Source: an uncultured Pelagibacteraceae bacterium (lineage in GTDB: Bacteria > Pseudomonadota > Alphaproteobacteria > Pelagibacterales > Pelagibacteraceae). Taken from it: a DNA stretch of 64,000 nt. The stretch covers positions 1 to 64,000 of the forward strand of contig CACATS010000003.1 of NCBI GenBank assembly GCA_902535505.1, written 5' to 3'. The position numbers and the translations under genes were made by a program. The stretch's first letter is position 1. Each line of letters starts with the position of its first letter. This document shows, one piece after another, positions 1 through 64,000 of the stretch. Below the pieces are notes generated by a model. That model was not told the origin of the DNA. It saw only the letters and a list, made by a program, of their open reading frames with translations, and searched no databases.

Positions 1-140
1 GATATAAAGTCATTATTTAATTAAGATGGAAATTATAGTTTTTACTCCAAATTTAGAAATAGTTTATCAAGAAGGCTTATTCTTTTTAAATTATATTATT
101 GAACAAGTGATAGAAATCACTGCACAAATAAAAATTTAAT

Positions 141-896
141 TTGCTTTTAAATAATTTTTTCTTTTTATTCATTATTGGCGCAGTAATTGGCAGTTTTTTA
201 AATGTTTGTATTTACCGATTGCCAAAAAATCTTAATATTGTATCTAAAAGATCTTTTTGTCCCCGATGTAAAAAAAATATTAAATGGTTTGATAATATTC
301 CTTTAATTTCGTCTTTAATTTTAAAATTTAAATGTAGGTTTTGTAAAAAAAAAATCTCAATCCGATACTTTTCGGTGGAGCTATTATCTGCTTTGTTTTT
401 AAGTACAGCATTAAGTTTTACAGCAAACCTTTTAGACTTCATATTATTTAGTTTAATTTTTTACATTTTTATTGTGATTTTTGTGATTGATATTAAGCAT
501 TATATTATTCCTGATAGTCTAAATTTTTCTTTAATTTTAATTGGTATTTTAAAAAACTTTTTACCAGAAACGGCGTTAAATCTTAATCAAGATATGTTTC
601 AGTCTTTGGCAGGAGGAGCTGGAGGTTATTTTCTTATATGGATTATAATATTTTTATATAAAAAATTTAAAAATGTTGAGGCTATGGGCTTAGGCGATGC
701 AAAATTATTATCAGGACTTGGTTTTATATTTGGTCTTAAATCTATTTTTATAATTTTATTTACTGCATCAATTTTAGGACTTTTGTATTCAATCCCAAAA
801 TTACTATTGGGAAAAAGCTCATTAAAGACTGCTTTACCTTTTGGTCCGTTTTTAATTATTGGTTCAGTGATATATTTCTTTTACTTTAGTGTTTAA
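141..896 (+). CDS. pilD: Prepilin peptidase / type IV leader peptidase (A24 family)
   Basis: GSFLNVCIYRLP motif, two CxxC pairs (CPRCKKNIKW...CRFCKK), GLGDAKL aspartate motif, multiple TM segments; TTG start. Confidence 0.93.
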   Translation: MLLNNFFFLFIIGAVIGSFLNVCIYRLPKNLNIVSKRSFCPRCKKNIKWFDNIPLISSLILKFKCRFCKKKISIRYFSVELLSALFLSTALSFTANLLDFILFSLIFYIFIVIFVIDIKHYIIPDSLNFSLILIGILKNFLPETALNLNQDMFQSLAGGAGGYFLIWIIIFLYKKFKNVEAMGLGDAKLLSGLGFIFGLKSIFIILFTASILGLLYSIPKLLLGKSSLKTALPFGPFLIIGSVIYFFYFSV

Positions 897-899
897 ACG

Positions 900-3089
900 T
901 TAAAATTCCCTATTAGCGGAAAAGATTAAAGCGTTTTCATGACCAAATCCATCTTTCTCACGTCTTTTCATAATGGTTGTGATATTCCATCCATTGTCAA
1001 ATATCCAATCAAAGCCTGCTTCTAATTTTATGCTAGAGCTAAAATGTTTAGAAATAGTTGTACTATATTGATTAGACGGGCTAGATATGAAATGTCCTTT
1101 TAATACAGAGTCTTCAGTTAAATCTTCATTATAATCTATCTTTAAATGTGGAAGAAGATCGGAATAATCAAAATTAATATTACTAGCTATTTTAACACCA
1201 ATTGAAGCCGATGAACTAAACAAATCTCTATCATCAAAACTCATTTTCTCATTGCTTGAGCCTGCCTCACTATAACCATCAATTTCAGAGTAACCAAAAT
1301 TAATTTGTGAATAATTGTAAATGTTTAAATTTTTATATTGATTTGATAAATTATACTTTAAAGCACCAAATGCATGTCTGGCCTTATTTTTTCCAGTAAC
1401 CCTAGAATCATTAGTAATATCTACTACTCGGTCTGTATGTTGATCAGTTTCTCCTAAGCCAAAAAAAGTATCAACAAAATTTTGGTCATTTACCTTTAGC
1501 GTATGGTACATCATTAAATTTTTTCCCCTTGATGTTGATGTTGTCCCATTTGTGCTTACTTCTGTAATATTATCATCATCTCTAAATGCTAAACCAAATA
1601 ATGAATTATTATCATAATCAATATCAGCTCCAATTATAAAACCATTAGAGTTAATTTGCCTTCCAAGCTGATCAGATCTGAAATTAAGAGAGCCTTTATT
1701 TATTGATCCAGACGCCCACCATACCCAATCTTTATATTGAGGATTAGAATTATTTCCGATCATACTTGTTAAATTTGAAGACATATAATCTTTAATATTT
1801 ATTTTTTCTACAAACTCTTTTGAATAGTGTTCAAGCAATCTTTTGCTTATATTTTCATCATTAAATTTATCATTTAATGCAAATTTTAAATCTTGTATTT
1901 TAACACTTTGATTATTTCCTAATCTTCTATATTGCTCCATCCTTCTTAAAACTGAATTAGTGGATTGCGTTAAAGAACTTTTAATACTTTCGTTATGCGC
2001 TTCCACAATCCCCTTTAATTCCTTATCATCAAAAGCATCAAATGTACTTTCGCTTGCCTCGATAGAGTTAATGGTTAAAGTTGTTGTACCAGAAATAGTA
2101 GCTGATTCTCCATCGAGACCTCCGTATTCTATAATGTAAGCAGTTTGAGTGTGAGTATCAGTCGACTTGCCTGGCAAATCATTCCATTTACCACTACCAG
2201 TATAAAATTGACCGACTTCTTCCTCACCTGAGTTGTTAGGTTCGTTAGTATTCCAATTACTGTAGGAATACCCAACATCAACTGTACATCCATCAACTTC
2301 ACCATCACAAAAATAAGTTTTGCCTGCCTCTGGTCCTGTTACCCACTGCCAATGACCTTCATTTGTATCTCCTGTTGTTTGATCATTGGCGTCTGAAGAC
2401 CCAATCCAAGAGTTTGAATTAACTTTTGCTTTTATAAAAGCATTTTCACCAGCACTTGTAATTGTTACTAGGTATCCTGTTAATCCTTTGTACGTTGAAG
2501 CAGCAGCTAAAGCTTTTGCCTGTCTCCATGTTTTAGTAGCAGATACTACCTCATAATAATGTCCTGTACCTGAATAATAGTTTGTTCCCGCAGGAGTTAC
2601 AGCTACCGTTACTGTTGGTGAACCTGCAGTTCCATCACCTTTAAAAGCCAAAGTTGCTAAAGCTGTATTTATATTAGCTTGCGTTCCTCTAAAACCTATT
2701 TCAGTTAAACTATTACCATTACAATCTGACGGTTCAGCAGCATTATCTGCGCTGTAGCCACAATACCCTGAAGCTTGTAATAAACTCGAGGTAGTTGTAA
2801 TTTTTACATTTCCATCTGACGCTACCACCGATACTAACAATGTTCCAGTGAAACCACTTATACTAGGCGTTGTACCAGAATCAGCAAGAGTGACAAAGTC
2901 TGAAGTATCAGCCGTTAAACTTGATGGCATCGTAACGGTTTCTGCCAACAAAAACTTAGGACAAATCAAAAAAGTAGCTAATACAGCTTTTATAAAAGTA
3001 TCTCTAAAATTCATAAAAAAAAAATTTATAGCCATTTTTATATATTTATGGAAGAAAACAACCAAAAATTTATTAAAGTAAAACCTCAA
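900..3089 (-). CDS. Secreted C-type-lectin-domain protein with C-terminal autotransporter-like beta-barrel
   Basis: Lectin-like pattern HYYEVVSATKTWRQAKALA...GYLVTITSAGENAFI...WIGSSD...W.W..GPEAG...EPNN..EE..QF..GKWNDLPG; C-terminal beta-rich region ending in aromatic F; signal peptide probably from an internal Met. Confidence 0.72.
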   Translation of the reverse strand: MRFYFNKFLVVFFHKYIKMAINFFFMNFRDTFIKAVLATFLICPKFLLAETVTMPSSLTADTSDFVTLADSGTTPSISGFTGTLLVSVVASDGNVKITTTSSLLQASGYCGYSADNAAEPSDCNGNSLTEIGFRGTQANINTALATLAFKGDGTAGSPTVTVAVTPAGTNYYSGTGHYYEVVSATKTWRQAKALAAASTYKGLTGYLVTITSAGENAFIKAKVNSNSWIGSSDANDQTTGDTNEGHWQWVTGPEAGKTYFCDGEVDGCTVDVGYSYSNWNTNEPNNSGEEEVGQFYTGSGKWNDLPGKSTDTHTQTAYIIEYGGLDGESATISGTTTLTINSIEASESTFDAFDDKELKGIVEAHNESIKSSLTQSTNSVLRRMEQYRRLGNNQSVKIQDLKFALNDKFNDENISKRLLEHYSKEFVEKINIKDYMSSNLTSMIGNNSNPQYKDWVWWASGSINKGSLNFRSDQLGRQINSNGFIIGADIDYDNNSLFGLAFRDDDNITEVSTNGTTSTSRGKNLMMYHTLKVNDQNFVDTFFGLGETDQHTDRVVDITNDSRVTGKNKARHAFGALKYNLSNQYKNLNIYNYSQINFGYSEIDGYSEAGSSNEKMSFDDRDLFSSSASIGVKIASNINFDYSDLLPHLKIDYNEDLTEDSVLKGHFISSPSNQYSTTISKHFSSSIKLEAGFDWIFDNGWNITTIMKRREKDGFGHENALIFSANREF

Positions 3090-3133
3090 TTATTTGTTAT
3101 AAGCTGCGTTATTTAGGACTAACTGATATGATT

Positions 3134-6100
3134 TTAATCAATTTCTTTCCAATATTGGTTCTGAACAGCTCCACCTGTACTAGTTGCCTGAGACTTACCA
3201 GTTATCAGGTTATCAGTTGCAGTAAATCCTGAAATATTATCTTTAGCATTACCTGCAATACCTATGTAAAGGTTATCACCTTGTACAACTACTTTCGATA
3301 ACACTCCAGATCCAAGTTCGATGTTTAAAAGTGAGCTACCGCAGAGGGTATCATAAGCTGTTAAAATAGCCTTTCCAGTAGTGCATGAATTTGCTCCTTT
3401 AGAAGGCTCATAGATTGGAAAATAAACTCTATCTTTATCTACAGTCGGTTCCGCTGTTAATTTTTGTTTATTAACAAGATTGACATACCAGCCAAGTTTA
3501 TCGCTTGGTACAGGGCATTGAGAATTAGTACATTTGGATATATTGCCTACTTGCGATACATTTACAAAATTTGGAAAATCTTTATCTTTAATCCCAAACA
3601 ACCTATTTTGAATTTGATCAGAGTCTTCTCGAAGTTTTTGTGTATTTCCAGTTCCAAAGTATAACCACAAATTATTATCATTATTAATAGTGGCACTCGA
3701 TTTTGTATAAATATATCTTCCATTGCTTGCAGTTGTTTCAGCATCAAATAAAGTGGTTGTACTAATATTTTCTTTAATTGCTAAATAACTTGGGCTACTC
3801 GAATTGAAGTCTATTGAATAATTCTCGGTTAAATTAATTTTTGTAATTTTTCCCTCAAGGTCGTTTGCATAAATTAATGCGCCATTGTAAGTTGCTTTAC
3901 CAGTACCATCAGCAGTTATAACATTTAAATCTGCAGGCAATCCATTTACGACGTCATTACCCAATCTTCTAAACGTAACATTACCAGTATCAGGCTTGGG
4001 CGGGCCTCCATTACGAGTATTTGGCCAAGGCTCATCGAATTCTACATAATCTACACATACTAAGTTCCCAACAGGCTTAAAGGCAATGGTATGTGATACA
4101 GCTGGAGTAAATTCAGCAGTTATAATTTCATTTTTGTTTGGGTCGTAACAAACATTATCATTCCATCCAGGAACTGTCCCAAAATCAGGATCTTTATCAG
4201 TATAACTAACTTGTGAGGATACGGTAAAAAATCTATTTTCTTCATTAGTAGATGGATCTTCTACTAATGTGGTGGTTCTTTTGAATAAAGAACCTGTCCA
4301 ACCATATGCAGATTCTTTTCTATCCTCAATATCTATCACTTTTAATACTCTTCCTTCATTCTCTATATCTACGACAAAAACTGCAGAGCCGATGTCTGGA
4401 TTTACTGTTCCATTATATCCACCACCAAAAACTGCTACCCATTTATCTGTTGGATTATCTTGCCCATCATTTGAACTATCAACTTTGATCCTAATTATTC
4501 GGGGTGTAGACCACGTCTCGCCCAGTTTACGATAATCGAACTCAGGATTAATAGTTCCACTTGAGTAAGAAAAATCATTAATTGAACTATCACTATCCCA
4601 ATGAGTTATAACTTTATTAATAGGATCATTTTTAATTGAAAAAATTTGTCTTGGATCTTCTAAATTTGTTATATCTAAAGCAAAAAACCCGCTACCTCCA
4701 GCACCAAAGCCACTCAATAAAATGGTTCTCCATCTTGGATTATTTATATTGTCATTAGGTGTATCATCAAAAAAGATATCTTTTACTACTGGAGAGCTAT
4801 CTAAACCATAAATTGGGTTAGTCGCGTTTGCCTTTGCAGAGGGAATTCTTGATAAATTTTCCATTATTGCAGGTGGAATAAATCCCCATAGCTCTTCACC
4901 ATTTGCATTATTATCTGTTTTGAATAAATGTAAAATTCCATTATTTGCTCCAGCAATGATCACTTCTTCTCGATTGCTACAATTTACACCGCAATCGTTC
5001 GATGCTTTAAAGTTTTCGTAATTATTTTGAACTCTGTAGTACGCATCGGTTTTATCAAAATTTGATACTGCAGAAACAGCTGTCGAAGCTTCAGGAGGAC
5101 CAACAACAATTAAATTAGAATGATAAATATCAGCTAGTTTATGAATGTTGTCAGAAGTATCGCCGTCACCATCTTGGTCATAAGTATCCACACCTCTGAT
5201 AAAGTTTATTAAATTATCAATTTCAGTGTCACTTGGCGAGGATTGAGGATATATCAAAGCTCTTATCTCATCTCTGTTGGTTGTAGTAAAATTATTTAAA
5301 TTGGAATTTGATAATCCAGCTGTCCAAATCCTTCTCGAAGAAGTTCTATTGTTAAGTGTCTCTGCTGCATCCCATTGCGTAGCACCGAATGTCCCATTTT
5401 CATTGAGCTGATATTTTTTAACACTTCCTTCCCATTGTTTATTACTTGCGTATTCAAAAGTTGCTTGATAAACAAAATCTCCTTTTTGAACATCTGACAT
5501 GACCGCAGGAGTAGTAAAAGTTAATCTGCCCGAGATCGCCTGTTTTATTGCGTCTGTTAAGGTTGCTAAAAGATCAGCTTCATTGTCGGCAAATAAAGGT
5601 GCAGTTGTTCCCCCCGCAACTGCGGTTGAAATATAATTCGATTGACTACCAGTTAATGCAAAACCAACCATAAATGTTTTTACTAATTTACCTTTGTCTT
5701 TGGTTCTTAAACCATTCAATTCATTAATCACTTTATGATTATTATTCCATTGTCCATCACTTATAAAAATAATATAATTTTGAGTACATTCTTGGCCGTA
5801 GTTTGGAGGAATTGGAAATTGTTGCCCACTTCTCATTCTCTGACCAGTCCAATACCTATTTGCCTCAGCAAGTGCATACTCTGGCTCAGTTCCACCAATG
5901 TGTCTTACTCTTCTTACTTGATTAAAAATTTGCCTAGCACCGTTCTCGCTAATGGGTACAATCATATTAGTACGCCTTTTATTATTGGATCCCCATTGCA
6001 TTAAACCAAAATTTGCTCCTGAAGTAAGGTCTGTGTTAGAAACAATTTTCCTTATAACGTCTTTTGCTGCGTCGAGACGTTTCTTAGCTCTACCACCACC

Positions 6101-7060
6101 TATTTGAAATTGTAAAGTCCCGGCATTATTGTATTTAAGAAGTCGATTTCTTCTAAAATCTGCAACATAACTATTATCACTGCTATCTAAATGAACTCCG
6201 TATGGGTAGCTATATCCAGATGCAACTTGACTTAAATATGAAAGACTCGAATTATATTTTCTTAAGCTATGCGTAACTGTTCCAAAAATATTTCCATTAC
6301 TATCGTAATCTGCATCAAAAGATACTCTATCTCTAGGTGAAGAACGCGCGAAACTTAAATTACTTCCAGAGACATTAAACTCTGTAAATCGTCTACCTCC
6401 GTAACGTGAATGTGCATTTGCAACAACTAACTTATTGCCAGCATTGTTCAAAGACATACCAAAACCCCAACTTACTCTAGAAGCACCAAAGCTTTGATAA
6501 CCTAAATCACTAAAATTATTTCTGGCTAACTTTCCAATTAGTCTGGTGTTATTAGAATAGAAAATATAATTATCGTTTACAGCAATACCTTGTGGATATA
6601 AATTGATAGCAACATTTTTGATACAATTTCCCTCAAGATCAAGCACTTTAATTCTTCTATTAAAATAATCTGCTATATAAATTTGATCGTTATAAATAGC
6701 GAACTGCCTTGCACCGTTCCATCTTGTACAATTATTTGGACCACCTACTCCTCCAAAGTCTCTTAGATAATTTCCTGAACTATCAAAAGCTTTCATTCTG
6801 CCGTATCCATATTCCAAGACAAAGATATTTCCTGAGCTGTCGGTTTGGACATCGATTGGGTAGATCAGTCCTGCTTTTACTGGCAATAAATCTCTCATAC
6901 TTCCAGAATTGTCTAACATAATTAGTATATTTGCGGGAATATCTGAGGTTCCTGTCCCAGGAGGTGGATTCTTAGCGTATAGTTTTATATTAAATAATAA
7001 AAAAAATATTATAAAAATTACTGTTGAGATTCTGACCATTCTGCAACTTTCCCTCTCCAA
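3134..7060 (-). CDS. pilY1: PilY1-like T4P tip/assembly protein: VWA MIDAS (DNSGSM), NHL-like repeats, PilY1 C-terminal beta-propeller
   Basis: ILIMLDNSGSM; repeated IDVQTDSSGNIFVLEYGYGRMKAFDSSGNYL units; EVIIAGANNGILHLFKTDN...ELWGFIPPAIMENL typical of PilY1. Confidence 0.9.
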   Translation of the reverse strand: MERESCRMVRISTVIFIIFFLLFNIKLYAKNPPPGTGTSDIPANILIMLDNSGSMRDLLPVKAGLIYPIDVQTDSSGNIFVLEYGYGRMKAFDSSGNYLRDFGGVGGPNNCTRWNGARQFAIYNDQIYIADYFNRRIKVLDLEGNCIKNVAINLYPQGIAVNDNYIFYSNNTRLIGKLARNNFSDLGYQSFGASRVSWGFGMSLNNAGNKLVVANAHSRYGGRRFTEFNVSGSNLSFARSSPRDRVSFDADYDSNGNIFGTVTHSLRKYNSSLSYLSQVASGYSYPYGVHLDSSDNSYVADFRRNRLLKYNNAGTLQFQIGGGRAKKRLDAAKDVIRKIVSNTDLTSGANFGLMQWGSNNKRRTNMIVPISENGARQIFNQVRRVRHIGGTEPEYALAEANRYWTGQRMRSGQQFPIPPNYGQECTQNYIIFISDGQWNNNHKVINELNGLRTKDKGKLVKTFMVGFALTGSQSNYISTAVAGGTTAPLFADNEADLLATLTDAIKQAISGRLTFTTPAVMSDVQKGDFVYQATFEYASNKQWEGSVKKYQLNENGTFGATQWDAAETLNNRTSSRRIWTAGLSNSNLNNFTTTNRDEIRALIYPQSSPSDTEIDNLINFIRGVDTYDQDGDGDTSDNIHKLADIYHSNLIVVGPPEASTAVSAVSNFDKTDAYYRVQNNYENFKASNDCGVNCSNREEVIIAGANNGILHLFKTDNNANGEELWGFIPPAIMENLSRIPSAKANATNPIYGLDSSPVVKDIFFDDTPNDNINNPRWRTILLSGFGAGGSGFFALDITNLEDPRQIFSIKNDPINKVITHWDSDSSINDFSYSSGTINPEFDYRKLGETWSTPRIIRIKVDSSNDGQDNPTDKWVAVFGGGYNGTVNPDIGSAVFVVDIENEGRVLKVIDIEDRKESAYGWTGSLFKRTTTLVEDPSTNEENRFFTVSSQVSYTDKDPDFGTVPGWNDNVCYDPNKNEIITAEFTPAVSHTIAFKPVGNLVCVDYVEFDEPWPNTRNGGPPKPDTGNVTFRRLGNDVVNGLPADLNVITADGTGKATYNGALIYANDLEGKITKINLTENYSIDFNSSSPSYLAIKENISTTTLFDAETTASNGRYIYTKSSATINNDNNLWLYFGTGNTQKLREDSDQIQNRLFGIKDKDFPNFVNVSQVGNISKCTNSQCPVPSDKLGWYVNLVNKQKLTAEPTVDKDRVYFPIYEPSKGANSCTTGKAILTAYDTLCGSSLLNIELGSGVLSKVVVQGDNLYIGIAGNAKDNISGFTATDNLITGKSQATSTGGAVQNQYWKEID

Positions 7061-7536
7061 TCATAAAGTTTTTGTAAGTATAATACATTACTAATCTCAA
7101 GCACTTCTGCTGGCCCCACTTCAGTATCTGCACGTACATATAAAATTAAATTATTTCCTATTTCCCAAGTATGACTTCCAAACCAATCTTTCTTACTTTT
7201 TCCTTTTGGCAAATTAAACTTGCCATATTTGTTCATTGTAAAATCCATTATCGCCGTGTCATTAACATATGCCCTCATTAAAGTTATTAATACCAGCTGA
7301 TTATCTACAAAAAGATATTCAATCATTGTATTTTCAATTGATTTATTATTTGGACAAACTACATTTGAAGGGATTATTATTGTTTCTCCATTAAAATCAT
7401 CTTTCATGGGTAAAGCAAATTGATTTTCTAAAAACTTATCGGGTTTGTCCCCAAAGTTTACAAAAGTTAGATCACACGCAAAGCTTATTTTTGATCCTAA
7501 ACACAATATAAGAATTGTAAAAAATAATTTTTTCAT
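7018..7536 (-). CDS. Secreted protein of unknown function in the pilus operon
   Basis: Signal peptide MKKLFFTILILCLGSKISFAC; overlaps the pilY1 start by 43 bp, so likely co-translated; no family recognised. Confidence 0.7.
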   Translation of the reverse strand: MKKLFFTILILCLGSKISFACDLTFVNFGDKPDKFLENQFALPMKDDFNGETIIIPSNVVCPNNKSIENTMIEYLFVDNQLVLITLMRAYVNDTAIMDFTMNKYGKFNLPKGKSKKDWFGSHTWEIGNNLILYVRADTEVGPAEVLEISNVLYLQKLYDWRGKVAEWSESQQ

Positions 7537-8151
7537 TTAGTTCACCAATGTTATAGTTGATTGCAATACTGTAATCACATTACTATTTGCATTACATGAT
7601 GATTTATCTGAATCGCAACCACATGAATAAATATTATAATATGTTGCCGTAGAAGTACCTGTATTTTTATAAGTTGTTCCTTGAGAAATATCACCACCTG
7701 TAGCACCTGAAACGGTTTGTATGATTGGAGTTTGAGTATTACCATTAGCATCTGGTGTTAGGGTAATAAAATATTCATAACTATAGTCAGATAATTTATT
7801 TTCACCCGAAATAAGCTCACTCAAATTCTTTTTTTCAATGTAATCTTTAACAGCTTTAGGATTTGATAATTCTGGAAAAAAAGCTGTCTTACAAAAGCTT
7901 AACTGGTTATCTGGATCACTACCGATAGATAAATTAGTTTGAGTGCTTAACCATTTCTTTGCTTCTGTAATACCTGTCTCAGCTGCATAAAATGTTTGTT
8001 GTTTGACATTTAGATTCCCATTTCGTTTATGATCTCCCGCAGCTATAACCATTAAAGTCGCGCCCATTAAAGACATTGCAACAAGCATTAACAATGCCAA
8101 CGCAATCGCAAAACCTTTTTCATTTTTTCTTTTTTTATAATTTAACGACAT
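7537..8151 (-). CDS. pilX: PilX-like minor pilin
   Basis: KGFAIALALLMLVAMSLMGATLMVIAAGDHKRNGNLNVKQQTFYAAETGITEAKKWL; position after pilW. Confidence 0.82.
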   Translation of the reverse strand: MSLNYKKRKNEKGFAIALALLMLVAMSLMGATLMVIAAGDHKRNGNLNVKQQTFYAAETGITEAKKWLSTQTNLSIGSDPDNQLSFCKTAFFPELSNPKAVKDYIEKKNLSELISGENKLSDYSYEYFITLTPDANGNTQTPIIQTVSGATGGDISQGTTYKNTGTSTATYYNIYSCGCDSDKSSCNANSNVITVLQSTITLVN

Positions 8152-8836
8152 TTCTCAAATATACACTTATATAAAATGTTTCTCTTAAATATTTATCTCT
8201 TTTGGTGAAATCACCTGCAGTTCCACCATTTAACATCTCAAAAGATATTGGATTATTTAATAGCTCATTAGGTGATCTCACTGTTATATAGACTTCCGCA
8301 GTATGAACTTTTGATTGATTATCAGAGCCAACAGTAACGCTATTCACTCTATTTCCATTTTGATCATTAAAAAATACTTGAAAGTCAGTTGCTTTTGAAA
8401 CAATTGTCTTTGGTTCAAATTTTACAGGATTTCTAACAGGATTTTGTATTTCCTCTCTGACTAAGTAAGTTTCACCTGAATTATCTTTTTTGAGATAGTA
8501 TCTAATCTCCAACCTATCGCTTACAGATGTATTATACCAAATTCTGAGCTTGTCACCTTTAGTTCCATCGTGAGCATCTATTTTTTCAATCCATCTATCC
8601 CAAGTCTGTCCAGTCGTTGCCTCATAATTCATATTTTTATATCCAGCATTTCTTAAATCTTTTGCCACCATTTGCAATGATGATCTTCCTGACGCGCTCA
8701 TTTTAGCTTTATCGGTAATTTTTTGATAGGAGTTATTAAAGAATATGTATGAATAAGTTATAGCTAGTATTGAGATAGCTCCAATGACTGTAGCTATTAA
8801 TGCTTCAATTAAAGAAAACGCCTTTGTTTTTTTCAT
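8135..8836 (-). CDS. pilW: PilW-like minor pilin
   Basis: Prepilin N-terminus KAFSLIEALIATVIGAISILAITYSYIFF, size and operon position. Confidence 0.82.
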   Translation of the reverse strand: MKKTKAFSLIEALIATVIGAISILAITYSYIFFNNSYQKITDKAKMSASGRSSLQMVAKDLRNAGYKNMNYEATTGQTWDRWIEKIDAHDGTKGDKLRIWYNTSVSDRLEIRYYLKKDNSGETYLVREEIQNPVRNPVKFEPKTIVSKATDFQVFFNDQNGNRVNSVTVGSDNQSKVHTAEVYITVRSPNELLNNPISFEMLNGGTAGDFTKRDKYLRETFYISVYLRNVVKL

Positions 8837-9300
8837 TTTACAACTACTCCAATAAACTTTTCTTTTTTACCTCTATTAGATTTAAATTTAAATTTTACTG
8901 AAGTTCTGTCTGACCCAGAAGTTATCGTAGCTTCTTTTGTATCTAGCTGGTCACAAGGTAGCTTTTTAAACTGATTATTAATCTTAAGTTGATTTTCTTG
9001 CATAAAATGTTTTGCCCATTTCACTTTTGCCTTTTCAGCTAGTGTGCCTGTTGCGCTGTAATTTTTTGTACATTGTTGGGAATAGTTGTAGTTAGATGCG
9101 TTATTTGAATCTCCAATAATATCTTCTACTGCTGTTTCAGATAAAAAATTTATTTTATTAGCATCAATAGATCTATCAATTGAGGTCGTAGCGAAGCTTA
9201 TCATTTGGTTTACCCCAATAAAACCAATACCCACTATCACTAGACAAACAAGTGACTCAATTAGACTAAGACCTTTTATATTTAATTTTGAACTATCCAT
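8833..9300 (-). CDS. pilV: PilV-like minor pilin
   Basis: Prepilin N-terminus KGLSLIESLVCLVIVGIGFIGVNQM, operon position. Confidence 0.82.
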   Translation of the reverse strand: MDSSKLNIKGLSLIESLVCLVIVGIGFIGVNQMISFATTSIDRSIDANKINFLSETAVEDIIGDSNNASNYNYSQQCTKNYSATGTLAEKAKVKWAKHFMQENQLKINNQFKKLPCDQLDTKEATITSGSDRTSVKFKFKSNRGKKEKFIGVVVK

Positions 9301-10013
9301 GAAGTATTTTTTTCATTAAACTTCAGAACTTCTACGTCTAAATTTCTATTTATTCTGATTGCATATAAATATTCTAATTTTTTGTTTGGACTTTGGACCC
9401 AGTGACATCTATTACTACCCGATCTATCTGTGTTTTTATTTGAACATAATAAAAAAAGTGCTTTCCCACTCAATCCAGGAAAAGTTTCACCTCCATTACC
9501 GTACGGAGTAAAAAAAGCGTTTTTTGATAAGCAAACGTGTACATTGGGCGACCAATTAAGATCTGATGGCCAATTAAATGCATCCGAGGTATCTTTAGAC
9601 ATTCTCATCTTATCCTCTAGTATAAAACCATTAAATGAACCTGGGCATAATCTATCGCTAGTTCCATCGCTATAAGTTTTTGGAGTGTTCAGAAAACTTT
9701 TAGGAGCCGAATTAGAATGATGGGTTCTACTATCTGCAGGGACTCTCATGTGTTCTGACCATTCCTCTTGAGTCATCGTCCATAAAGCTGGATTCGGAAC
9801 AAAATGAACAATAGCAAAAGGATATTTTCCTGAATTAACATTATCTCTTATTTTTTCTAAGTATTCTTTAACCTCAAATGCATTTTTTTTAGCCTCTCTC
9901 TCTGTTACCCAGTCGTCTACTTTTGGATAACCAAATACCGCCAAAATGGCAAAGATTGCTATAACAACTAATAATTCTATAATTGAAAATGCTTTATTGT
10001 TTCGCATCAACAT
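9282..10013 (-). CDS. fimT: FimT/GspH-like minor pilin
   Basis: Prepilin N-terminus KAFSIIELLVVIAIFAILAVFGYPKVDDWV; operon position after pilT. Confidence 0.78.
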   Translation of the reverse strand: MLMRNNKAFSIIELLVVIAIFAILAVFGYPKVDDWVTEREAKKNAFEVKEYLEKIRDNVNSGKYPFAIVHFVPNPALWTMTQEEWSEHMRVPADSRTHHSNSAPKSFLNTPKTYSDGTSDRLCPGSFNGFILEDKMRMSKDTSDAFNWPSDLNWSPNVHVCLSKNAFFTPYGNGGETFPGLSGKALFLLCSNKNTDRSGSNRCHWVQSPNKKLEYLYAIRINRNLDVEVLKFNEKNTSWIVQN

Positions 10014-11004
10014 TACTTATTTTCCCTGATTGCACTAAGTTTTCAATTGATTTTTCCATAGAGATCATTCCATCACGTGTTCCTGTTTGCATAACACTTG
10101 GTATTTGATGGATTTTTTTCTCACGAATTAAATTTTTAACTGGAGAATTACAAACCATTATCTCGAAAGCTCCAACTCTTCCTTTACCATCAGCTGTTTT
10201 AAATAATTTTTGTGTAATTACCATTCTTAAAGAGTCTGCAAGCTGAGCCTGGATCTGAGCCTGCTGCTCAGACGGGAATACGTCTATAATTCTGTTGATT
10301 GTATTAGGTGCACCACTAGTGTGCAAAGTACCAAAAACTAAATGACCTGTTTCTGCAGCTGTTAAAGCCATACTTATAGTTTCAATATCTCTAAGCTCTC
10401 CAACTAAAATAACATCTGGATCTTCTCTTAATGCACTTTTTAAAGCTGTAGAAAAACTCTCCGTCTGTTTACCAACTTCTCTGTGAGAGATTATACTTTT
10501 TTTATCTTTATGAATAAACTCAACTGGATCTTCAATTGTAATAATGTTTGCTTGTCTCGTTTCATTTATTTGATTTATAATCGATGCAAGAGTTGTGGAT
10601 TTACCTGAGCCAGTAGGACCAGTAACTAGTACTAAGCCTTTATGCATGTCTACAATACTGTACATTACTGGAGGCAAATTAAGGCTTTCCATATTTAGAA
10701 TAGTTGTTTCTACTTTACGTAAAACTACTGCAGGCCCTTGTAGCGTTTGATAAAAATTTGCTCTAAACCTCATATTTTCCAGCATAAAACCACTATCTAA
10801 CTCGTTTTTTTGCTTAAAATGCTCAACATCAGATTTGGAGCAGTTTTTCTCTAAAAGGTTTATGATATCCTCATTTTTAACCACTTCTCCCTCTAAAATG
10901 ACTATTTCTCCCATTAATCTGTAAGAAAAAGGGCAATTCGCTCTCAAATGGAAGTCAGACACTTTAGGGTTGTCTTTTACGACATTTACGATTTTACCAA
11001 TCAT
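9994..11004 (-). CDS. pilT: Type IV pilus retraction ATPase PilT
   Basis: Walker A GPTGSGKST, EDPVEFIH, REDPDVILVGELRD, GHLVFGTLHTSGA, AQLADSLR motifs. Confidence 0.95.
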   Translation of the reverse strand: MIGKIVNVVKDNPKVSDFHLRANCPFSYRLMGEIVILEGEVVKNEDIINLLEKNCSKSDVEHFKQKNELDSGFMLENMRFRANFYQTLQGPAVVLRKVETTILNMESLNLPPVMYSIVDMHKGLVLVTGPTGSGKSTTLASIINQINETRQANIITIEDPVEFIHKDKKSIISHREVGKQTESFSTALKSALREDPDVILVGELRDIETISMALTAAETGHLVFGTLHTSGAPNTINRIIDVFPSEQQAQIQAQLADSLRMVITQKLFKTADGKGRVGAFEIMVCNSPVKNLIREKKIHQIPSVMQTGTRDGMISMEKSIENLVQSGKISNVDAKQ

Positions 11005-11064
11005 TTTAAAAAAACCTTTGTTTTACTCATTTTTTTTAGATGCCTTTAAGGGCAGTTAAAAAAG

Positions 11065-11387
11065 TTGTGTTAGACTAATTCAATTTAATTATTCTAACAC
11101 AAAATTTATAAACTATTTGACAAATTTTATCAATATTAAAAAAATGTTGATTTTATTGACTTTTTTGGAGATACTATTTTTAAATATACAAATATAAAAT
11201 CTTAAAATCTATCTAACACAAAAAATATATTCTCTAACACAATATTTTTACGTTCTAACACAAAATAATATCAAATTCTTATATCTATAACACAAAATAA
11301 ACTATTATTATTTGCAGATTCTAGAGCTTATATTTTTATAACACAAAATAATTGACAAAATTGTGTTAGAATTGTATTATAACACAA
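11065..11387. repeat. Cluster of nine TAACACAA repeats (extended form about TCTAACACAAAAT) between divergent pilT and pilM/N operons
   Basis: Core 8-mer on + at 11095, 11214, 11235, 11256, 11288, 11339, 11380 and on - (TTGTGTTA) at 11065 and 11361, read directly from sequence. Confidence 0.93.
11352..11380 (+). promoter_or_regulatory. Near-consensus sigma70-type promoter for the pilM/N operon with repeat copies in the spacer and over the -10
   Basis: TTGACA (11352-11357), 17-bp spacer, TATTAT (11375-11380); AAGGAG RBS at 11393-11398 and ATG at 11409. Confidence 0.75.
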
Positions 11388-11408
11388 AATTTAAGGAGTG
11401 ATTCGTAA

Positions 11409-13520
11409 ATGTCAAATATAATTTCAACTAAAGATGGAAGATTACATATTTACGTAAGACAGGATAAATACAAAGGTAAGTTGAAATCTGAGAACTGGGT
11501 AGGCAGAACCTTCTATAAAGGTAAACAAAAAGTTGTATCTTCAGGCACCACAGACTTAGAAGAAGCAAAAAAAATTTTAGAGCAATGGTATGACGATTTA
11601 ATTTCAGGAAAATTAGATAACAATAGTGACAATGATTCAAATAATAATATTAACATTGACCAAAACCAAAATGTTGAAACTTCAAAAACTACCGAACAAG
11701 TTTCAGAAATTAAACCAGAAATAACAAAAGAAAATCAATTACAAAACAACACCAGTTCTACAATTCCAGAAGAAAAGAAGAAAAAATTATTCAATTTTGA
11801 TTTATCCTCATTAAAAAATTTATCATCTTTAAAAGACAAATTATCTTTTAAAAAAGATAATTTAGAAAATAAAAATAATCAAAAAGATAAAAACAATTTA
11901 TCAAAATTTAAAAAATTATTTTCAGAGAAAATCAGTAAAGCGAATGTTGCAGGAGAGGAAATAGCTGGAATAGATATAGGAGAGGACTCTATAAAGATTG
12001 CTCAGCTAAGCAAAAAAGAGAATGATTGGATATTAGAAAAAATTTCTTTGCGATTACTTGATAAAAACAAAACTGCAGATGGCGTAATTAACGCTAAAGA
12101 CTATGTATCTGAAGAATTGAAATTAGGAATGGCAAACGCAAAAGTTTCAACGACTAATGTTGCTATTTCAATACCAGTGACAAGCGCAATTATAAGAGTA
12201 GTAACTAGCCCTTTAATGTCTGACGATGAACTTCAAAAAGCTATAGAAACAGACTCTCTTTGGGAAAATTTAGTACAACTTACAGATGACTTAAACGAAT
12301 ATTCTATATTCCATCAAGTAATTAGCAGAAATAACAAAACAAACACTATGGAAATACTTTTCGTAGCTTCAAAACTTAGTGATGTAAATGCCTATTCCTC
12401 AATTGTAAAAAAAGCTGGCTTAAATCCAGTTATATTGGACGTTAAATGCTTCACTTTAAAAAACGCTTTTGATAATTCATTTAAAATTGAAAATAAAGCC
12501 AACAATGCTCTTTTAGAAATAGGATCTGAAGATAATTATTTAATTATCGTTCATGATAATATTCCAATCATTACAGATATATTTTTAAGACCAAACGAGA
12601 AGGATCTTCTAGGCCAGTTCGACGGAAATATTCAAAATACAGACACTGATAGTGTTGTTAGGAGATATTGCATGCAGCTTAAGCAAGCGTTAAGTGATTA
12701 TGAAAGTAAATACTCATCAAAAATTAACAATATAAAGATTGTAAGCTCTCTTGCAAATATCGAAGAACTAATTCCTTTATTTAAAAAAAACTTATTAAAT
12801 ACTGGCCTTCAAGTTTTTGATCCCTTAAATGAATTACAAATACCAGCTTACAATCAAGAAAAAACTAATTTAAGAAATAGATCGATTTATACCTCCGTTC
12901 TTGGCTTAGCATATAGAAAATTAGACGTGTTCGGATATTATAAATTTGTAACTGCAGTTAAGAATATAAACCTTTTGCCTAATCGAGAAGCGCTAAAGAG
13001 ACAAAGTAAATTAAAATTCCTTTCAGGGTTTGCAATGAAAGGGTTAGTAGGTGGTATTGCTGCACTATACTTGTTCCTAATTGGATTTTCCTTTTTTCAA
13101 ATTAGTTCCAATAAAGGCAAACTTGCTAGTGAAAGCAATATAGAACAAGAATTTAATCTTGTAAGCGCTGAGCATAAAAAACTAACAAAGACAGTCAACG
13201 ACATGAAAAAGGCACTTAAACTTGGTAATATGGTAAACTCTAATCAAACTGCATCATACAGAGCGCTTGCACAAATCACAAGAAGTGTTCCTCAAAGAGT
13301 TCAATTTACTGATCTTAATTATAACGGGAACAATCAGGTAATCATTACTGGTTTAGCCTTTTCTGACCAAGATATTATTAATTTCATAGCAAATTTAAAT
13401 GGCAAAGATTTAATCGATCAAGCCTCTCTAAAAGCAATGAATGTACCAAAGGGTAAAAATGATTTACAGTCAGCAAATAACAAAAAAGGATTTACAATTT
13501 TATGTAAATTAAAAATATGA
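11409..13520 (+). CDS. pilMN: PilM-PilN fusion protein with extra N-terminal integrase-Arm/AP2-like putative DNA-binding domain
   Basis: aa 1-66 GRLHIYVRQDKYKGKLKSENWVGRTFYKGKQKVVSSGTTDLEEAKKILEQWYDDL; K/N-rich linker; PilM actin-like GIDIGEDSIKIAQL; PilN NINLLPNREALKRQ followed by a TM segment. Confidence 0.85.
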   Translation: MSNIISTKDGRLHIYVRQDKYKGKLKSENWVGRTFYKGKQKVVSSGTTDLEEAKKILEQWYDDLISGKLDNNSDNDSNNNINIDQNQNVETSKTTEQVSEIKPEITKENQLQNNTSSTIPEEKKKKLFNFDLSSLKNLSSLKDKLSFKKDNLENKNNQKDKNNLSKFKKLFSEKISKANVAGEEIAGIDIGEDSIKIAQLSKKENDWILEKISLRLLDKNKTADGVINAKDYVSEELKLGMANAKVSTTNVAISIPVTSAIIRVVTSPLMSDDELQKAIETDSLWENLVQLTDDLNEYSIFHQVISRNNKTNTMEILFVASKLSDVNAYSSIVKKAGLNPVILDVKCFTLKNAFDNSFKIENKANNALLEIGSEDNYLIIVHDNIPIITDIFLRPNEKDLLGQFDGNIQNTDTDSVVRRYCMQLKQALSDYESKYSSKINNIKIVSSLANIEELIPLFKKNLLNTGLQVFDPLNELQIPAYNQEKTNLRNRSIYTSVLGLAYRKLDVFGYYKFVTAVKNINLLPNREALKRQSKLKFLSGFAMKGLVGGIAALYLFLIGFSFFQISSNKGKLASESNIEQEFNLVSAEHKKLTKTVNDMKKALKLGNMVNSNQTASYRALAQITRSVPQRVQFTDLNYNGNNQVIITGLAFSDQDIINFIANLNGKDLIDQASLKAMNVPKGKNDLQSANNKKGFTILCKLKI

Positions 13521-14155
13521 ATTTAAGTGAAATAAAAAATATAGATCTCAAAAATATTGATGTTAAAGATTTAATTGAAAAATTAAAAAATAACGAACTT
13601 TTAAAAGATAAAAAATTCTTAACAAAATTTGGAATTTATTTCGGTTCAATAATGTTATTCTTTATTATTTACTACGCTTTTGTTAATCCAAAGGTGGAAG
13701 CCCAAAAACAAAGAATTAATATTATGTTACAAAACGAACAACAAACTGCTGGTTTTAAACAAGAAATTATAGGATTAAAAGCTACTATAGAAAAACTCCA
13801 ACCTGAATATGATAAGAAAAGTAAATTATTTCACAGTCAAAAAGAAGTTGAAGGTCTTTACCAAAATATAAGTGATTTTGCTTCGATGAATAGTTTAAAT
13901 ATTATAAACCTTAATAAAGAGAACCCAGTCCCAGTTTCTCCAGGAAAAAATGCAAAAAAAGTAGCTTATTTTAAAATACCAGTATCGTACGAAATTACTG
14001 GAAATTATCTTGGATATTTAAAATTCAGAAGAGCACTAGCAAAATCAAATAAAGTTATCAATTTTGATAGGGAGCAGATAACAGTTGTTGAGGGTGCTGG
14101 AATTAAATCAGTAGGAACATTATCAATTGTAGGATTACCAGATGAATATAAGTAA
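13517..14155 (+). CDS. pilO: Type IV pilus inner-membrane alignment protein PilO
   Basis: Single N-terminal TM plus coiled coil and PilO-like domain; position between pilN and pilP. Confidence 0.85.
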   Translation: MNLSEIKNIDLKNIDVKDLIEKLKNNELLKDKKFLTKFGIYFGSIMLFFIIYYAFVNPKVEAQKQRINIMLQNEQQTAGFKQEIIGLKATIEKLQPEYDKKSKLFHSQKEVEGLYQNISDFASMNSLNIINLNKENPVPVSPGKNAKKVAYFKIPVSYEITGNYLGYLKFRRALAKSNKVINFDREQITVVEGAGIKSVGTLSIVGLPDEYK

Positions 14156-14558
14156 AAAAATTTTATTCGTTATATTTTCATTATTACTTTTCACAAATCC
14201 AATCTTTGCTGAAGATAAAAAAGATCTTGTAGATGAGGAACTTCCTGCAATTAATCCGTTTCTTGGCGGTGGATCAGCTGGCGGTTCTAGTGGAGACGGT
14301 TTAGGCCCAGACGGGGTATCTCAATCCAATTCTGTATCTCTTAAGAATATGAAATTAAACGGCGTAGTAATTGGAGAAAGCAAAAGATTTGCGATTTTTA
14401 GTTTTCCAGATGGAAGAACTGTAAGATACGGGGAAGATACAATAATATCAAACAATCTTATGATTTTAGATATATTTCCGGACCGTATATTTATCAAGAT
14501 GAATGAAGTAGAATATTCTCTTGATCTAAAAAATAATCTTGTAAAGGCTGAAGGATGA
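14142..14558 (+). CDS. pilP: PilP-like periplasmic pilus assembly protein
   Basis: Signal peptide, INPF motif, LKNMKLNGVVIGESKRFAIFSFPDGRTVRYGED HR-like domain; between pilO and pilQ. Confidence 0.78.
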   Translation: MNISKKILFVIFSLLLFTNPIFAEDKKDLVDEELPAINPFLGGGSAGGSSGDGLGPDGVSQSNSVSLKNMKLNGVVIGESKRFAIFSFPDGRTVRYGEDTIISNNLMILDIFPDRIFIKMNEVEYSLDLKNNLVKAEG

Positions 14559-16108
14559 CATTAAAATTAGTAAAAATAATATCATTATTAATAATTTTGG
14601 CATTAACTTCTAACTGCGCTTCTACAAAGAAAAAATCAGTTCACGGTGAGGAACCTTTAATTGATCCATCAGAAATTGTTGTTGAAGGAACTAAGGAGAT
14701 GCAAGAGAAAGTAAAATATGGTCCAAAGCCTTATGAAACTGAGTTTGATCCCACAGCTAACAAAAGAAAAACAATTACAACTGAACAAGTAAGAAACTAC
14801 GTAACAATCTCTAATGAATATGAAAACTTAAAACAAACTGTAAGCTTTAATTTTAATGGAGTCGACTTTAGAGACGCAATGGACTCTCTTGCCGACATAG
14901 GTGGTATTAATATAATAGTAGGCGAAGAAGTTAGCGGTACAGTCACTGCAAAACTTCAAGATGTTGGCTGGGATGTGGCCTTTCAAACTCTTTTAGATAT
15001 GAAAACTCTAGGGGCAGATATTGATGTAGCCAGAGGTATTATTCGTGTACATACTCCTGAAAAGTTGACTGCACAAGAAACTCTAAAATCTGCAAGGGCA
15101 GAAGTGCTTAAAAAGAAAATTCAATTAGAGGATACCGTTGAACCAATCTTAGCTGATATTTTTAGATTATATTACATAAGCCCATCAGAGGCTAAGACAA
15201 CCTTGGAAAATCTTTTTAAATCTCAAGGACCAGAGGGAACTAGCACCTTAAGTTCAATACAAATTACTGAAGAAAGTATGACAAGATCAATAATTGTAAG
15301 AGGAAGAAAGCCTGATCTAGATGTTATTGATGCAGTCTTAAAAGAAATCGATATCAAAACGCAGCAAGTATTAATTGAGGCATTTATAGTAACTGCTACT
15401 TCAGATTTTCAAAAAGCTTTAGGCTCAAGAATAGGTGCAATGACTGAAAAAGGAACCTCTGGAGAAAAAGGATCAGAAATTATTTCAGGTACAATTGGTG
15501 GGCCTGTAACAACTAATGCAGGTATTTCATTAGGAGCCGCAGCTGGTACTGTTACAAATAATTCTATTACTGCAGCAACTAGTGGTATAGGAATTATTAA
15601 AACATTAGGAACAGCTGCATTAAAACTCGAAATTGAAGCATTACAATCTCTTGGAAAAACTAAAATTATTTCAAGTCCAAGTGTTTTTACACTAAACAAC
15701 CAAGAAGCTAAGATAACTCAGGGAACGCAAATAGCCTATACTGTTACAGCTGATGGTACTACGTCTACAGAATTTAAAGATGCTGCTTTATCTTTAACAG
15801 CAACTCCAAGCATAATTGGTGATGGAAATGTTTTACTTGATATTTTGGTCAATAACGACACTCCAGTCGAAGTACCAGGATCTGATGAGCCAGGAATTAC
15901 AAAAAGAGAGATAGATACTAAACTATTAGTTAGTGACGGTGATATTGTGGTTATTGGCGGGATAAAGGTTAATACTGATACAAGCACAAATTCAAAAACA
16001 CCAGGATTAGGAAATGTTCCAGTAGTAGGAAACTTGTTTAAAGGAAGAAGCAGCCAGAATAAGTTAGAGGAAATGTTAATATTCCTAGCTCCACGTGTTA
16101 TAAATTAA
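14555..16108 (+). CDS. pilQ: Type IV pilus secretin PilQ (lipoprotein signal)
   Basis: Lipobox-like LTSNCAS; FRDAMDSLADIGGINIIVGEEVSGTVTAKLQDV secretin N-domain; GGIKVNTDTSTNSKTPGLGNVPVVGNLFKGRSS..EEMLIFLAPRVI. Confidence 0.93.
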   Translation: MTLKLVKIISLLIILALTSNCASTKKKSVHGEEPLIDPSEIVVEGTKEMQEKVKYGPKPYETEFDPTANKRKTITTEQVRNYVTISNEYENLKQTVSFNFNGVDFRDAMDSLADIGGINIIVGEEVSGTVTAKLQDVGWDVAFQTLLDMKTLGADIDVARGIIRVHTPEKLTAQETLKSARAEVLKKKIQLEDTVEPILADIFRLYYISPSEAKTTLENLFKSQGPEGTSTLSSIQITEESMTRSIIVRGRKPDLDVIDAVLKEIDIKTQQVLIEAFIVTATSDFQKALGSRIGAMTEKGTSGEKGSEIISGTIGGPVTTNAGISLGAAAGTVTNNSITAATSGIGIIKTLGTAALKLEIEALQSLGKTKIISSPSVFTLNNQEAKITQGTQIAYTVTADGTTSTEFKDAALSLTATPSIIGDGNVLLDILVNNDTPVEVPGSDEPGITKREIDTKLLVSDGDIVVIGGIKVNTDTSTNSKTPGLGNVPVVGNLFKGRSSQNKLEEMLIFLAPRVIN

Positions 16109-16110
16109 AC

Positions 16111-17829
16111 ATGATTAGATTAGATACAACAAGCGAACAAAGTATTCTTAATATGCTTAGAGAGCATAACGCTCTAAATGGCCAGCAAATAAAACAAATT
16201 GAAAGTTTGAGCAAAGAGTCGGGAAAGTCTCAAATAGAAACTGCTTTTGAATTGAATATCACAAATGATACAAAAGTAGCTGAACTTTTATCAGAAAGTT
16301 TTTCAATTCCATTAATCAAACTTGATGATGTCAAAGTAGACAATAATTTAAAAAAATTTACTGAAATTAGATTCTTAAAAGAAAATTTGATTATACCTTT
16401 TGCAGTTGAGTCTAAAATAATAAAAGTTGCTATAGCTGATGCATCAAAGTTTGGTTTGATTAAAAATATCGAAAGTTTAACAAAATTAGAGCCAGAACTT
16501 TATGCTGCATCTATAAAACAAATTTCAGATTTTATAGCAAGACTTGAGCAAGGCGCACCTGTCAAAGCTAAAAATCAAAAAATAGAACAAGTTAAAAAGA
16601 AACAAGCTAATGTACCTCTAGAAGTTGAGTCTGAAGTTATAGCTTTTGTAGATAAAATTTTAAATGAAGCTATTAGACTAGAAACTAGTGATATTCATAT
16701 TGAACCTTTTAAAGATAGTGCGCATGTACGATTTAGGATTGATGGTGTTCTAAGAGTTATGGATCAGTTCAGCGATTTTTTAAACAAAGACCCTTTGAAT
16801 TATAATTCAGTAGTCACAAGAGTTAAAATTCTTAGCAAATTAGATATTGCTGAGAGAAGAATTCCTCAAGATGGAGGTTCCACTTTTAAATATGGAGACA
16901 AAGAAATGGATCTTCGTATATCAATAATGCCAACTAAAAATAATGAGAGAATTGTTATGCGTCTTTTAAATAAGGAAGCAGGTGACAAATCTTTAGACAA
17001 ACTTGGATTTGCAGATCAAGATTTAAAAATGTTAAACGAGGCTATTCATTCTCCTCAAGGAATGGTGCTTGTTACCGGACCCACTGGAAGTGGAAAAACT
17101 ACTACACTTTATAGTATTTTAAAAACTATAAACAAACCCTCAATGAATATTCTTACTGCAGAAGATCCAGTGGAATATGAACTTGAAGGTGTTGGTCAAG
17201 TACAGGTAAGAGATGACATTGGTTATTCTTTCGAAACAGCACTGAGATCATTTTTACGACAAGACCCTGAAGTTATTTTAGTTGGTGAGATAAGAGATAA
17301 AGCTACTGTTGATATTGCTTTAAAGGCAGCACTAACAGGTCACCTAGTCTTTAGCACACTTCACACTAATGACGCTCCAAGTACAATAACAAGGCTACAG
17401 AATATGGGAACACCAGATTATTTAATTTCTGCCGCCTGCACACTAGTTATGGCTCAAAGACTTGCTAGAAAAACTTGCCAAGAATGTAGGGTACCTGATG
17501 AAAGATTAAATCCAAAAGCACTCTCTCAAATTGGATTTACAGTTGAAGAAGCCTCAAGAGTAAGACCAGTTTACGGTAAAGGCTGTAAAGCTTGCGCAAG
17601 TGGAGACTCTGGAGTTGGAAATGGCTATAAAGGTCGTATGGGTATCTATGAGATTTTAAAAGTTACAAAAAATATTAAAGACGCCATACTTCGAAAAGCA
17701 ACAACACTAGAATTGAAAGAAGTAGCTAAAAGGGATAACTTTCGAACCATGCAAGATATGGGAAGAGAATTAATTTTAACTGGTGATTTATCTTTTAGCG
17801 AATATCAAAGAATTCTTAGTCTAGATTAA
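16111..17829 (+). CDS. pilB: Type IV pilus extension ATPase PilB
   Basis: GPTGSGKTTTLYSIL, AEDPVEYELEGVGQVQV, LRQDPEVILVGEIRD, tetracysteine zinc motif CQECR..CKACA. Confidence 0.95.
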   Translation: MIRLDTTSEQSILNMLREHNALNGQQIKQIESLSKESGKSQIETAFELNITNDTKVAELLSESFSIPLIKLDDVKVDNNLKKFTEIRFLKENLIIPFAVESKIIKVAIADASKFGLIKNIESLTKLEPELYAASIKQISDFIARLEQGAPVKAKNQKIEQVKKKQANVPLEVESEVIAFVDKILNEAIRLETSDIHIEPFKDSAHVRFRIDGVLRVMDQFSDFLNKDPLNYNSVVTRVKILSKLDIAERRIPQDGGSTFKYGDKEMDLRISIMPTKNNERIVMRLLNKEAGDKSLDKLGFADQDLKMLNEAIHSPQGMVLVTGPTGSGKTTTLYSILKTINKPSMNILTAEDPVEYELEGVGQVQVRDDIGYSFETALRSFLRQDPEVILVGEIRDKATVDIALKAALTGHLVFSTLHTNDAPSTITRLQNMGTPDYLISAACTLVMAQRLARKTCQECRVPDERLNPKALSQIGFTVEEASRVRPVYGKGCKACASGDSGVGNGYKGRMGIYEILKVTKNIKDAILRKATTLELKEVAKRDNFRTMQDMGRELILTGDLSFSEYQRILSLD

Positions 17830-17830
17830 T

Positions 17831-19066
17831 ATGCTTAATTTTCAATACAAAGGAATTTCACAAGGAAAATATGTTGAGGGCGAAATAGAAGCTATTAATA
17901 ATTCGGAAGCAGCATTTAAGTTAAAAGAGCAGAAAGTCATCATTACTAAGCTTATTGAAGCAAAAAAAAAGAAAGTTGAAAAAGCAAAGAAAAAATCAGC
18001 TGGTTTTAGTTTTAGCAAAGGAGTAAAGGCAAGAGATATATTAATTTTTTCCAAACAATTTTCAACGATGTTAAAATCAGGCTTACCAGTTTTAAATGCC
18101 CTAAATCTTCTTATTGAGCAAACGACTAATCCAAACATGAAAACAATCATAGAAAAGATAAAAAAAGATTTGGAGGCTGGTAATGCACTATCTAAATGTT
18201 TTGAAAACCATCCTAAGACGTTTGACACCGTTACAGTTAATTTAATAAAAGCTGGTGAGGCAAGTGGAAAATTAGATATATTCTTAGAAAGAATAGTAAT
18301 GTCTCTTGAAAAAAGAGAAAAAATAAAGTCACAAATTAAAAGTGCACTATTCTATCCCGCAGTACTTTTCACAGTAGCAGTAAGTGTTACAATTTTTATG
18401 TTAATTAAAGTCGTGCCTATTTTTACTGAAATGTATGACGGTATGGGTGTACCTATACCTGGACCAACTGCTGCAATTATGGGCGCAAGTAAATTTCTAA
18501 GTGGAGCTGGTGGAATTACATCATTAATCCTAATTATTGCATTTATTACACTATTTAGGTTTGCTCTAAAAAAAAGCTATGTATTTAAAAAAAAATGGCA
18601 TGCTTTTGTTTTTACAATACCTATATTTGGAGCAATTATTAAAAAATCTTTATTAGCGAGAATATCTTTAGTTATGGGAAACTTAAACCAAGCAGGGGTT
18701 GATATATTAGAAAGTTTAGATATAGCTAAATCAGTAAGCACAAACACAGTCGTTACCGAAGCTTTAGAAAATATTAAGAAAGGAGTATTCTCAGGTGAAA
18801 CACTCACTGCACTTTTTGCAAAAGAAACAAAAATATTTCCACCAACTTTTAGCCAATTAATTTCAGTTGGAGAACAAACAGGAAGCTTGGATGCTATGTT
18901 CGCTTCAGTGGCGCAATATTATGAGGAAGAATTCGATGAAGCAGTTAAAAACTTATCAAGTTTAATTGAGCCCATTATGATCGTGTTCATGGGAATTACT
19001 ATTGGAGGATTAATGTTAGCTTTATACTCTCCAATTTTCAATGTTGGAGCAATAATTGGTAATTAG
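17831..19066 (+). CDS. pilC: Type IV pilus platform protein PilC
   Basis: T2SSF domains: FSKQFSTMLKSGLPVLNALNLL; LARISLVMGNLNQAGVDILESLDI; GEQTGSLDAMF. Confidence 0.94.
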   Translation: MLNFQYKGISQGKYVEGEIEAINNSEAAFKLKEQKVIITKLIEAKKKKVEKAKKKSAGFSFSKGVKARDILIFSKQFSTMLKSGLPVLNALNLLIEQTTNPNMKTIIEKIKKDLEAGNALSKCFENHPKTFDTVTVNLIKAGEASGKLDIFLERIVMSLEKREKIKSQIKSALFYPAVLFTVAVSVTIFMLIKVVPIFTEMYDGMGVPIPGPTAAIMGASKFLSGAGGITSLILIIAFITLFRFALKKSYVFKKKWHAFVFTIPIFGAIIKKSLLARISLVMGNLNQAGVDILESLDIAKSVSTNTVVTEALENIKKGVFSGETLTALFAKETKIFPPTFSQLISVGEQTGSLDAMFASVAQYYEEEFDEAVKNLSSLIEPIMIVFMGITIGGLMLALYSPIFNVGAIIGN

Positions 19067-19130
19067 TCCCAAAAATATTCATAAAAAACAACGTATTGAC
19101 AACTACAGTATAATATGGAAAATAAAAATT

Positions 19131-19640
19131 ATGAATAAAGGCTTTACTCTAATTGAACTTTTAGTGGTTGTCGCAATCATAGGTATTCTTGCCGCTGTAG
19201 GAGTCACTGCCTTTCAAGGTTTTACAGAGTCCGCTAACTTAAATGCTACGAAATCAATGCATGCAAATATAGTAAAATCTATTGCTGCTGAATCTAAAAA
19301 ATGTGAAGTAGACGATGCTGCGGTTCCTTTTAATATTGCAGGTAAGACATGTAAGACAACTGGTTCTATGGTAACACTTACCCAAGTAATAACTGAATTA
19401 AACGCTAATAATAAAAATCCAGTAAATAAAGAAGCTGCTGCAATAATTGCCAGCGGAACAGTTGGACCTGGACAAATTAAAATAGAGTCTTCAGCTGGAA
19501 CTGTTACAATCAAGTCTTGTGCTGCTAAGAAAACTAAAGGAGACAGTTGCCCAACTGCTGCAGGAACTTCGACAGATAAAACTAAAGAATTTACGGTTAG
19601 TACAGTAGATGCTAATGGCTTCGGCGATACTTCTTGGTAA
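19131..19640 (+). CDS. pilA: Type IV pilin (likely start ATG 19131 within ORF 19056-19640)
   Basis: MNKGFTLIELLVVVAIIGILAAVGVTAFQGF, class III signal. Confidence 0.88.
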   Translation: MNKGFTLIELLVVVAIIGILAAVGVTAFQGFTESANLNATKSMHANIVKSIAAESKKCEVDDAAVPFNIAGKTCKTTGSMVTLTQVITELNANNKNPVNKEAAAIIASGTVGPGQIKIESSAGTVTIKSCAAKKTKGDSCPTAAGTSTDKTKEFTVSTVDANGFGDTSW

Positions 19641-20043
19641 AATTTTTAATTCTAAAAAAGCATTCACCTTAATAGAACTATTAGTCGTCGTTGCTCTAAT
19701 AGGTATTTTATCATCAATTGGTATTTTCACCTATTCAGGATTTACCGAGTCAGCTAGGCAAAAAAATGCAGAATTATCATTGAACACCATCAATTTAGGT
19801 CTTCAAGAGTATAAATCTAGTTTCGGGTCTTATTATACCGGCGCCTCAAGTTGTAGCGCTGGGTCTAGCGCTAACATAGTTGCAAATATTTTAGACGGCC
19901 AAGACAGTTTAACCGAGCAAGACTTTCAATTTTGTATTAATGCAAGTGGTTCAAATTATACAATCACAGCAAAAAATCCAAAAACCGGTTGTGAGCTTTC
20001 ACTAAATCAAACCTTAAAAGTTTCTAGAAATAATAGTTGTTAA
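19609..20043 (+). CDS. Type IV pilin paralog, start overlaps upstream pilin
   Basis: KKAFTLIELLVVVALIGILSSIGIFTYSGFTESARQKNAELS. Confidence 0.85.
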   Translation: MLMASAILLGKIFNSKKAFTLIELLVVVALIGILSSIGIFTYSGFTESARQKNAELSLNTINLGLQEYKSSFGSYYTGASSCSAGSSANIVANILDGQDSLTEQDFQFCINASGSNYTITAKNPKTGCELSLNQTLKVSRNNSC

Positions 20044-20073
20044 ATTCATTTAATATTAGATAGAATTCATATT

Positions 20074-20613
20074 ATGAAAAGTGATAGAGGCTTGTCCTTA
20101 ATAGAACTCTTAGTGGTTGTAGCCATAATCGGTATCTTAGCTTCCGTTGGATTTGTTACTTATAATGGAATTACAGATTCTACAAGAGTTAGTTTAGTAA
20201 AAAGTAATCATATTTTAGTAAAAAAATATATTATTGAAGAAATTCAAATGTGTCTTCATCTTGATAAGGAGTTCGAGTCAATTACCAATAAAGCTTATCA
20301 AAGTAATCCAAGCACAAATTGCTCGACAAACCCTAGCTGTAAAAATTTAAAACTTTTCGGAGATGCTAAAAGTAATCCAGGAGCATATTTTGATACTGCA
20401 AAGTGTCCATTTGAATATTATTCAATGATTAAAAACCCTTTTGAAAGCAACAGTAACGCTTTTGTATCCAGTTATTCTATTCCCTCTAAGGATAAGATTG
20501 GTTACACTTATATGAACTTTGATGGTGCGACTGGAAAAGGTTATAAAATTTCAACAAGATTTGGCTCTGGCACTAATGATGTAATTACTGAGACTATACC
20601 TATTCCTGAATAA
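20074..20613 (+). CDS. Type IV pilin paralog
   Basis: MKSDRGLSLIELLVVVAIIGILASVGFVTYNGITDS. Confidence 0.87.
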   Translation: MKSDRGLSLIELLVVVAIIGILASVGFVTYNGITDSTRVSLVKSNHILVKKYIIEEIQMCLHLDKEFESITNKAYQSNPSTNCSTNPSCKNLKLFGDAKSNPGAYFDTAKCPFEYYSMIKNPFESNSNAFVSSYSIPSKDKIGYTYMNFDGATGKGYKISTRFGSGTNDVITETIPIPE

Positions 20614-21308
20614 TGAAAAAATTCTTATTTTTTATATTCTCATTAAGCATTATCTCTATAATCTTTGTAGCTTTTTTTAGTGATACTATAATTAAAAAAA
20701 CTTTTGAAAGTATTTTATCTAGTAACTTGAATAGATCAGTTAAAATAGGTGATTTTGACGTGGGTTATTTAAGTGGAGAAGTTAATTTAAAAAAAATTGA
20801 GATTAATAACAAAGATTTTCCAGGTAAACTTCTAGTGGTTGAACAAGCATCTGCTAAGCTTGACGCTTTATCCTTTTATGAGGATATAATAGTAATTGAT
20901 AATATTGTTTTAGATGGCATAAGCGTCAATTATTTCTTTGATATAACTAATAGAGCAAGAAGTAATTTTACCTCATTAAAAAGAACTCTTGAAAACAAAA
21001 CTAGATCACCTAGAAAGCCTGACGATAAAAAGTTCTTGGTAAAACAACTAGATATTAAAGATATAAATGTTTCAGCAACATCTGCTAAACTTAATTTAAA
21101 CCAAACCGTAAAATTAAGTGATTTAAAATTCGAAAATTTAGGAAATACAAAAGAAAGTAAAAATTATAAAACAATAGCAAGAGAAACACTTGATAAAGCA
21201 TATAATGAAATCAAAGATAAATTGGCTACTGGAGCTATTAATCAAGATGTTATTAAAGATAAAATTCAAGATAAATTAAAAAATAAATTTAAGAAACTTT
21301 TAAAATGA
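20613..21308 (+). CDS. AsmA-like / DUF748-like membrane-anchored protein embedded in pilin cluster
   Basis: N-terminal TM then SNLNRSVKIGDFDVGYLSGEVNLKKIEINNKDFPG...DNIVLDGISVNYFF pattern; overlapping stop/start with neighbours. Confidence 0.6.
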   Translation: MKKFLFFIFSLSIISIIFVAFFSDTIIKKTFESILSSNLNRSVKIGDFDVGYLSGEVNLKKIEINNKDFPGKLLVVEQASAKLDALSFYEDIIVIDNIVLDGISVNYFFDITNRARSNFTSLKRTLENKTRSPRKPDDKKFLVKQLDIKDINVSATSAKLNLNQTVKLSDLKFENLGNTKESKNYKTIARETLDKAYNEIKDKLATGAINQDVIKDKIQDKLKNKFKKLLK

Positions 21309-21784
21309 AAAATGGATTCACCTTAATCGAATTACTAGTTACCCTAGCTATTATAGGCACTTTAGCAGGCATTGGAATATTTATTTATAATGGATATACG
21401 GTAACTGCTAAAGAAAATGCATGTTTTCAAAACTTTGAAACCTTGAAAAGAAAAATTGATGCTAATTGGGGTCTTTGTAAATTAAAAAATAACGAAGGTA
21501 ACATCAACGTTCCTTTACAATATTTAAACAATACACCTGGAGCAGATCGAGCATTATCTTGTGGACATAGCTTTGAAACAATAGCAGGCGAGACTGCTAA
21601 GAGCTTTGGAAATTATGTATCAAGCCCTTATGATAAAAATTTAAGTTATAATATCCCAATACTTTCATATATCGGTGATCCGCCCATGAATGGAGGATTA
21701 GCTTATTATCCAGAGTCTGCTGGCTTTATGTTAAGAGTGAAATGTAACGGGAAAATTAAACGTTACCAATGGTCAAAATCTTGA
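21305..21784 (+). CDS. Type IV pilin paralog
   Basis: MKNGFTLIELLVTLAIIGTLAGIGIFIYNGYT. Confidence 0.87.
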   Translation: MKNGFTLIELLVTLAIIGTLAGIGIFIYNGYTVTAKENACFQNFETLKRKIDANWGLCKLKNNEGNINVPLQYLNNTPGADRALSCGHSFETIAGETAKSFGNYVSSPYDKNLSYNIPILSYIGDPPMNGGLAYYPESAGFMLRVKCNGKIKRYQWSKS

Positions 21785-21798
21785 ATAATAAATAATAA

Positions 21799-24060
21799 AT
21801 GATTAAGTTTTTATTAAATTTTATTTTTATTTTTTTTTATTTTTTAAACGTTCACGCTCAAAACGTTTATCCTGAATATGCTGATAAACTTACATTTCTT
21901 CGAGCTGATCAAGGCGTTAATTATCCAGATATTTCTGATATAGCATTCAATGCTGATGGAACAAGAATTTTTGTTGGTCATCACCTAACACATAATACTA
22001 CGCACATATTTCAGTATGATCTGGGAACTGCCTGGGATATATCTACATTAGATATATCAAGTTTAGTCACAGCAAATCTTAAAGAAGATAATCATGCCGC
22101 AGTGAATCCTGCAAATAATACTAAATTAACTATAGATTTTAATGATGATGGAACAAAAATATTTATTCTAGGAAGTTTTGCTGCAACGACGCATATTTAT
22201 AATTTGACTACTGCTTACGATATCTCAAGTATCGGAGCAGCAACATATGTTGCTGACGATGGAATTGATTGGAGAAATTATTTAGTTCCTGGGGAGGCCG
22301 CAACACATCAAAATGATATAGAATTAAGCCACGATGGGACTAGAATGTTTTTACTTGATGGAGCTACAAATGATTCTAAAGTTGTTGAGTATCAATTAAG
22401 CACTCCTTTTGATCAAAGTACAGCATCATATAACGGCAAGTTAGAAATTGAAGATTTAATGACATCCTCTAATTTTTTCGCAGCAATGACAGTTGAATTT
22501 GATGATGATGGAACAAGAATGTACGTCGGAGAAGCGAGTAACTCATCAAATTTTAATTATATTTATGTATGGAAACTTTCTACTCCTTATTCAGTGACAT
22601 CCGCTACCTATGCTGGAAAATGGCAAATTGATTTTAGAGGTGTATCAGACTCACAAGGAGCCAATTACGCATTCCAATTTGGAAAGCAAGGTATGAAACT
22701 TTATGTTACATCCAACGAATATACTAAAGAAGATAATACAAACACAATTTATGATGATGTTATATTTGAATATGATTTGATCTGTCCTTATGGAATAGTA
22801 GTTTGCGAATTAGATGAAACAAATGTTCAAACAGATACTGCGGTACAAATAGAATTTGCAAAAAATGTTATTAAACACAACACTTCTACAATTTTTAGAA
22901 GATTCGACTGGCTCAGAAGAAATGAAAATAATTTAAATTTATACACTCAAGATATTAAATTTAACTTTAGCCCAATTATGGGATTTTTACCTGATGAAAT
23001 TGAAAAACCCTTAACTAAAAATTTGATTACTAAAGTAAGCTCCATTAAAAAAGACCCCAATAAAAATAGCAAAAAGATTAAAAAATGGTCATTCTGGTCT
23101 CACGGAGATGTCACATTTGGAGAAAGAGATAATTTAAATTTAAATCCGAGGGAATTTCAAACAAGCGGTTTAACATTTGGTGGAGATCGAAAAATAAACG
23201 ACCACTTCTTTGGCTTTGCTTTAAGATATGGTAACGAAGATATTGATATTTTAAAAACTAATTCAAACAAATTTGAAACTGAGTCTCTTTCATTAAATTT
23301 ATATAATTCATTAAAGATTAACGATAATCTTAATTTAAATTCTCTTTTAGGGTCAAGTGTTTTAGATATTGATAAATTTGAATCAAACGCAATAACCGGA
23401 CATAGAAACGGAAAACAAATTTATTCTGCAATAAGTCTCCAAGCAAGTAGTGGTTTTACAGATTTTAATTTTATGCCTACGGGTAAAATTGAATTTGGTA
23501 TTACAGAGCTATCAGAGTATAATCAATTTAATACTTCAAATAATCTTTTAGCAAATCATGATCTTTTAACTTTTGAAACAGGGTTATTAACAACAGGATT
23601 GAAATTTGATAATCTTAAAGACATTACCAACGGAAAAAGAAGTATTAATGGCAGTTTTGAATATGTTCAGGACTTTTCTTCTGATATAAATTATGAATTT
23701 TTAAACTCTGGTGACACTGTTTATCAAACTAAAACCTACGGTGGTAATTCGATACATAATTTAAAAAGCAATATTGGTTTTGAGAGGATATTAAATAGTG
23801 GCTTTACTTTTGGGTTTAACTACGAAAATTTTCAAGGTTTAGATGAGAATAGTGTTAACGAAGATAGTCTTTACTTAAAACTAAGTCATGTTCGAGATGA
23901 TTATAAGAAAACTAATTTAGATTTCGATCCCATCAATGACAATCTAGCTTTAAAATATAATCTTAATCTAAGTGGATTTGATTTTTCATTAAACTCTAAT
24001 CATAGTGTAAAAAATCAAGAACTTTTTGACGCTATGTTTAAATTTTCAAATAAATTTTAG
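21799..24060 (+). CDS. Secreted beta-propeller-like repeat protein with autotransporter-like C-terminal barrel
   Basis: Signal peptide; repeats FNDDGTKIFILG..., YQLSTPFDQSTASYNG; C-terminal beta-rich domain ending FKFSNKF; paralog of ORF at 25830. Confidence 0.72.
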   Translation: MIKFLLNFIFIFFYFLNVHAQNVYPEYADKLTFLRADQGVNYPDISDIAFNADGTRIFVGHHLTHNTTHIFQYDLGTAWDISTLDISSLVTANLKEDNHAAVNPANNTKLTIDFNDDGTKIFILGSFAATTHIYNLTTAYDISSIGAATYVADDGIDWRNYLVPGEAATHQNDIELSHDGTRMFLLDGATNDSKVVEYQLSTPFDQSTASYNGKLEIEDLMTSSNFFAAMTVEFDDDGTRMYVGEASNSSNFNYIYVWKLSTPYSVTSATYAGKWQIDFRGVSDSQGANYAFQFGKQGMKLYVTSNEYTKEDNTNTIYDDVIFEYDLICPYGIVVCELDETNVQTDTAVQIEFAKNVIKHNTSTIFRRFDWLRRNENNLNLYTQDIKFNFSPIMGFLPDEIEKPLTKNLITKVSSIKKDPNKNSKKIKKWSFWSHGDVTFGERDNLNLNPREFQTSGLTFGGDRKINDHFFGFALRYGNEDIDILKTNSNKFETESLSLNLYNSLKINDNLNLNSLLGSSVLDIDKFESNAITGHRNGKQIYSAISLQASSGFTDFNFMPTGKIEFGITELSEYNQFNTSNNLLANHDLLTFETGLLTTGLKFDNLKDITNGKRSINGSFEYVQDFSSDINYEFLNSGDTVYQTKTYGGNSIHNLKSNIGFERILNSGFTFGFNYENFQGLDENSVNEDSLYLKLSHVRDDYKKTNLDFDPINDNLALKYNLNLSGFDFSLNSNHSVKNQELFDAMFKFSNKF

Positions 24061-24162
24061 TAAAAAAAAAACCATAAAAATTAAGTTTTTCTACTTTATC
24101 GAAAAATATTGATAAGTTTCTAATATATAGATAATATTTGGAATAAATTTATTTCAAAAATT

Positions 24163-24210
24163 ATGGTTCAAACAGTCGTAGCCTTATTATTATTTCTAAA
24201 TGGAAACATG
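24163..24210 (+). repeat. Direct repeat copy 1 (48 bp): partial duplicate of 5' end of the protease gene
   Basis: ATGGTTcAAACAGTcGTAGCCTTATTATTATTTCTAAATGGAAACATG; 46/48 identical to 24836-24883. Confidence 0.93.
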
Positions 24211-24226
24211 ATCAAAACTCTTTAAA

Positions 24227-24814
24227 ATGAAAAAAGGTTTCACATTAATCGAATTGTTAGTTGCATTAGCAATAATGGGAATATTAATGGGTATTTCTAT
24301 TACGGTTTATGTTGGTGTGACCGAAAACGCAAGTAGATCCGCAGTGAAACAAAATTTTAATGCTGTAGTAAAATGGATTAAAGCAGATGCAGCTTTATGT
24401 AAAATGAATGGATCTTCTTCAACAGTTTTTAGACAAACTAATTCTAGTGGCGGCGGGCAGGAAAGAGAATGTGGAAACGTTACGGATTACAATAAAACTC
24501 CTTTTCACGAAAATGTTTTGCAGACACATATAGGTTATATTGGGGTAGCTGGTAAAAATCCCTATGGTAGTGTTGGAACAGATAGAGTCTGTGATATTTG
24601 GAAAGGTTGGACAGATATGACTTCAATTCAATCTGCACATTTAGGAAAAAAAATGTGCAACGGTCAGATTGGTCTTTATTCTGAGACTGTGGAACAAAAT
24701 GGCTGCAATAGGGAAATGATTGTACAAGCTGGTTTAGCAAAGGATTATTGGACTTTTTCTAACTCTGGGTCTGAAGATGTATTAAGCACAAAAATATGTG
24801 TTGTGCACAAATAA
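24227..24814 (+). CDS. Type IV pilin paralog
   Basis: MKKGFTLIELLVALAIMGILMGISITVYVGVTENASRSAVKQNF. Confidence 0.87.
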   Translation: MKKGFTLIELLVALAIMGILMGISITVYVGVTENASRSAVKQNFNAVVKWIKADAALCKMNGSSSTVFRQTNSSGGGQERECGNVTDYNKTPFHENVLQTHIGYIGVAGKNPYGSVGTDRVCDIWKGWTDMTSIQSAHLGKKMCNGQIGLYSETVEQNGCNREMIVQAGLAKDYWTFSNSGSEDVLSTKICVVHK

Positions 24815-24835
24815 TTTATTATTTAAGATGATTTC

Positions 24836-24883
24836 ATGGTTGAAACAGTAGTAGCCTTATTATTATTTCTAAATGGAAACATG
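24836..24883 (+). repeat. Direct repeat copy 2 (48 bp): authentic 5' end of the protease gene
   Basis: ATGGTTgAAACAGTaGTAGCCTTATTATTATTTCTAAATGGAAACATG, direct alignment with 24163-24210. Confidence 0.93.
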
Positions 24884-25816
24884 GTTGAGCATGTTTATAA
24901 AGACAACCTTGCTCAGTGTAACGAGTCTAAGAAAATTGCAGAAAGTGTAGTTAACACGAGAAACGTTACATTTGTTTGTAAAGAAGTAAAAGCTAAAACA
25001 ATAATTGACGATACCAATAAACAAAAAAAGATCGTAAAAGTCTTTGATAATAATATTTTCACCGGCTCTGGATCAGGATTTTTTATTTCAGATGAAGGTC
25101 ATTTAGTAACTAATCACCATGTAGTAAATTATTGTAATATCACTCAGGTAAATTATTTTGGCAAAACTGGAAAAGCTAAAGTATTGGCTTATGACAGAAT
25201 GAATGATCTTGCTTTGTTAGAAACTGATATTAAACCAAAAGATAAATTTGATATTGCTCCTCAAGACGCTAAACTTTTAGATGATATCTATGTTGCAGGT
25301 TATCCGTTCGGCCAAGCAGTAAGCTCATCAGTAAAAGTAACTAAAGGTGTTGTAAGTGCCTTAGCGGGTTTACAAGATAATTACGCTTTAGTTCAAATTG
25401 ATGCAGCTATACAGCCAGGTAATAGCGGTGGTCCAATTGTAAATGCGAATGGTGATGTTGTTGGTGTGGCAGTTGCAAAATTAGATTATAAAGACGCGTT
25501 AGAGTCTTATGGAACAATTCCTGAGAACACTAATTTTGGAATTAAATCTTCTATATTAAAAAACTTTACCTCAGCTAATAGAATGAAAAATTCTAATAAA
25601 GAACCAAAAGAAATTCCAAAAGACCAAGTAGGAGAAAAAATTCAAAACGCAACTGCCTATGTTGGTTGTTATACAGCTGAGACTAAAATTGCTGCGATGA
25701 AAACAGTTGAAACTGCTTTTGGTCAACCACGATTAGCTTTTGATTTTATTTGCTATAATAATTGTAAACAAAGAAGCAGTGATAGCATATGTCAAAAGCA
25801 ATGCTCTATAAAATAA
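24836..25816 (+). CDS. Trypsin-like (HtrA/DegP-type catalytic domain) serine protease, no PDZ recognised
   Basis: GSGFFISDEGHLVTNHHVV, DLALLE, IQPGNSGGPIVNANGDVVGV catalytic triad context. Confidence 0.85.
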   Translation: MVETVVALLLFLNGNMVEHVYKDNLAQCNESKKIAESVVNTRNVTFVCKEVKAKTIIDDTNKQKKIVKVFDNNIFTGSGSGFFISDEGHLVTNHHVVNYCNITQVNYFGKTGKAKVLAYDRMNDLALLETDIKPKDKFDIAPQDAKLLDDIYVAGYPFGQAVSSSVKVTKGVVSALAGLQDNYALVQIDAAIQPGNSGGPIVNANGDVVGVAVAKLDYKDALESYGTIPENTNFGIKSSILKNFTSANRMKNSNKEPKEIPKDQVGEKIQNATAYVGCYTAETKIAAMKTVETAFGQPRLAFDFICYNNCKQRSSDSICQKQCSIK

Positions 25817-25829
25817 TAATCCAATAAAA

Positions 25830-28127
25830 ATGTTTAGGCGATTTTTCATATTGATTTCCTTATATTTATTTTCGATCTCTAATTCATTTGCTGCCATGGT
25901 TACTTACAATCAAATAGTAGAAGCTAACCCGTCGAGCGGTGGTACCATATCTGGAGTTGCGTTTAACGACGATGGAACTAAAATGTTTACATCTTATTTT
26001 CAAAAGGATGGAGGCGATTATTATATTAGAGAATATAATTTATCTACACCTTATGATATCTCCACAAGAGTTTATGCAGGAGATAGTGAACGATGTTTGA
26101 TAGATGCAAGTGGAGGAGATGCTGATGTTTATACTAGTGGAGGTATGCACGACTTAGAATTCAGCAGTGATGGAATGAAGTTTTTTTTTGTAATAGGAAA
26201 TAATGGTACAAATTTTTTTTCCGGTGACAATGTCTATGGATATGATTTAGATGCACCTTATAATCTTGAAAATTGTGAAAAAGCCTCACATAGAACTAGT
26301 TTTGACGCTGCTGCTTTACAACAGGCAGCCAGTCAGGCTGGAAATTTTCCAAGTGGGGGACAAAACAAACATCATACGATTCAAGGTGTAGAAATAAGTG
26401 ATGATGGTAAAAAGTTATTTTTAATTTTTTTTGACAATGTTTCAGACGGTGTAGGTGCTAGGCTATATGAGTATGATCTTTCAACTCCTTATGATGTATC
26501 GACATTATCAATAGTATCTACTGCAGGGATTGAGCTACCTGATACAATAAGTGGTGCACACAACCCATCTGGAATTAAATTTAGTTCAGATGGAAAAAGA
26601 ATTTTTATAATTAGTCATGTCACGTCAGCAGCTATATCTCAAATTTCACTAGACAACGCTTTCGACACTTCATCTTATACTTTTGATGGTGGTTTAAATC
26701 TTGAGTCAGGAATAAGTCCTGCTAATAATCAGCCGCGAGGAATATCATTTAGTGCAAGTGGCTTAAAACTGTATATAGGAAATGATAAAAATGAAAATGA
26801 TGATGATCAAATAACGGAATATGATTTAGCTTGTCCTTTTAACATTATTGAGGGCAGCTGTCCCGCGATTGCAAACAAGGATAGAATTGGGATAGCAGAA
26901 GCACAAATAACGATTGCTAAAAGAACAATTGGTCATTCAACAGACAGCGTTTTGAATAGATTACAATGGATTAGAAGAAATAAAGATAAACAAAATTTAT
27001 CAAATCTTAATATAGATTATAATTTAAACATCCCTCAACTTGATAACCCATTGTTAAATACTTTGGCTCAAAAGATTCCAGAAAAAATAAACGTACATCG
27101 AGCATCTATTAAAAATGAGACAGACAACAAAAAGCAAGATGTATTTTACTGGAGTGAAGGAAGTGTTTCATTTGGAAAAATAGGAGATACTAACATCTCT
27201 TCATCAAAAATAATCGAGACAGATGCTATTACTTTTGGTTCTGATAGATATACAGATAACAATGGAATACTTGGAGCAGCTTTTAGATTTGGTAAAAATG
27301 ATATTGATGTTGGAAATTTAGGCAGCAATTTAGATACCGATACATATAATCTTACACTTTATGCAACTTCTCCAATTAAAGGTGGTACAAAGTTTTTTGA
27401 TACCGTTGTTGGTTTTGGTAAATTAAAATCAAATATATTGAGTGTTGTAGATGGTGAAAATTTGACCGCTGATCGTGATGGGCATCAAATGTATGGTTCG
27501 TTTAAAATAAAAAATGAAATTAAAAAAGATAACTTCACTTTAACACCTTCTGGTAGATTAGATTTTGGTCATACAATTTTAGATAAATATAAAGAGTCTG
27601 GTACTGGTGCTATTAACGTAAAAAAACAAGTAGTAAAATCTAAAAAGTTAAGGTTAGGTCTTGCAGCCTCGGAAGATTTACCTAAGGATAAATATTATAT
27701 TAGAAAACACGGTAAATTAGAATATTTCGCTGATATTGATCGTTCTTCTAACTTCGAGTACGATTATGTTAGTGACTCCAGCACTTCCTTTAGTCAAAAG
27801 TTGCATTCAGGATCTTTACATAATTTAAATGGTGAATTGGGGTTAGATATAATTTTACCTAGTGGTTTTAGCTTCTTTATGATCTATGAAAGAAATCAAG
27901 CTCTAAGAAATTCTCACACTGATAAAATACATTTAGCATTAGGGTATTTACCCAACGCAAAAACTAATTATGCTTTTAATTTAGCAGGCTCTGAAAATCT
28001 GGGATCAGAGTATAAGCTAAGTAAAATTATTAATGATTTTGAAATAGATTTTAAGCTAAATAATCAGGACGTGTTAAAACCGAATAGCGTCGATCAAGCA
28101 TCAATTAATCTCATACGTAAATTTTAA
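25830..28127 (+). CDS. Secreted beta-propeller-like repeat protein with autotransporter-like barrel, paralog of 21799-24060
   Basis: Signal peptide; FNDDGTKMFTSYF, YNLSTPYDISTRVY, YDLSTPYDVSTLS repeats; terminal LIRKF. Confidence 0.72.
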   Translation: MFRRFFILISLYLFSISNSFAAMVTYNQIVEANPSSGGTISGVAFNDDGTKMFTSYFQKDGGDYYIREYNLSTPYDISTRVYAGDSERCLIDASGGDADVYTSGGMHDLEFSSDGMKFFFVIGNNGTNFFSGDNVYGYDLDAPYNLENCEKASHRTSFDAAALQQAASQAGNFPSGGQNKHHTIQGVEISDDGKKLFLIFFDNVSDGVGARLYEYDLSTPYDVSTLSIVSTAGIELPDTISGAHNPSGIKFSSDGKRIFIISHVTSAAISQISLDNAFDTSSYTFDGGLNLESGISPANNQPRGISFSASGLKLYIGNDKNENDDDQITEYDLACPFNIIEGSCPAIANKDRIGIAEAQITIAKRTIGHSTDSVLNRLQWIRRNKDKQNLSNLNIDYNLNIPQLDNPLLNTLAQKIPEKINVHRASIKNETDNKKQDVFYWSEGSVSFGKIGDTNISSSKIIETDAITFGSDRYTDNNGILGAAFRFGKNDIDVGNLGSNLDTDTYNLTLYATSPIKGGTKFFDTVVGFGKLKSNILSVVDGENLTADRDGHQMYGSFKIKNEIKKDNFTLTPSGRLDFGHTILDKYKESGTGAINVKKQVVKSKKLRLGLAASEDLPKDKYYIRKHGKLEYFADIDRSSNFEYDYVSDSSTSFSQKLHSGSLHNLNGELGLDIILPSGFSFFMIYERNQALRNSHTDKIHLALGYLPNAKTNYAFNLAGSENLGSEYKLSKIINDFEIDFKLNNQDVLKPNSVDQASINLIRKF

Positions 28128-28151
28128 AAAACTCTAAAAAAGCTGAGTTTT
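28128..28151 (+). terminator. Weak AT-rich hairpin after the autotransporter-like gene
   Basis: AAAACTC (28128-28134) / GAGTTTT (28145-28151), loop of 10. Confidence 0.3.
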
Positions 28152-28205
28152 ACATTATCAAAAAATATTTGTAAGAAAAAAATATTATAGTATTTTACGG
28201 TTTAT

Positions 28206-30404
28206 ATGAAAATTATTTTATCAGTTGCTATTATATTCATTATTTCAATTAAGAATGCTAATGCTAACTGTGATGTTACCTATTCCTCAGATACTGCAAT
28301 ATCTAACACAATTGAATGTGCTGATAATCAGACTATGACAGTTAACGAGGGTGTAACCTTAAGCCAAGCTTCAGGAGCATCTGGCATGATCAATATAGTT
28401 GGAGAAGAAAATTTTACTTTAGTAAATAATGGTACAATAGATCCTGGACAAAGTAATGCTTGGCAAGCAATTTATTTAAAAGATGCAACAAGCTTTGAAA
28501 TTACCAATAACGGTACAATTAATGGACCTGGTCAAATGATAGAATTTATTGGAAATAAGGGAACTTCAACTATTACAAATACTGGTACAATTTCAACAAC
28601 CTCACATGCACCGATTACTAATTATGGATTAGGCTTTACTGGAAGTCTAACTATTAATAATAGTGGAACTATAAGCGCTTATGGAGTTCTTTCGAGTGAT
28701 CAAACAAGTCATAACCCAACTCATCAAGGGGCGATAAGTCTTGGACAATGTTCTTCAACAAGCAGAAATGATTCATGTTCAGATGAGTCCGATGCTGGAT
28801 CAGCTGGTGGATATACTATTATTAACTCAGGAACAATTGAAGTTACTGATAAAGGAGCTAATGCCATTAGATTAAATAACAAAGTAAACAATACAATCAC
28901 TAATACAGGATCAATATTAGGTGGACCTGAACAAGCTTTTAGCGTAGCAGGCTCTGGTAGCTCGTTTAGGATTGGTATGGATATTATGGTTGTTGAATGT
29001 CATGAAACTGACGACAGCAATGATCCATTTGGTGCTTGTGGACCTTCAGGTAGTGGAACAACAACCGTTAACATTGGTAAAGATGCTACATTTAAAAATG
29101 GTATAGATTTTAACTCTACGACAAGTGAAATTGTTATTAGAAGCGATGTTAATAGAGATTACGAGTTAAGAATATTCGATTATTCTGATGGAGCTGGAGG
29201 TAGTGATAAGATCACCATTACAAACAATTCTGAGCATGAAGTTACTTTTAAAAGACAACAAACCCTAACTTTTTCAGATGGAAGTACTAATAGTTGGGGG
29301 AGTATTACACCAGGTAGACAGGCAAAGACTTCAGGAAACTACACATACCAACATACGGGCCAAGGTGATGAAGGATTGAATGTAAGTGGTGAATATTTTA
29401 ATGCTGGAGATGATGGAATTTTGATTATTAAAGGTGAAAGACTTGAAGTAAATCAAAATAATCAAAAATATCGAGCAGAAAATACACTAAGTAAATTTAG
29501 AAATTTCTATAATGCTACACATCATCTTGGATACAACATACAAAGATGTTCAACTTTAGATGAGGAAAATAGAATAGACTTACTTCTATCGATGAGCACT
29601 GAGGATTTAAGTGACTGCAATACTGATTTTTTAAGAGTATTTAATAGTTTTCAGGATAGAAAAGACGTTTACGATGGTCGTAATTATGGAGGAATTGGTA
29701 TGAATACTCCAATTTTCTGGAGTGATAAAGCGGCAAGTAATACTTTTTTTGGGTTTTCAAGACAAGAAAGTAATTTTAATGACAAAACAAGCTCTGAAAG
29801 TGACAATTTTACATTTGGAATTAAGAATTTTTATCAAGATGACGGATTCGAAGCATCTTTAACGCCTTTAGTTGGGTTAAGTTTTCAAAAAAACAGAGAT
29901 TTTGATACTGATAAAAGCGAGACAAAAAGTGAATCTTTCATAAGTCAATTTGCAGGAATAAATGGTAAAATTTCCAGTAATTTTGAGCAAGATCCACACA
30001 ATTTTTTTACACTAGGTGTTGAAGGCTCATATAATATTCAAAGATTTCCAGAATATGTATCTCAATTTACTGATGGAGAATTAAAAGTTAAAGAAAGTTA
30101 TGATCAATTACTAAGCGGTACTATTGAAGCATCTTTCACAAATTTACCAAAAAATGATAGAACAAATAAGTTTTATATCGGGGGAAGCAGTTTCAAGAAT
30201 TATAATAATAAAATTGGTGTTTTAGCAAGAGGCTTCAATTCTGACGTGAAAAACAATGGAAATAAAACCTGGTCAGGTTATCACGGAGGAGTTTCTTTTT
30301 TAAAAAAAAGCAAGGATTATAATTATGAGCTAGACCTTAGATATGAAGATCAGGAGGGTTTAATAGACAAAATAGCAAGTATTACAGTGAACAAAAGATT
30401 TTAA
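28206..30404 (+). CDS. Autotransporter-like adhesin with repetitive passenger and C-terminal barrel
   Basis: Signal peptide; repeated NNGTI/NTGTI/NSGTI motifs (beta-helix-like passenger); C-terminal beta-strand region ending ASITVNKRF. Confidence 0.8.
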   Translation: MKIILSVAIIFIISIKNANANCDVTYSSDTAISNTIECADNQTMTVNEGVTLSQASGASGMINIVGEENFTLVNNGTIDPGQSNAWQAIYLKDATSFEITNNGTINGPGQMIEFIGNKGTSTITNTGTISTTSHAPITNYGLGFTGSLTINNSGTISAYGVLSSDQTSHNPTHQGAISLGQCSSTSRNDSCSDESDAGSAGGYTIINSGTIEVTDKGANAIRLNNKVNNTITNTGSILGGPEQAFSVAGSGSSFRIGMDIMVVECHETDDSNDPFGACGPSGSGTTTVNIGKDATFKNGIDFNSTTSEIVIRSDVNRDYELRIFDYSDGAGGSDKITITNNSEHEVTFKRQQTLTFSDGSTNSWGSITPGRQAKTSGNYTYQHTGQGDEGLNVSGEYFNAGDDGILIIKGERLEVNQNNQKYRAENTLSKFRNFYNATHHLGYNIQRCSTLDEENRIDLLLSMSTEDLSDCNTDFLRVFNSFQDRKDVYDGRNYGGIGMNTPIFWSDKAASNTFFGFSRQESNFNDKTSSESDNFTFGIKNFYQDDGFEASLTPLVGLSFQKNRDFDTDKSETKSESFISQFAGINGKISSNFEQDPHNFFTLGVEGSYNIQRFPEYVSQFTDGELKVKESYDQLLSGTIEASFTNLPKNDRTNKFYIGGSSFKNYNNKIGVLARGFNSDVKNNGNKTWSGYHGGVSFLKKSKDYNYELDLRYEDQEGLIDKIASITVNKRF

Positions 30405-30496
30405 AATTAATTATAATTATTCTATTAATCTTATGAATTTTATCAATTTTGGCGCTTGCTAAATTGTCAGAAAGCTAATAATTTCTATGTAATTAA

Positions 30497-30571
30497 GCGG
30501 GCATAGCTCAGTGGTAGAGCGTCTCGTTGCCAACGAGAAGGTCGAGGGTTCAAGTCCCTTTGCCCGCTCCA
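30497..30571 (+). tRNA. tRNA-Gly (anticodon GCC), CCA encoded
   Basis: GCGGGCA/TGCCCGC acceptor, GCTC/GAGC D stem, TCTCG-TTGCCAA-CGAGA anticodon arm, GAGGG-TTCAAGT-CCCTT T arm, encoded CCA. Confidence 0.96.
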
Positions 30572-30575
30572 TTTT

Positions 30576-31469
30576 ATGTTTTCAGATTTTAAAAAAGAAA
30601 AAATTACTGTTGATAACCAAGGTTTTGGAAAAGCTGAAATTACATTCAGACATGGTGGTTCGGGAGAGCCATTATTGTTATTACATGGCAATCCTATGTC
30701 GCATGTTACATGGCATAAGATAGCCAATGAATTAAAAAATAAATTTTATATTGTTGCTGCTGATCTAAGAGGATACGGAGAAAGCGTGGGCCCAGAGGAA
30801 GGCGGCGAAAATCATTTGAATTATTCTTTTAGAGCAATGGCAAATGATCAAATTAGTTTAATGAAAATTTTAGGTTATGACAAATTTAACGTAGTTGGCC
30901 ATGATCGAGGGGCAAGAACAGCCCACAGGATGACTCTAGATAATCCTAATAAAATAAAAAAATTAGCAGTATTTGATATTATGCCAAATCGACATATTTG
31001 GACTATTCAAAAAAAAGGGTGGTCAATTTCTAAGTGGCATTGGCTACTAATGATGCAACCTTATGATCTTCCTGAAAAAATGCTATCTTCGATACCAGCT
31101 TCTTATTATATGAAAAAAAAATTATCAAAAAGAGGAGCGAGCTTAGATTTTTGTAAAGAAACTTTTGATGAATATGTTAAATGTTTTAATTATAAAACTA
31201 TAAGGGGGTCATGTGAAGACTATAGAGCATCACCTTCTTGTGATTTAGATATGGACAATATTGATTATAAAAAAAAAAATAAGATTAGTTGCCCTCTTTT
31301 AGTATTATGGGGTAATAAAAGCGATACTGGAAAAGTTTGGGGTGATGTTTTAAACGTTTGGGGAGACTATAGTATTTCAAAACCAATTGGCGAGGGTCTT
31401 GATTGTGGACATTATTTGCAAGAGGAGAAACCAAAAGAAGTCATCAGCTGGTTAAAAAATTTTTTATAA
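30576..31469 (+). CDS. Alpha/beta hydrolase, haloacetate (fluoroacetate) dehalogenase-like
   Basis: LLLLHGNPMSHVTWHKIA, AADLRGYGES, VVGHDRGARTAHRM nucleophile elbow, CGHYLQEEKP. Confidence 0.82.
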   Translation: MFSDFKKEKITVDNQGFGKAEITFRHGGSGEPLLLLHGNPMSHVTWHKIANELKNKFYIVAADLRGYGESVGPEEGGENHLNYSFRAMANDQISLMKILGYDKFNVVGHDRGARTAHRMTLDNPNKIKKLAVFDIMPNRHIWTIQKKGWSISKWHWLLMMQPYDLPEKMLSSIPASYYMKKKLSKRGASLDFCKETFDEYVKCFNYKTIRGSCEDYRASPSCDLDMDNIDYKKKNKISCPLLVLWGNKSDTGKVWGDVLNVWGDYSISKPIGEGLDCGHYLQEEKPKEVISWLKNFL

Positions 31470-31807
31470 TGTCTGATCTTTCAAAAAAAAAATGTGTTGC
31501 ATGTGACGGAAATATTCCTCCATTTGATAAAAGTGAAATACATAAATACTTAAAAAAAGTTGATGATTGGGAAGTTAAAAAAGGTGAAGAGGAAAACTTC
31601 TATTTGATTAAAGAATTTAAATTTAAAAACTTCGAAGAAAGTCAAAAATTTGTTAATAAAGTAGGTGAAATCGCAGAGACAGAAAACCATCATCCTGATA
31701 TCAATTTCGGTTGGGGCTATTGCAAGATAAAAATCTTTACACATGCAATTAAAGGTCTTGCTGAAAGTGATTTTATTCTAGCTGCTAAAATAGATAAGAT
31801 TAATTAA
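31469..31807 (+). CDS. Pterin-4a-carbinolamine dehydratase (start ATG 31469 within the longer ORF)
   Basis: FKNFEESQKFVNKVGEIAETENHHPDINFGWGYCKIKIFTHAIKGLAESDFILAAKID. Confidence 0.9.
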   Translation: MSDLSKKKCVACDGNIPPFDKSEIHKYLKKVDDWEVKKGEEENFYLIKEFKFKNFEESQKFVNKVGEIAETENHHPDINFGWGYCKIKIFTHAIKGLAESDFILAAKIDKIN

Positions 31808-33354
31808 TGATTGAAATGTCTTACACCTGTAAATAGCATTTTAATTTTTGCCTTATTGGCAACATTAATTACTTCCTGATCTCTTATTGATCCACCGGGC
31901 TGAATTATTATTTTTATCCCAGCTTTTATTAGTGCTTCTATACCGTCTGCAAAAGGGAAAAAAGCATCTGAAGCAGCAACTGAATTTTTAATTTTTCCTA
32001 ATTGAAATTGCCTTGCTTTTTGTATCGCTATTTTACAGCTATCGAGTCTACTAGGTTGACCTGCACCAATTCCAATAGTTGAATGATTATTACATAAAAC
32101 GATTGCGTTAGATTTAACATATTTACTTACATTAAAAGCGAATCTTACTTCTGCGAGTTCTTTCTTACTAGGTTTTAGTTTCGTGACACATTTAATTTTT
32201 TTTCTATCAAAGACTATTTTGTTTTTATTTTGCACCAAAAAGGATCCATCAAAAATTTTAAATGAAGAAACATTTTTAGGCTTGAATTTCGATATATCTA
32301 TTATTCTCAAATTTTTTTTCTTTTTTAATATTTTCAAAGACTCTTTGTCGAAACCTTTACCAAGTATAACTTCAAGAAAATTTTTATTTATTTCTAGCGC
32401 AATATTTTTAGTAATTTTATAATTACACGCAATTACTCCACCAAAAGCACTAATCGGATCACATGCATATGCATTTTTAAATGAGTCTAAAGGATTTTTA
32501 TGTTCAGAAACCCCGCAAGGATTTGCATGTTTTATAATTACTGTACTAGCTTTTCCTTTAATAGACTCAAGAACATCTAATGAGGCAAACATATCGTTAA
32601 AATTATTATAACTCAATTCTTTACCGTGAATTTGGGTAAATCCAAGTTTTTTATCTTCATAATCGTTTATATAAATAGAGCTTTCTTGATGTGGATTTTC
32701 ACCATATCTTAACTTTTTTAGTCTTCGTCCGAAAATAGTTTTTCTTTCTGGAAATTGAATATTTAATTTACTGTTAAACCAATTAGCAATCATAGCATCA
32801 TAGTATGCAGTTAAACCAAATGCTTTGGAGGACATGATCTCTCTAAATTTTAATGAAGTCGCTCCATTGTTTTTTTCTAACTCTTTTATCAGCGGGGTAT
32901 AATCATTTTTGTTGGTAATTATTGCTACATTCTTAAAATTTTTTGCTGCAGCACGAACCATTGTTGGCCCACCAATATCTATATTTTCAATAATTTTATT
33001 GGGATTTTTAGTCTCGGTAACTACTTTTTGAAACGGATAAAAATTAACCACAATCAAATCTATAGGAGAGAACTTTTGCTCAGACATTTCAGTCTTGTGA
33101 GCTTTGTTCTTTCTGTCATGTAAAATCCCTGCATGAATCTTTGGATGAAGAGTTTTGACTCTCCCATCCAGCATTTCTTTAAATCCAGTGTAATTAGATA
33201 ACTCAATACATTTGTACCCAAGTTTTTTTATAGATTTATAAGTTCCTCCAGAACTAATAATTTTGATATTGTGTTTTTTTAGACATTTTAATAAGGAGGG
33301 AATATTTTCTTTATCAAACACAGAAACTAAGGCGCTTTTAATTTTTAAATTCAT
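31804..33354 (-). CDS. purH: Bifunctional AICAR formyltransferase / IMP cyclohydrolase
   Basis: ALVSVFDKENI, ISSGGTYKSIKKLG, LDGRVKTLHPKIHAGIL, LRYGENPHQESSIY, VIKHANPCG, SDAFFPFADGI, IIQPGGSIRDQEVI. Confidence 0.97.
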   Translation of the reverse strand: MNLKIKSALVSVFDKENIPSLLKCLKKHNIKIISSGGTYKSIKKLGYKCIELSNYTGFKEMLDGRVKTLHPKIHAGILHDRKNKAHKTEMSEQKFSPIDLIVVNFYPFQKVVTETKNPNKIIENIDIGGPTMVRAAAKNFKNVAIITNKNDYTPLIKELEKNNGATSLKFREIMSSKAFGLTAYYDAMIANWFNSKLNIQFPERKTIFGRRLKKLRYGENPHQESSIYINDYEDKKLGFTQIHGKELSYNNFNDMFASLDVLESIKGKASTVIIKHANPCGVSEHKNPLDSFKNAYACDPISAFGGVIACNYKITKNIALEINKNFLEVILGKGFDKESLKILKKKKNLRIIDISKFKPKNVSSFKIFDGSFLVQNKNKIVFDRKKIKCVTKLKPSKKELAEVRFAFNVSKYVKSNAIVLCNNHSTIGIGAGQPSRLDSCKIAIQKARQFQLGKIKNSVAASDAFFPFADGIEALIKAGIKIIIQPGGSIRDQEVINVANKAKIKMLFTGVRHFNH

Positions 33355-33356
33355 TA

Positions 33357-35000
33357 CTAAATTTTTTTCTTAATTTCCCAATTAAAAAACTTATCTTTAT
33401 TAACTAGATTACCAGAAATAGTTATACAAGTATTATCTAATATTTTTTTTCCTCCTAAATAAATACTCTTCTCCAATTCAAGATTTTCGTCTTTAATTGT
33501 AAAAATAAGTGACTTATTCTTTGATATTTGTATCAAAGCGCTATTTCCACTAATTGTTTTTACAGCAGAGAGTTCAGGATTTAAATGAAATCTTAGTACA
33601 TACCTTATTGGAATTCCATCTTTCTTTTTAAAGATATGATCAACACCGTTTAACTTATTGTTATTTTGATCAAGATAAACCTCTCTTTTATGAATACAAT
33701 TGAAATTTTTTTCATATCCATTGTGAGATGCGGAACAACCAATTAAATTTTTGTCAGTTTTAAATTCTAAGTCACTTGTTTTAAAAGTATTTTTAATTGA
33801 ATTTCCAAAAACTCTGTTGATTAGCTTATTCCTCTCAAATTTTGTTATACTAGTATCATTTATAGTTAATGTAGATTGACTAGCAGTTAATCGACTAATA
33901 AGTTCTGCTTTCGGTGAGATATTATTTCCAAATCCACAATTAGTAATTATTTTTATTCCATCCAAAAAATACTCAAAAGAAAGAGGACCTGATTGATAAT
34001 TTTTTGAGAAATTTTTGTCAGGAGGTCCACCAATGTCAAAGTACAGAACTTGTTGTTTAGATTTTGCATGAAATATACCTCCGATTATTTCCTTTTTATT
34101 TTTTTTGTTTACTTTAAAATTCTCAAGATATTTTTCATAATGATTAAGCATTTTTTCAGAGGCTCCATTGAAAAGTGGCGTCTGATTATTTGGAGTTTTA
34201 AAAAATTTTATACATATTAAATTTTTTTGAATAATTGCATCAAGAAATTCAGGCATATATTGTTGAGCATCTTTGATGTTTTCATGACACAATAAAAGAT
34301 ATTTATTAAAAAATATAAGATCATTAGGGCTTCTTGTTAATGGGAAACCATCATCGTCAAAATACGAATTAACAAATTTTTCTAAACCCTTAATACCAAA
34401 ATTATAATTTTCTTCATATTCTTTAAAAATTATTCCTGATAATATTAGCGCAGATAATGCCTCGATTTTTTTGATAGGATTCTTCTCAAATCCTATATTT
34501 TTTTTTAAATGGTTACACTGCAAAATTATATTTTGAAAAAAATTTTTTTTAAATTCAAATGTTCCATTGTTAATGATGATATCAATATTAAGTATCCAAC
34601 TAATCATTCTGTTACTTACAGTAGAGTTTTCCCAAACTTTTCGTTTAAATTTTGTATATTTTAACATCCATAGATAAATAATTTTTTGTATACTTTTGCC
34701 ATCTACTTTTCTATCAATTAAACTCAACCATAAAAAATTATGATGATCGTAAATATTCTTTTTTTTGCTTTCTACCCAAAAGTCATTGACATTTATTTCG
34801 TTAATTCTAAATGAATTTTTTTTATAGGGGGAAATAAGAGATAATAAAAATGGATTTGGATTAAAATAAACTTGAGTAGGGATTTTTGATTTTAGAGACT
34901 TATGATAATGATTAGATAGGAAGTATATTTTTTTAAAAAATTTGATAAAAGTTATTTGAATTGCAACTAAATAAAAATAGGCACCTTTTAAGCCAAACAT
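33357..35000 (-). CDS. Heparinase II/III family protein
   Basis: Heparinase-like alpha/alpha domain and GGPPD...GPLSFEYFLDGIKIITNCGFG; upstream of purH as often seen in alphaproteobacteria. Confidence 0.8.
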   Translation of the reverse strand: MFGLKGAYFYLVAIQITFIKFFKKIYFLSNHYHKSLKSKIPTQVYFNPNPFLLSLISPYKKNSFRINEINVNDFWVESKKKNIYDHHNFLWLSLIDRKVDGKSIQKIIYLWMLKYTKFKRKVWENSTVSNRMISWILNIDIIINNGTFEFKKNFFQNIILQCNHLKKNIGFEKNPIKKIEALSALILSGIIFKEYEENYNFGIKGLEKFVNSYFDDDGFPLTRSPNDLIFFNKYLLLCHENIKDAQQYMPEFLDAIIQKNLICIKFFKTPNNQTPLFNGASEKMLNHYEKYLENFKVNKKNKKEIIGGIFHAKSKQQVLYFDIGGPPDKNFSKNYQSGPLSFEYFLDGIKIITNCGFGNNISPKAELISRLTASQSTLTINDTSITKFERNKLINRVFGNSIKNTFKTSDLEFKTDKNLIGCSASHNGYEKNFNCIHKREVYLDQNNNKLNGVDHIFKKKDGIPIRYVLRFHLNPELSAVKTISGNSALIQISKNKSLIFTIKDENLELEKSIYLGGKKILDNTCITISGNLVNKDKFFNWEIKKKI

Positions 35001-35003
35001 CTA

Positions 35004-35666
35004 TTAATTTTTTCTAAGAATTTCTATATTTTTTTTAAGATCGCCTTCGTTCTCTTTAAAAATAGTTGATCCTGAAACAAGTATATTTGCCCCAGCTTGT
35101 TTTGCTAAAGAGCAATTTTCAAAATTTATCCCTCCATCTATTTCAATGTCTACATTAAACCCTTTCAACTTAATTATATCTTTAAGTTGTTTTGTTTTTT
35201 CCAATACTTCCGGCATAAACTTTTGCCCTCCAAATCCAGGTTCAACACTCATTATTAGAACTAGATCAATTTCACCAAGATGATCTTTTATTAAATCAAT
35301 ACTTGATTTTGGTTTAAGAGAAATCCCAACTTTTTTGTTTTCTTTTTTTATTAGCTTTATAGTTTTAGAAGTGTCTTTAGTAGCCTCAGGGTGAAAAGTA
35401 ATGATATCCGCTCCTGCATTAGCGTAGTCTTTAATAAAATTATCTACTGGAGAAATCATTAAATGAACATCGAACACTTTTTTTGTGAGAGGTCTCAGTT
35501 TTTTAATTACTTCTGGGCCAATAGTAAGATTTGGCACAAAATGTCCATCCATTACATCTATATGTATATAGTCAGCACCTGCCTTTTCCAAAGAAATAAC
35601 TTCTGCCCCCAATTTACTAAAATCAGCTGATAAAATAGATGGTGAGATTTTGATTAGACTACTCAT
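35004..35666 (-). CDS. rpe: Ribulose-phosphate 3-epimerase
   Basis: ISPSILSADFSKLGAEV, YIHIDVMDGHFVPNLTIGP, VLIMSVEPGFGGQKFMP, EIDGGIN. Confidence 0.96.
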   Translation of the reverse strand: MSSLIKISPSILSADFSKLGAEVISLEKAGADYIHIDVMDGHFVPNLTIGPEVIKKLRPLTKKVFDVHLMISPVDNFIKDYANAGADIITFHPEATKDTSKTIKLIKKENKKVGISLKPKSSIDLIKDHLGEIDLVLIMSVEPGFGGQKFMPEVLEKTKQLKDIIKLKGFNVDIEIDGGINFENCSLAKQAGANILVSGSTIFKENEGDLKKNIEILRKN

Positions 35667-35709
35667 TCTACATTTATATTTTAATCTTAAATTTTGTCAA
35701 AAAATAAGA

Positions 35710-36045
35710 TTAATTAAACAGTTGATATAATTGTCTTGAAAAATCACTTTCTAGAGGAAATGCTAACATCCCCCAAACATCATAGCCAAGAATATAAGGC
35801 ATGGCATAAAATCTGAATAAATAAAAAAACCATGCAACATATAAGGCTATGAAAGGTCCAAATAAGAAGCTTGGAGTAATGAATTTAAATAAATTAATTA
35901 TAGGGTTCGTGGTTTTTACAAATATTCTCATGAAAAAAAAAGTAGAGTCCTCTTTTTGAAAAATATTCATGAATGCACGACCAATTAAAGTCCACATTAT
36001 TGTCCCAAGCGTATAATCTAAAACTATTGCCCAAGTTGGTATCAT
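35710..36045 (-). CDS. Conserved small membrane protein (YggT-like)
   Basis: Hydrophobic 111 aa protein with TNPIINLFKFITPSFLFGPFIALYVAW. Confidence 0.55.
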   Translation of the reverse strand: MIPTWAIVLDYTLGTIMWTLIGRAFMNIFQKEDSTFFFMRIFVKTTNPIINLFKFITPSFLFGPFIALYVAWFFYLFRFYAMPYILGYDVWGMLAFPLESDFSRQLYQLFN

Positions 36046-36075
36046 ATTCCTAAATTACCATGATTCAGGTAAAAA

Positions 36076-36102
36076 AAAAGGGGCGAATAAATCGCCCCTT
36101 TT
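36076..36102. terminator. Bidirectional-looking intrinsic terminator
   Basis: AAAA-GGGGCGA-ATAAA-TCGCCCC-TTTT hairpin flanked by A and T tracts. Confidence 0.85.
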
Positions 36103-36121
36103 AATTTTAAATAATTGTTAA

Positions 36122-37978
36122 TTAGTGTTGCTTACCAAGAATAGCCTTACCTGTCGGTATTCTTGTATCGTCTACTAATTTTTGTGTAGCTGGGCTTGGC
36201 TCTTTAGTCATTAAACTGACTACCACCATTACAACTAAACAAATTGGTGCTCCAATTAATCCAAATCTTAAGTGGTCAATACCTAAGAATGGAGTATTTA
36301 CACCGCCCCACATTGGAACTGAGAATTTAGGGAACACCCACGTTAAGTATAATGTTCCTGATACAATTCCCGCAATGATACCAGCGATTGCACCCTCTCT
36401 AGTAGCTCTCTTCCACCATACACCAAGTACAAGTGGGAAGAATAAGCCTGACATCGCAAAGTCGAATGCCCAAGCAACCGAACCTAAGATACTTGTTAGC
36501 CTGAAAGAGGCTATGTAAGCACCTGCAGCTCCGATTATTACTAGAAGTACACGAGCAACTAACAGTCTTTTTGAAGTCTCAGCTTTTGGATTAATGATCT
36601 TGTAATAAATGTCGTGTGATAACGCATTTGATATTGCAAGAACTAAACCATCAGCAGTTGACATGGCAGCAGCCATACCACCAGCAAACACTAGTCCTGA
36701 GATTACGAACGGTAGACCCGCTACTTCTGGAGTAGCTAATACTACAACGTCACCTCTCATGAACCATTCGTTCAACTGAAGTATTCCGTCACCATTAAAG
36801 TCTGCGATAAATACTTGTTTAACTTCAGACCATCTTTGTACCCACTCTATCGACTGAACTTCAGAAATAGATTTTCCGATAATTCCAGTTGGTAGATTTG
36901 GATCCATCAATGCTAATTTAGACAATGTCGCTAACATAGGCGCTGAAGAGTAAAGTAAGAAAATAAAGAATAGCGACCATGCTACTGATTTTCTTGCTGC
37001 TCTTACTGTAGGAGTTGTAAAGTATCTCATTAAGATATGAGGTAACGATGCAGTTCCCACCATCATACAAATCGCTAACGATAAGTATTTCCAGACAGCC
37101 ATTCCACCTTCAGGTACTCCAGAGTGAGATCCAGAGATGTATTTCAATCCTCCTGGTACCCCAGCTGCTTTCATATCTGCGGCGCTGTTTTTAACTAGTC
37201 CAAATTGTTGTTCAAGTTCGCCAAGTCTTGCAACTTCATCACCTAACATCAAGTGAGGGAAAATTCCTCCACCTACGTTAGAACTAATCCAGAATACTGG
37301 TATTAAGTATGCGATGATTAATACAATGTACTGAGCAACCTGTGTCCAAGTTACGGCTCTCATTCCACCAAGCATTGAACAGATAAGGATACTTATTAAT
37401 CCTACCCATACACCTGCTTCAAACGGAATTCCAAGAGCTCTAGAAGCAATTGTTCCCGTAGCATTAATTTGTGCTGTTACGTAAGTAAATGATGCTATAA
37501 AAAGCACGAATACTGCGCAAGCTCTTACGAGGTTACCACCGTATCGTGTTCCGATAAAATCAGGAACTGTGTAACATCCAAACTTTCTTAGGTACGGAGC
37601 CATTAGAGTTGCAACAAGTACGTATCCACCTGTCCAACCTACTAAGAAGGCCATATAAGTATAGCCACCAAAGTAAACTCCACCCGCTAAAGCTACGAAT
37701 GATGCACCTGACATCCAGTCAGCTGCTGTTGCCATCCCGTTAAATACGGTTGGCACTTGCCTTCCTGCAACATAGTAGGCATCTACTTGAATGGTTCTTG
37801 ATAAATAACCGATTAAGGCATAAATCAATACCGTGAAAGCCACGAACATCACTCCGATGTTTTTAGCTGACACACCTGCTTGCTCTGCTAATGCCATCAA
37901 AATGATGAACACTATAAAGCCACCAGTGTAGGTACCATATATTTTAGGAAGGTTTTGTATAAAATCTCCTTTAAACAT
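36122..37978 (-). CDS. actP: Sodium:solute symporter, acetate permease (ActP)-like
   Basis: SSS-family TM pattern; FNGMATAADWMSGASFVALAGGVYFGGY; AAAMSTADGLVLAISNALSHD; next to DUF4212 partner and acs. Confidence 0.88.
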   Translation of the reverse strand: MFKGDFIQNLPKIYGTYTGGFIVFIILMALAEQAGVSAKNIGVMFVAFTVLIYALIGYLSRTIQVDAYYVAGRQVPTVFNGMATAADWMSGASFVALAGGVYFGGYTYMAFLVGWTGGYVLVATLMAPYLRKFGCYTVPDFIGTRYGGNLVRACAVFVLFIASFTYVTAQINATGTIASRALGIPFEAGVWVGLISILICSMLGGMRAVTWTQVAQYIVLIIAYLIPVFWISSNVGGGIFPHLMLGDEVARLGELEQQFGLVKNSAADMKAAGVPGGLKYISGSHSGVPEGGMAVWKYLSLAICMMVGTASLPHILMRYFTTPTVRAARKSVAWSLFFIFLLYSSAPMLATLSKLALMDPNLPTGIIGKSISEVQSIEWVQRWSEVKQVFIADFNGDGILQLNEWFMRGDVVVLATPEVAGLPFVISGLVFAGGMAAAMSTADGLVLAISNALSHDIYYKIINPKAETSKRLLVARVLLVIIGAAGAYIASFRLTSILGSVAWAFDFAMSGLFFPLVLGVWWKRATREGAIAGIIAGIVSGTLYLTWVFPKFSVPMWGGVNTPFLGIDHLRFGLIGAPICLVVMVVVSLMTKEPSPATQKLVDDTRIPTGKAILGKQH

Positions 37979-38235
37979 TAGTCATCCTCTCTTTCTGAGA
38001 AACCATGTTCTTCGTCGATTTTTTCTTGTTTATTTGCAGTCCAAAACAAAATTATCACAAAGGCAAGAAGTGAACCTTGCGCCGTCATGTAATATGCTAA
38101 TGGATAGCCAAGAAAAGACATCGTGTTCAGTTCAGAACCAAACATGAAGATCACTAATGAGAAGAAAGCCCAAAGAACCAATGTTACGATCATATGGTTT
38201 TTGGTCTTATTCCAATATGCGTCTTTATTTGACAT
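37978..38235 (-). CDS. DUF4212-type small symporter-associated membrane protein
   Basis: YWNKTKNHMIVTLVLWAFFSLVIFMFGSELN...PLAYYMTAQGSLLAFVIILFWTA; start/stop coupled to symporter. Confidence 0.85.
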   Translation of the reverse strand: MSNKDAYWNKTKNHMIVTLVLWAFFSLVIFMFGSELNTMSFLGYPLAYYMTAQGSLLAFVIILFWTANKQEKIDEEHGFSEREDD

Positions 38236-38257
38236 ATTTCCCCCTATTTATTTTTAT

Positions 38258-38273
38258 CTTTTTACGTAAAAAG
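38258..38273. promoter_or_regulatory. Perfect 16-bp palindrome, candidate operator upstream of DUF4212-actP
   Basis: CTTTTTACGTAAAAAG equals its own reverse complement; about 22 bp upstream of the start codon. Confidence 0.5.
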
Positions 38274-38389
38274 TACTCTTATTGCTGGGGAGCATACTGA
38301 TTATGAGTTGAATTTAAAGAGAAAAAAGGACCCCAAAACCAATATGAAATGCTATAAGACAAGTAAATAAAGGGTTTTTTATATACAAC

Positions 38390-39031
38390 GTGAAATTGAA
38401 TATAGATAAATTGCGAAACGCTCTTAGAACCGCTCTAATTGACATTTGGGAATACGTAATTCCAATTTGGAAAATATCTGGTCTTTTTAAAAGAATAAAA
38501 TCCAAACAAGATTTAGAGAATTTCATTCAGGAAAGGTCTGCTCATGTTACCCAAACTACTTTGTACGGTTATCTTAAAACAAGAATCGGAGTTAAGTATA
38601 TAGCAATGATGGAGGATGAAAGGTTTTTAAAGTCAATAAATCTTGCGAAATGGAATATCTATGTAGTTGCTTTAGCTGATTGTGCTTTTTACGTTTTTTC
38701 GTATCTTATCTCAGAAAAAAACTTAAAAGACAATGATTGTAAAGAAATCTTTTTAAATATTTTAGAAAATGAAAAAAAAAATGGTTTGAGTAATGAAATT
38801 TTTGATAGAGGTAAACAAAATTTTCTTGAAAGAATAGAAAAAGTCAATTTCTCAAATCATTATTTAAATGATCCTTTTAAAGAAAGCGGCCAAGCTTTAT
38901 ATTATTGGTCGCCCATTGCAGATGAGCTTAAATCACTTGATAAAAAAATAGTTTTAAATTCTATTCATTTAAAATGGGGATTGATGAAAGACGAGTTTAA
39001 AAAATTAACAAAAGATTTAAAATTTAATTAA
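38390..39031 (+). CDS. Conserved hypothetical protein
   Basis: 213 aa ORF with coding character located between actP and acs operons; no family identified with confidence. Confidence 0.75.
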
Positions 39032-41151
39032 CCTTTATTTTGTCTATTCTCTACAAGAGATGTTACTACACTAGGATCCGCCAAAGTTGTTGTATCCCCT
39101 AAATTATCAGGCTCGTTGGCAGCAATTTTTCTTAAAATTCTTCTCATAATTTTTCCGGATCTTGTTTTTGGTAACCCAGGTGCAAATTGAATGACGTCAG
39201 GTGTAGCTATTGGACCGATTTGTTTTCTAACCCAAAGTTTAAGATCTCTTTCTAAATCTCCAGTGGGGTTTTCACCAGCATTTAAAGTCACATAACAATA
39301 TAGCCCATTGCCTTTAATACTATGAGGAAATCCAACCACAGCAGCCTCAGCTACTTTAGGATGCGCAACAAATGCACTTTCAATTTCGGCTGTTCCAAGG
39401 TTGTGGCCTGATACAATAATTACATCATCCACTCTTCCTGTAATCCAATAATATCCATCTTTATCTCTTCTGCATCCATCTCCAGTGAAATATTTTCCAT
39501 CAAATTGAGAAAAATATGTATCTATAAATCTTTGATGATCTCCATAAACTGTACGCATTTGACCTGGCCAAGAAGCGGCCATACAAAGTCTTCCCTTGCC
39601 TTCACCTTTAATAGTTTTGCCATCTTTATCTACTAAAACTGGTTTAATGCCGTAAAAAGGTTTAGTCGCTGAGCCCGGTTTTAAATCTATGGCGCCAGGT
39701 TGAGGTGCAATTAAAATTCCTCCAGTCTCTGTTTGCCACCAAGTATCAACAATCGGACATCTAGAATCCCCAACTGTTTTGTAATACCACATCCAAGCCT
39801 CTGGATTTATGGGCTCTCCAACAGTTCCTAATAATTTAAGAGTTTTTCTACTTGTTTTTTTTACTGGCTTATCTCCCTCTCGCATTAAAGCTCTTATTGC
39901 TGTTGGGGCAGTATAAAAAATATTTACTTTATACTTATCTACTATTTGCCACCATCTAGAACTATCTGGATAATTTGGTACTCCTTCAAACATGATAGTA
40001 GTTGCTCCATTAGAGAGAGGTCCGTAGATAATATAACTATGACCTGTTACCCAACCTATATCAGCTGTACACCAATAAATATCATTAGCTTTGTAGTCAA
40101 AAATATACTGATGGGTCATAGAAGCATAAACCATGTATCCACCCGTTGTGTGTAGTACGCCCTTAGGTTTTCCAGTGGAACCGGAAGTATATAAAATAAA
40201 TAGTGGGTCTTCGGCATTCATTTCTTCTGGGTCACATTTTGATGGAACTGATGAAATTAGATCCTTATAAGAAACATCTCTTTCATTATTCCAATCAACT
40301 TGATTTCCAGTTCTTTCAACAACTATACATTTTTTTACACCGGGACATTGATCTAAAGCTTCATCAGCAATTTTTTTTAATGGAATTATCTTTCCACCTC
40401 TGACTCCTTCATCTGCAGTTATTAAATATTCGGACTCGCAATCGGTTATCCTAGTAGCTATTGAGTCAGGTGAAAAACCACCAAAAATAATTGAGTGAAC
40501 AGCACCAATTCTTGCACAAGCTAACATTATGTAAGCTAATTCAGGGATCATTGTCAGATAAATTGTAACTCTATCTCCTTTTTGTATACCTAAACTTTTT
40601 AAACCATTTGCAGCCTTACATACGTTTTGGTGCAGCTCTTTGTAAGAAATTTTCTTTGTATCAGCGGGATCATCACCGACCCAAATGATTGCTGTTTTGC
40701 TTGGATTTTTCTTTAAATGTCTATCTACACAATTCGCTGAAGCATTTAGAGTTCCATCATAATACCACTTTATTTTAACTTCATCTTTGCTGTACTTAAC
40801 ATCTTTAATTTTGGTATACTTTTTCATCCAAGTAATTCTTTTACCCTCTTTACCCCAAAACTTATCGTTTTCTTTGATGGACATCTTATATTTCTTTTTA
40901 TATTTAGATTCGTTCACGTAAGCATGATTTGCCCAACTCTCCGAGACTTTTATAACTGAATTACCCTCGCTGTCTTTTGAGTGTGTAGGAGATTTAAAAA
41001 TAATTCTCCTTGCTTTTCTGGTTTTTTTTTTGGATTTTTTTCTTTTTCTAGATTTCTTAGTTTTTTTTCTAGGCTTATTTACTTTTCTAGACTTACTTAC
41101 TTTTCTAGACTTTTTTATTTTTGATTTTTTCTTTTTTTTCTTTTTAGCCAC
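39028..41151 (-). CDS. acs: Acetyl-CoA synthetase with about 50-aa lysine/arginine-rich N-terminal extension
   Basis: [83 protein letters not shown]-terminus [33 protein letters not shown]. Confidence 0.95.
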
Positions 41152-41169
41152 AAATACCCCTAATTTTTT

Positions 41170-41583
41170 TTATACTTTACCCATGTTACAAATAATTTTC
41201 CAGCTTTTATAATCTATCGGCATTACTGATAATCTGCTTTGCTTTATCAACGGTAAATGAGAAATTTTCCTGTTTTCTCTAATTTTTTCCAAGGAAATAG
41301 CCGTTTTAAATTTACTCACAAACCTAACTTGAACGGCCACAAACCTCTTTTTCTTATCAGTTTTATCGATAAACGCTGATTTAATTATTTTAACTATACC
41401 AACAATTTCTTTTCCAATATTTGAATGGTAGAAAAAACATAAGTCACCTTTTTTCATTTTTCTCAAATTATTTGCAGCTTGATAATTTCTTACACCATCC
41501 CAGGCAGCACCTTTTATTCCAGCTTTTTTTTGTTGCTCAATAGACCAAACATCGGGTTCAGACTTAAGTAACCAGTAACTCAT
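41170..41583 (-). CDS. EVE domain-containing protein
   Basis: YWLLKSEPDVWSIEQQKKAGIKGAAWDGVRNYQAANNLRKMKKGDLCFFYHSN. Confidence 0.92.
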   Translation of the reverse strand: MSYWLLKSEPDVWSIEQQKKAGIKGAAWDGVRNYQAANNLRKMKKGDLCFFYHSNIGKEIVGIVKIIKSAFIDKTDKKKRFVAVQVRFVSKFKTAISLEKIRENRKISHLPLIKQSRLSVMPIDYKSWKIICNMGKV

Positions 41584-42659
41584 TATAACTTTAAACCTGG
41601 CCCTTTCATGTAGGGAGCATTTTCATCTAAAGGCCATCTAGATTTGGCTTCGACATCAATTTTATTTAATAAATTTTTTTTAAATCTTTGAATACCGGCC
41701 CAAGCAATCATAGCAGCGTTATCACTACAAAATTTTAAATTAGGATAAACAGTTTTAAATCCTATTTCGTCTGAAAGTTTTTTTAAATTTTCTCTTATCG
41801 AAATATTAGCAGCCACACCTCCAGCTACAACTAAATTAATATTCGATGCATTAATTTTTTTTTTAAACATTTCAATTGCGATTTTTGTTTTTTTATAAAG
41901 AATTTTATTTATCGTATTTTGAAAAGACGCTGCCAAACTAAATTTTAATTTATCGTTACCATTTATTTTTTTCGCCTGTCTTAAAACTGCAGTTTTGAGT
42001 CCAGCAAATGATAAATTACATCCTGCTTTATTTATTATTGGTTCAGGAAGTTCAAAAAAGTCTTTGTCTCCTAATTTTGCAAATTTCTCAACACTCGGTC
42101 CTCCTGGATATCCTAAATCTAGCATTTTTGCAGTTTTATCAAACGCTTCGCCTAAAGCATCGTCGATTGTGGTTCCTAATTGTTCGTATTCATTAATATC
42201 TTTCACTATTAAATATTGGGAATGACCTCCAGAGATTAATAAAAGTAAATATGGGAATTGAATTTTATTTTCTAATCCAGGACTGAGAGCATGACCTTCT
42301 AAATGATTAACTGCAATGAATGGCTTATTTGAAAATGCAGCAATTGCTTTACCTATGTTTAGCCCAACTGTTAAACATACAATTAATCCTGGACCTGCAG
42401 TAGCTGCAATACCATCTATTTCATCCAAAGAAACTTTACTTTCGTTTAAAGCAGCTTCAATTATGTAGTCAATATTTTCTAAATGCGCCCTAGCAGCTAA
42501 TTCAGGCACCACTCCTCCAAATTTTTTATGCTCTGAAATCTGGCTTGAAACGATATTTGATAAAACGTCTGCAGTGCCCTTGTCATTTTCCCTTATTACA
42601 GCTGCAGCAGTTTCATCGCAGCTTGTTTCAATTCCTAAAAATGTAATCTTTTTTGTCAT
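41583..42659 (-). CDS. tsaD: tRNA N6-threonylcarbamoyladenosine transferase TsaD
   Basis: LGIETSCDETAAAVI, HLEGHALSP, LLISGGHSQY, VAGGVAANISIR, CSDNAAMIAWAG. Confidence 0.96.
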   Translation of the reverse strand: MTKKITFLGIETSCDETAAAVIRENDKGTADVLSNIVSSQISEHKKFGGVVPELAARAHLENIDYIIEAALNESKVSLDEIDGIAATAGPGLIVCLTVGLNIGKAIAAFSNKPFIAVNHLEGHALSPGLENKIQFPYLLLLISGGHSQYLIVKDINEYEQLGTTIDDALGEAFDKTAKMLDLGYPGGPSVEKFAKLGDKDFFELPEPIINKAGCNLSFAGLKTAVLRQAKKINGNDKLKFSLAASFQNTINKILYKKTKIAIEMFKKKINASNINLVVAGGVAANISIRENLKKLSDEIGFKTVYPNLKFCSDNAAMIAWAGIQRFKKNLLNKIDVEAKSRWPLDENAPYMKGPGLKL

Positions 42660-42714
42660 CTCTTTAAAAAATTAAAATAGTATAAAATATTTTTATCAAA
42701 TATATAATCAATTA

Positions 42715-43632
42715 ATGACTAAAATTACAATTGGAGCTCGAGGCAGTAAACTATCATTAGCCTATGTGGAAAAAGTTAAGGAGCTATTAGTAAAAAATAA
42801 TAAAGACCTTAAAGAGGAAAATATTAATTTTAAAGCCATAAAAACATCAGGCGATTTCAATTTAAATAAGAACATCTCAGAAATAGGTGGAAAAAATTTA
42901 TTTTGTAAAGAAATTGAAGAAAGCTTATTAAAAAAAGAGATAGATATTGCCGTACATTCTCTAAAAGATATGGAGGCAAATGAAAATGAAGGTCTTTTGA
43001 TAGGAGCATATTTAAAAAGAAACGATTACCGAGATGTAATAATTGGTGAAAAAATTAAAAGTATTTCTGATTTAAAAAAAGGTGTAAAAATCGGTTCAAG
43101 TTCAAAAAGGAGAGAGCTTCAACTAAAAAAAATTAATAATAAAATTTCTGTAATCAATATTCGAGGAAATATTGACACTAGAATAAATAAAATCAATGAA
43201 AATAAATTAGATGGAATCATTCTTGCGGCTGCTGGAGTTAAATCACTTAAACTCGATAAAAAAATTAGCTTTACTTTTAATTGTGCTCATATTCTACCAG
43301 CAGTTGGACAAGGAATAATTGCTGTGCAATGCAGAAAGGAAGATGAAATTAAAACTTTGATAAAAAGAATAAATGATAGCGCAACAAAACTTTGCGCAAT
43401 AGCTGAAAGAACAATGCTTCAAACTATCGGGGGTGATTGCGATACTGCAATAGGTGGGCTAGCTGAAATTGAAAACCATAACTTAAAACTTAAAGCTCAG
43501 CTTTTTTCAGATAACGGTAAAGAAAGTTTTGAATATGAACTTACAGGCAGAGAGGTTGACGCTTCTTTTATAGGAAAAAGTGTCGGGGAAAAATTATTAA
43601 ATCTAGCTGGAGAAAAATTTAAAAAAAAATGA
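42715..43632 (+). CDS. hemC: Porphobilinogen deaminase
   Basis: IGARGSKLSLAYVE, DIAVHSLKDME, RGNIDTRINK, LPAVGQGIIAVQCR, GGDCDTAIGG. Confidence 0.95.
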   Translation: MTKITIGARGSKLSLAYVEKVKELLVKNNKDLKEENINFKAIKTSGDFNLNKNISEIGGKNLFCKEIEESLLKKEIDIAVHSLKDMEANENEGLLIGAYLKRNDYRDVIIGEKIKSISDLKKGVKIGSSSKRRELQLKKINNKISVINIRGNIDTRINKINENKLDGIILAAAGVKSLKLDKKISFTFNCAHILPAVGQGIIAVQCRKEDEIKTLIKRINDSATKLCAIAERTMLQTIGGDCDTAIGGLAEIENHNLKLKAQLFSDNGKESFEYELTGREVDASFIGKSVGEKLLNLAGEKFKKK

Positions 43633-44327
43633 ATATTATAATAACAAGACCCTTAATTGACTCTGAAGATTTAATGGGCAAATTACTTTCTTTAGGCCAT
43701 AAAATTATTCATGTGCCTACTTTAAAGATCTCTAAAGCAGATCTTGATCCTATTGACCCCGAGAACTACAATGCATTTATTTTTACAAGTGCTAATGCAA
43801 TAAGGAGTCTAAAACTATTAAAACCAGATAGAAATAAACTTTGTTTCTGCGTTGGAGCAATTACAGAAAAGATTGTAAGGCAGCAAGGTTATAATAATAC
43901 TATTTCAGCTGGAGGGACGATAAATGCCTTAAAGAATATTATCGTTAATTCAGGTGACTTAGATAAAAAAAAAGTCTTGGCATATATATGTGGAGATAAT
44001 ATTACCTCAGACTTAGACCTTGAGCTGCAAAAAGAAGGTTTTCAAATAGATAAAATTATCAATTATACTTCAGAAAAAATTAAAGAATTAAATGTAGATA
44101 CTAATAATTTAATTAACGATCATCCTCCTGACATAATTTTTGTTTACTCAAAAAGGAGTGCAGAAAGCTTCATTGATTTAGCAAAAAAGTACTCACTCAA
44201 TGGACTGATGACAGGCTCTAGAGTTATGTGTATAAGTGAAAAAGTTATAAATGTTTTCAAAGAAGCTGGATGGAAAAATTTAGAAACCTTCGAGGCTGGA
44301 GATGAGCTTATAAAAATTGGTAATTAG
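43629..44327 (+). CDS. hemD: Uroporphyrinogen-III synthase
   Basis: IITRPLIDSEDL, FIFTSANAIRSL; downstream of hemC with 4-bp overlap. Confidence 0.85.
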   Translation: MNIIITRPLIDSEDLMGKLLSLGHKIIHVPTLKISKADLDPIDPENYNAFIFTSANAIRSLKLLKPDRNKLCFCVGAITEKIVRQQGYNNTISAGGTINALKNIIVNSGDLDKKKVLAYICGDNITSDLDLELQKEGFQIDKIINYTSEKIKELNVDTNNLINDHPPDIIFVYSKRSAESFIDLAKKYSLNGLMTGSRVMCISEKVINVFKEAGWKNLETFEAGDELIKIGN

Positions 44328-45419
44328 ATGGAAGTATTGCAAAATTTTAAGATATTATTTTTAGATGTTTGGAATAAAGGTATTTCAGGAGTTAATATTT
44401 CCGAAATCATTATTGCTTTAATAATTTTTTTATTTTTTCTTTTTTTAAGAGGAATTTTTTCAAAATTCGTAATTAAAAGATTAGAGAATTACGTATCAAA
44501 AACCTCAAATAACTTTGATAATACCCTTGTAAAGTCCATGGAAGGGCCAGCTAAGTTTTTTCCGATTGTATTAGGTTTTTTTGTAGCCACTAGTTATCTA
44601 ACTATTGAAACTCAAGCTGCAGATTTTTTAGAAACTATTAATCGTTCTTTAATTACAATTCTTATATTCTGGACCTTTCACCAAATCATTGGACCCTTTT
44701 CAACTGTTGTAAAATCAGTCAGTGATTTACTCTCAAGGGATTTAGTTAATTGGATTATCAAAGCTCTAAAGGTCTTAATAATAATTCTAGGATTAGCGGC
44801 TGTTTTAGAACTTTGGGGAATTAAAATTGGACCAATTATTGCCGGACTAGGACTATTTGGTGTTGCCGTTGCACTTGGAGCACAAGATTTATTTAAAAAT
44901 TTAATTTCAGGTATATTAGTTTTAGTTGAGAAAAGATTTAAAGTTGGAGATTGGATATATGTTGAAGATGTTATTGAAGGCACAGTTGAGTCAATAGGTT
45001 TTAGATCTACAGTTGTAAGAAGATTTGACAAATCTCTTGCAACAATCCCTAATTTTCAGTTTGCAGAAAAAGCAGTAATAAATAATTCTCTAATTACCAA
45101 TAGGAGGATTAATTGGATTATAGGCCTAGAGTATAGAACAACAAGCAAACAATTAATTGATATCAAACAACAGATAGAAAATTATATAAAAAATAGTGAA
45201 TTATTTTCAAAATCAGAAAATACAATGCTATCAGTGAAAATCGATCAATTTGCTGCAAGTTCAATAGATATTAAACTAATTTGTTTTACTAAAACCACAA
45301 AATACTTAGAGTGGATGAAGGTAAAAGACCTTTTAGCCCTTGAAATAAAAAATATAGTAGAAAAAAATAATGCGTCTTTTGCTTTTCCTAGTACATCAAT
45401 TTATGTGGAGAAAAATTAA
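44328..45419 (+). CDS. Mechanosensitive ion channel, MscS family
   Basis: GLGLFGVAVALGAQDLFKNLISGILVLVEKRFKVGDWI...EGTVESIGFRSTVVR. Confidence 0.93.
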   Translation: MEVLQNFKILFLDVWNKGISGVNISEIIIALIIFLFFLFLRGIFSKFVIKRLENYVSKTSNNFDNTLVKSMEGPAKFFPIVLGFFVATSYLTIETQAADFLETINRSLITILIFWTFHQIIGPFSTVVKSVSDLLSRDLVNWIIKALKVLIIILGLAAVLELWGIKIGPIIAGLGLFGVAVALGAQDLFKNLISGILVLVEKRFKVGDWIYVEDVIEGTVESIGFRSTVVRRFDKSLATIPNFQFAEKAVINNSLITNRRINWIIGLEYRTTSKQLIDIKQQIENYIKNSELFSKSENTMLSVKIDQFAASSIDIKLICFTKTTKYLEWMKVKDLLALEIKNIVEKNNASFAFPSTSIYVEKN

Positions 45420-45715
45420 TGAAGTCGATATTAATTCTTTTCGACAATATAGTGAGCCTTTACATCTGGATATTAATTATTCACGTAATATTTAGTTGGC
45501 TGGTTGCTTTTAACGTTTTAAATACAAGCAATCGTTTTGTTTATTCTGTTTTAGATATCTCTTACAAATTGACATCACCACCTCTTAATTTTATCAGACG
45601 ATTTTTACCTAACTTAGGATCTATAGATATCTCTCCAGTGATACTTATTTTAGGATTAATGTTTTTTAGAAATTTGGTTTTTGAAATGTTTGCGCCAGGA
45701 TTATTTTTAAGATGA
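45419..45715 (+). CDS. YggT family membrane protein
   Basis: IVSLYIWILIIHVIFSWLVAFNV...LTSPPLNFIRRFLPNLGSIDISPVILILGL. Confidence 0.9.
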   Translation: MKSILILFDNIVSLYIWILIIHVIFSWLVAFNVLNTSNRFVYSVLDISYKLTSPPLNFIRRFLPNLGSIDISPVILILGLMFFRNLVFEMFAPGLFLR

Positions 45716-46554
45716 TTATTGACGGAAAAAAAGAAGCAGAGAATATTAGAAATGAAATTAAAAAAGAAATTTCAGATTTAAAGAAAAATAGTGGCAAAAC
45801 ACCCAGTCTTACAGTTATATTGATCGGAGATTTTGCACCCAGTTTAATATACGTAAAGAATAAAGAAAAAAGCGCTAGAGAAGTCGGCATTAACTCTGAA
45901 ATAATTAGATATCCAAAAAATGTGAGTGAAAATGATATTTTAAAAAAAATTGAAGAACTGAATAAAAACGATGAAATTTCTGGTATCTTAGTTCAGCTTC
46001 CCTTACCCAGTCAGATAAGTAAGAAGAAAATTATTAATGCAATTAATCCATCCAAAGACGTAGACGGTTTTAATCCAATAAATGTTGGTAATCTTTCATC
46101 AGGTTATGACACAATCGTTCCTTGCACACCTTTAGGATGTCTTTTATTGATTAAAAAAATAGAATCAAATTTAGCAGGCAAACATGCTGTTATAATAGGA
46201 AGATCTAATTTAAATGGTAAGCCAATGGCTCAATTATTATTAAAGGAAAATTGCACAGTAACTATAGTTCATTCAAAAACAAATGATTTACAAAACGAGT
46301 GCCTCAAAGCAGATATTTTGGTAGCAGCAGTAGGAGTTCCTAATTTGATCAAAAAAGACTGGGTAAAAAAAAATGCGATCGTTATAGATGTTGGTATAAA
46401 TAAAGTAGGAGAAAAAATAGTAGGAGATGTAAACTTTGATGAATTAAAAGATAATGTTAAAGCAATTACTCCAGTTCCTGGAGGTGTGGGACCTATGACA
46501 ATTGCATGTTTATTAAAAAATACTTTAACGTGTTTTAAAGCTCGCTTGACCTAG
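45712..46554 (+). CDS. folD: Methylenetetrahydrofolate dehydrogenase/cyclohydrolase
   Basis: GILVQLPLPSQI, DVDGFNPINVG, PCTPLGC, VIIGRSNLNGKPMAQLLL, PVPGGVGPMTIACLL. Confidence 0.96.
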   Translation: MIIDGKKEAENIRNEIKKEISDLKKNSGKTPSLTVILIGDFAPSLIYVKNKEKSAREVGINSEIIRYPKNVSENDILKKIEELNKNDEISGILVQLPLPSQISKKKIINAINPSKDVDGFNPINVGNLSSGYDTIVPCTPLGCLLLIKKIESNLAGKHAVIIGRSNLNGKPMAQLLLKENCTVTIVHSKTNDLQNECLKADILVAAVGVPNLIKKDWVKKNAIVIDVGINKVGEKIVGDVNFDELKDNVKAITPVPGGVGPMTIACLLKNTLTCFKARLT

Positions 46555-46921
46555 ACCTTTCAATTTTCAAATACTTACTATTTCTAAATCTTATAATAAC
46601 TGTAGCAATGGCAACTATTAAAATAGCTAAAGATATATAAATCAGGTTGGAAGGGTCACTCTCCTTATCTTGTAATATTATGAAACGAGCTAGCGCAGTA
46701 ATAGCTATGATTAAAGGATATGTTATTCTTACTGATTGAGTTTCCCAATAAGATCTTACTAAACCTATTACTTCTATGTAGATAAACATTAAAAGAAGAT
46801 CTGCTAGCGTAATATCTTTATTTTCGTACATTTCTTTCATTTCTAAAAAAAAGGCAATAATAGTTGATATAAGAACAACTACAACTGCAACTAATTGAAT
46901 ATTTCGAATCGAACTGTTCAT
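46535..46921 (-). CDS. PsiE-like small membrane protein
   Basis: Four-TM 128 aa protein with MFIYIEVIGLVRSYW...ITALARFIIL pattern. Confidence 0.7.
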   Translation of the reverse strand: MNSSIRNIQLVAVVVVLISTIIAFFLEMKEMYENKDITLADLLLMFIYIEVIGLVRSYWETQSVRITYPLIIAITALARFIILQDKESDPSNLIYISLAILIVAIATVIIRFRNSKYLKIERSRSSEL

Positions 46922-46943
46922 CTGTTATTAATCTATCAAAAAT

Positions 46944-48128
46944 TTAAGCTTTGTTTAACTGTTTAGAGTGAAATTTGATGAAATTTTCAACTTTTTTCTT
47001 ATTAAAGGTTTTATTCTCCTCAAAAGAAACTTTTTTCATTGAATAAGCTTTATTATTTGTTCTTCTTGAAAGAATAGTTATATTACCTTTAAATAAACTT
47101 AAAACTATCTCACCAGAAACTTTGCTTCTTTTTTGATCAATTAATTTTTGTAACTTTAATCTTTTTTTCGAAAACCAATAACCGTTATATACAAGCTCAG
47201 CATACTCCGGCATTATTCTCTCTTTTTTATGAGCAGTTTCTTTATCTAGAGTTACAGACTCTATAGCTCTATGTGCGGTATACAATAAAGTGCCTCCTGG
47301 AGTTTCGTAAACACCTCTAGATTTAATTCCAATAAATCTATTTTCGACTAAATCAACTCTTCCTATTCCATTTTTTCCAGCTAAAATATTCAATTTACTT
47401 AAAAGCTTTTCAGGATTTAATTTTTTTCCATTTACTGCAATCGGGTCACTATTTTTAAAAGTAATTTTTACTTTCGTTGGTTTGTTAGGAGCTTTTTGCG
47501 GTGATATTGTTCTTTGATAAATAAATTCAGGAGCAGTGTTTTTTGGGTTTTCTAAAACTTTGCCTTCTGTCGAGGTATGAAAAATGTTGTCATCTACAGA
47601 AAATGGTGGTGCACCTTTTTTATCTTTAGGAATTGGTATTTTGTTTTTTTTTGCATATTTAATTAAATCTGCTCTTGATTGCAATTTCCATTCTCTCCAA
47701 GGCGCTATAGTTTTAATCTTATTTTTACCAAAATATGCATATCCCAGCTCAAATCTTACTTGATCATTGCCTTTTCCAGTTGCGCCATGAGAAACTGCAA
47801 AAGCTTTAAATTTTTTTGCAATCTCAACCTGTCTTTTTGCAATTAACGGTCTGGCTATAGATGTGCCCAATAAATATATCCCTTCATATACTGCGTGGGC
47901 TCTTATCATGGGAAAAACATAATCTTTAACAAATATATTTTTTAGATCCTCAATAATTATTTTTTTAACGCCCAATCTTCTAGCATTTTTAACAATTTTT
48001 TTTTTATCTAAAACTTGTCCAATATCAGAGGTGTAAGCTATTATCTCAGCATTATAATTTTCTTGTAACCATCTTAAAATTACAGATGTATCTAAACCGC
48101 CCGAATAGGCTAAAACAATTTTTTTCAT
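46944..48128 (-). CDS. argG: Argininosuccinate synthase
   Basis: KIVLAYSGGLDTSVILRWL, HGATGKGNDQVRFELGY, FSVDDNIFHTSTEGKVLENP, GIKSRGVYETPGGTLLY. Confidence 0.97.
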   Translation of the reverse strand: MKKIVLAYSGGLDTSVILRWLQENYNAEIIAYTSDIGQVLDKKKIVKNARRLGVKKIIIEDLKNIFVKDYVFPMIRAHAVYEGIYLLGTSIARPLIAKRQVEIAKKFKAFAVSHGATGKGNDQVRFELGYAYFGKNKIKTIAPWREWKLQSRADLIKYAKKNKIPIPKDKKGAPPFSVDDNIFHTSTEGKVLENPKNTAPEFIYQRTISPQKAPNKPTKVKITFKNSDPIAVNGKKLNPEKLLSKLNILAGKNGIGRVDLVENRFIGIKSRGVYETPGGTLLYTAHRAIESVTLDKETAHKKERIMPEYAELVYNGYWFSKKRLKLQKLIDQKRSKVSGEIVLSLFKGNITILSRRTNNKAYSMKKVSFEENKTFNKKKVENFIKFHSKQLNKA

Positions 48129-48629
48129 TTAACTGCAAGTCTTTTTTGCCGTGTTGTATGCTTTTGTGAAACCCATCATTGAATAGTGATCTGTAGTTTC
48201 AGCTCCATTTGTAGTTCTTGCTTTAACAATTATATCTGTTGCTTTTTTCATAAGTTGAATAAATTTTTTTTCTTCTTGATCATCTAATAACCATGCAAAT
48301 TCTTTTTGAGAAAAAAATGAGTATCTTCTTTTTCCAGAGGTTGCAGTTACGCTAGACGTCTTATAATCGTGACCACTTGTTAAACTTACTTCATCTTTTA
48401 TTTCTTCTGTTGGCCTAAAAGTTACAAATAATTTTGATTTATCTCTTTTTACTGCTGCAGGTGCTCTTTTTGTAGGAATAGTTTGGGCAAAACAAATTTT
48501 ACCTTTATCAGTCTCTGCTACAAAACTTTCCCAGTTTTTATATTTTCCGGTTGATCTAGGTGTTGCGGCAAAAGCATTAGAAGAAAAAATAATTAAAATC
48601 AACAATATAAAAAATTTTTTAAATAGCAT
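48129..48629 (-). CDS. Invasion-associated locus B (IalB)-like secreted protein
   Basis: Signal peptide; WESFVAETDKGKICFAQTIP...AWLLDDQEEKKFIQLMKKATDIIVKARTTNGAETTDHYSMMGFTKAY. Confidence 0.7.
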   Translation of the reverse strand: MLFKKFFILLILIIFSSNAFAATPRSTGKYKNWESFVAETDKGKICFAQTIPTKRAPAAVKRDKSKLFVTFRPTEEIKDEVSLTSGHDYKTSSVTATSGKRRYSFFSQKEFAWLLDDQEEKKFIQLMKKATDIIVKARTTNGAETTDHYSMMGFTKAYNTAKKTCS

Positions 48630-48672
48630 AACTTATTTTTATACTAAAAATTATCTATTTCAATGCTTTGAA

Positions 48673-49710
48673 TTAAGGAGATGGATTTGGATTATTGTTA
48701 TGAATTACATTAATTTTTTCCATAATTTCATCAGACAGCTCAATATTAACACTATCTATATTTTCCTTTAATTGCTCCATGGTTGTTGCGCCAATTATAT
48801 TACTAGTAACAAAAGGCCTGGAGTTAACGAACGCCTGAGCTAATTTTGCCATTGTCATATCGTATTCTTTAGCAAGTTTATAATATTCTTCATAAGCACG
48901 CATGGCTAAAGGATTAAGATGTCTTTCCCATCCTTTAAATAAAGCTTGTCTAGAATTTTTTGGCATCTGACCGTTTCTATATTTTCCTGAGAGAGCTCCT
49001 GTGGCCAGCGGATAATAAACTAGAAGACCGCATTTTTCTCTTATTGATATTTCAGACATACCAATTTCATAAGTCCTGTTAACTAAATTGTAAGGGTTTT
49101 GAACTGACATCATCCTAGGTAAATTTTTATTTTTTGATAGTTCGATATATTTTGATAGGCCATATGGTGTTTCATTTGACATACCAATGTATCTAATTTT
49201 GCCACTTTTAATAAATTTTTCTAGAGCTTTGAGAACACTTTCAAAACTATTCCAATCACCTTCTTCACTGTTTAAGGTGTAATCTCTTTTTCCAAAAAAA
49301 TTTGTAGATCTCTCAGGCCAATGCAACTGATACAAATCAATATAATCTGTTTTAAGCCTTTTCAAACTCCCTTCGATTGCTTTACCAATTGTTTTTTCAT
49401 CAAAATTGTTTCCTCCACCTCTTATCCAGTTGCACCCTGGGCCTGCTACTTTTGTGGCTAAAACTATTTTTTCTCTATTTTTTCTTTTTTCAAACCAATT
49501 TCCAATCATAACTTCAGTCTTGCCATAAGACTCTGAATTGGGCGGTACAGAATAAAGTTCTGCAGTGTCAAAAAAATTTACTCCACTCCCAATGGAATAA
49601 TCCATTTGTTCAAATGCATCCTTTTCAGTGTTTTGTGTGCCCCATGTCATAGTCCCCAAACATATCAAACTCACGTCTAAGTCAGTGGTGCCTAGTTTTT
49701 TAAATTTCAT
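48673..49710 (-). CDS. Aldo/keto reductase (Tas-like)
   Basis: LGTTDLDVSLICLGTMTWGTQNTEKDAFEQMDY; FFDTAELYSVPP; DLYQLHWPERST; LVYYPLATGALSGKY. Confidence 0.93.
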   Translation of the reverse strand: MKFKKLGTTDLDVSLICLGTMTWGTQNTEKDAFEQMDYSIGSGVNFFDTAELYSVPPNSESYGKTEVMIGNWFEKRKNREKIVLATKVAGPGCNWIRGGGNNFDEKTIGKAIEGSLKRLKTDYIDLYQLHWPERSTNFFGKRDYTLNSEEGDWNSFESVLKALEKFIKSGKIRYIGMSNETPYGLSKYIELSKNKNLPRMMSVQNPYNLVNRTYEIGMSEISIREKCGLLVYYPLATGALSGKYRNGQMPKNSRQALFKGWERHLNPLAMRAYEEYYKLAKEYDMTMAKLAQAFVNSRPFVTSNIIGATTMEQLKENIDSVNIELSDEIMEKINVIHNNNPNPSP

Positions 49711-49790
49711 AAAATTGTAATAATTATAATAGTTTTTTAGGTCAATTTTTGCCTATTGAAAAGTATTTAAAAAAACATATATATTTACGT

Positions 49791-50543
49791 ATGGAAATTA
49801 ATAAACAAAAATCAACAGTACGTTCATCAGCCTCTGAGGCGATTATAGACCAAGGCTTAAGATCTTACATGCTTAAAGTTTATAACTACATGGCGTCTGG
49901 TGTGCTATTAACAGGGTTTGTTGCTTTATTCTTTTTCAAAATGGCAGTTGTCACTTCTCCTGAAGGTCAAATATTAGGACTAACTAATTTTGGTAACACT
50001 ATATATGCTTCAGGCTTAAAGTGGGTAATCATGTTAGCTCCATTAGCCGTTGTTTTTTATATGAGTTTTGGAATAGCAAAAATGTCTGCAGCAAAAGCAC
50101 AAACTACTTTCTGGGTGTTCGCAGCATTAATGGGAGCATCACTATCATCAATATTCTTAATATACACTGGTGCTAGTATAACAAGAGTTTTTTTTATAAC
50201 AGCTGGTACTTTCGGAGCTATGAGTATTTACGGTTATACAACTCAACGAGATCTTACAAAACTTGGATCCTTTTTAATGATGGGTCTATTTGGAATTATA
50301 ATTGCATCCTTGGTAAATATTTTTATGAAATCTTCAATGATGTATTTTGTTATTTCAATAATAGGCGTCTTAGTGTTTGTAGGTTTAACAGCTTATGATA
50401 CTCAAAAAATTAAAAATATGTACATGGTAAGTGATAGTGGAGAGTTAATGGGTAAGAAAGCTGTTATGGGAGCTTTGACACTTTACCTAGATTTCATAAA
50501 CCTTTTCATAATGCTTCTAAGACTCTTTGGTCAAAGAAGATAA
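49791..50543 (+). CDS. Bax inhibitor-1/YccA family protein (start ATG 49791)
   Basis: LRSYMLKVYNYMASGVLLTGFVALF...LTAYDTQKIKNMY...GALTLYLDFINLFIMLLRLFGQRR. Confidence 0.94.
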   Translation: MEINKQKSTVRSSASEAIIDQGLRSYMLKVYNYMASGVLLTGFVALFFFKMAVVTSPEGQILGLTNFGNTIYASGLKWVIMLAPLAVVFYMSFGIAKMSAAKAQTTFWVFAALMGASLSSIFLIYTGASITRVFFITAGTFGAMSIYGYTTQRDLTKLGSFLMMGLFGIIIASLVNIFMKSSMMYFVISIIGVLVFVGLTAYDTQKIKNMYMVSDSGELMGKKAVMGALTLYLDFINLFIMLLRLFGQRR

Positions 50544-50888
50544 TTATTTAATCAATCTAAGTTTATTCCAGCTTGTTTTGCTAATTAAATTATCTAGATT
50601 TTCTGATTTCCTCAATATATTCCCATTTCTATCCTTAATAAAAAACTTTTCATTAAAATATTTAGGTTTTAAATTTTTTGTAATTCTTAAAACCGGTTTT
50701 TCAGACGCTCTTTGATAAACATCAAATGAAACTTCTTTAGACCCTGATGAAAAGGAATAATCTTTCCAAGAACCATTTGAAACCATTTTTGCATAAAGAT
50801 TTAAAATACATTTAAGTTCTCCTTTGATGAAAAATTCTTCATGATATTTTCTTACATCATTATTTACAACTAATTGAACACGTTTCAT
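50544..50888 (-). CDS. Conserved hypothetical protein
   Basis: 114 aa ORF overlapping the YciB gene by 4 bp, consistent with an operon. Confidence 0.65.
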   Translation of the reverse strand: MKRVQLVVNNDVRKYHEEFFIKGELKCILNLYAKMVSNGSWKDYSFSSGSKEVSFDVYQRASEKPVLRITKNLKPKYFNEKFFIKDRNGNILRKSENLDNLISKTSWNKLRLIK

Positions 50889-51487
50889 ATTTTATATCTT
50901 CTAATTAGCGGCAATTGCAAAACTGTAAATATAAACGTAATAGGTAAGATTCCCCAAACTTTAAAGTTTACCCAAGTAGTTTCAGGCTGAGTTCTCCATA
51001 CAATCTCATTAATTAAGGCTAAAAAAATAAAAAAATAAGCCCATCTGAAATTTAATTTATCCCAACCAATTTCATTTAATTGAAAGGCAGTTTGTAAGAA
51101 AAATTTAAGGAAATTTTTATTGAAAAAAACCTTACTGATAATCAATGTTCCAGCAAAAATTACATTTACAATTGTTGGCTTCATATAAATAAATATTGGA
51201 TTATTAAAATATAAAGTAAGACCTCCAAAAAGAGTTATAATAATGCCACCAATTAACGGCACATACGGGATTTGCTTTTCCACAAAATAAACTATCGCTA
51301 CAGCTATCACCGTTGCTATTATAAGTGGCGGAATGGCAGTAGTAAGATTATTCCCACTTTTGTAATAAATTGTAAAAAAAATTAATAAAGGACCAAAGTC
51401 ACATATAAATTTTAAGAATGACTTATTCACAATGTAAGAGATTAACACATTATAACTTTTTAACAAATTAGATATTGATTTTAACAA
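50885..51487 (-). CDS. Septation protein A / inner membrane-spanning protein YciB
   Basis: DFGPLLIFFTIYYKSG...FVEKQIPYVPLIGGIIITLFGGLTLYFNNPIFIYMKPTIVN...NEIVWRTQ. Confidence 0.93.
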   Translation of the reverse strand: MLKSISNLLKSYNVLISYIVNKSFLKFICDFGPLLIFFTIYYKSGNNLTTAIPPLIIATVIAVAIVYFVEKQIPYVPLIGGIIITLFGGLTLYFNNPIFIYMKPTIVNVIFAGTLIISKVFFNKNFLKFFLQTAFQLNEIGWDKLNFRWAYFFIFLALINEIVWRTQPETTWVNFKVWGILPITFIFTVLQLPLIRRYKI

Positions 51488-51508
51488 AAAAATTACTAAC
51501 TATTAGGT

Positions 51509-51832
51509 ATGACAATAAGTAACAATGCTAAGTTTTCAATAGGGGAAATAGTCAAACATCGTCATTTTGATTTCAGAGGAGTAATTTACGATGTAGATTT
51601 TGAATTTAACAACTCTGAGGAATGGTATCAATCAATACCTAAAGAAGTTCGTCCAAGAAAAGATCAGCCGTTTTATCATCTATTAGCTGAAAGCAATGAC
51701 GTTACTTACGAAGCTTATGTCTCAGAGCAGAATTTATTAATCGATAATTCAAAAGAGCCTGTAAGGCATCCACTCATAGAGGAAATTTTTTCGGGTAAAA
51801 AAGGCTCAAGTTACTTTAAAATATCTAATTAA
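51509..51832 (+). CDS. hspQ: Heat shock protein HspQ
   Basis: FSIGEIVKHRHFDFRGVIYDVDFEFNNSEEWYQSIP...QPFYHLLAESNDVTYEAYVSEQNL. Confidence 0.94.
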   Translation: MTISNNAKFSIGEIVKHRHFDFRGVIYDVDFEFNNSEEWYQSIPKEVRPRKDQPFYHLLAESNDVTYEAYVSEQNLLIDNSKEPVRHPLIEEIFSGKKGSSYFKISN

Positions 51833-51907
51833 TAATTACCCGCCTTAAATAAAACAACATTTATTCAAATCTGGAACACAGAGATTACGTATAATTGTAC
51901 TGTTTTA

Positions 51908-51959
51908 GCTCAATTGAGAATAAACTTCTTATATGACTCCCTCCAATTCTCAATTGGGC
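51908..51959. other. Intergenic inverted repeat (10-bp perfect stem CAATTGAGAA/TTCTCAATTG, extendable) between hspQ and ccmC
   Basis: Arms 51911-51920 and 51947-51956, with outer G-C/C-G/T-G extension. Confidence 0.6.
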
Positions 51960-52006
51960 CTATAATAGATCTTCACAAAAAAAAATTATTATAGTAGTTA
52001 AAGCTG

Positions 52007-52714
52007 ATGTTTAATTATTTTTATAATAGCAATATCTTTACATGGATAGAAAAATTAATAAATTTTATAAATTCTATCTTCTTTGTTTTGCTTTTAGTAG
52101 CTCTTTCGTTTGCTTTAATATTTTCTCCTCCAGATTATTTACAAGGAGATAGTGTAAGAATAATGTATGTGCATGTTCCTGCTGCCTGGATAGGTCTGGC
52201 TTCTTTTACAGCCATTGCTTTTCTATCGATAATAAATTTTATTTTCAAAATTAAAAATTTAACACTAGTGGCAAAAAGTATAGCTCCGATAGGATTATTG
52301 TTCACTTGTATTGCAATTGTTACAGGATCTATTTGGGGCCAACCTACATGGGGAACTTTCTGGGCTTGGGATGCAAGAATAACCTCAATGGTTATTCTAG
52401 CTATTTTCTATTTACTTTTTATACTTACACATAAATATTTGTTGGAAGAAAGCAAAGCTAATAATGTTTCAAGTTTAGTAGCTATTGTAGGCTTGATTAA
52501 TATACCAATAGTCAAATACTCGGTAGAATGGTGGGCAACTCTTCACCAACCAGCTAGTATTAAAATTAGCGGAACAAGTTCAATACACTCATCAATGTTA
52601 ATGCCTCTATTACTGATGTTTTTTGTATTGATTTTGTATTGTGCGTTAATTTTTCTAATGAAATATAAGACAGAAATCATTAGAATTAAGAAAAAAAATT
52701 TAAAAAGAATATGA
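52007..52714 (+). CDS. ccmC: Heme exporter/cytochrome c biogenesis protein CcmC
   Basis: YVHVPAAWIGLASF, GSIWGQPTWGTFWAWDARITSMVIL, SVEWWATLHQPASI. Confidence 0.95.
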   Translation: MFNYFYNSNIFTWIEKLINFINSIFFVLLLVALSFALIFSPPDYLQGDSVRIMYVHVPAAWIGLASFTAIAFLSIINFIFKIKNLTLVAKSIAPIGLLFTCIAIVTGSIWGQPTWGTFWAWDARITSMVILAIFYLLFILTHKYLLEESKANNVSSLVAIVGLINIPIVKYSVEWWATLHQPASIKISGTSSIHSSMLMPLLLMFFVLILYCALIFLMKYKTEIIRIKKKNLKRI

Positions 52715-52944
52715 TAAATAATATAATATTAATGAGCGGTTACGGGGTTTTTGTGTGGTCGTCATTTGTAATTACTTTCTTAGTTTGCGGAATTTTTTAC
52801 TACAAAACTCGCAAAACTTTAAAAAAGTATGAAAAAGAATTTGCGAAAGAGATTGAAAATTTATCTGCTGAGCAGAAAAAAATTGTTTTAGAAAATTCTA
52901 AAATTGCTTCAAAAATTTTATCAGCTTATAATAAGACAATCTAA
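52711..52944 (+). CDS. ccmD: Heme exporter protein CcmD-like
   Basis: Small single-TM protein between ccmC and ccmE: MSGYGVFVWSSFVITFLV. Confidence 0.8.
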   Translation: MINNIILMSGYGVFVWSSFVITFLVCGIFYYKTRKTLKKYEKEFAKEIENLSAEQKKIVLENSKIASKILSAYNKTI

Positions 52945-52952
52945 AGCATTTA

Positions 52953-53381
52953 ATGCTTCCAAAAAAAGTAAAAAAAAGAGCCTCTCTTTTAGCAATCTTT
53001 CTTTTAGCTTCTGTGTTAGGTGTTTTTTTGATTTTAAATACCTTAAATAAAAATATTCTATATTTTAACTCCCCTACAGATATCAAAATAAGTCAGGACA
53101 TAAACTATAATAAAAAGATAAGAATAGGGGGCATGGTAAAAAAAAATACTCTAGAAATTAACAATCATGAAATAAAGTTTATTATTACGGATTTCAAAAA
53201 TGAAATTAGCGTAAGCTTCAAAGGAACAATCCCAAATTTATTTGCCGAAGGTAAAGGCGTAGTGGCTGAAGGAATCCTCAAAGATAAAAGATTTTTCGAA
53301 GCTGATAGAATTTTGGCAAAACACGATGAAAATTATATGCCTCCAGAATTAAAGAATATTTTAAGTGACAATGCTAAGTAA
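52953..53381 (+). CDS. ccmE: Cytochrome c maturation heme chaperone CcmE
   Basis: IRIGGMVKKNTL, ADRILAKHDENYMPPEL (heme-binding His motif). Confidence 0.95.
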   Translation: MLPKKVKKRASLLAIFLLASVLGVFLILNTLNKNILYFNSPTDIKISQDINYNKKIRIGGMVKKNTLEINNHEIKFIITDFKNEISVSFKGTIPNLFAEGKGVVAEGILKDKRFFEADRILAKHDENYMPPELKNILSDNAK

Positions 53382-55245
53382 TACTGGAAACTTTTTACTA
53401 TCTCTAAATATTTTATTGAGCGCTTTAATTATTTATTACTCTTATAATAATCTTAAAACATCAGATGATTTAATTTCTCAAAAAGTATTTAAAATTAGTA
53501 TACTGCAAAGTACGTCAATTTTAATATGCTTCTTTACTCTTGTATCTGCCTTTTTGGTCTCTGATTTTTCATTGATCACTGTTTACCAAAACTCTCATAC
53601 GCTTAAGCCAATTTTTTATAAAATTTCAGGAACTTGGGGAAATCATGAAGGAAGTTTGCTGTTATGGGTAATAATTTTAACATTATTCTCTTTTTTATTT
53701 TTAATTTATAACAGGAAGCACCCGAAAAATTATAGACTGTATACTTTAATAATACAAAATTTTCTCATTTTAGGTTTTTTATTTTTTATATTATTTAATT
53801 CAAATCCATTTAGTTTAATTAGCCCTTCACCAAATGAAGGGTTAGGATTAAATCCAATTTTACAGGATCCAGCTTTGGCAATACATCCACCTTTGCTTTA
53901 TGTTGGTTTTGTAGGATCTTCGATTTATTTTTCAGCAGCAATAGCATCAATGATTACAAATTATGCTGATAAATCATTTGCTAAGTCTATTAAGAGCTGG
54001 GTTTTAATTTCATGGTCTTTTCAAACTCTAGGAATTTTAGTTGGATCTATTTGGGCTTACTATGAATTAGGATGGGGCGGTTTTTGGTTTTGGGATCCAG
54101 TAGAAAATGCTTCGCTTTTACCATGGTTTGCAATGACAGCTCTTTTACATTCTTTATTAGTTTTAGAGAGAAGAAATGTATTATATTTTTGGTCTATCAT
54201 ACTTTGCTTATTAACTTTTATTTTAAGTGTTACGGGAACTTTTTTAGTCAGATCTGGAATACTTAATTCAGTTCATACGTTTGCTAACGATCCTACAAGA
54301 GGTATTTATATCTTAGCTTTCTTAAGCATAATGATTTTAGTGGCTGTTTACATTTTATTCTTAAAATACAAACCAGCGAATGTTGAAATAAATTCAAATA
54401 GTAAAGAAACTTTTGTTTTAGTAAATAATTGGTTTATGATGTTTTATCTTATTACAGTATTGCTTGGTACCTTATACCCGATATTTACTGATGCAATTTC
54501 AAATAACAAAATTTCAGTTGGCCCTCCTTTTTACAATTCAGTAATTATACCAGTTGTTATCGTATTTTTATTTTTTATGGCAATAGGACCTAATGCGAAA
54601 TGGATAAAAAATAAATTTATTGATCTTAAAATTTATTCATTGATTATATTAGCTGCAGTATTGCTTAATTTCATTATTTTTTTCTTTTTTAAAAGCTACA
54701 GTATTATATCTAATTTAATAGTTATCTCTTCATTATTTCTGATTTTATCATCCATTATGGATATTTTTAAAAAAATAAGTTTTAATTTTCCAAGAGTGGT
54801 GTCGCATTTATCCTTTGGATTTCTAATCCTATTTATCGGATTAAATCACAATTTTTCGATTGAAAAAGATTTTAATTTAAAAATAGGAGAAACCAAACAA
54901 ATAGATAATTTTAAATTTCATCTTAAAGACTTAAAGTTAGTTCAAGATACAAATTATAAAGCTGTAATTGGTTCACTAAAAGTTAATGATTTATTAAGTA
55001 AAGAAGAGAGAGTTTTAAAACCTGAAATAAGAATTTATGATAATCCTCAAACTTTAACCTACGAGGCTTCAATTCAAACAAATTTTATAAGAGATTATTA
55101 CTTAACCATGAGCAATATTGATCGGTCCGACTATTACAATATCAAATTTCAAAAAAAACCACTTATGATTTGGATTTGGATATCAGTTGCTATGCTTTCG
55201 TTAGGAGGTTTTTTAAGTTTACTAAGACATGCAAAATATAATTAA
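53365..55245 (+). CDS. ccmF: Cytochrome c heme lyase subunit CcmF
   Basis: ISGTWGNHEGSLLLWV, NPILQDPALAIHPPLLYVGFVG, WWF-type GWGGFWFWDPVENASLLPW, GTFLVRSGILNSVHTFA. Confidence 0.96.
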   Translation: MTMLSNTGNFLLSLNILLSALIIYYSYNNLKTSDDLISQKVFKISILQSTSILICFFTLVSAFLVSDFSLITVYQNSHTLKPIFYKISGTWGNHEGSLLLWVIILTLFSFLFLIYNRKHPKNYRLYTLIIQNFLILGFLFFILFNSNPFSLISPSPNEGLGLNPILQDPALAIHPPLLYVGFVGSSIYFSAAIASMITNYADKSFAKSIKSWVLISWSFQTLGILVGSIWAYYELGWGGFWFWDPVENASLLPWFAMTALLHSLLVLERRNVLYFWSIILCLLTFILSVTGTFLVRSGILNSVHTFANDPTRGIYILAFLSIMILVAVYILFLKYKPANVEINSNSKETFVLVNNWFMMFYLITVLLGTLYPIFTDAISNNKISVGPPFYNSVIIPVVIVFLFFMAIGPNAKWIKNKFIDLKIYSLIILAAVLLNFIIFFFFKSYSIISNLIVISSLFLILSSIMDIFKKISFNFPRVVSHLSFGFLILFIGLNHNFSIEKDFNLKIGETKQIDNFKFHLKDLKLVQDTNYKAVIGSLKVNDLLSKEERVLKPEIRIYDNPQTLTYEASIQTNFIRDYYLTMSNIDRSDYYNIKFQKKPLMIWIWISVAMLSLGGFLSLLRHAKYN

Positions 55246-55747
55246 ACTAATCACAGTATCTTTATTGGTATTCATTCTTGGAATATTTTACCAATCTTTA
55301 AATAGAAGTTCTAATTACGATACTAAATTTCTTGTTGGAAATAAAATAGCTGATATTGAATTAAGTGACCTACAAAGCGAAAAATTTTTTACTAACGATG
55401 ATTTTAAAAACAATAAATATACTTTGATAAATTTTTGGGCATCATGGTGCGCACCTTGTAGAGTTGAGCACCCATATTTAATGATATTATCTAGGAATAA
55501 AGATATAAAAATATTAGGTATAAATTTTAAAGATAAAAAAATTAATGCTTTAAAATTTTTAGAGGAACTCGGTGATCCATATGATTATCTTGCAAAAGAC
55601 AACAATGGGAAACAATCGGTTAATTTTGGTATATATGGCATACCTGAGAGCATATTGATTGATAGTAAATTTAATATTTTAAAAAAGATTATTGGTCCAC
55701 TAAATGAAAAAGATTTGAAGGAAATTAAAGAAATTATAAAATCATAA
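55229..55747 (+). CDS. ccmG: Thiol:disulfide interchange protein CcmG/DsbE
   Basis: LINFWASWCAPCRVEHPYLM; GIYGIPESILID. Confidence 0.93.
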   Translation: MQNIIKLITVSLLVFILGIFYQSLNRSSNYDTKFLVGNKIADIELSDLQSEKFFTNDDFKNNKYTLINFWASWCAPCRVEHPYLMILSRNKDIKILGINFKDKKINALKFLEELGDPYDYLAKDNNGKQSVNFGIYGIPESILIDSKFNILKKIIGPLNEKDLKEIKEIIKS

Positions 55748-56103
55748 TGAAAATAAAGATACTTTGCTTAGTCATTTTTTTTAACTTTTCTGTTTATGCT
55801 ACCTCAAATGAAATTTTAAATGAAAGTCGAATTCATAAGAATCTCCGTTGCTTACTCTGTCAAGGTCAATCAATTGCTGACTCAAATTCTGAATTTGCTC
55901 AAACTTTAAAAATGGTGGTTAAAGATTTAGTTAAGCAAGGAAAAACTGAGGATGAGATCTATAATTTTCTTTCAGATAAATATGGAGATTGGATTTTGTA
56001 TAAACCTAAATTCAATTATGAAAATTTTTTACTTTGGTCATTTCCCTATTTAGTACTTGTTTTTGGAGGCTTTATAATCGTTTTCTTAGTAAAAAAACGC
56101 TAA
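55747..56103 (+). CDS. ccmH: Cytochrome c biogenesis protein CcmH
   Basis: LRCLLCQGQSIADSNSEFAQTLK...YGDWILYKPKFNYENFLLWSFPYLVL. Confidence 0.95.
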   Translation: MKIKILCLVIFFNFSVYATSNEILNESRIHKNLRCLLCQGQSIADSNSEFAQTLKMVVKDLVKQGKTEDEIYNFLSDKYGDWILYKPKFNYENFLLWSFPYLVLVFGGFIIVFLVKKR

Positions 56104-56159
56104 AAAAAAACTTAAATTGCTAACTGTACTTATTAACTATTTAGTTGTATTTTTTCAAA

Positions 56160-56663
56160 ATGAATTTTAAAATTTTTAGAGTTTTAACAATATTAGTAAT
56201 TTTTTCGTCACAAGTCTTAGCGGATGATAATAATAAAGAACTATCCTTTTATACAGGAACTTTTGATGTAATTGATAAAGAGGGTGACGATCAAACAACT
56301 TTATTTGGAGTTGAGCATAAAAACCCTGATTTATTTAGAGAGACTTTTTTAGGAAAATTTAAACCTGTTAGTGGTGCGTTTATAACAGGAAATAGTTCAG
56401 TATACTTATATACGGGAATTGAAGGACAGTATGGTCTAGGTCCACTAAAAATTTTACCAAGTTTTACTCCAGGGTATTATGAAAAGGGAGACGGTAAAGA
56501 CTTAGGAAGCGTTTTAGAATTTAAAAGTGAAATTAAGTTTGGATTGGATATTTTTGAAAACTCTAAGCTAAGTTATAGTTATAGTCATATTTCTAACAAT
56601 GACTGGGGAGATACAAATCCAGGTACAGATAACCAACAAATTACATTTTCTAAAAACTTTTAA
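56160..56663 (+). CDS. Lipid A 3-O-deacylase (PagL)-like outer-membrane protein
   Basis: Signal peptide, beta-rich; YSHISNNDWGDTNPGTD resembles PagL HxSN motif; aromatic C-terminus KNF. Confidence 0.65.
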   Translation: MNFKIFRVLTILVIFSSQVLADDNNKELSFYTGTFDVIDKEGDDQTTLFGVEHKNPDLFRETFLGKFKPVSGAFITGNSSVYLYTGIEGQYGLGPLKILPSFTPGYYEKGDGKDLGSVLEFKSEIKFGLDIFENSKLSYSYSHISNNDWGDTNPGTDNQQITFSKNF

Positions 56664-56668
56664 TAACA

Positions 56669-57817
56669 ATGAATTTAAACGATTGTTATAATTTTGATGA
56701 TTTTAGAAAATTAGCAAAAAAGAATCTTCCAGCTCCAATATTTCATTATATTGATGGTGGTGCAGACGATGAAACAACTTTGAAAAGAAATACAGAGTCT
56801 TTCTTGAAATGCGACCTGGTGCCAAACATTCTTGCAAGTGTTGGGGAACCTGATTTATCAACGACAGTGTTCGGCCAGAAAATCGATTTACCAATTTTCT
56901 TATCACCTACAGCAATGCAAAGACTTTACCATCATGATGGAGATAAGGCTTCAGCAAGGGCAGCAGAAAAATTTGGAACTTTCTATAGCATGTCCACAAT
57001 GGCGACTTCCTCAATTGAAGAAATAGCAAATATTTCTGGAGGTCCAAAACTTTTTCAACTCTATATTCATAAGGATCAAGGCTTAACAGACAATTTGATT
57101 GATAGATGTAAAAGTTCTGGATTTAAAGCAATGTGTTTGACTGTTGATACTGTCGTTGCAGGAAATCGCGAAAGAGATCACAGATGGGGTTTCACTACTC
57201 CCCCAAAACTTACTTTAAAAAGTCTGATGAGTTTTGCAATGCATCCTAAGTGGTCGTTTAATTATTTAACACATGAAAAATTCCAATTATCAAACGTATC
57301 TCATTGGACAAAAAAAGGATCTAGCATTGCTAAAGGAGTAATGGAATATATTAATGAACAATATGATCCTGCGATGAGTTGGAAAGATGCTGAGTATGTT
57401 GTAAAGAAATGGGGTGGACCCTTTGCTTTAAAAGGAGTTATGTCTGTTGAAGATGCAAAAAGAGCTGTTGAAATTGGAGCATCTGCAATTATGCTTTCAA
57501 ACCATGGGGGAAGACAACTCGATGGATCAAGATCTCCATTTGATCAATTACCTGCAATAACAGATGCAGTTGGAGGCAAAATAGAAATTATTTTAGATGG
57601 TGGAATTCGAAGGGGGACGCATGTTCTTAAAGCGCTTTCTTTAGGAGCGACGGCATGTAGTTTTGGAAAAGGTTTTTTATTTGCATTAGGTGCAGGCGGT
57701 CAGAAAGGAGTAGAGCAGATGCTGACTAGAATGAGAGACGAAATAAGAAGAGACATGATTTTATTAGGCTGTAAAAGCATAAAAGAGCTAAATAAAACAA
57801 AAATTGCTTACAGGTGA
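56669..57817 (+). CDS. lldD: FMN-dependent alpha-hydroxy-acid oxidase (LldD-like)
   Basis: YIDGGADDETTLKRN, LPIFLSPTAMQRL, ALKGVMSVEDA, LSNHGGRQLDGSRSPFDQLP, LDGGIRRGTHVLKAL. Confidence 0.94.
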   Translation: MNLNDCYNFDDFRKLAKKNLPAPIFHYIDGGADDETTLKRNTESFLKCDLVPNILASVGEPDLSTTVFGQKIDLPIFLSPTAMQRLYHHDGDKASARAAEKFGTFYSMSTMATSSIEEIANISGGPKLFQLYIHKDQGLTDNLIDRCKSSGFKAMCLTVDTVVAGNRERDHRWGFTTPPKLTLKSLMSFAMHPKWSFNYLTHEKFQLSNVSHWTKKGSSIAKGVMEYINEQYDPAMSWKDAEYVVKKWGGPFALKGVMSVEDAKRAVEIGASAIMLSNHGGRQLDGSRSPFDQLPAITDAVGGKIEIILDGGIRRGTHVLKALSLGATACSFGKGFLFALGAGGQKGVEQMLTRMRDEIRRDMILLGCKSIKELNKTKIAYR

Positions 57818-57866
57818 TGCAAAAAAACTAGTTTTCAAAAGGGTCAATAAATACTAGGTTTAGATT

Positions 57867-59030
57867 ATGAAATTAGCAAAGAATTTAGACAGGCTTGGAA
57901 CAGAAACAGCGTTTAGTGTATTAGCTGAAGCTAAAAAACTTGAAGCCCAAGGAAAAGAGATGATTCACTTAGGTTTAGGTCAGCCAGACTTTATGACACC
58001 TAAACATATTATGGAAGCAGCAAAAAAAGCCATAGATGACGGACATCATGGATACGTATTAGCGAATGGAATTGCTGAATGCAGGCAAGCTGTCTCAAGA
58101 AAAATTAAAAGTTTATATAAAAAAGAAGTAAGTCCTGATCGGATTATGATTATGCCTGGTGGTAAACCTACAATGTACTTTGCAATTCAAATGATTGGTG
58201 AGCCTGGTGCTGAGATAGTTCATCCGACACCTGGTTTTCCAATTTATGAGTCTATGATTAATTACACAGGAGCTAAAGCAGTGCCTTATGATTTAACAAA
58301 AGAGAAAGATTTAAAGTTTGACCCTGAAAAAATTTTATCTTTGATAACAGATAAAACTCGACTTGTGATCCTAATAAATCCAAATAATCCTACGGGGAGT
58401 TTTGTAGAAAAACCATCAATTGATTTTCTTGCAGAAGGTTTAAAGAAACATCCACATGTCACGATACTTAGTGACGAAATTTATAGTAGGCAAATTTTTG
58501 ATGGAAAAGAAATGCCAACTTTTTTTAATTATCCTGATTTACAAGATAGGTTAATAGTATTAGATGGATGGAGTAAGGCTTACTCCATGACTGGTTGGAG
58601 AATGGGATGGAGCGTGTGGCCAGAAAATTTAATTTCTCATGTAACTAAATTGGCAATTAATAGCTTTTCATGCGTGAACGCACCGTCGCAGTTTGCTGGA
58701 ATAGCAGCACTTGATGGGCCTGACGATTCCATTCACCATATGATGGAAAAATTTGACCAAAGAAGAAAATTGATTCACAAAGGTTTAAATGATTTACCTG
58801 GTGTGGAATGCAGTATGCCTGGTGGAGCATTTTATGCTTTTCCAAATGTAAAAGGAACAGGAATGAGTGGAAGCGAATTTTCAAAAAAATGTATGCATGA
58901 AGCTGGTGTGGCAATTGTACCTGGAACGGCATTTGGCAAAACATCAACAGATTACGTTCGTTTTAGCTTTGCTGCATCGCGGGATAACATTCAAAAAGCA
59001 CTAGAAAAAATCTCAAAAATGCTTAAGTAG
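57867..59030 (+). CDS. PLP-dependent class I/II aminotransferase
   Basis: HLGLGQPDFMTPKHI, INPNNPTGSF, SDEIYSRQIF, DGWSKAYSMTGWRMGW. Confidence 0.94.
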   Translation: MKLAKNLDRLGTETAFSVLAEAKKLEAQGKEMIHLGLGQPDFMTPKHIMEAAKKAIDDGHHGYVLANGIAECRQAVSRKIKSLYKKEVSPDRIMIMPGGKPTMYFAIQMIGEPGAEIVHPTPGFPIYESMINYTGAKAVPYDLTKEKDLKFDPEKILSLITDKTRLVILINPNNPTGSFVEKPSIDFLAEGLKKHPHVTILSDEIYSRQIFDGKEMPTFFNYPDLQDRLIVLDGWSKAYSMTGWRMGWSVWPENLISHVTKLAINSFSCVNAPSQFAGIAALDGPDDSIHHMMEKFDQRRKLIHKGLNDLPGVECSMPGGAFYAFPNVKGTGMSGSEFSKKCMHEAGVAIVPGTAFGKTSTDYVRFSFAASRDNIQKALEKISKMLK

Positions 59031-59038
59031 GATTGATT

Positions 59039-60535
59039 ATGAGTAGTTTACAAATGCCAAAAGTTGATGATGTAGTTCTGTCTAAAAAGGACAAAATTGC
59101 TTCAGATCTAAGTGTAATTATAAATTCTAAAAATGTTCTTTCAAATCCAGATGAATTAAGACCTTTTGAAACTGACGGCTTAACGGCTTACAGACAAATG
59201 CCTCTTTTAGTAGTTATGCCTGAGACTGTTGAGGAAGTAAGTCAAATTTTAAAATATTGTAATGAGAATAAAATTAAAGTAGTTCCAAGAGGAGCTGGAA
59301 CAGGTTTATCTGGTGGTTCGATGCCTTTAAAGGATTGTGTTTTAATGGCAATGGGAAAATTTAACAAGATAATTGAAATTGATTATGAAAACAGATGTGT
59401 AGTTACACAACCTTGTGTAACAAATTTAGCAATTACCCATGCTGTTCAAGATAAAGGTTTTTATTATGCTCCAGACCCATCGAGTCAAATTGCATGCTCT
59501 ATAGGTGGGAACGTAGCTGAAAATTCTGGTGGAGTTCATTCTCTTAAATACGGAGCTACTACAAATAACCTTTTGGGTATCGAAGTGGTTTTAATGGATG
59601 GAACTATAACTAAATTTGGCGGTAAAGCCATGGATGCGGAAGGATATGATTTCTTAGGTTTGATGACTGGCTCAGAAGGTTTGCTTGGGGTTATTACAGA
59701 GGTTACTGTAAAAATTTTAAAGTCACCTGAAGTTGTTAAAGCAGCTTTAGTGGGTTTTCCATCAATTGAAGATGCAGGAAACTGCGTTGCTGAAATAATT
59801 GCAGAGGGATGTATACCAGCCGGAATGGAAATAATGGATAAAGCTTTGACAAAAGCAACCAATGACTACTCAAAAGCAGGTTACCCAACTGATGCAGAAG
59901 CAATGATGATTGTAGAATTTGATGGAACAGAGCACGAAGTTGAAGCATATATTGATAAGGCAAAACAAATCGCTGAAAAAAATAATTCAACAAGTTTAAA
60001 AATTAGTAAATCAAATAAAGAAAGATTGAAGTTTTGGGCAGGTAGAAAAGCAGCCTTTCCAGCTTGTGGAGTTTTAGCACCTGATTACATGTGTATGGAT
60101 GGTTCAATTCCAAGAGGAAAACTTGCTGAAGTTTTAAATGAAATCTCAAAACTATCTAAAAAATATAATTTGGCAGTCGCTAATGCATTCCATGCGGGAG
60201 ATGGAAACCTTCATCCTCTGATTATGTTTGATGCAAACGATAAGGAGTCTTTGAGAAAATGTGAGGAGTTTGGAGCCGATATATTAAAATATTGTGTAAA
60301 AGTTGGTGGAGCTCTAACGGGTGAACACGGAGTTGGTATAGAGAAAAGAGAGTTAATGTGCGAAGCATTCAACGATAAAGATATACAACAACAATTAACA
60401 ATTAAAGTTGCTTTAGATCCAAATTCATTATTAAATCCAGGTAAGGTTTATCCAATACTTAGAAAATGTGCTGAGGAAGGAAGAGTTCATGTTCATGGAG
60501 GAAAAACAAAATTCCCAGACATCCCTAGATTTTAA
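59039..60535 (+). CDS. glcD: Glycolate oxidase subunit GlcD
   Basis: KVVPRGAGTGLSGGSMPL, GGNVAENSGGVHSLKYG, NAFHAGDGNLHPLIMFD, GALTGEHGVGIEKRELM. Confidence 0.95.
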   Translation: MSSLQMPKVDDVVLSKKDKIASDLSVIINSKNVLSNPDELRPFETDGLTAYRQMPLLVVMPETVEEVSQILKYCNENKIKVVPRGAGTGLSGGSMPLKDCVLMAMGKFNKIIEIDYENRCVVTQPCVTNLAITHAVQDKGFYYAPDPSSQIACSIGGNVAENSGGVHSLKYGATTNNLLGIEVVLMDGTITKFGGKAMDAEGYDFLGLMTGSEGLLGVITEVTVKILKSPEVVKAALVGFPSIEDAGNCVAEIIAEGCIPAGMEIMDKALTKATNDYSKAGYPTDAEAMMIVEFDGTEHEVEAYIDKAKQIAEKNNSTSLKISKSNKERLKFWAGRKAAFPACGVLAPDYMCMDGSIPRGKLAEVLNEISKLSKKYNLAVANAFHAGDGNLHPLIMFDANDKESLRKCEEFGADILKYCVKVGGALTGEHGVGIEKRELMCEAFNDKDIQQQLTIKVALDPNSLLNPGKVYPILRKCAEEGRVHVHGGKTKFPDIPRF

Positions 60536-61748
60536 CCAGAATATTTTTAAACCATCTTCAAGAGAAGAAATAATCGAGATAGTCAAAAATTGTTATAAAA
60601 AAAATATACCTCTTGAAATTAATGGATTAAAATCAAAAAATAAAATCGGAAGAAATTTTCAATCTGAAAAAACTTTAGATCTATCTGATTATAAAGGCAT
60701 AATTGATTACAAACCTGAAGAACTTTACATCAAAGTTAAAGCTGGCACACCCTTAAAAGAAATAATAGAACAGCTAGATAAAAATAATCAGCAATTAGCT
60801 TTTGAACCAAATGATTTTGGTTACTTATTTTCTGGAGAAAGCAATAGCGGTTCTATTGGCGGAGTGGTTTCATGTAATTTTGCTGGGTCACGAAGATTTA
60901 AAGTTGGCAGTGTTCGAGATCACATACTTGGCTTTCAAGGGATTAATGGAAAAGGCGAAACCATTAAATCAGGAGGAACAGTAGTTAAAAATGTTACTGG
61001 TTATGATCTAAGCAAATTAATATCAGGATCTTTCGGCACGCTCACAGTATTAACAGAGCTCTCAATAAAAGTACTACCTAAACCTGAAACAAGCAAAACT
61101 TTAGTGATAAAGAATCCTCATCTTAAAAAAGCATTGGACTTTATTGGAAAAGCATTGTCATCTTCTACTGATCCATCAGGGGGCGTATTTTACCCAGACT
61201 ATTTTGGAAAAAATTTTGTTTTAAATGATTTAACTCATGACGGAGGCTTAACAGCTATCAGGATTGAGGGCCCAATTAATTCTGTAGATCAAAGATTGAA
61301 TAGGTTATCAAAAGAATTAAGTCTGTTAGATCAAGAACTTTCTATTTTAGACAGTGAGCAAAGCAATATTTTTTGGAGTAGGACAAAAAATTTAGAGGTT
61401 TTTAAAAGTCTAAAAAGTAATTTATTAAGAATAGTTCTACCAATTAGCGAAACCTTACAGGTCATCCAAAAACTTAAAAGTTTTGAGATTAAATACTTTA
61501 TTGATTGGGGCGGGAGTCTAATCTGGGCCTCATTTGATCAATTAAATACAAAAATTCTTGGTGAAATTAAAGATATAGTAAAAAAACATCAAGGTTATAT
61601 TACATTGATTAAAGTCGAAGAGGATCTAAAAGCCTCCGCGGATATTTTTACAATAGATCCAATAAAGTATAAAATAAGTGAAAAAATTAAAAGGAGTTTT
61701 GACCCTAAAAGAATTTTTAATCCGGGAAAAATGTATACAGGAATTTAA
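60489..61748 (+). CDS. glcE: Glycolate oxidase FAD-binding subunit GlcE
   Basis: IGGVVSCNFAGSRRFKVGSVRDHILGFQGINGKGETIKSGGTVVKNVTGYDLSKL. Confidence 0.94.
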   Translation: MFMEEKQNSQTSLDFNQNIFKPSSREEIIEIVKNCYKKNIPLEINGLKSKNKIGRNFQSEKTLDLSDYKGIIDYKPEELYIKVKAGTPLKEIIEQLDKNNQQLAFEPNDFGYLFSGESNSGSIGGVVSCNFAGSRRFKVGSVRDHILGFQGINGKGETIKSGGTVVKNVTGYDLSKLISGSFGTLTVLTELSIKVLPKPETSKTLVIKNPHLKKALDFIGKALSSSTDPSGGVFYPDYFGKNFVLNDLTHDGGLTAIRIEGPINSVDQRLNRLSKELSLLDQELSILDSEQSNIFWSRTKNLEVFKSLKSNLLRIVLPISETLQVIQKLKSFEIKYFIDWGGSLIWASFDQLNTKILGEIKDIVKKHQGYITLIKVEEDLKASADIFTIDPIKYKISEKIKRSFDPKRIFNPGKMYTGI

Positions 61749-63047
61749 ATGCAGACATCATTTACTGATAAACAACTTCAAAATAAAGATAATAAAACCA
61801 GTGAAACAATAATTAGAAAATGTGTTCACTGCGGAATGTGCAATGCTACTTGTCCTACTTATCAAATTAACGGAGAGGAACTGGAGGGGCCAAGAGGTAG
61901 AATATATCTTATAAAAGATATGCTAGAAAAGAAGAAACCGGCCACAAAAGAAATAGCAAAACATATAGATAGTTGTTTATCTTGTTACTCATGTATGACT
62001 ACTTGTCCTTCAGGAGTGAATTATATGCACTTAATTGATCATGGTAGAAATTATGTTGAAGAAACTTACAAAAGACCTTTTTTGGATAAAGTATTTAGAA
62101 ATATTCTTTCGTTTGTATTACCAAGACCAAAAGTATTCTTGTTAATTGCTTTATCTTCAAAATTAATTAAACCATTAAGTTTTTTATTTCCAAAATTTAT
62201 TAGAAACGCATTGAATTTAATGCCAGACAAAATTCCAGGAAAAAAGTTGAAGGAACAGAAAGTTTATGAAGTTCACAAAGGTAAAAAGGTTTCAAGAGTA
62301 GCTTTGTTAACAGGATGTGTTCAAAGAGTTATCTCTCCTGAAATAAATGAAGCTACTATAAGACTTTTAAATAGGCACAATGTTGAAGTTGTGGTAATGC
62401 CAGACATTATTTGCTGTGGATCTTTAAACCATCATTTGGGTAAACAAAAATTAGCACACGAATCATTTAAAAATAATATTGAGAGTTGGCACGATGAGTA
62501 TCTAAAAAATGGATTGGATGCGATAATAAGTAATACGTCTGGTTGCGGAACAACTTTAAAAGATTATGGTCATATTTTTAAAAATGATAAAGACCTGAAA
62601 AAGAAAGCTAAAAAAATTTCAGAACTTACTAAAGATATTACTGAGTACCTAGATGAAAATTTAAAATTAAATATAAATTTGAACTCAGAAAAAAAATATA
62701 GAATAGCCTATCATTCAGCATGTTCAATGCAGCATGGACAGAAAGTTCACGACCAACCAAAAGATTTAATTTCAAAAACTGGTAACGAAGTATTAGATAT
62801 TCCCGAGGGACATTTGTGCTGTGGTTCCGCTGGGACTTACAACATTTTACACCAAAAAATGGCAAAATCACTTTTAAAGAATAAAGTAAATAACATAGAA
62901 AAAATTTCACCTGATTTCATTTCAACAGGTAACATTGGTTGTATGACACAAATTTCAGCTGGCACTAGAATACCAATTATTCATACCGTAGAATTACTTG
63001 ATTGGTTTACTGGAGGTCCTAAGCCATATAAATTAAATAATTTTTAA
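61749..63047 (+). CDS. glcF: Glycolate oxidase iron-sulfur subunit GlcF
   Basis: CVHCGMCNATCPTY, CLSCYSCMTTCPSGVNYM, LTGCVQRVISPEINEAT, HLCCGSAGTYNI. Confidence 0.96.
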   Translation: MQTSFTDKQLQNKDNKTSETIIRKCVHCGMCNATCPTYQINGEELEGPRGRIYLIKDMLEKKKPATKEIAKHIDSCLSCYSCMTTCPSGVNYMHLIDHGRNYVEETYKRPFLDKVFRNILSFVLPRPKVFLLIALSSKLIKPLSFLFPKFIRNALNLMPDKIPGKKLKEQKVYEVHKGKKVSRVALLTGCVQRVISPEINEATIRLLNRHNVEVVVMPDIICCGSLNHHLGKQKLAHESFKNNIESWHDEYLKNGLDAIISNTSGCGTTLKDYGHIFKNDKDLKKKAKKISELTKDITEYLDENLKLNINLNSEKKYRIAYHSACSMQHGQKVHDQPKDLISKTGNEVLDIPEGHLCCGSAGTYNILHQKMAKSLLKNKVNNIEKISPDFISTGNIGCMTQISAGTRIPIIHTVELLDWFTGGPKPYKLNNF

Positions 63048-63049
63048 AA

Positions 63050-64000
63050 TGAAAAAAAAGATTTTTGTTACTAGAAGACTTCTCAAAGAAAATGAGGAGA
63101 AATTAAAAGAATTATTCGAAGTTAATCTTAATAAAGATGATAAGATTTATAAACCTCAAGAAATAATAGATAGTTCACGAAATTTTGATGGAATTTTAAG
63201 TTCTGTTTCAGATTCTATTAATGCAGATACTATCTCTAAACTTTCAAGCTCTATTAAAATTATTGCTAATGGTGCAGTTGGTTTTGGTAATATAGATGTT
63301 AAAGCAGCAAAAGAAAAAGGAATTACTGTAACAAACACACCCGATGTACTTACAGACGCTACAGCAGATATTCAGATTTTACTTTTATTAGGAGCATCAA
63401 GAAAAGCTTATGAAGGGAGACTAGCTGCAGAAACCCAAAGTTGGAAATGGTCGTGGGATTTCTTGTTAGGAAAGCAAATGTCTAATAAAAAACTAGGCAT
63501 ACTTGGAATGGGTAGAATAGGAAGAGCAGTCGCTAAAAGAGCTAAAGCTTTTAATATGGAAATTCATTATCATAATAGATCTAAACTTTCACCAGAATTG
63601 GAAAATGGTGCAATTTATCATAAAGATCTAAAAAGTCTTTTTAAGCAAAGTGAATTTTTGTCAATAAACTGTCCCGCTACACCTGAGACAACAAAACTTG
63701 TAAATAAAGAAACTCTAAGCTACCTAGAAGATAATACTGTAGTTGGTAACGCAGCCAGAGGAGATATTGTGGATGATGAAGCTATGATTGAAGCAATAAA
63801 AAGTGGAAAAGTTTTTGCTTATGGTTTGGACGTTTATAATGGTGAGCCTCAAATCCATCCAGAGTATTTAAAATTAAAAAATATTTTCTTACTTCCACAC
63901 TTGGGAAGTGCAACAAAAAGGACTAGGTGGGACATGGCATTCAGAGCTACAAAAAATTTAGAGGACTTCTTTTCTGGAAAGAAACCACAAGATCAAGTTA
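63050..64000 (+). CDS. D-2-hydroxyacid dehydrogenase (glyoxylate/hydroxypyruvate reductase-like), truncated by window end
   Basis: ORF open to end of window: KIIANGAVGFGNIDV, LGILGMGRIGRAVAKRAKAF, NAARGDIVDDEAMI, LPHLGSATKRTR. Confidence 0.92.

Follow-up and report, generated by a model that had tools for sequence, protein, structure and literature searches.

A putative integrase arm-type domain on a SAR11 PilM–PilN fusion, and a matching repeat array at its own promoter

Membrane-bound regulators, integrase arm domains, integrase autorepression, and PilM–PilN fusions are all known. Tyrosine recombinases of the lambda Int and Tn916 Int type carry an AP2-like arm domain with three strands and a helix, for which short direct repeats are the presumed sites. 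In KplE1, the gene for the integrase IntS is repressed through arm sites that overlap its own promoter (PMC2951348). ToxR, CadC, and TcpP (surveyed in PMC10269533) each have a DNA-binding domain and one transmembrane (TM) segment on the same polypeptide. GspL of type II secretion, which corresponds to PilM plus PilN (PMC4471445), joins a PilM-like to a PilN-like part, as do SAR11 and Amuc_1101-type PilM–PilN fusions. ParMRC (R1 parC) has a short-repeat array at the promoter of its own operon and an actin-like partner, and the split parC array binds both ParR and the actin-like ParM.

The gene described here, pilMN, lies in a window of 64,000 nucleotides (the whole stretch of DNA analysed) from an uncultured member of the Pelagibacteraceae, a SAR11 family; its features are listed in Table 1. 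SAR11 bacteria rank with the ocean's most abundant cell groups and have few regulators. The N-terminal domain (NTD) of the encoded protein, PilMN, is homologous to the N-termini of SAR11 tyrosine recombinases, is predicted to have three strands and a helix, and likewise has short direct repeats as its presumed sites. PilMN differs from tyrosine recombinases in lacking core-binding and catalytic domains and a Pfam arm match, and in having the NTD fused to pilus proteins. As with IntS, the gene for the putative arm-binding domain has arm-type sites lying across its promoter, but what is presumably controlled here is a pilus operon of the chromosome, and the protein belongs to a membrane machine. 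PilMN resembles ToxR, CadC, and TcpP in pairing a predicted DNA-binding domain with one TM segment, whereas its remaining parts form a structural component of the pilus and not a dedicated sensor; the main text of the transmembrane regulator survey mentions neither PilM nor integrase (PMC10269533). GspL and the NTD-less fusions have no DNA-binding domain, and those examined in SAR11 also have no site array. Like ParMRC, pilMN has a short-repeat array at the operon's own promoter and an actin-like component, but it has no ParR, no ribbon-helix-helix protein, and no plasmid, and its putative DNA-binding domain lies in cis with PilM, in the membrane. We considered and rejected ParMRC membership: in the AlphaFold model the NTD is not ribbon-helix-helix, and the actin-like domain is PilM.

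The first-pass annotation, made from the sequence alone, had read pilMN as a single open reading frame (ORF) encoding the NTD, a linker, PilM, and PilN with its TM segment. The ORF, Pfam, hydropathy, and AlphaFold all bear this out. AAGGAG (11393–11398) stands ahead of the ATG at 11409. Pfam matches to PilM_2 (aa 187–385, E = 1.1e-23) and PilN (aa 620–700, E = 2.5e-9) are each above the cut-off. In the AlphaFold model, the NTD is folded, the linker (aa 71–182) has low confidence, the PilM part is actin-like, with PilM structures as its best PDB matches (Foldseek), and the end is PilN-like. Hydropathy gives only one strong TM segment (about aa 545–567), and one polypeptide thus unites it with the recombinase-homologous NTD. 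The INLLP peptide is invariant in the alignment. The features of type IVa pilus PilM and PilN are all present, namely both domains, INLLP, one TM segment, and the pilMNOPQ gene order. pilMN is the first gene of a pilM/N-O-P-Q-B-C operon, in which PilO and Secretin exceed the Pfam cut-off, PilP is weak, and PilB and PilC were named by sequence and order. The annotation also noted that PilM and PilN are normally separate proteins. What is unusual here is the NTD and not the joining of PilM to PilN, as two SAR11 loci of another family (L009, L010) have the fusion without the NTD.

Table 1. Features of the pilMN locus, in window coordinates (aa, amino acids of PilMN).
Feature	Position	Strand	Details or support
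Divergent pilT-like ATPase gene, first of a pilin-like/PilY1-like operon	9994..11004	-	T2SSE
Site TCTAACACAA, closest to pilT	11065..11074	-	
Site TCTAACACAA	11093..11102	+	
Site TCTAACACAA	11212..11221	+	
Site TCTAACACAA	11233..11242	+	21 bp on from the 11212 site
Site TCTAACACAA	11254..11263	+	21 bp on from the 11233 site
Site TATAACACAA	11286..11295	+	
Site TATAACACAA	11337..11346	+	
Predicted pilMN promoter (TTGACA, 17 bp, TATTAT)	11352..11380	+	sigma-70, 11/12 matches; conserved in relatives
Site TCTAACACAA, within promoter spacer	11361..11370	-	
Site TATAACACAA, over -10 and probable transcription start	11378..11387	+	
pilMN fusion gene with N-terminal integrase-type domain	11409..13520	+	703 aa, ATG; Pfam, AlphaFold
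NTD, predicted arm-type DNA-binding domain (aa 1–66)	11409..11606	+	recombinase homology, AlphaFold, dN/dS
K/N/S-rich flexible linker (aa 67–182)	11607..11954	+	pLDDT <50 at aa 71–182; dN/dS 0.47
PilM actin-like domain (aa 183–504)	11955..12920	+	PilM_2; Foldseek to 5eou, 2ych, 3jc8
INLLP, PilM-docking peptide of PilN, here in cis (aa 520–524)	12966..12980	+	
One TM segment (about aa 545–567)	13041..13109	+	hydropathy; predicted helix 546–572
PilN periplasmic domain and coiled coil	13131..13517	+	Pfam PilN aa 620–700
pilO, pilP, pilQ, pilB, pilC, downstream of pilMN	13517..19066	+	Pfam, sequence, gene order

Two further proteins near these genes were read from sequence. A 1308-aa PilY1-like protein (3134–7060, minus strand) has, by eye, propeller-like repeats followed by a von Willebrand-type region, and a secreted propeller and autotransporter-like protein (21799–24060, plus strand) adjoins the pilus genes. 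A SAR11 adhesin has been reported always to lie beside type IV pilus or type II secretion genes (PMC12636525).

The likeness of the N-terminus to integrase arm domains, proposed in the first-pass annotation, is supported by homology, with the same domain heading full tyrosine recombinases. Over 66 aa, the NTD is 57 per cent identical to the start of a full tyrosine recombinase of 418 aa from G043, a genome of the window's own genus (Phage_integrase E = 6.2e-6, at 26.5 bits against a Pfam cut-off of 27.1). Homologous NTDs head related tyrosine recombinases in two more genomes, G184 and G301. A profile search of 290 genomes of the class returned two long-ORF matches outside SAR11 (G556, E = 1.6e-4; G595, E = 0.006), and these, the two best outside SAR11, are again tyrosine recombinase N-termini. 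The distant integrases with NTD homology are at L205 and L207. By sequence, the NTD alone had no match in Pfam, NCBIfam, PHROGs, or PDB, and no curated Pfam arm family matched PilMN or its integrase relatives. The recombinase catalytic domain that the annotation had found missing is indeed absent (no Pfam Phage_integrase match in PilMN); judged by its domains, PilMN is not a recombinase.

The AlphaFold model of the NTD (thirty-nine relatives; mean pLDDT 82.5) has three main strands and a helix, with strands at residues 5–7, 12–16, 30–36, and 39–44 and the helix at 50–66. The three-strand-plus-helix look noted earlier is found in the model. Foldseek with a 77-aa NTD model did not confirm the fold, giving no significant PDB or viral-structure match; the weak viral matches include integrases and homing endonucleases. 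Because of this, the case for the NTD rests on recombinase homology and not on structure. Lack of a nucleic-acid-binding fold had been named in advance as counting against DNA binding; the Foldseek caveat stands, and we hold that the homology and the site evidence below outweigh it. NTD identity is about 60–99 per cent across Pelagibacteraceae pilMN, and median dN/dS among eleven close loci is 0.039 for the NTD, 0.038 for PilM, 0.066 for PilN, and 0.47 for the linker. From these comparisons the NTD is clearly a real domain, under what is by dN/dS strong purifying selection. It very likely binds DNA in a sequence-specific manner.

As the first-pass annotation had suggested, we surveyed SAR11 PilM homologs for the NTD and found it in many. 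In the PilM–PilN tree, the NTD-bearing proteins make up two large groups (clade A, which includes the window, and clade B). Proteins without the NTD come from the order's other family, two distant members of the family, and one seventeen-member group of the main genus; L001, L149, and L156, which are marked ‘no’ in the tree, represent cut or truncated sequences. Two gains of the NTD would explain this pattern as well as a single gain with a single loss, and the NTD tree fits a single origin in pilMN. In the history that we propose, a tyrosine recombinase would have supplied an ancestral Pelagibacteraceae pilMN with its arm-binding N-terminal domain. In the second clade, up to about 150 acidic low-complexity residues precede the NTD, as in the pilMN of G156 (L193:3228–5771), where the stretch has an internal direct repeat. 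Between the window gene (11409–13517) and L020, dS is about 0.85 in the NTD and PilN and 0.15 in PilM, a contrast that suggests recombination tracts within pilMN.

The 404-bp intergenic region between pilT and pilMN holds nine TMTAACACAA sites, helically phased. Conserved copies of TCTAACACAA surfaced when we aligned the pilT/pilMN intergenic regions of ten relatives. The word TAACACAA occurs ten times in the window, with nine copies in 11065–11387, and thirty-three times in the whole 773-kb assembly, where this is the only cluster. All seven copies of TCTAACACAA in the complete genome G250 lie upstream of pilMN, as do six of nine in G156. A regulon search found no second site cluster in G000, G156, or G250. 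The sole other exact copy of TCTAACACAA in the window (28301–28311) is isolated and probably due to chance. Spacing between same-strand sites has a best period of 10.65 bp (R = 0.65 over fifty-one distinct arrangements, against a null maximum of 0.11), which would place these sites on one face of the DNA, and it is kept across relatives while the intervening DNA diverges.

Presence of the array tracks presence of the NTD. All seventy-three usable, distinct upstream regions of NTD-bearing pilMN have four to nine exact copies of TAACACAA (mean 7.4), compared with none in any of the twenty-one regions upstream of NTD-less pilMN; L084, L099, and L124 were left out of the seventy-three for wrong start codons or cut contigs. 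The motif was first seen in clade A and then upheld in clade B, where the upstream neighbours differ and include, as named from sequence, a PilY1-like gene, a SpoIIE-type phosphatase, and a transporter. G401 has two pilus loci (L178 and L179), where one pilMN lacks the NTD and the other bears it, and the array is found at the NTD-bearing locus only. Among whole genomes, a phased pair (TAACACAA-N11-16-TAACACAA) is present in 67/70 NTD carriers and 3/328 others (Fisher P = 2.5e-68, a value that ignores kinship among phylogenetically correlated genome counts). Three carriers have no such pair, namely G301, which has the NTD in an integrase only, G311, where a contig end cuts the domain, and G395, whose locus stops 28 bp past the NTD match. 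These comparisons rest throughout on sequence, from related genomes that include many single-cell assemblies.

The pilMN motif recurs, with one base in eleven changed, in elements that carry the NTD-bearing integrases. In G184, G301, and G043, the recombinase gene lies in an element of about 5.0–5.1 kb within tRNA-Leu, which is split at the anticodon loop. Each element (L187, L188, and L186, respectively) brings a tyrosine recombinase and its own tRNA-Leu gene, and the L187 element also encodes a serine recombinase (Resolvase, E = 3e-22). When the 19-kb loci were scanned with a weight matrix built from pilMN sites alone, CTCTTACACAA beside int was among the top matches, and repeats of the CTCTTACACAA type occur at both ends of two of the three elements (L187 and L188). 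In G184, ACTCTTACACTACTCTTACACAA stands at both element ends and adjoins both att cores. In G301 the two ends carry pairs of the GTCTTACACAA type, and the end repeats of G043 are more diverged (CTCTTACATCA, CTCTAACATCA). We presume that these end repeats are the arm-type sites of the NTD-bearing integrases. The pilMN motif CTCTAACACAA is one base off the element repeats, so that nearly identical DNA words go with two kinds of protein whose only common part is the NTD. The repeats of the three SAR11 integrases do not count as separate cases, since these proteins share ancestry.

The first-pass annotation mentioned the 11065–11387 DNA only in passing, as a possible target of the NTD. Comparative genomics supports such an action, both through a phased array of a 10–11 bp motif that follows the NTD in presence and absence and through the near-identity of that motif to the presumed arm-type sites of the integrase elements. 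Of the evidence assembled here, this stretch is the strongest.

Two of the sites fall on the best pilMN promoter, where one fills the spacer and the other covers the -10 and the probable start. The promoter scan also gives matches, though weaker ones, in shuffled sequence, and no promoter of the divergent pilT gene could be named with confidence. A -10 right before a site was found in only 22/73 NTD-bearing regions; the overlap is clear in the window's clade, and the sign of any regulation appears less clear in the second clade. Arm-site repression of integrase genes is known, and the pilus operon may have inherited the control logic together with the domain. In such a scheme, the NTD would still recognise the arm-type repeat of the recombinase in its present form, CTCTAACACAA, and four to nine sites, mostly on one helix face, would have built up as an array in the pilMN promoter region. 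PilMN would sit in the inner membrane with its NTD and PilM in the cytoplasm, and the NTD would bind the array on a flexible tether of about 110 residues. Where a site covers part of the -35/-10/+1 region, its occupation should shut out RNA polymerase, and PilMN would thereby repress its own pilMNOPQBC operon; the divergent pilT operon would probably also be repressed where it is adjacent. With the NTD tethered to a single-pass membrane protein, the promoter would have to come to the membrane, as it does for other membrane-bound regulators (PMC10269533). Since a row of near-copies of the integrase sites stands upstream of pilMN, direct control of this gene by the pilus machine is very probable. 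We consider it likely that the captured arm domain makes PilMN a membrane-anchored regulator of its own promoter, most likely a repressor, and autorepression taken by itself is nearly as likely.

Models of the type IVa pilus machine contain twelve PilM and twelve PilN (3jc8 and 3jc9, twenty-four chains in two entries). Rings of about twelve would let an assembled machine present many NTDs and grip the phased array far more tightly than single molecules do, so that finished machines could shut off further synthesis. That PilMN senses the assembly state of the pilus in this way is a conjecture somewhat more doubtful than its opposite. More tentative still is the idea that the ring counts itself, with about twelve tethered NTDs gripping the array only once assembled and holding the gene at the membrane, switched off.

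The main rival to autorepression is a docking or partition-like role in which PilMN, by way of the array, would fasten the chromosome or the pil locus to the pilus machine, with repression secondary or absent. There is a single site cluster per genome, four to nine phased repeats exceed what a plain operator needs, PilMN is membrane-anchored with an actin-like PilM domain, and the R1 parC repeats, split around the par promoter, repress that promoter (PMC5016525). Against these points, PilM is FtsA/PilM-like and polymerisation on DNA is not known for it, the window's sites sit on pilMN's own promoter, and one entire clade of SAR11 pilMN loci has neither the NTD nor the array. We regard docking as unlikely. 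Slightly less probable is activation or fine-tuning of the promoters, in place of repression, by an array-bound NTD, as seven of the nine sites lie upstream of the -35 and known membrane-bound regulators such as CadC activate; two sites, however, overlap the spacer and the -10/+1 of the best promoter, and several clade B loci have tandem sites after a -10-like hexamer.

Far less probable than either is that some other regulator owns the repeats, with the NTD serving PilMN as a protein–protein module; the NTD model has no significant structural match, but the array tracks the NTD locus by locus, even inside one genome, and the ends of the NTD-bearing integrase elements have a nearly identical repeat. 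Least probable of all, an integrated element would have left the array behind as an att-like recombination hot spot, and the NTD would be a remnant of its integrase, an idea that fits the integrase origin of the NTD and the likeness of the repeats to arm sites but not the lack of a catalytic domain, core site, or element at the pilMN locus, the strong purifying selection on the NTD over two deep clades, or the kept site spacing amid diverging DNA; no element junction or integration at the array was seen in the NTD-bearing loci surveyed.

In the literature that we searched, we found no paper on a PilMN–NTD fusion or on the regulation of SAR11 pilMN. What is new relative to that literature is a structural pilus protein with an apparently captured integrase domain and a matching array at its own promoter. 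If a structural pilus part does double as a site-specific DNA-binding protein, it would be a new kind of coupling between a surface machine and the gene that encodes it. It would also plainly show a host taking over a mobile-element domain along with its target sequence. A machine-counting switch, if real, would be new in category, a chromosome-tethered nanomachine with built-in copy-number control. One small soluble domain and a DNA of 400 bp would suffice for a direct test based on the predicted motif, and the CTCTAACACAA array offers a sequence tag for finding such systems.

We also looked for the NTD in viruses. A viral scan with a single NTD sequence gave no match, and comparison of a phage GenBank collection with the NTD, its phage version, and the full integrase gave no meaningful match. 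Scans with NTD profiles returned six or five loci, of which L105 was rejected as a false match. In marine phage contigs from IMG/VR (L100:4974–5324, L103:4977–5327, and also L101, L102, and L104), a protein of about 116 aa consists of the NTD and a C-terminal TM segment. These contigs have no site cluster, with counts at the level of the reversed control. A phage-borne, membrane-anchored NTD might act on the host array, and these proteins raise the question of why some marine phages bear the same NTD on a membrane anchor. In the NTD tree, the phage domain groups with the SAR11 integrases.
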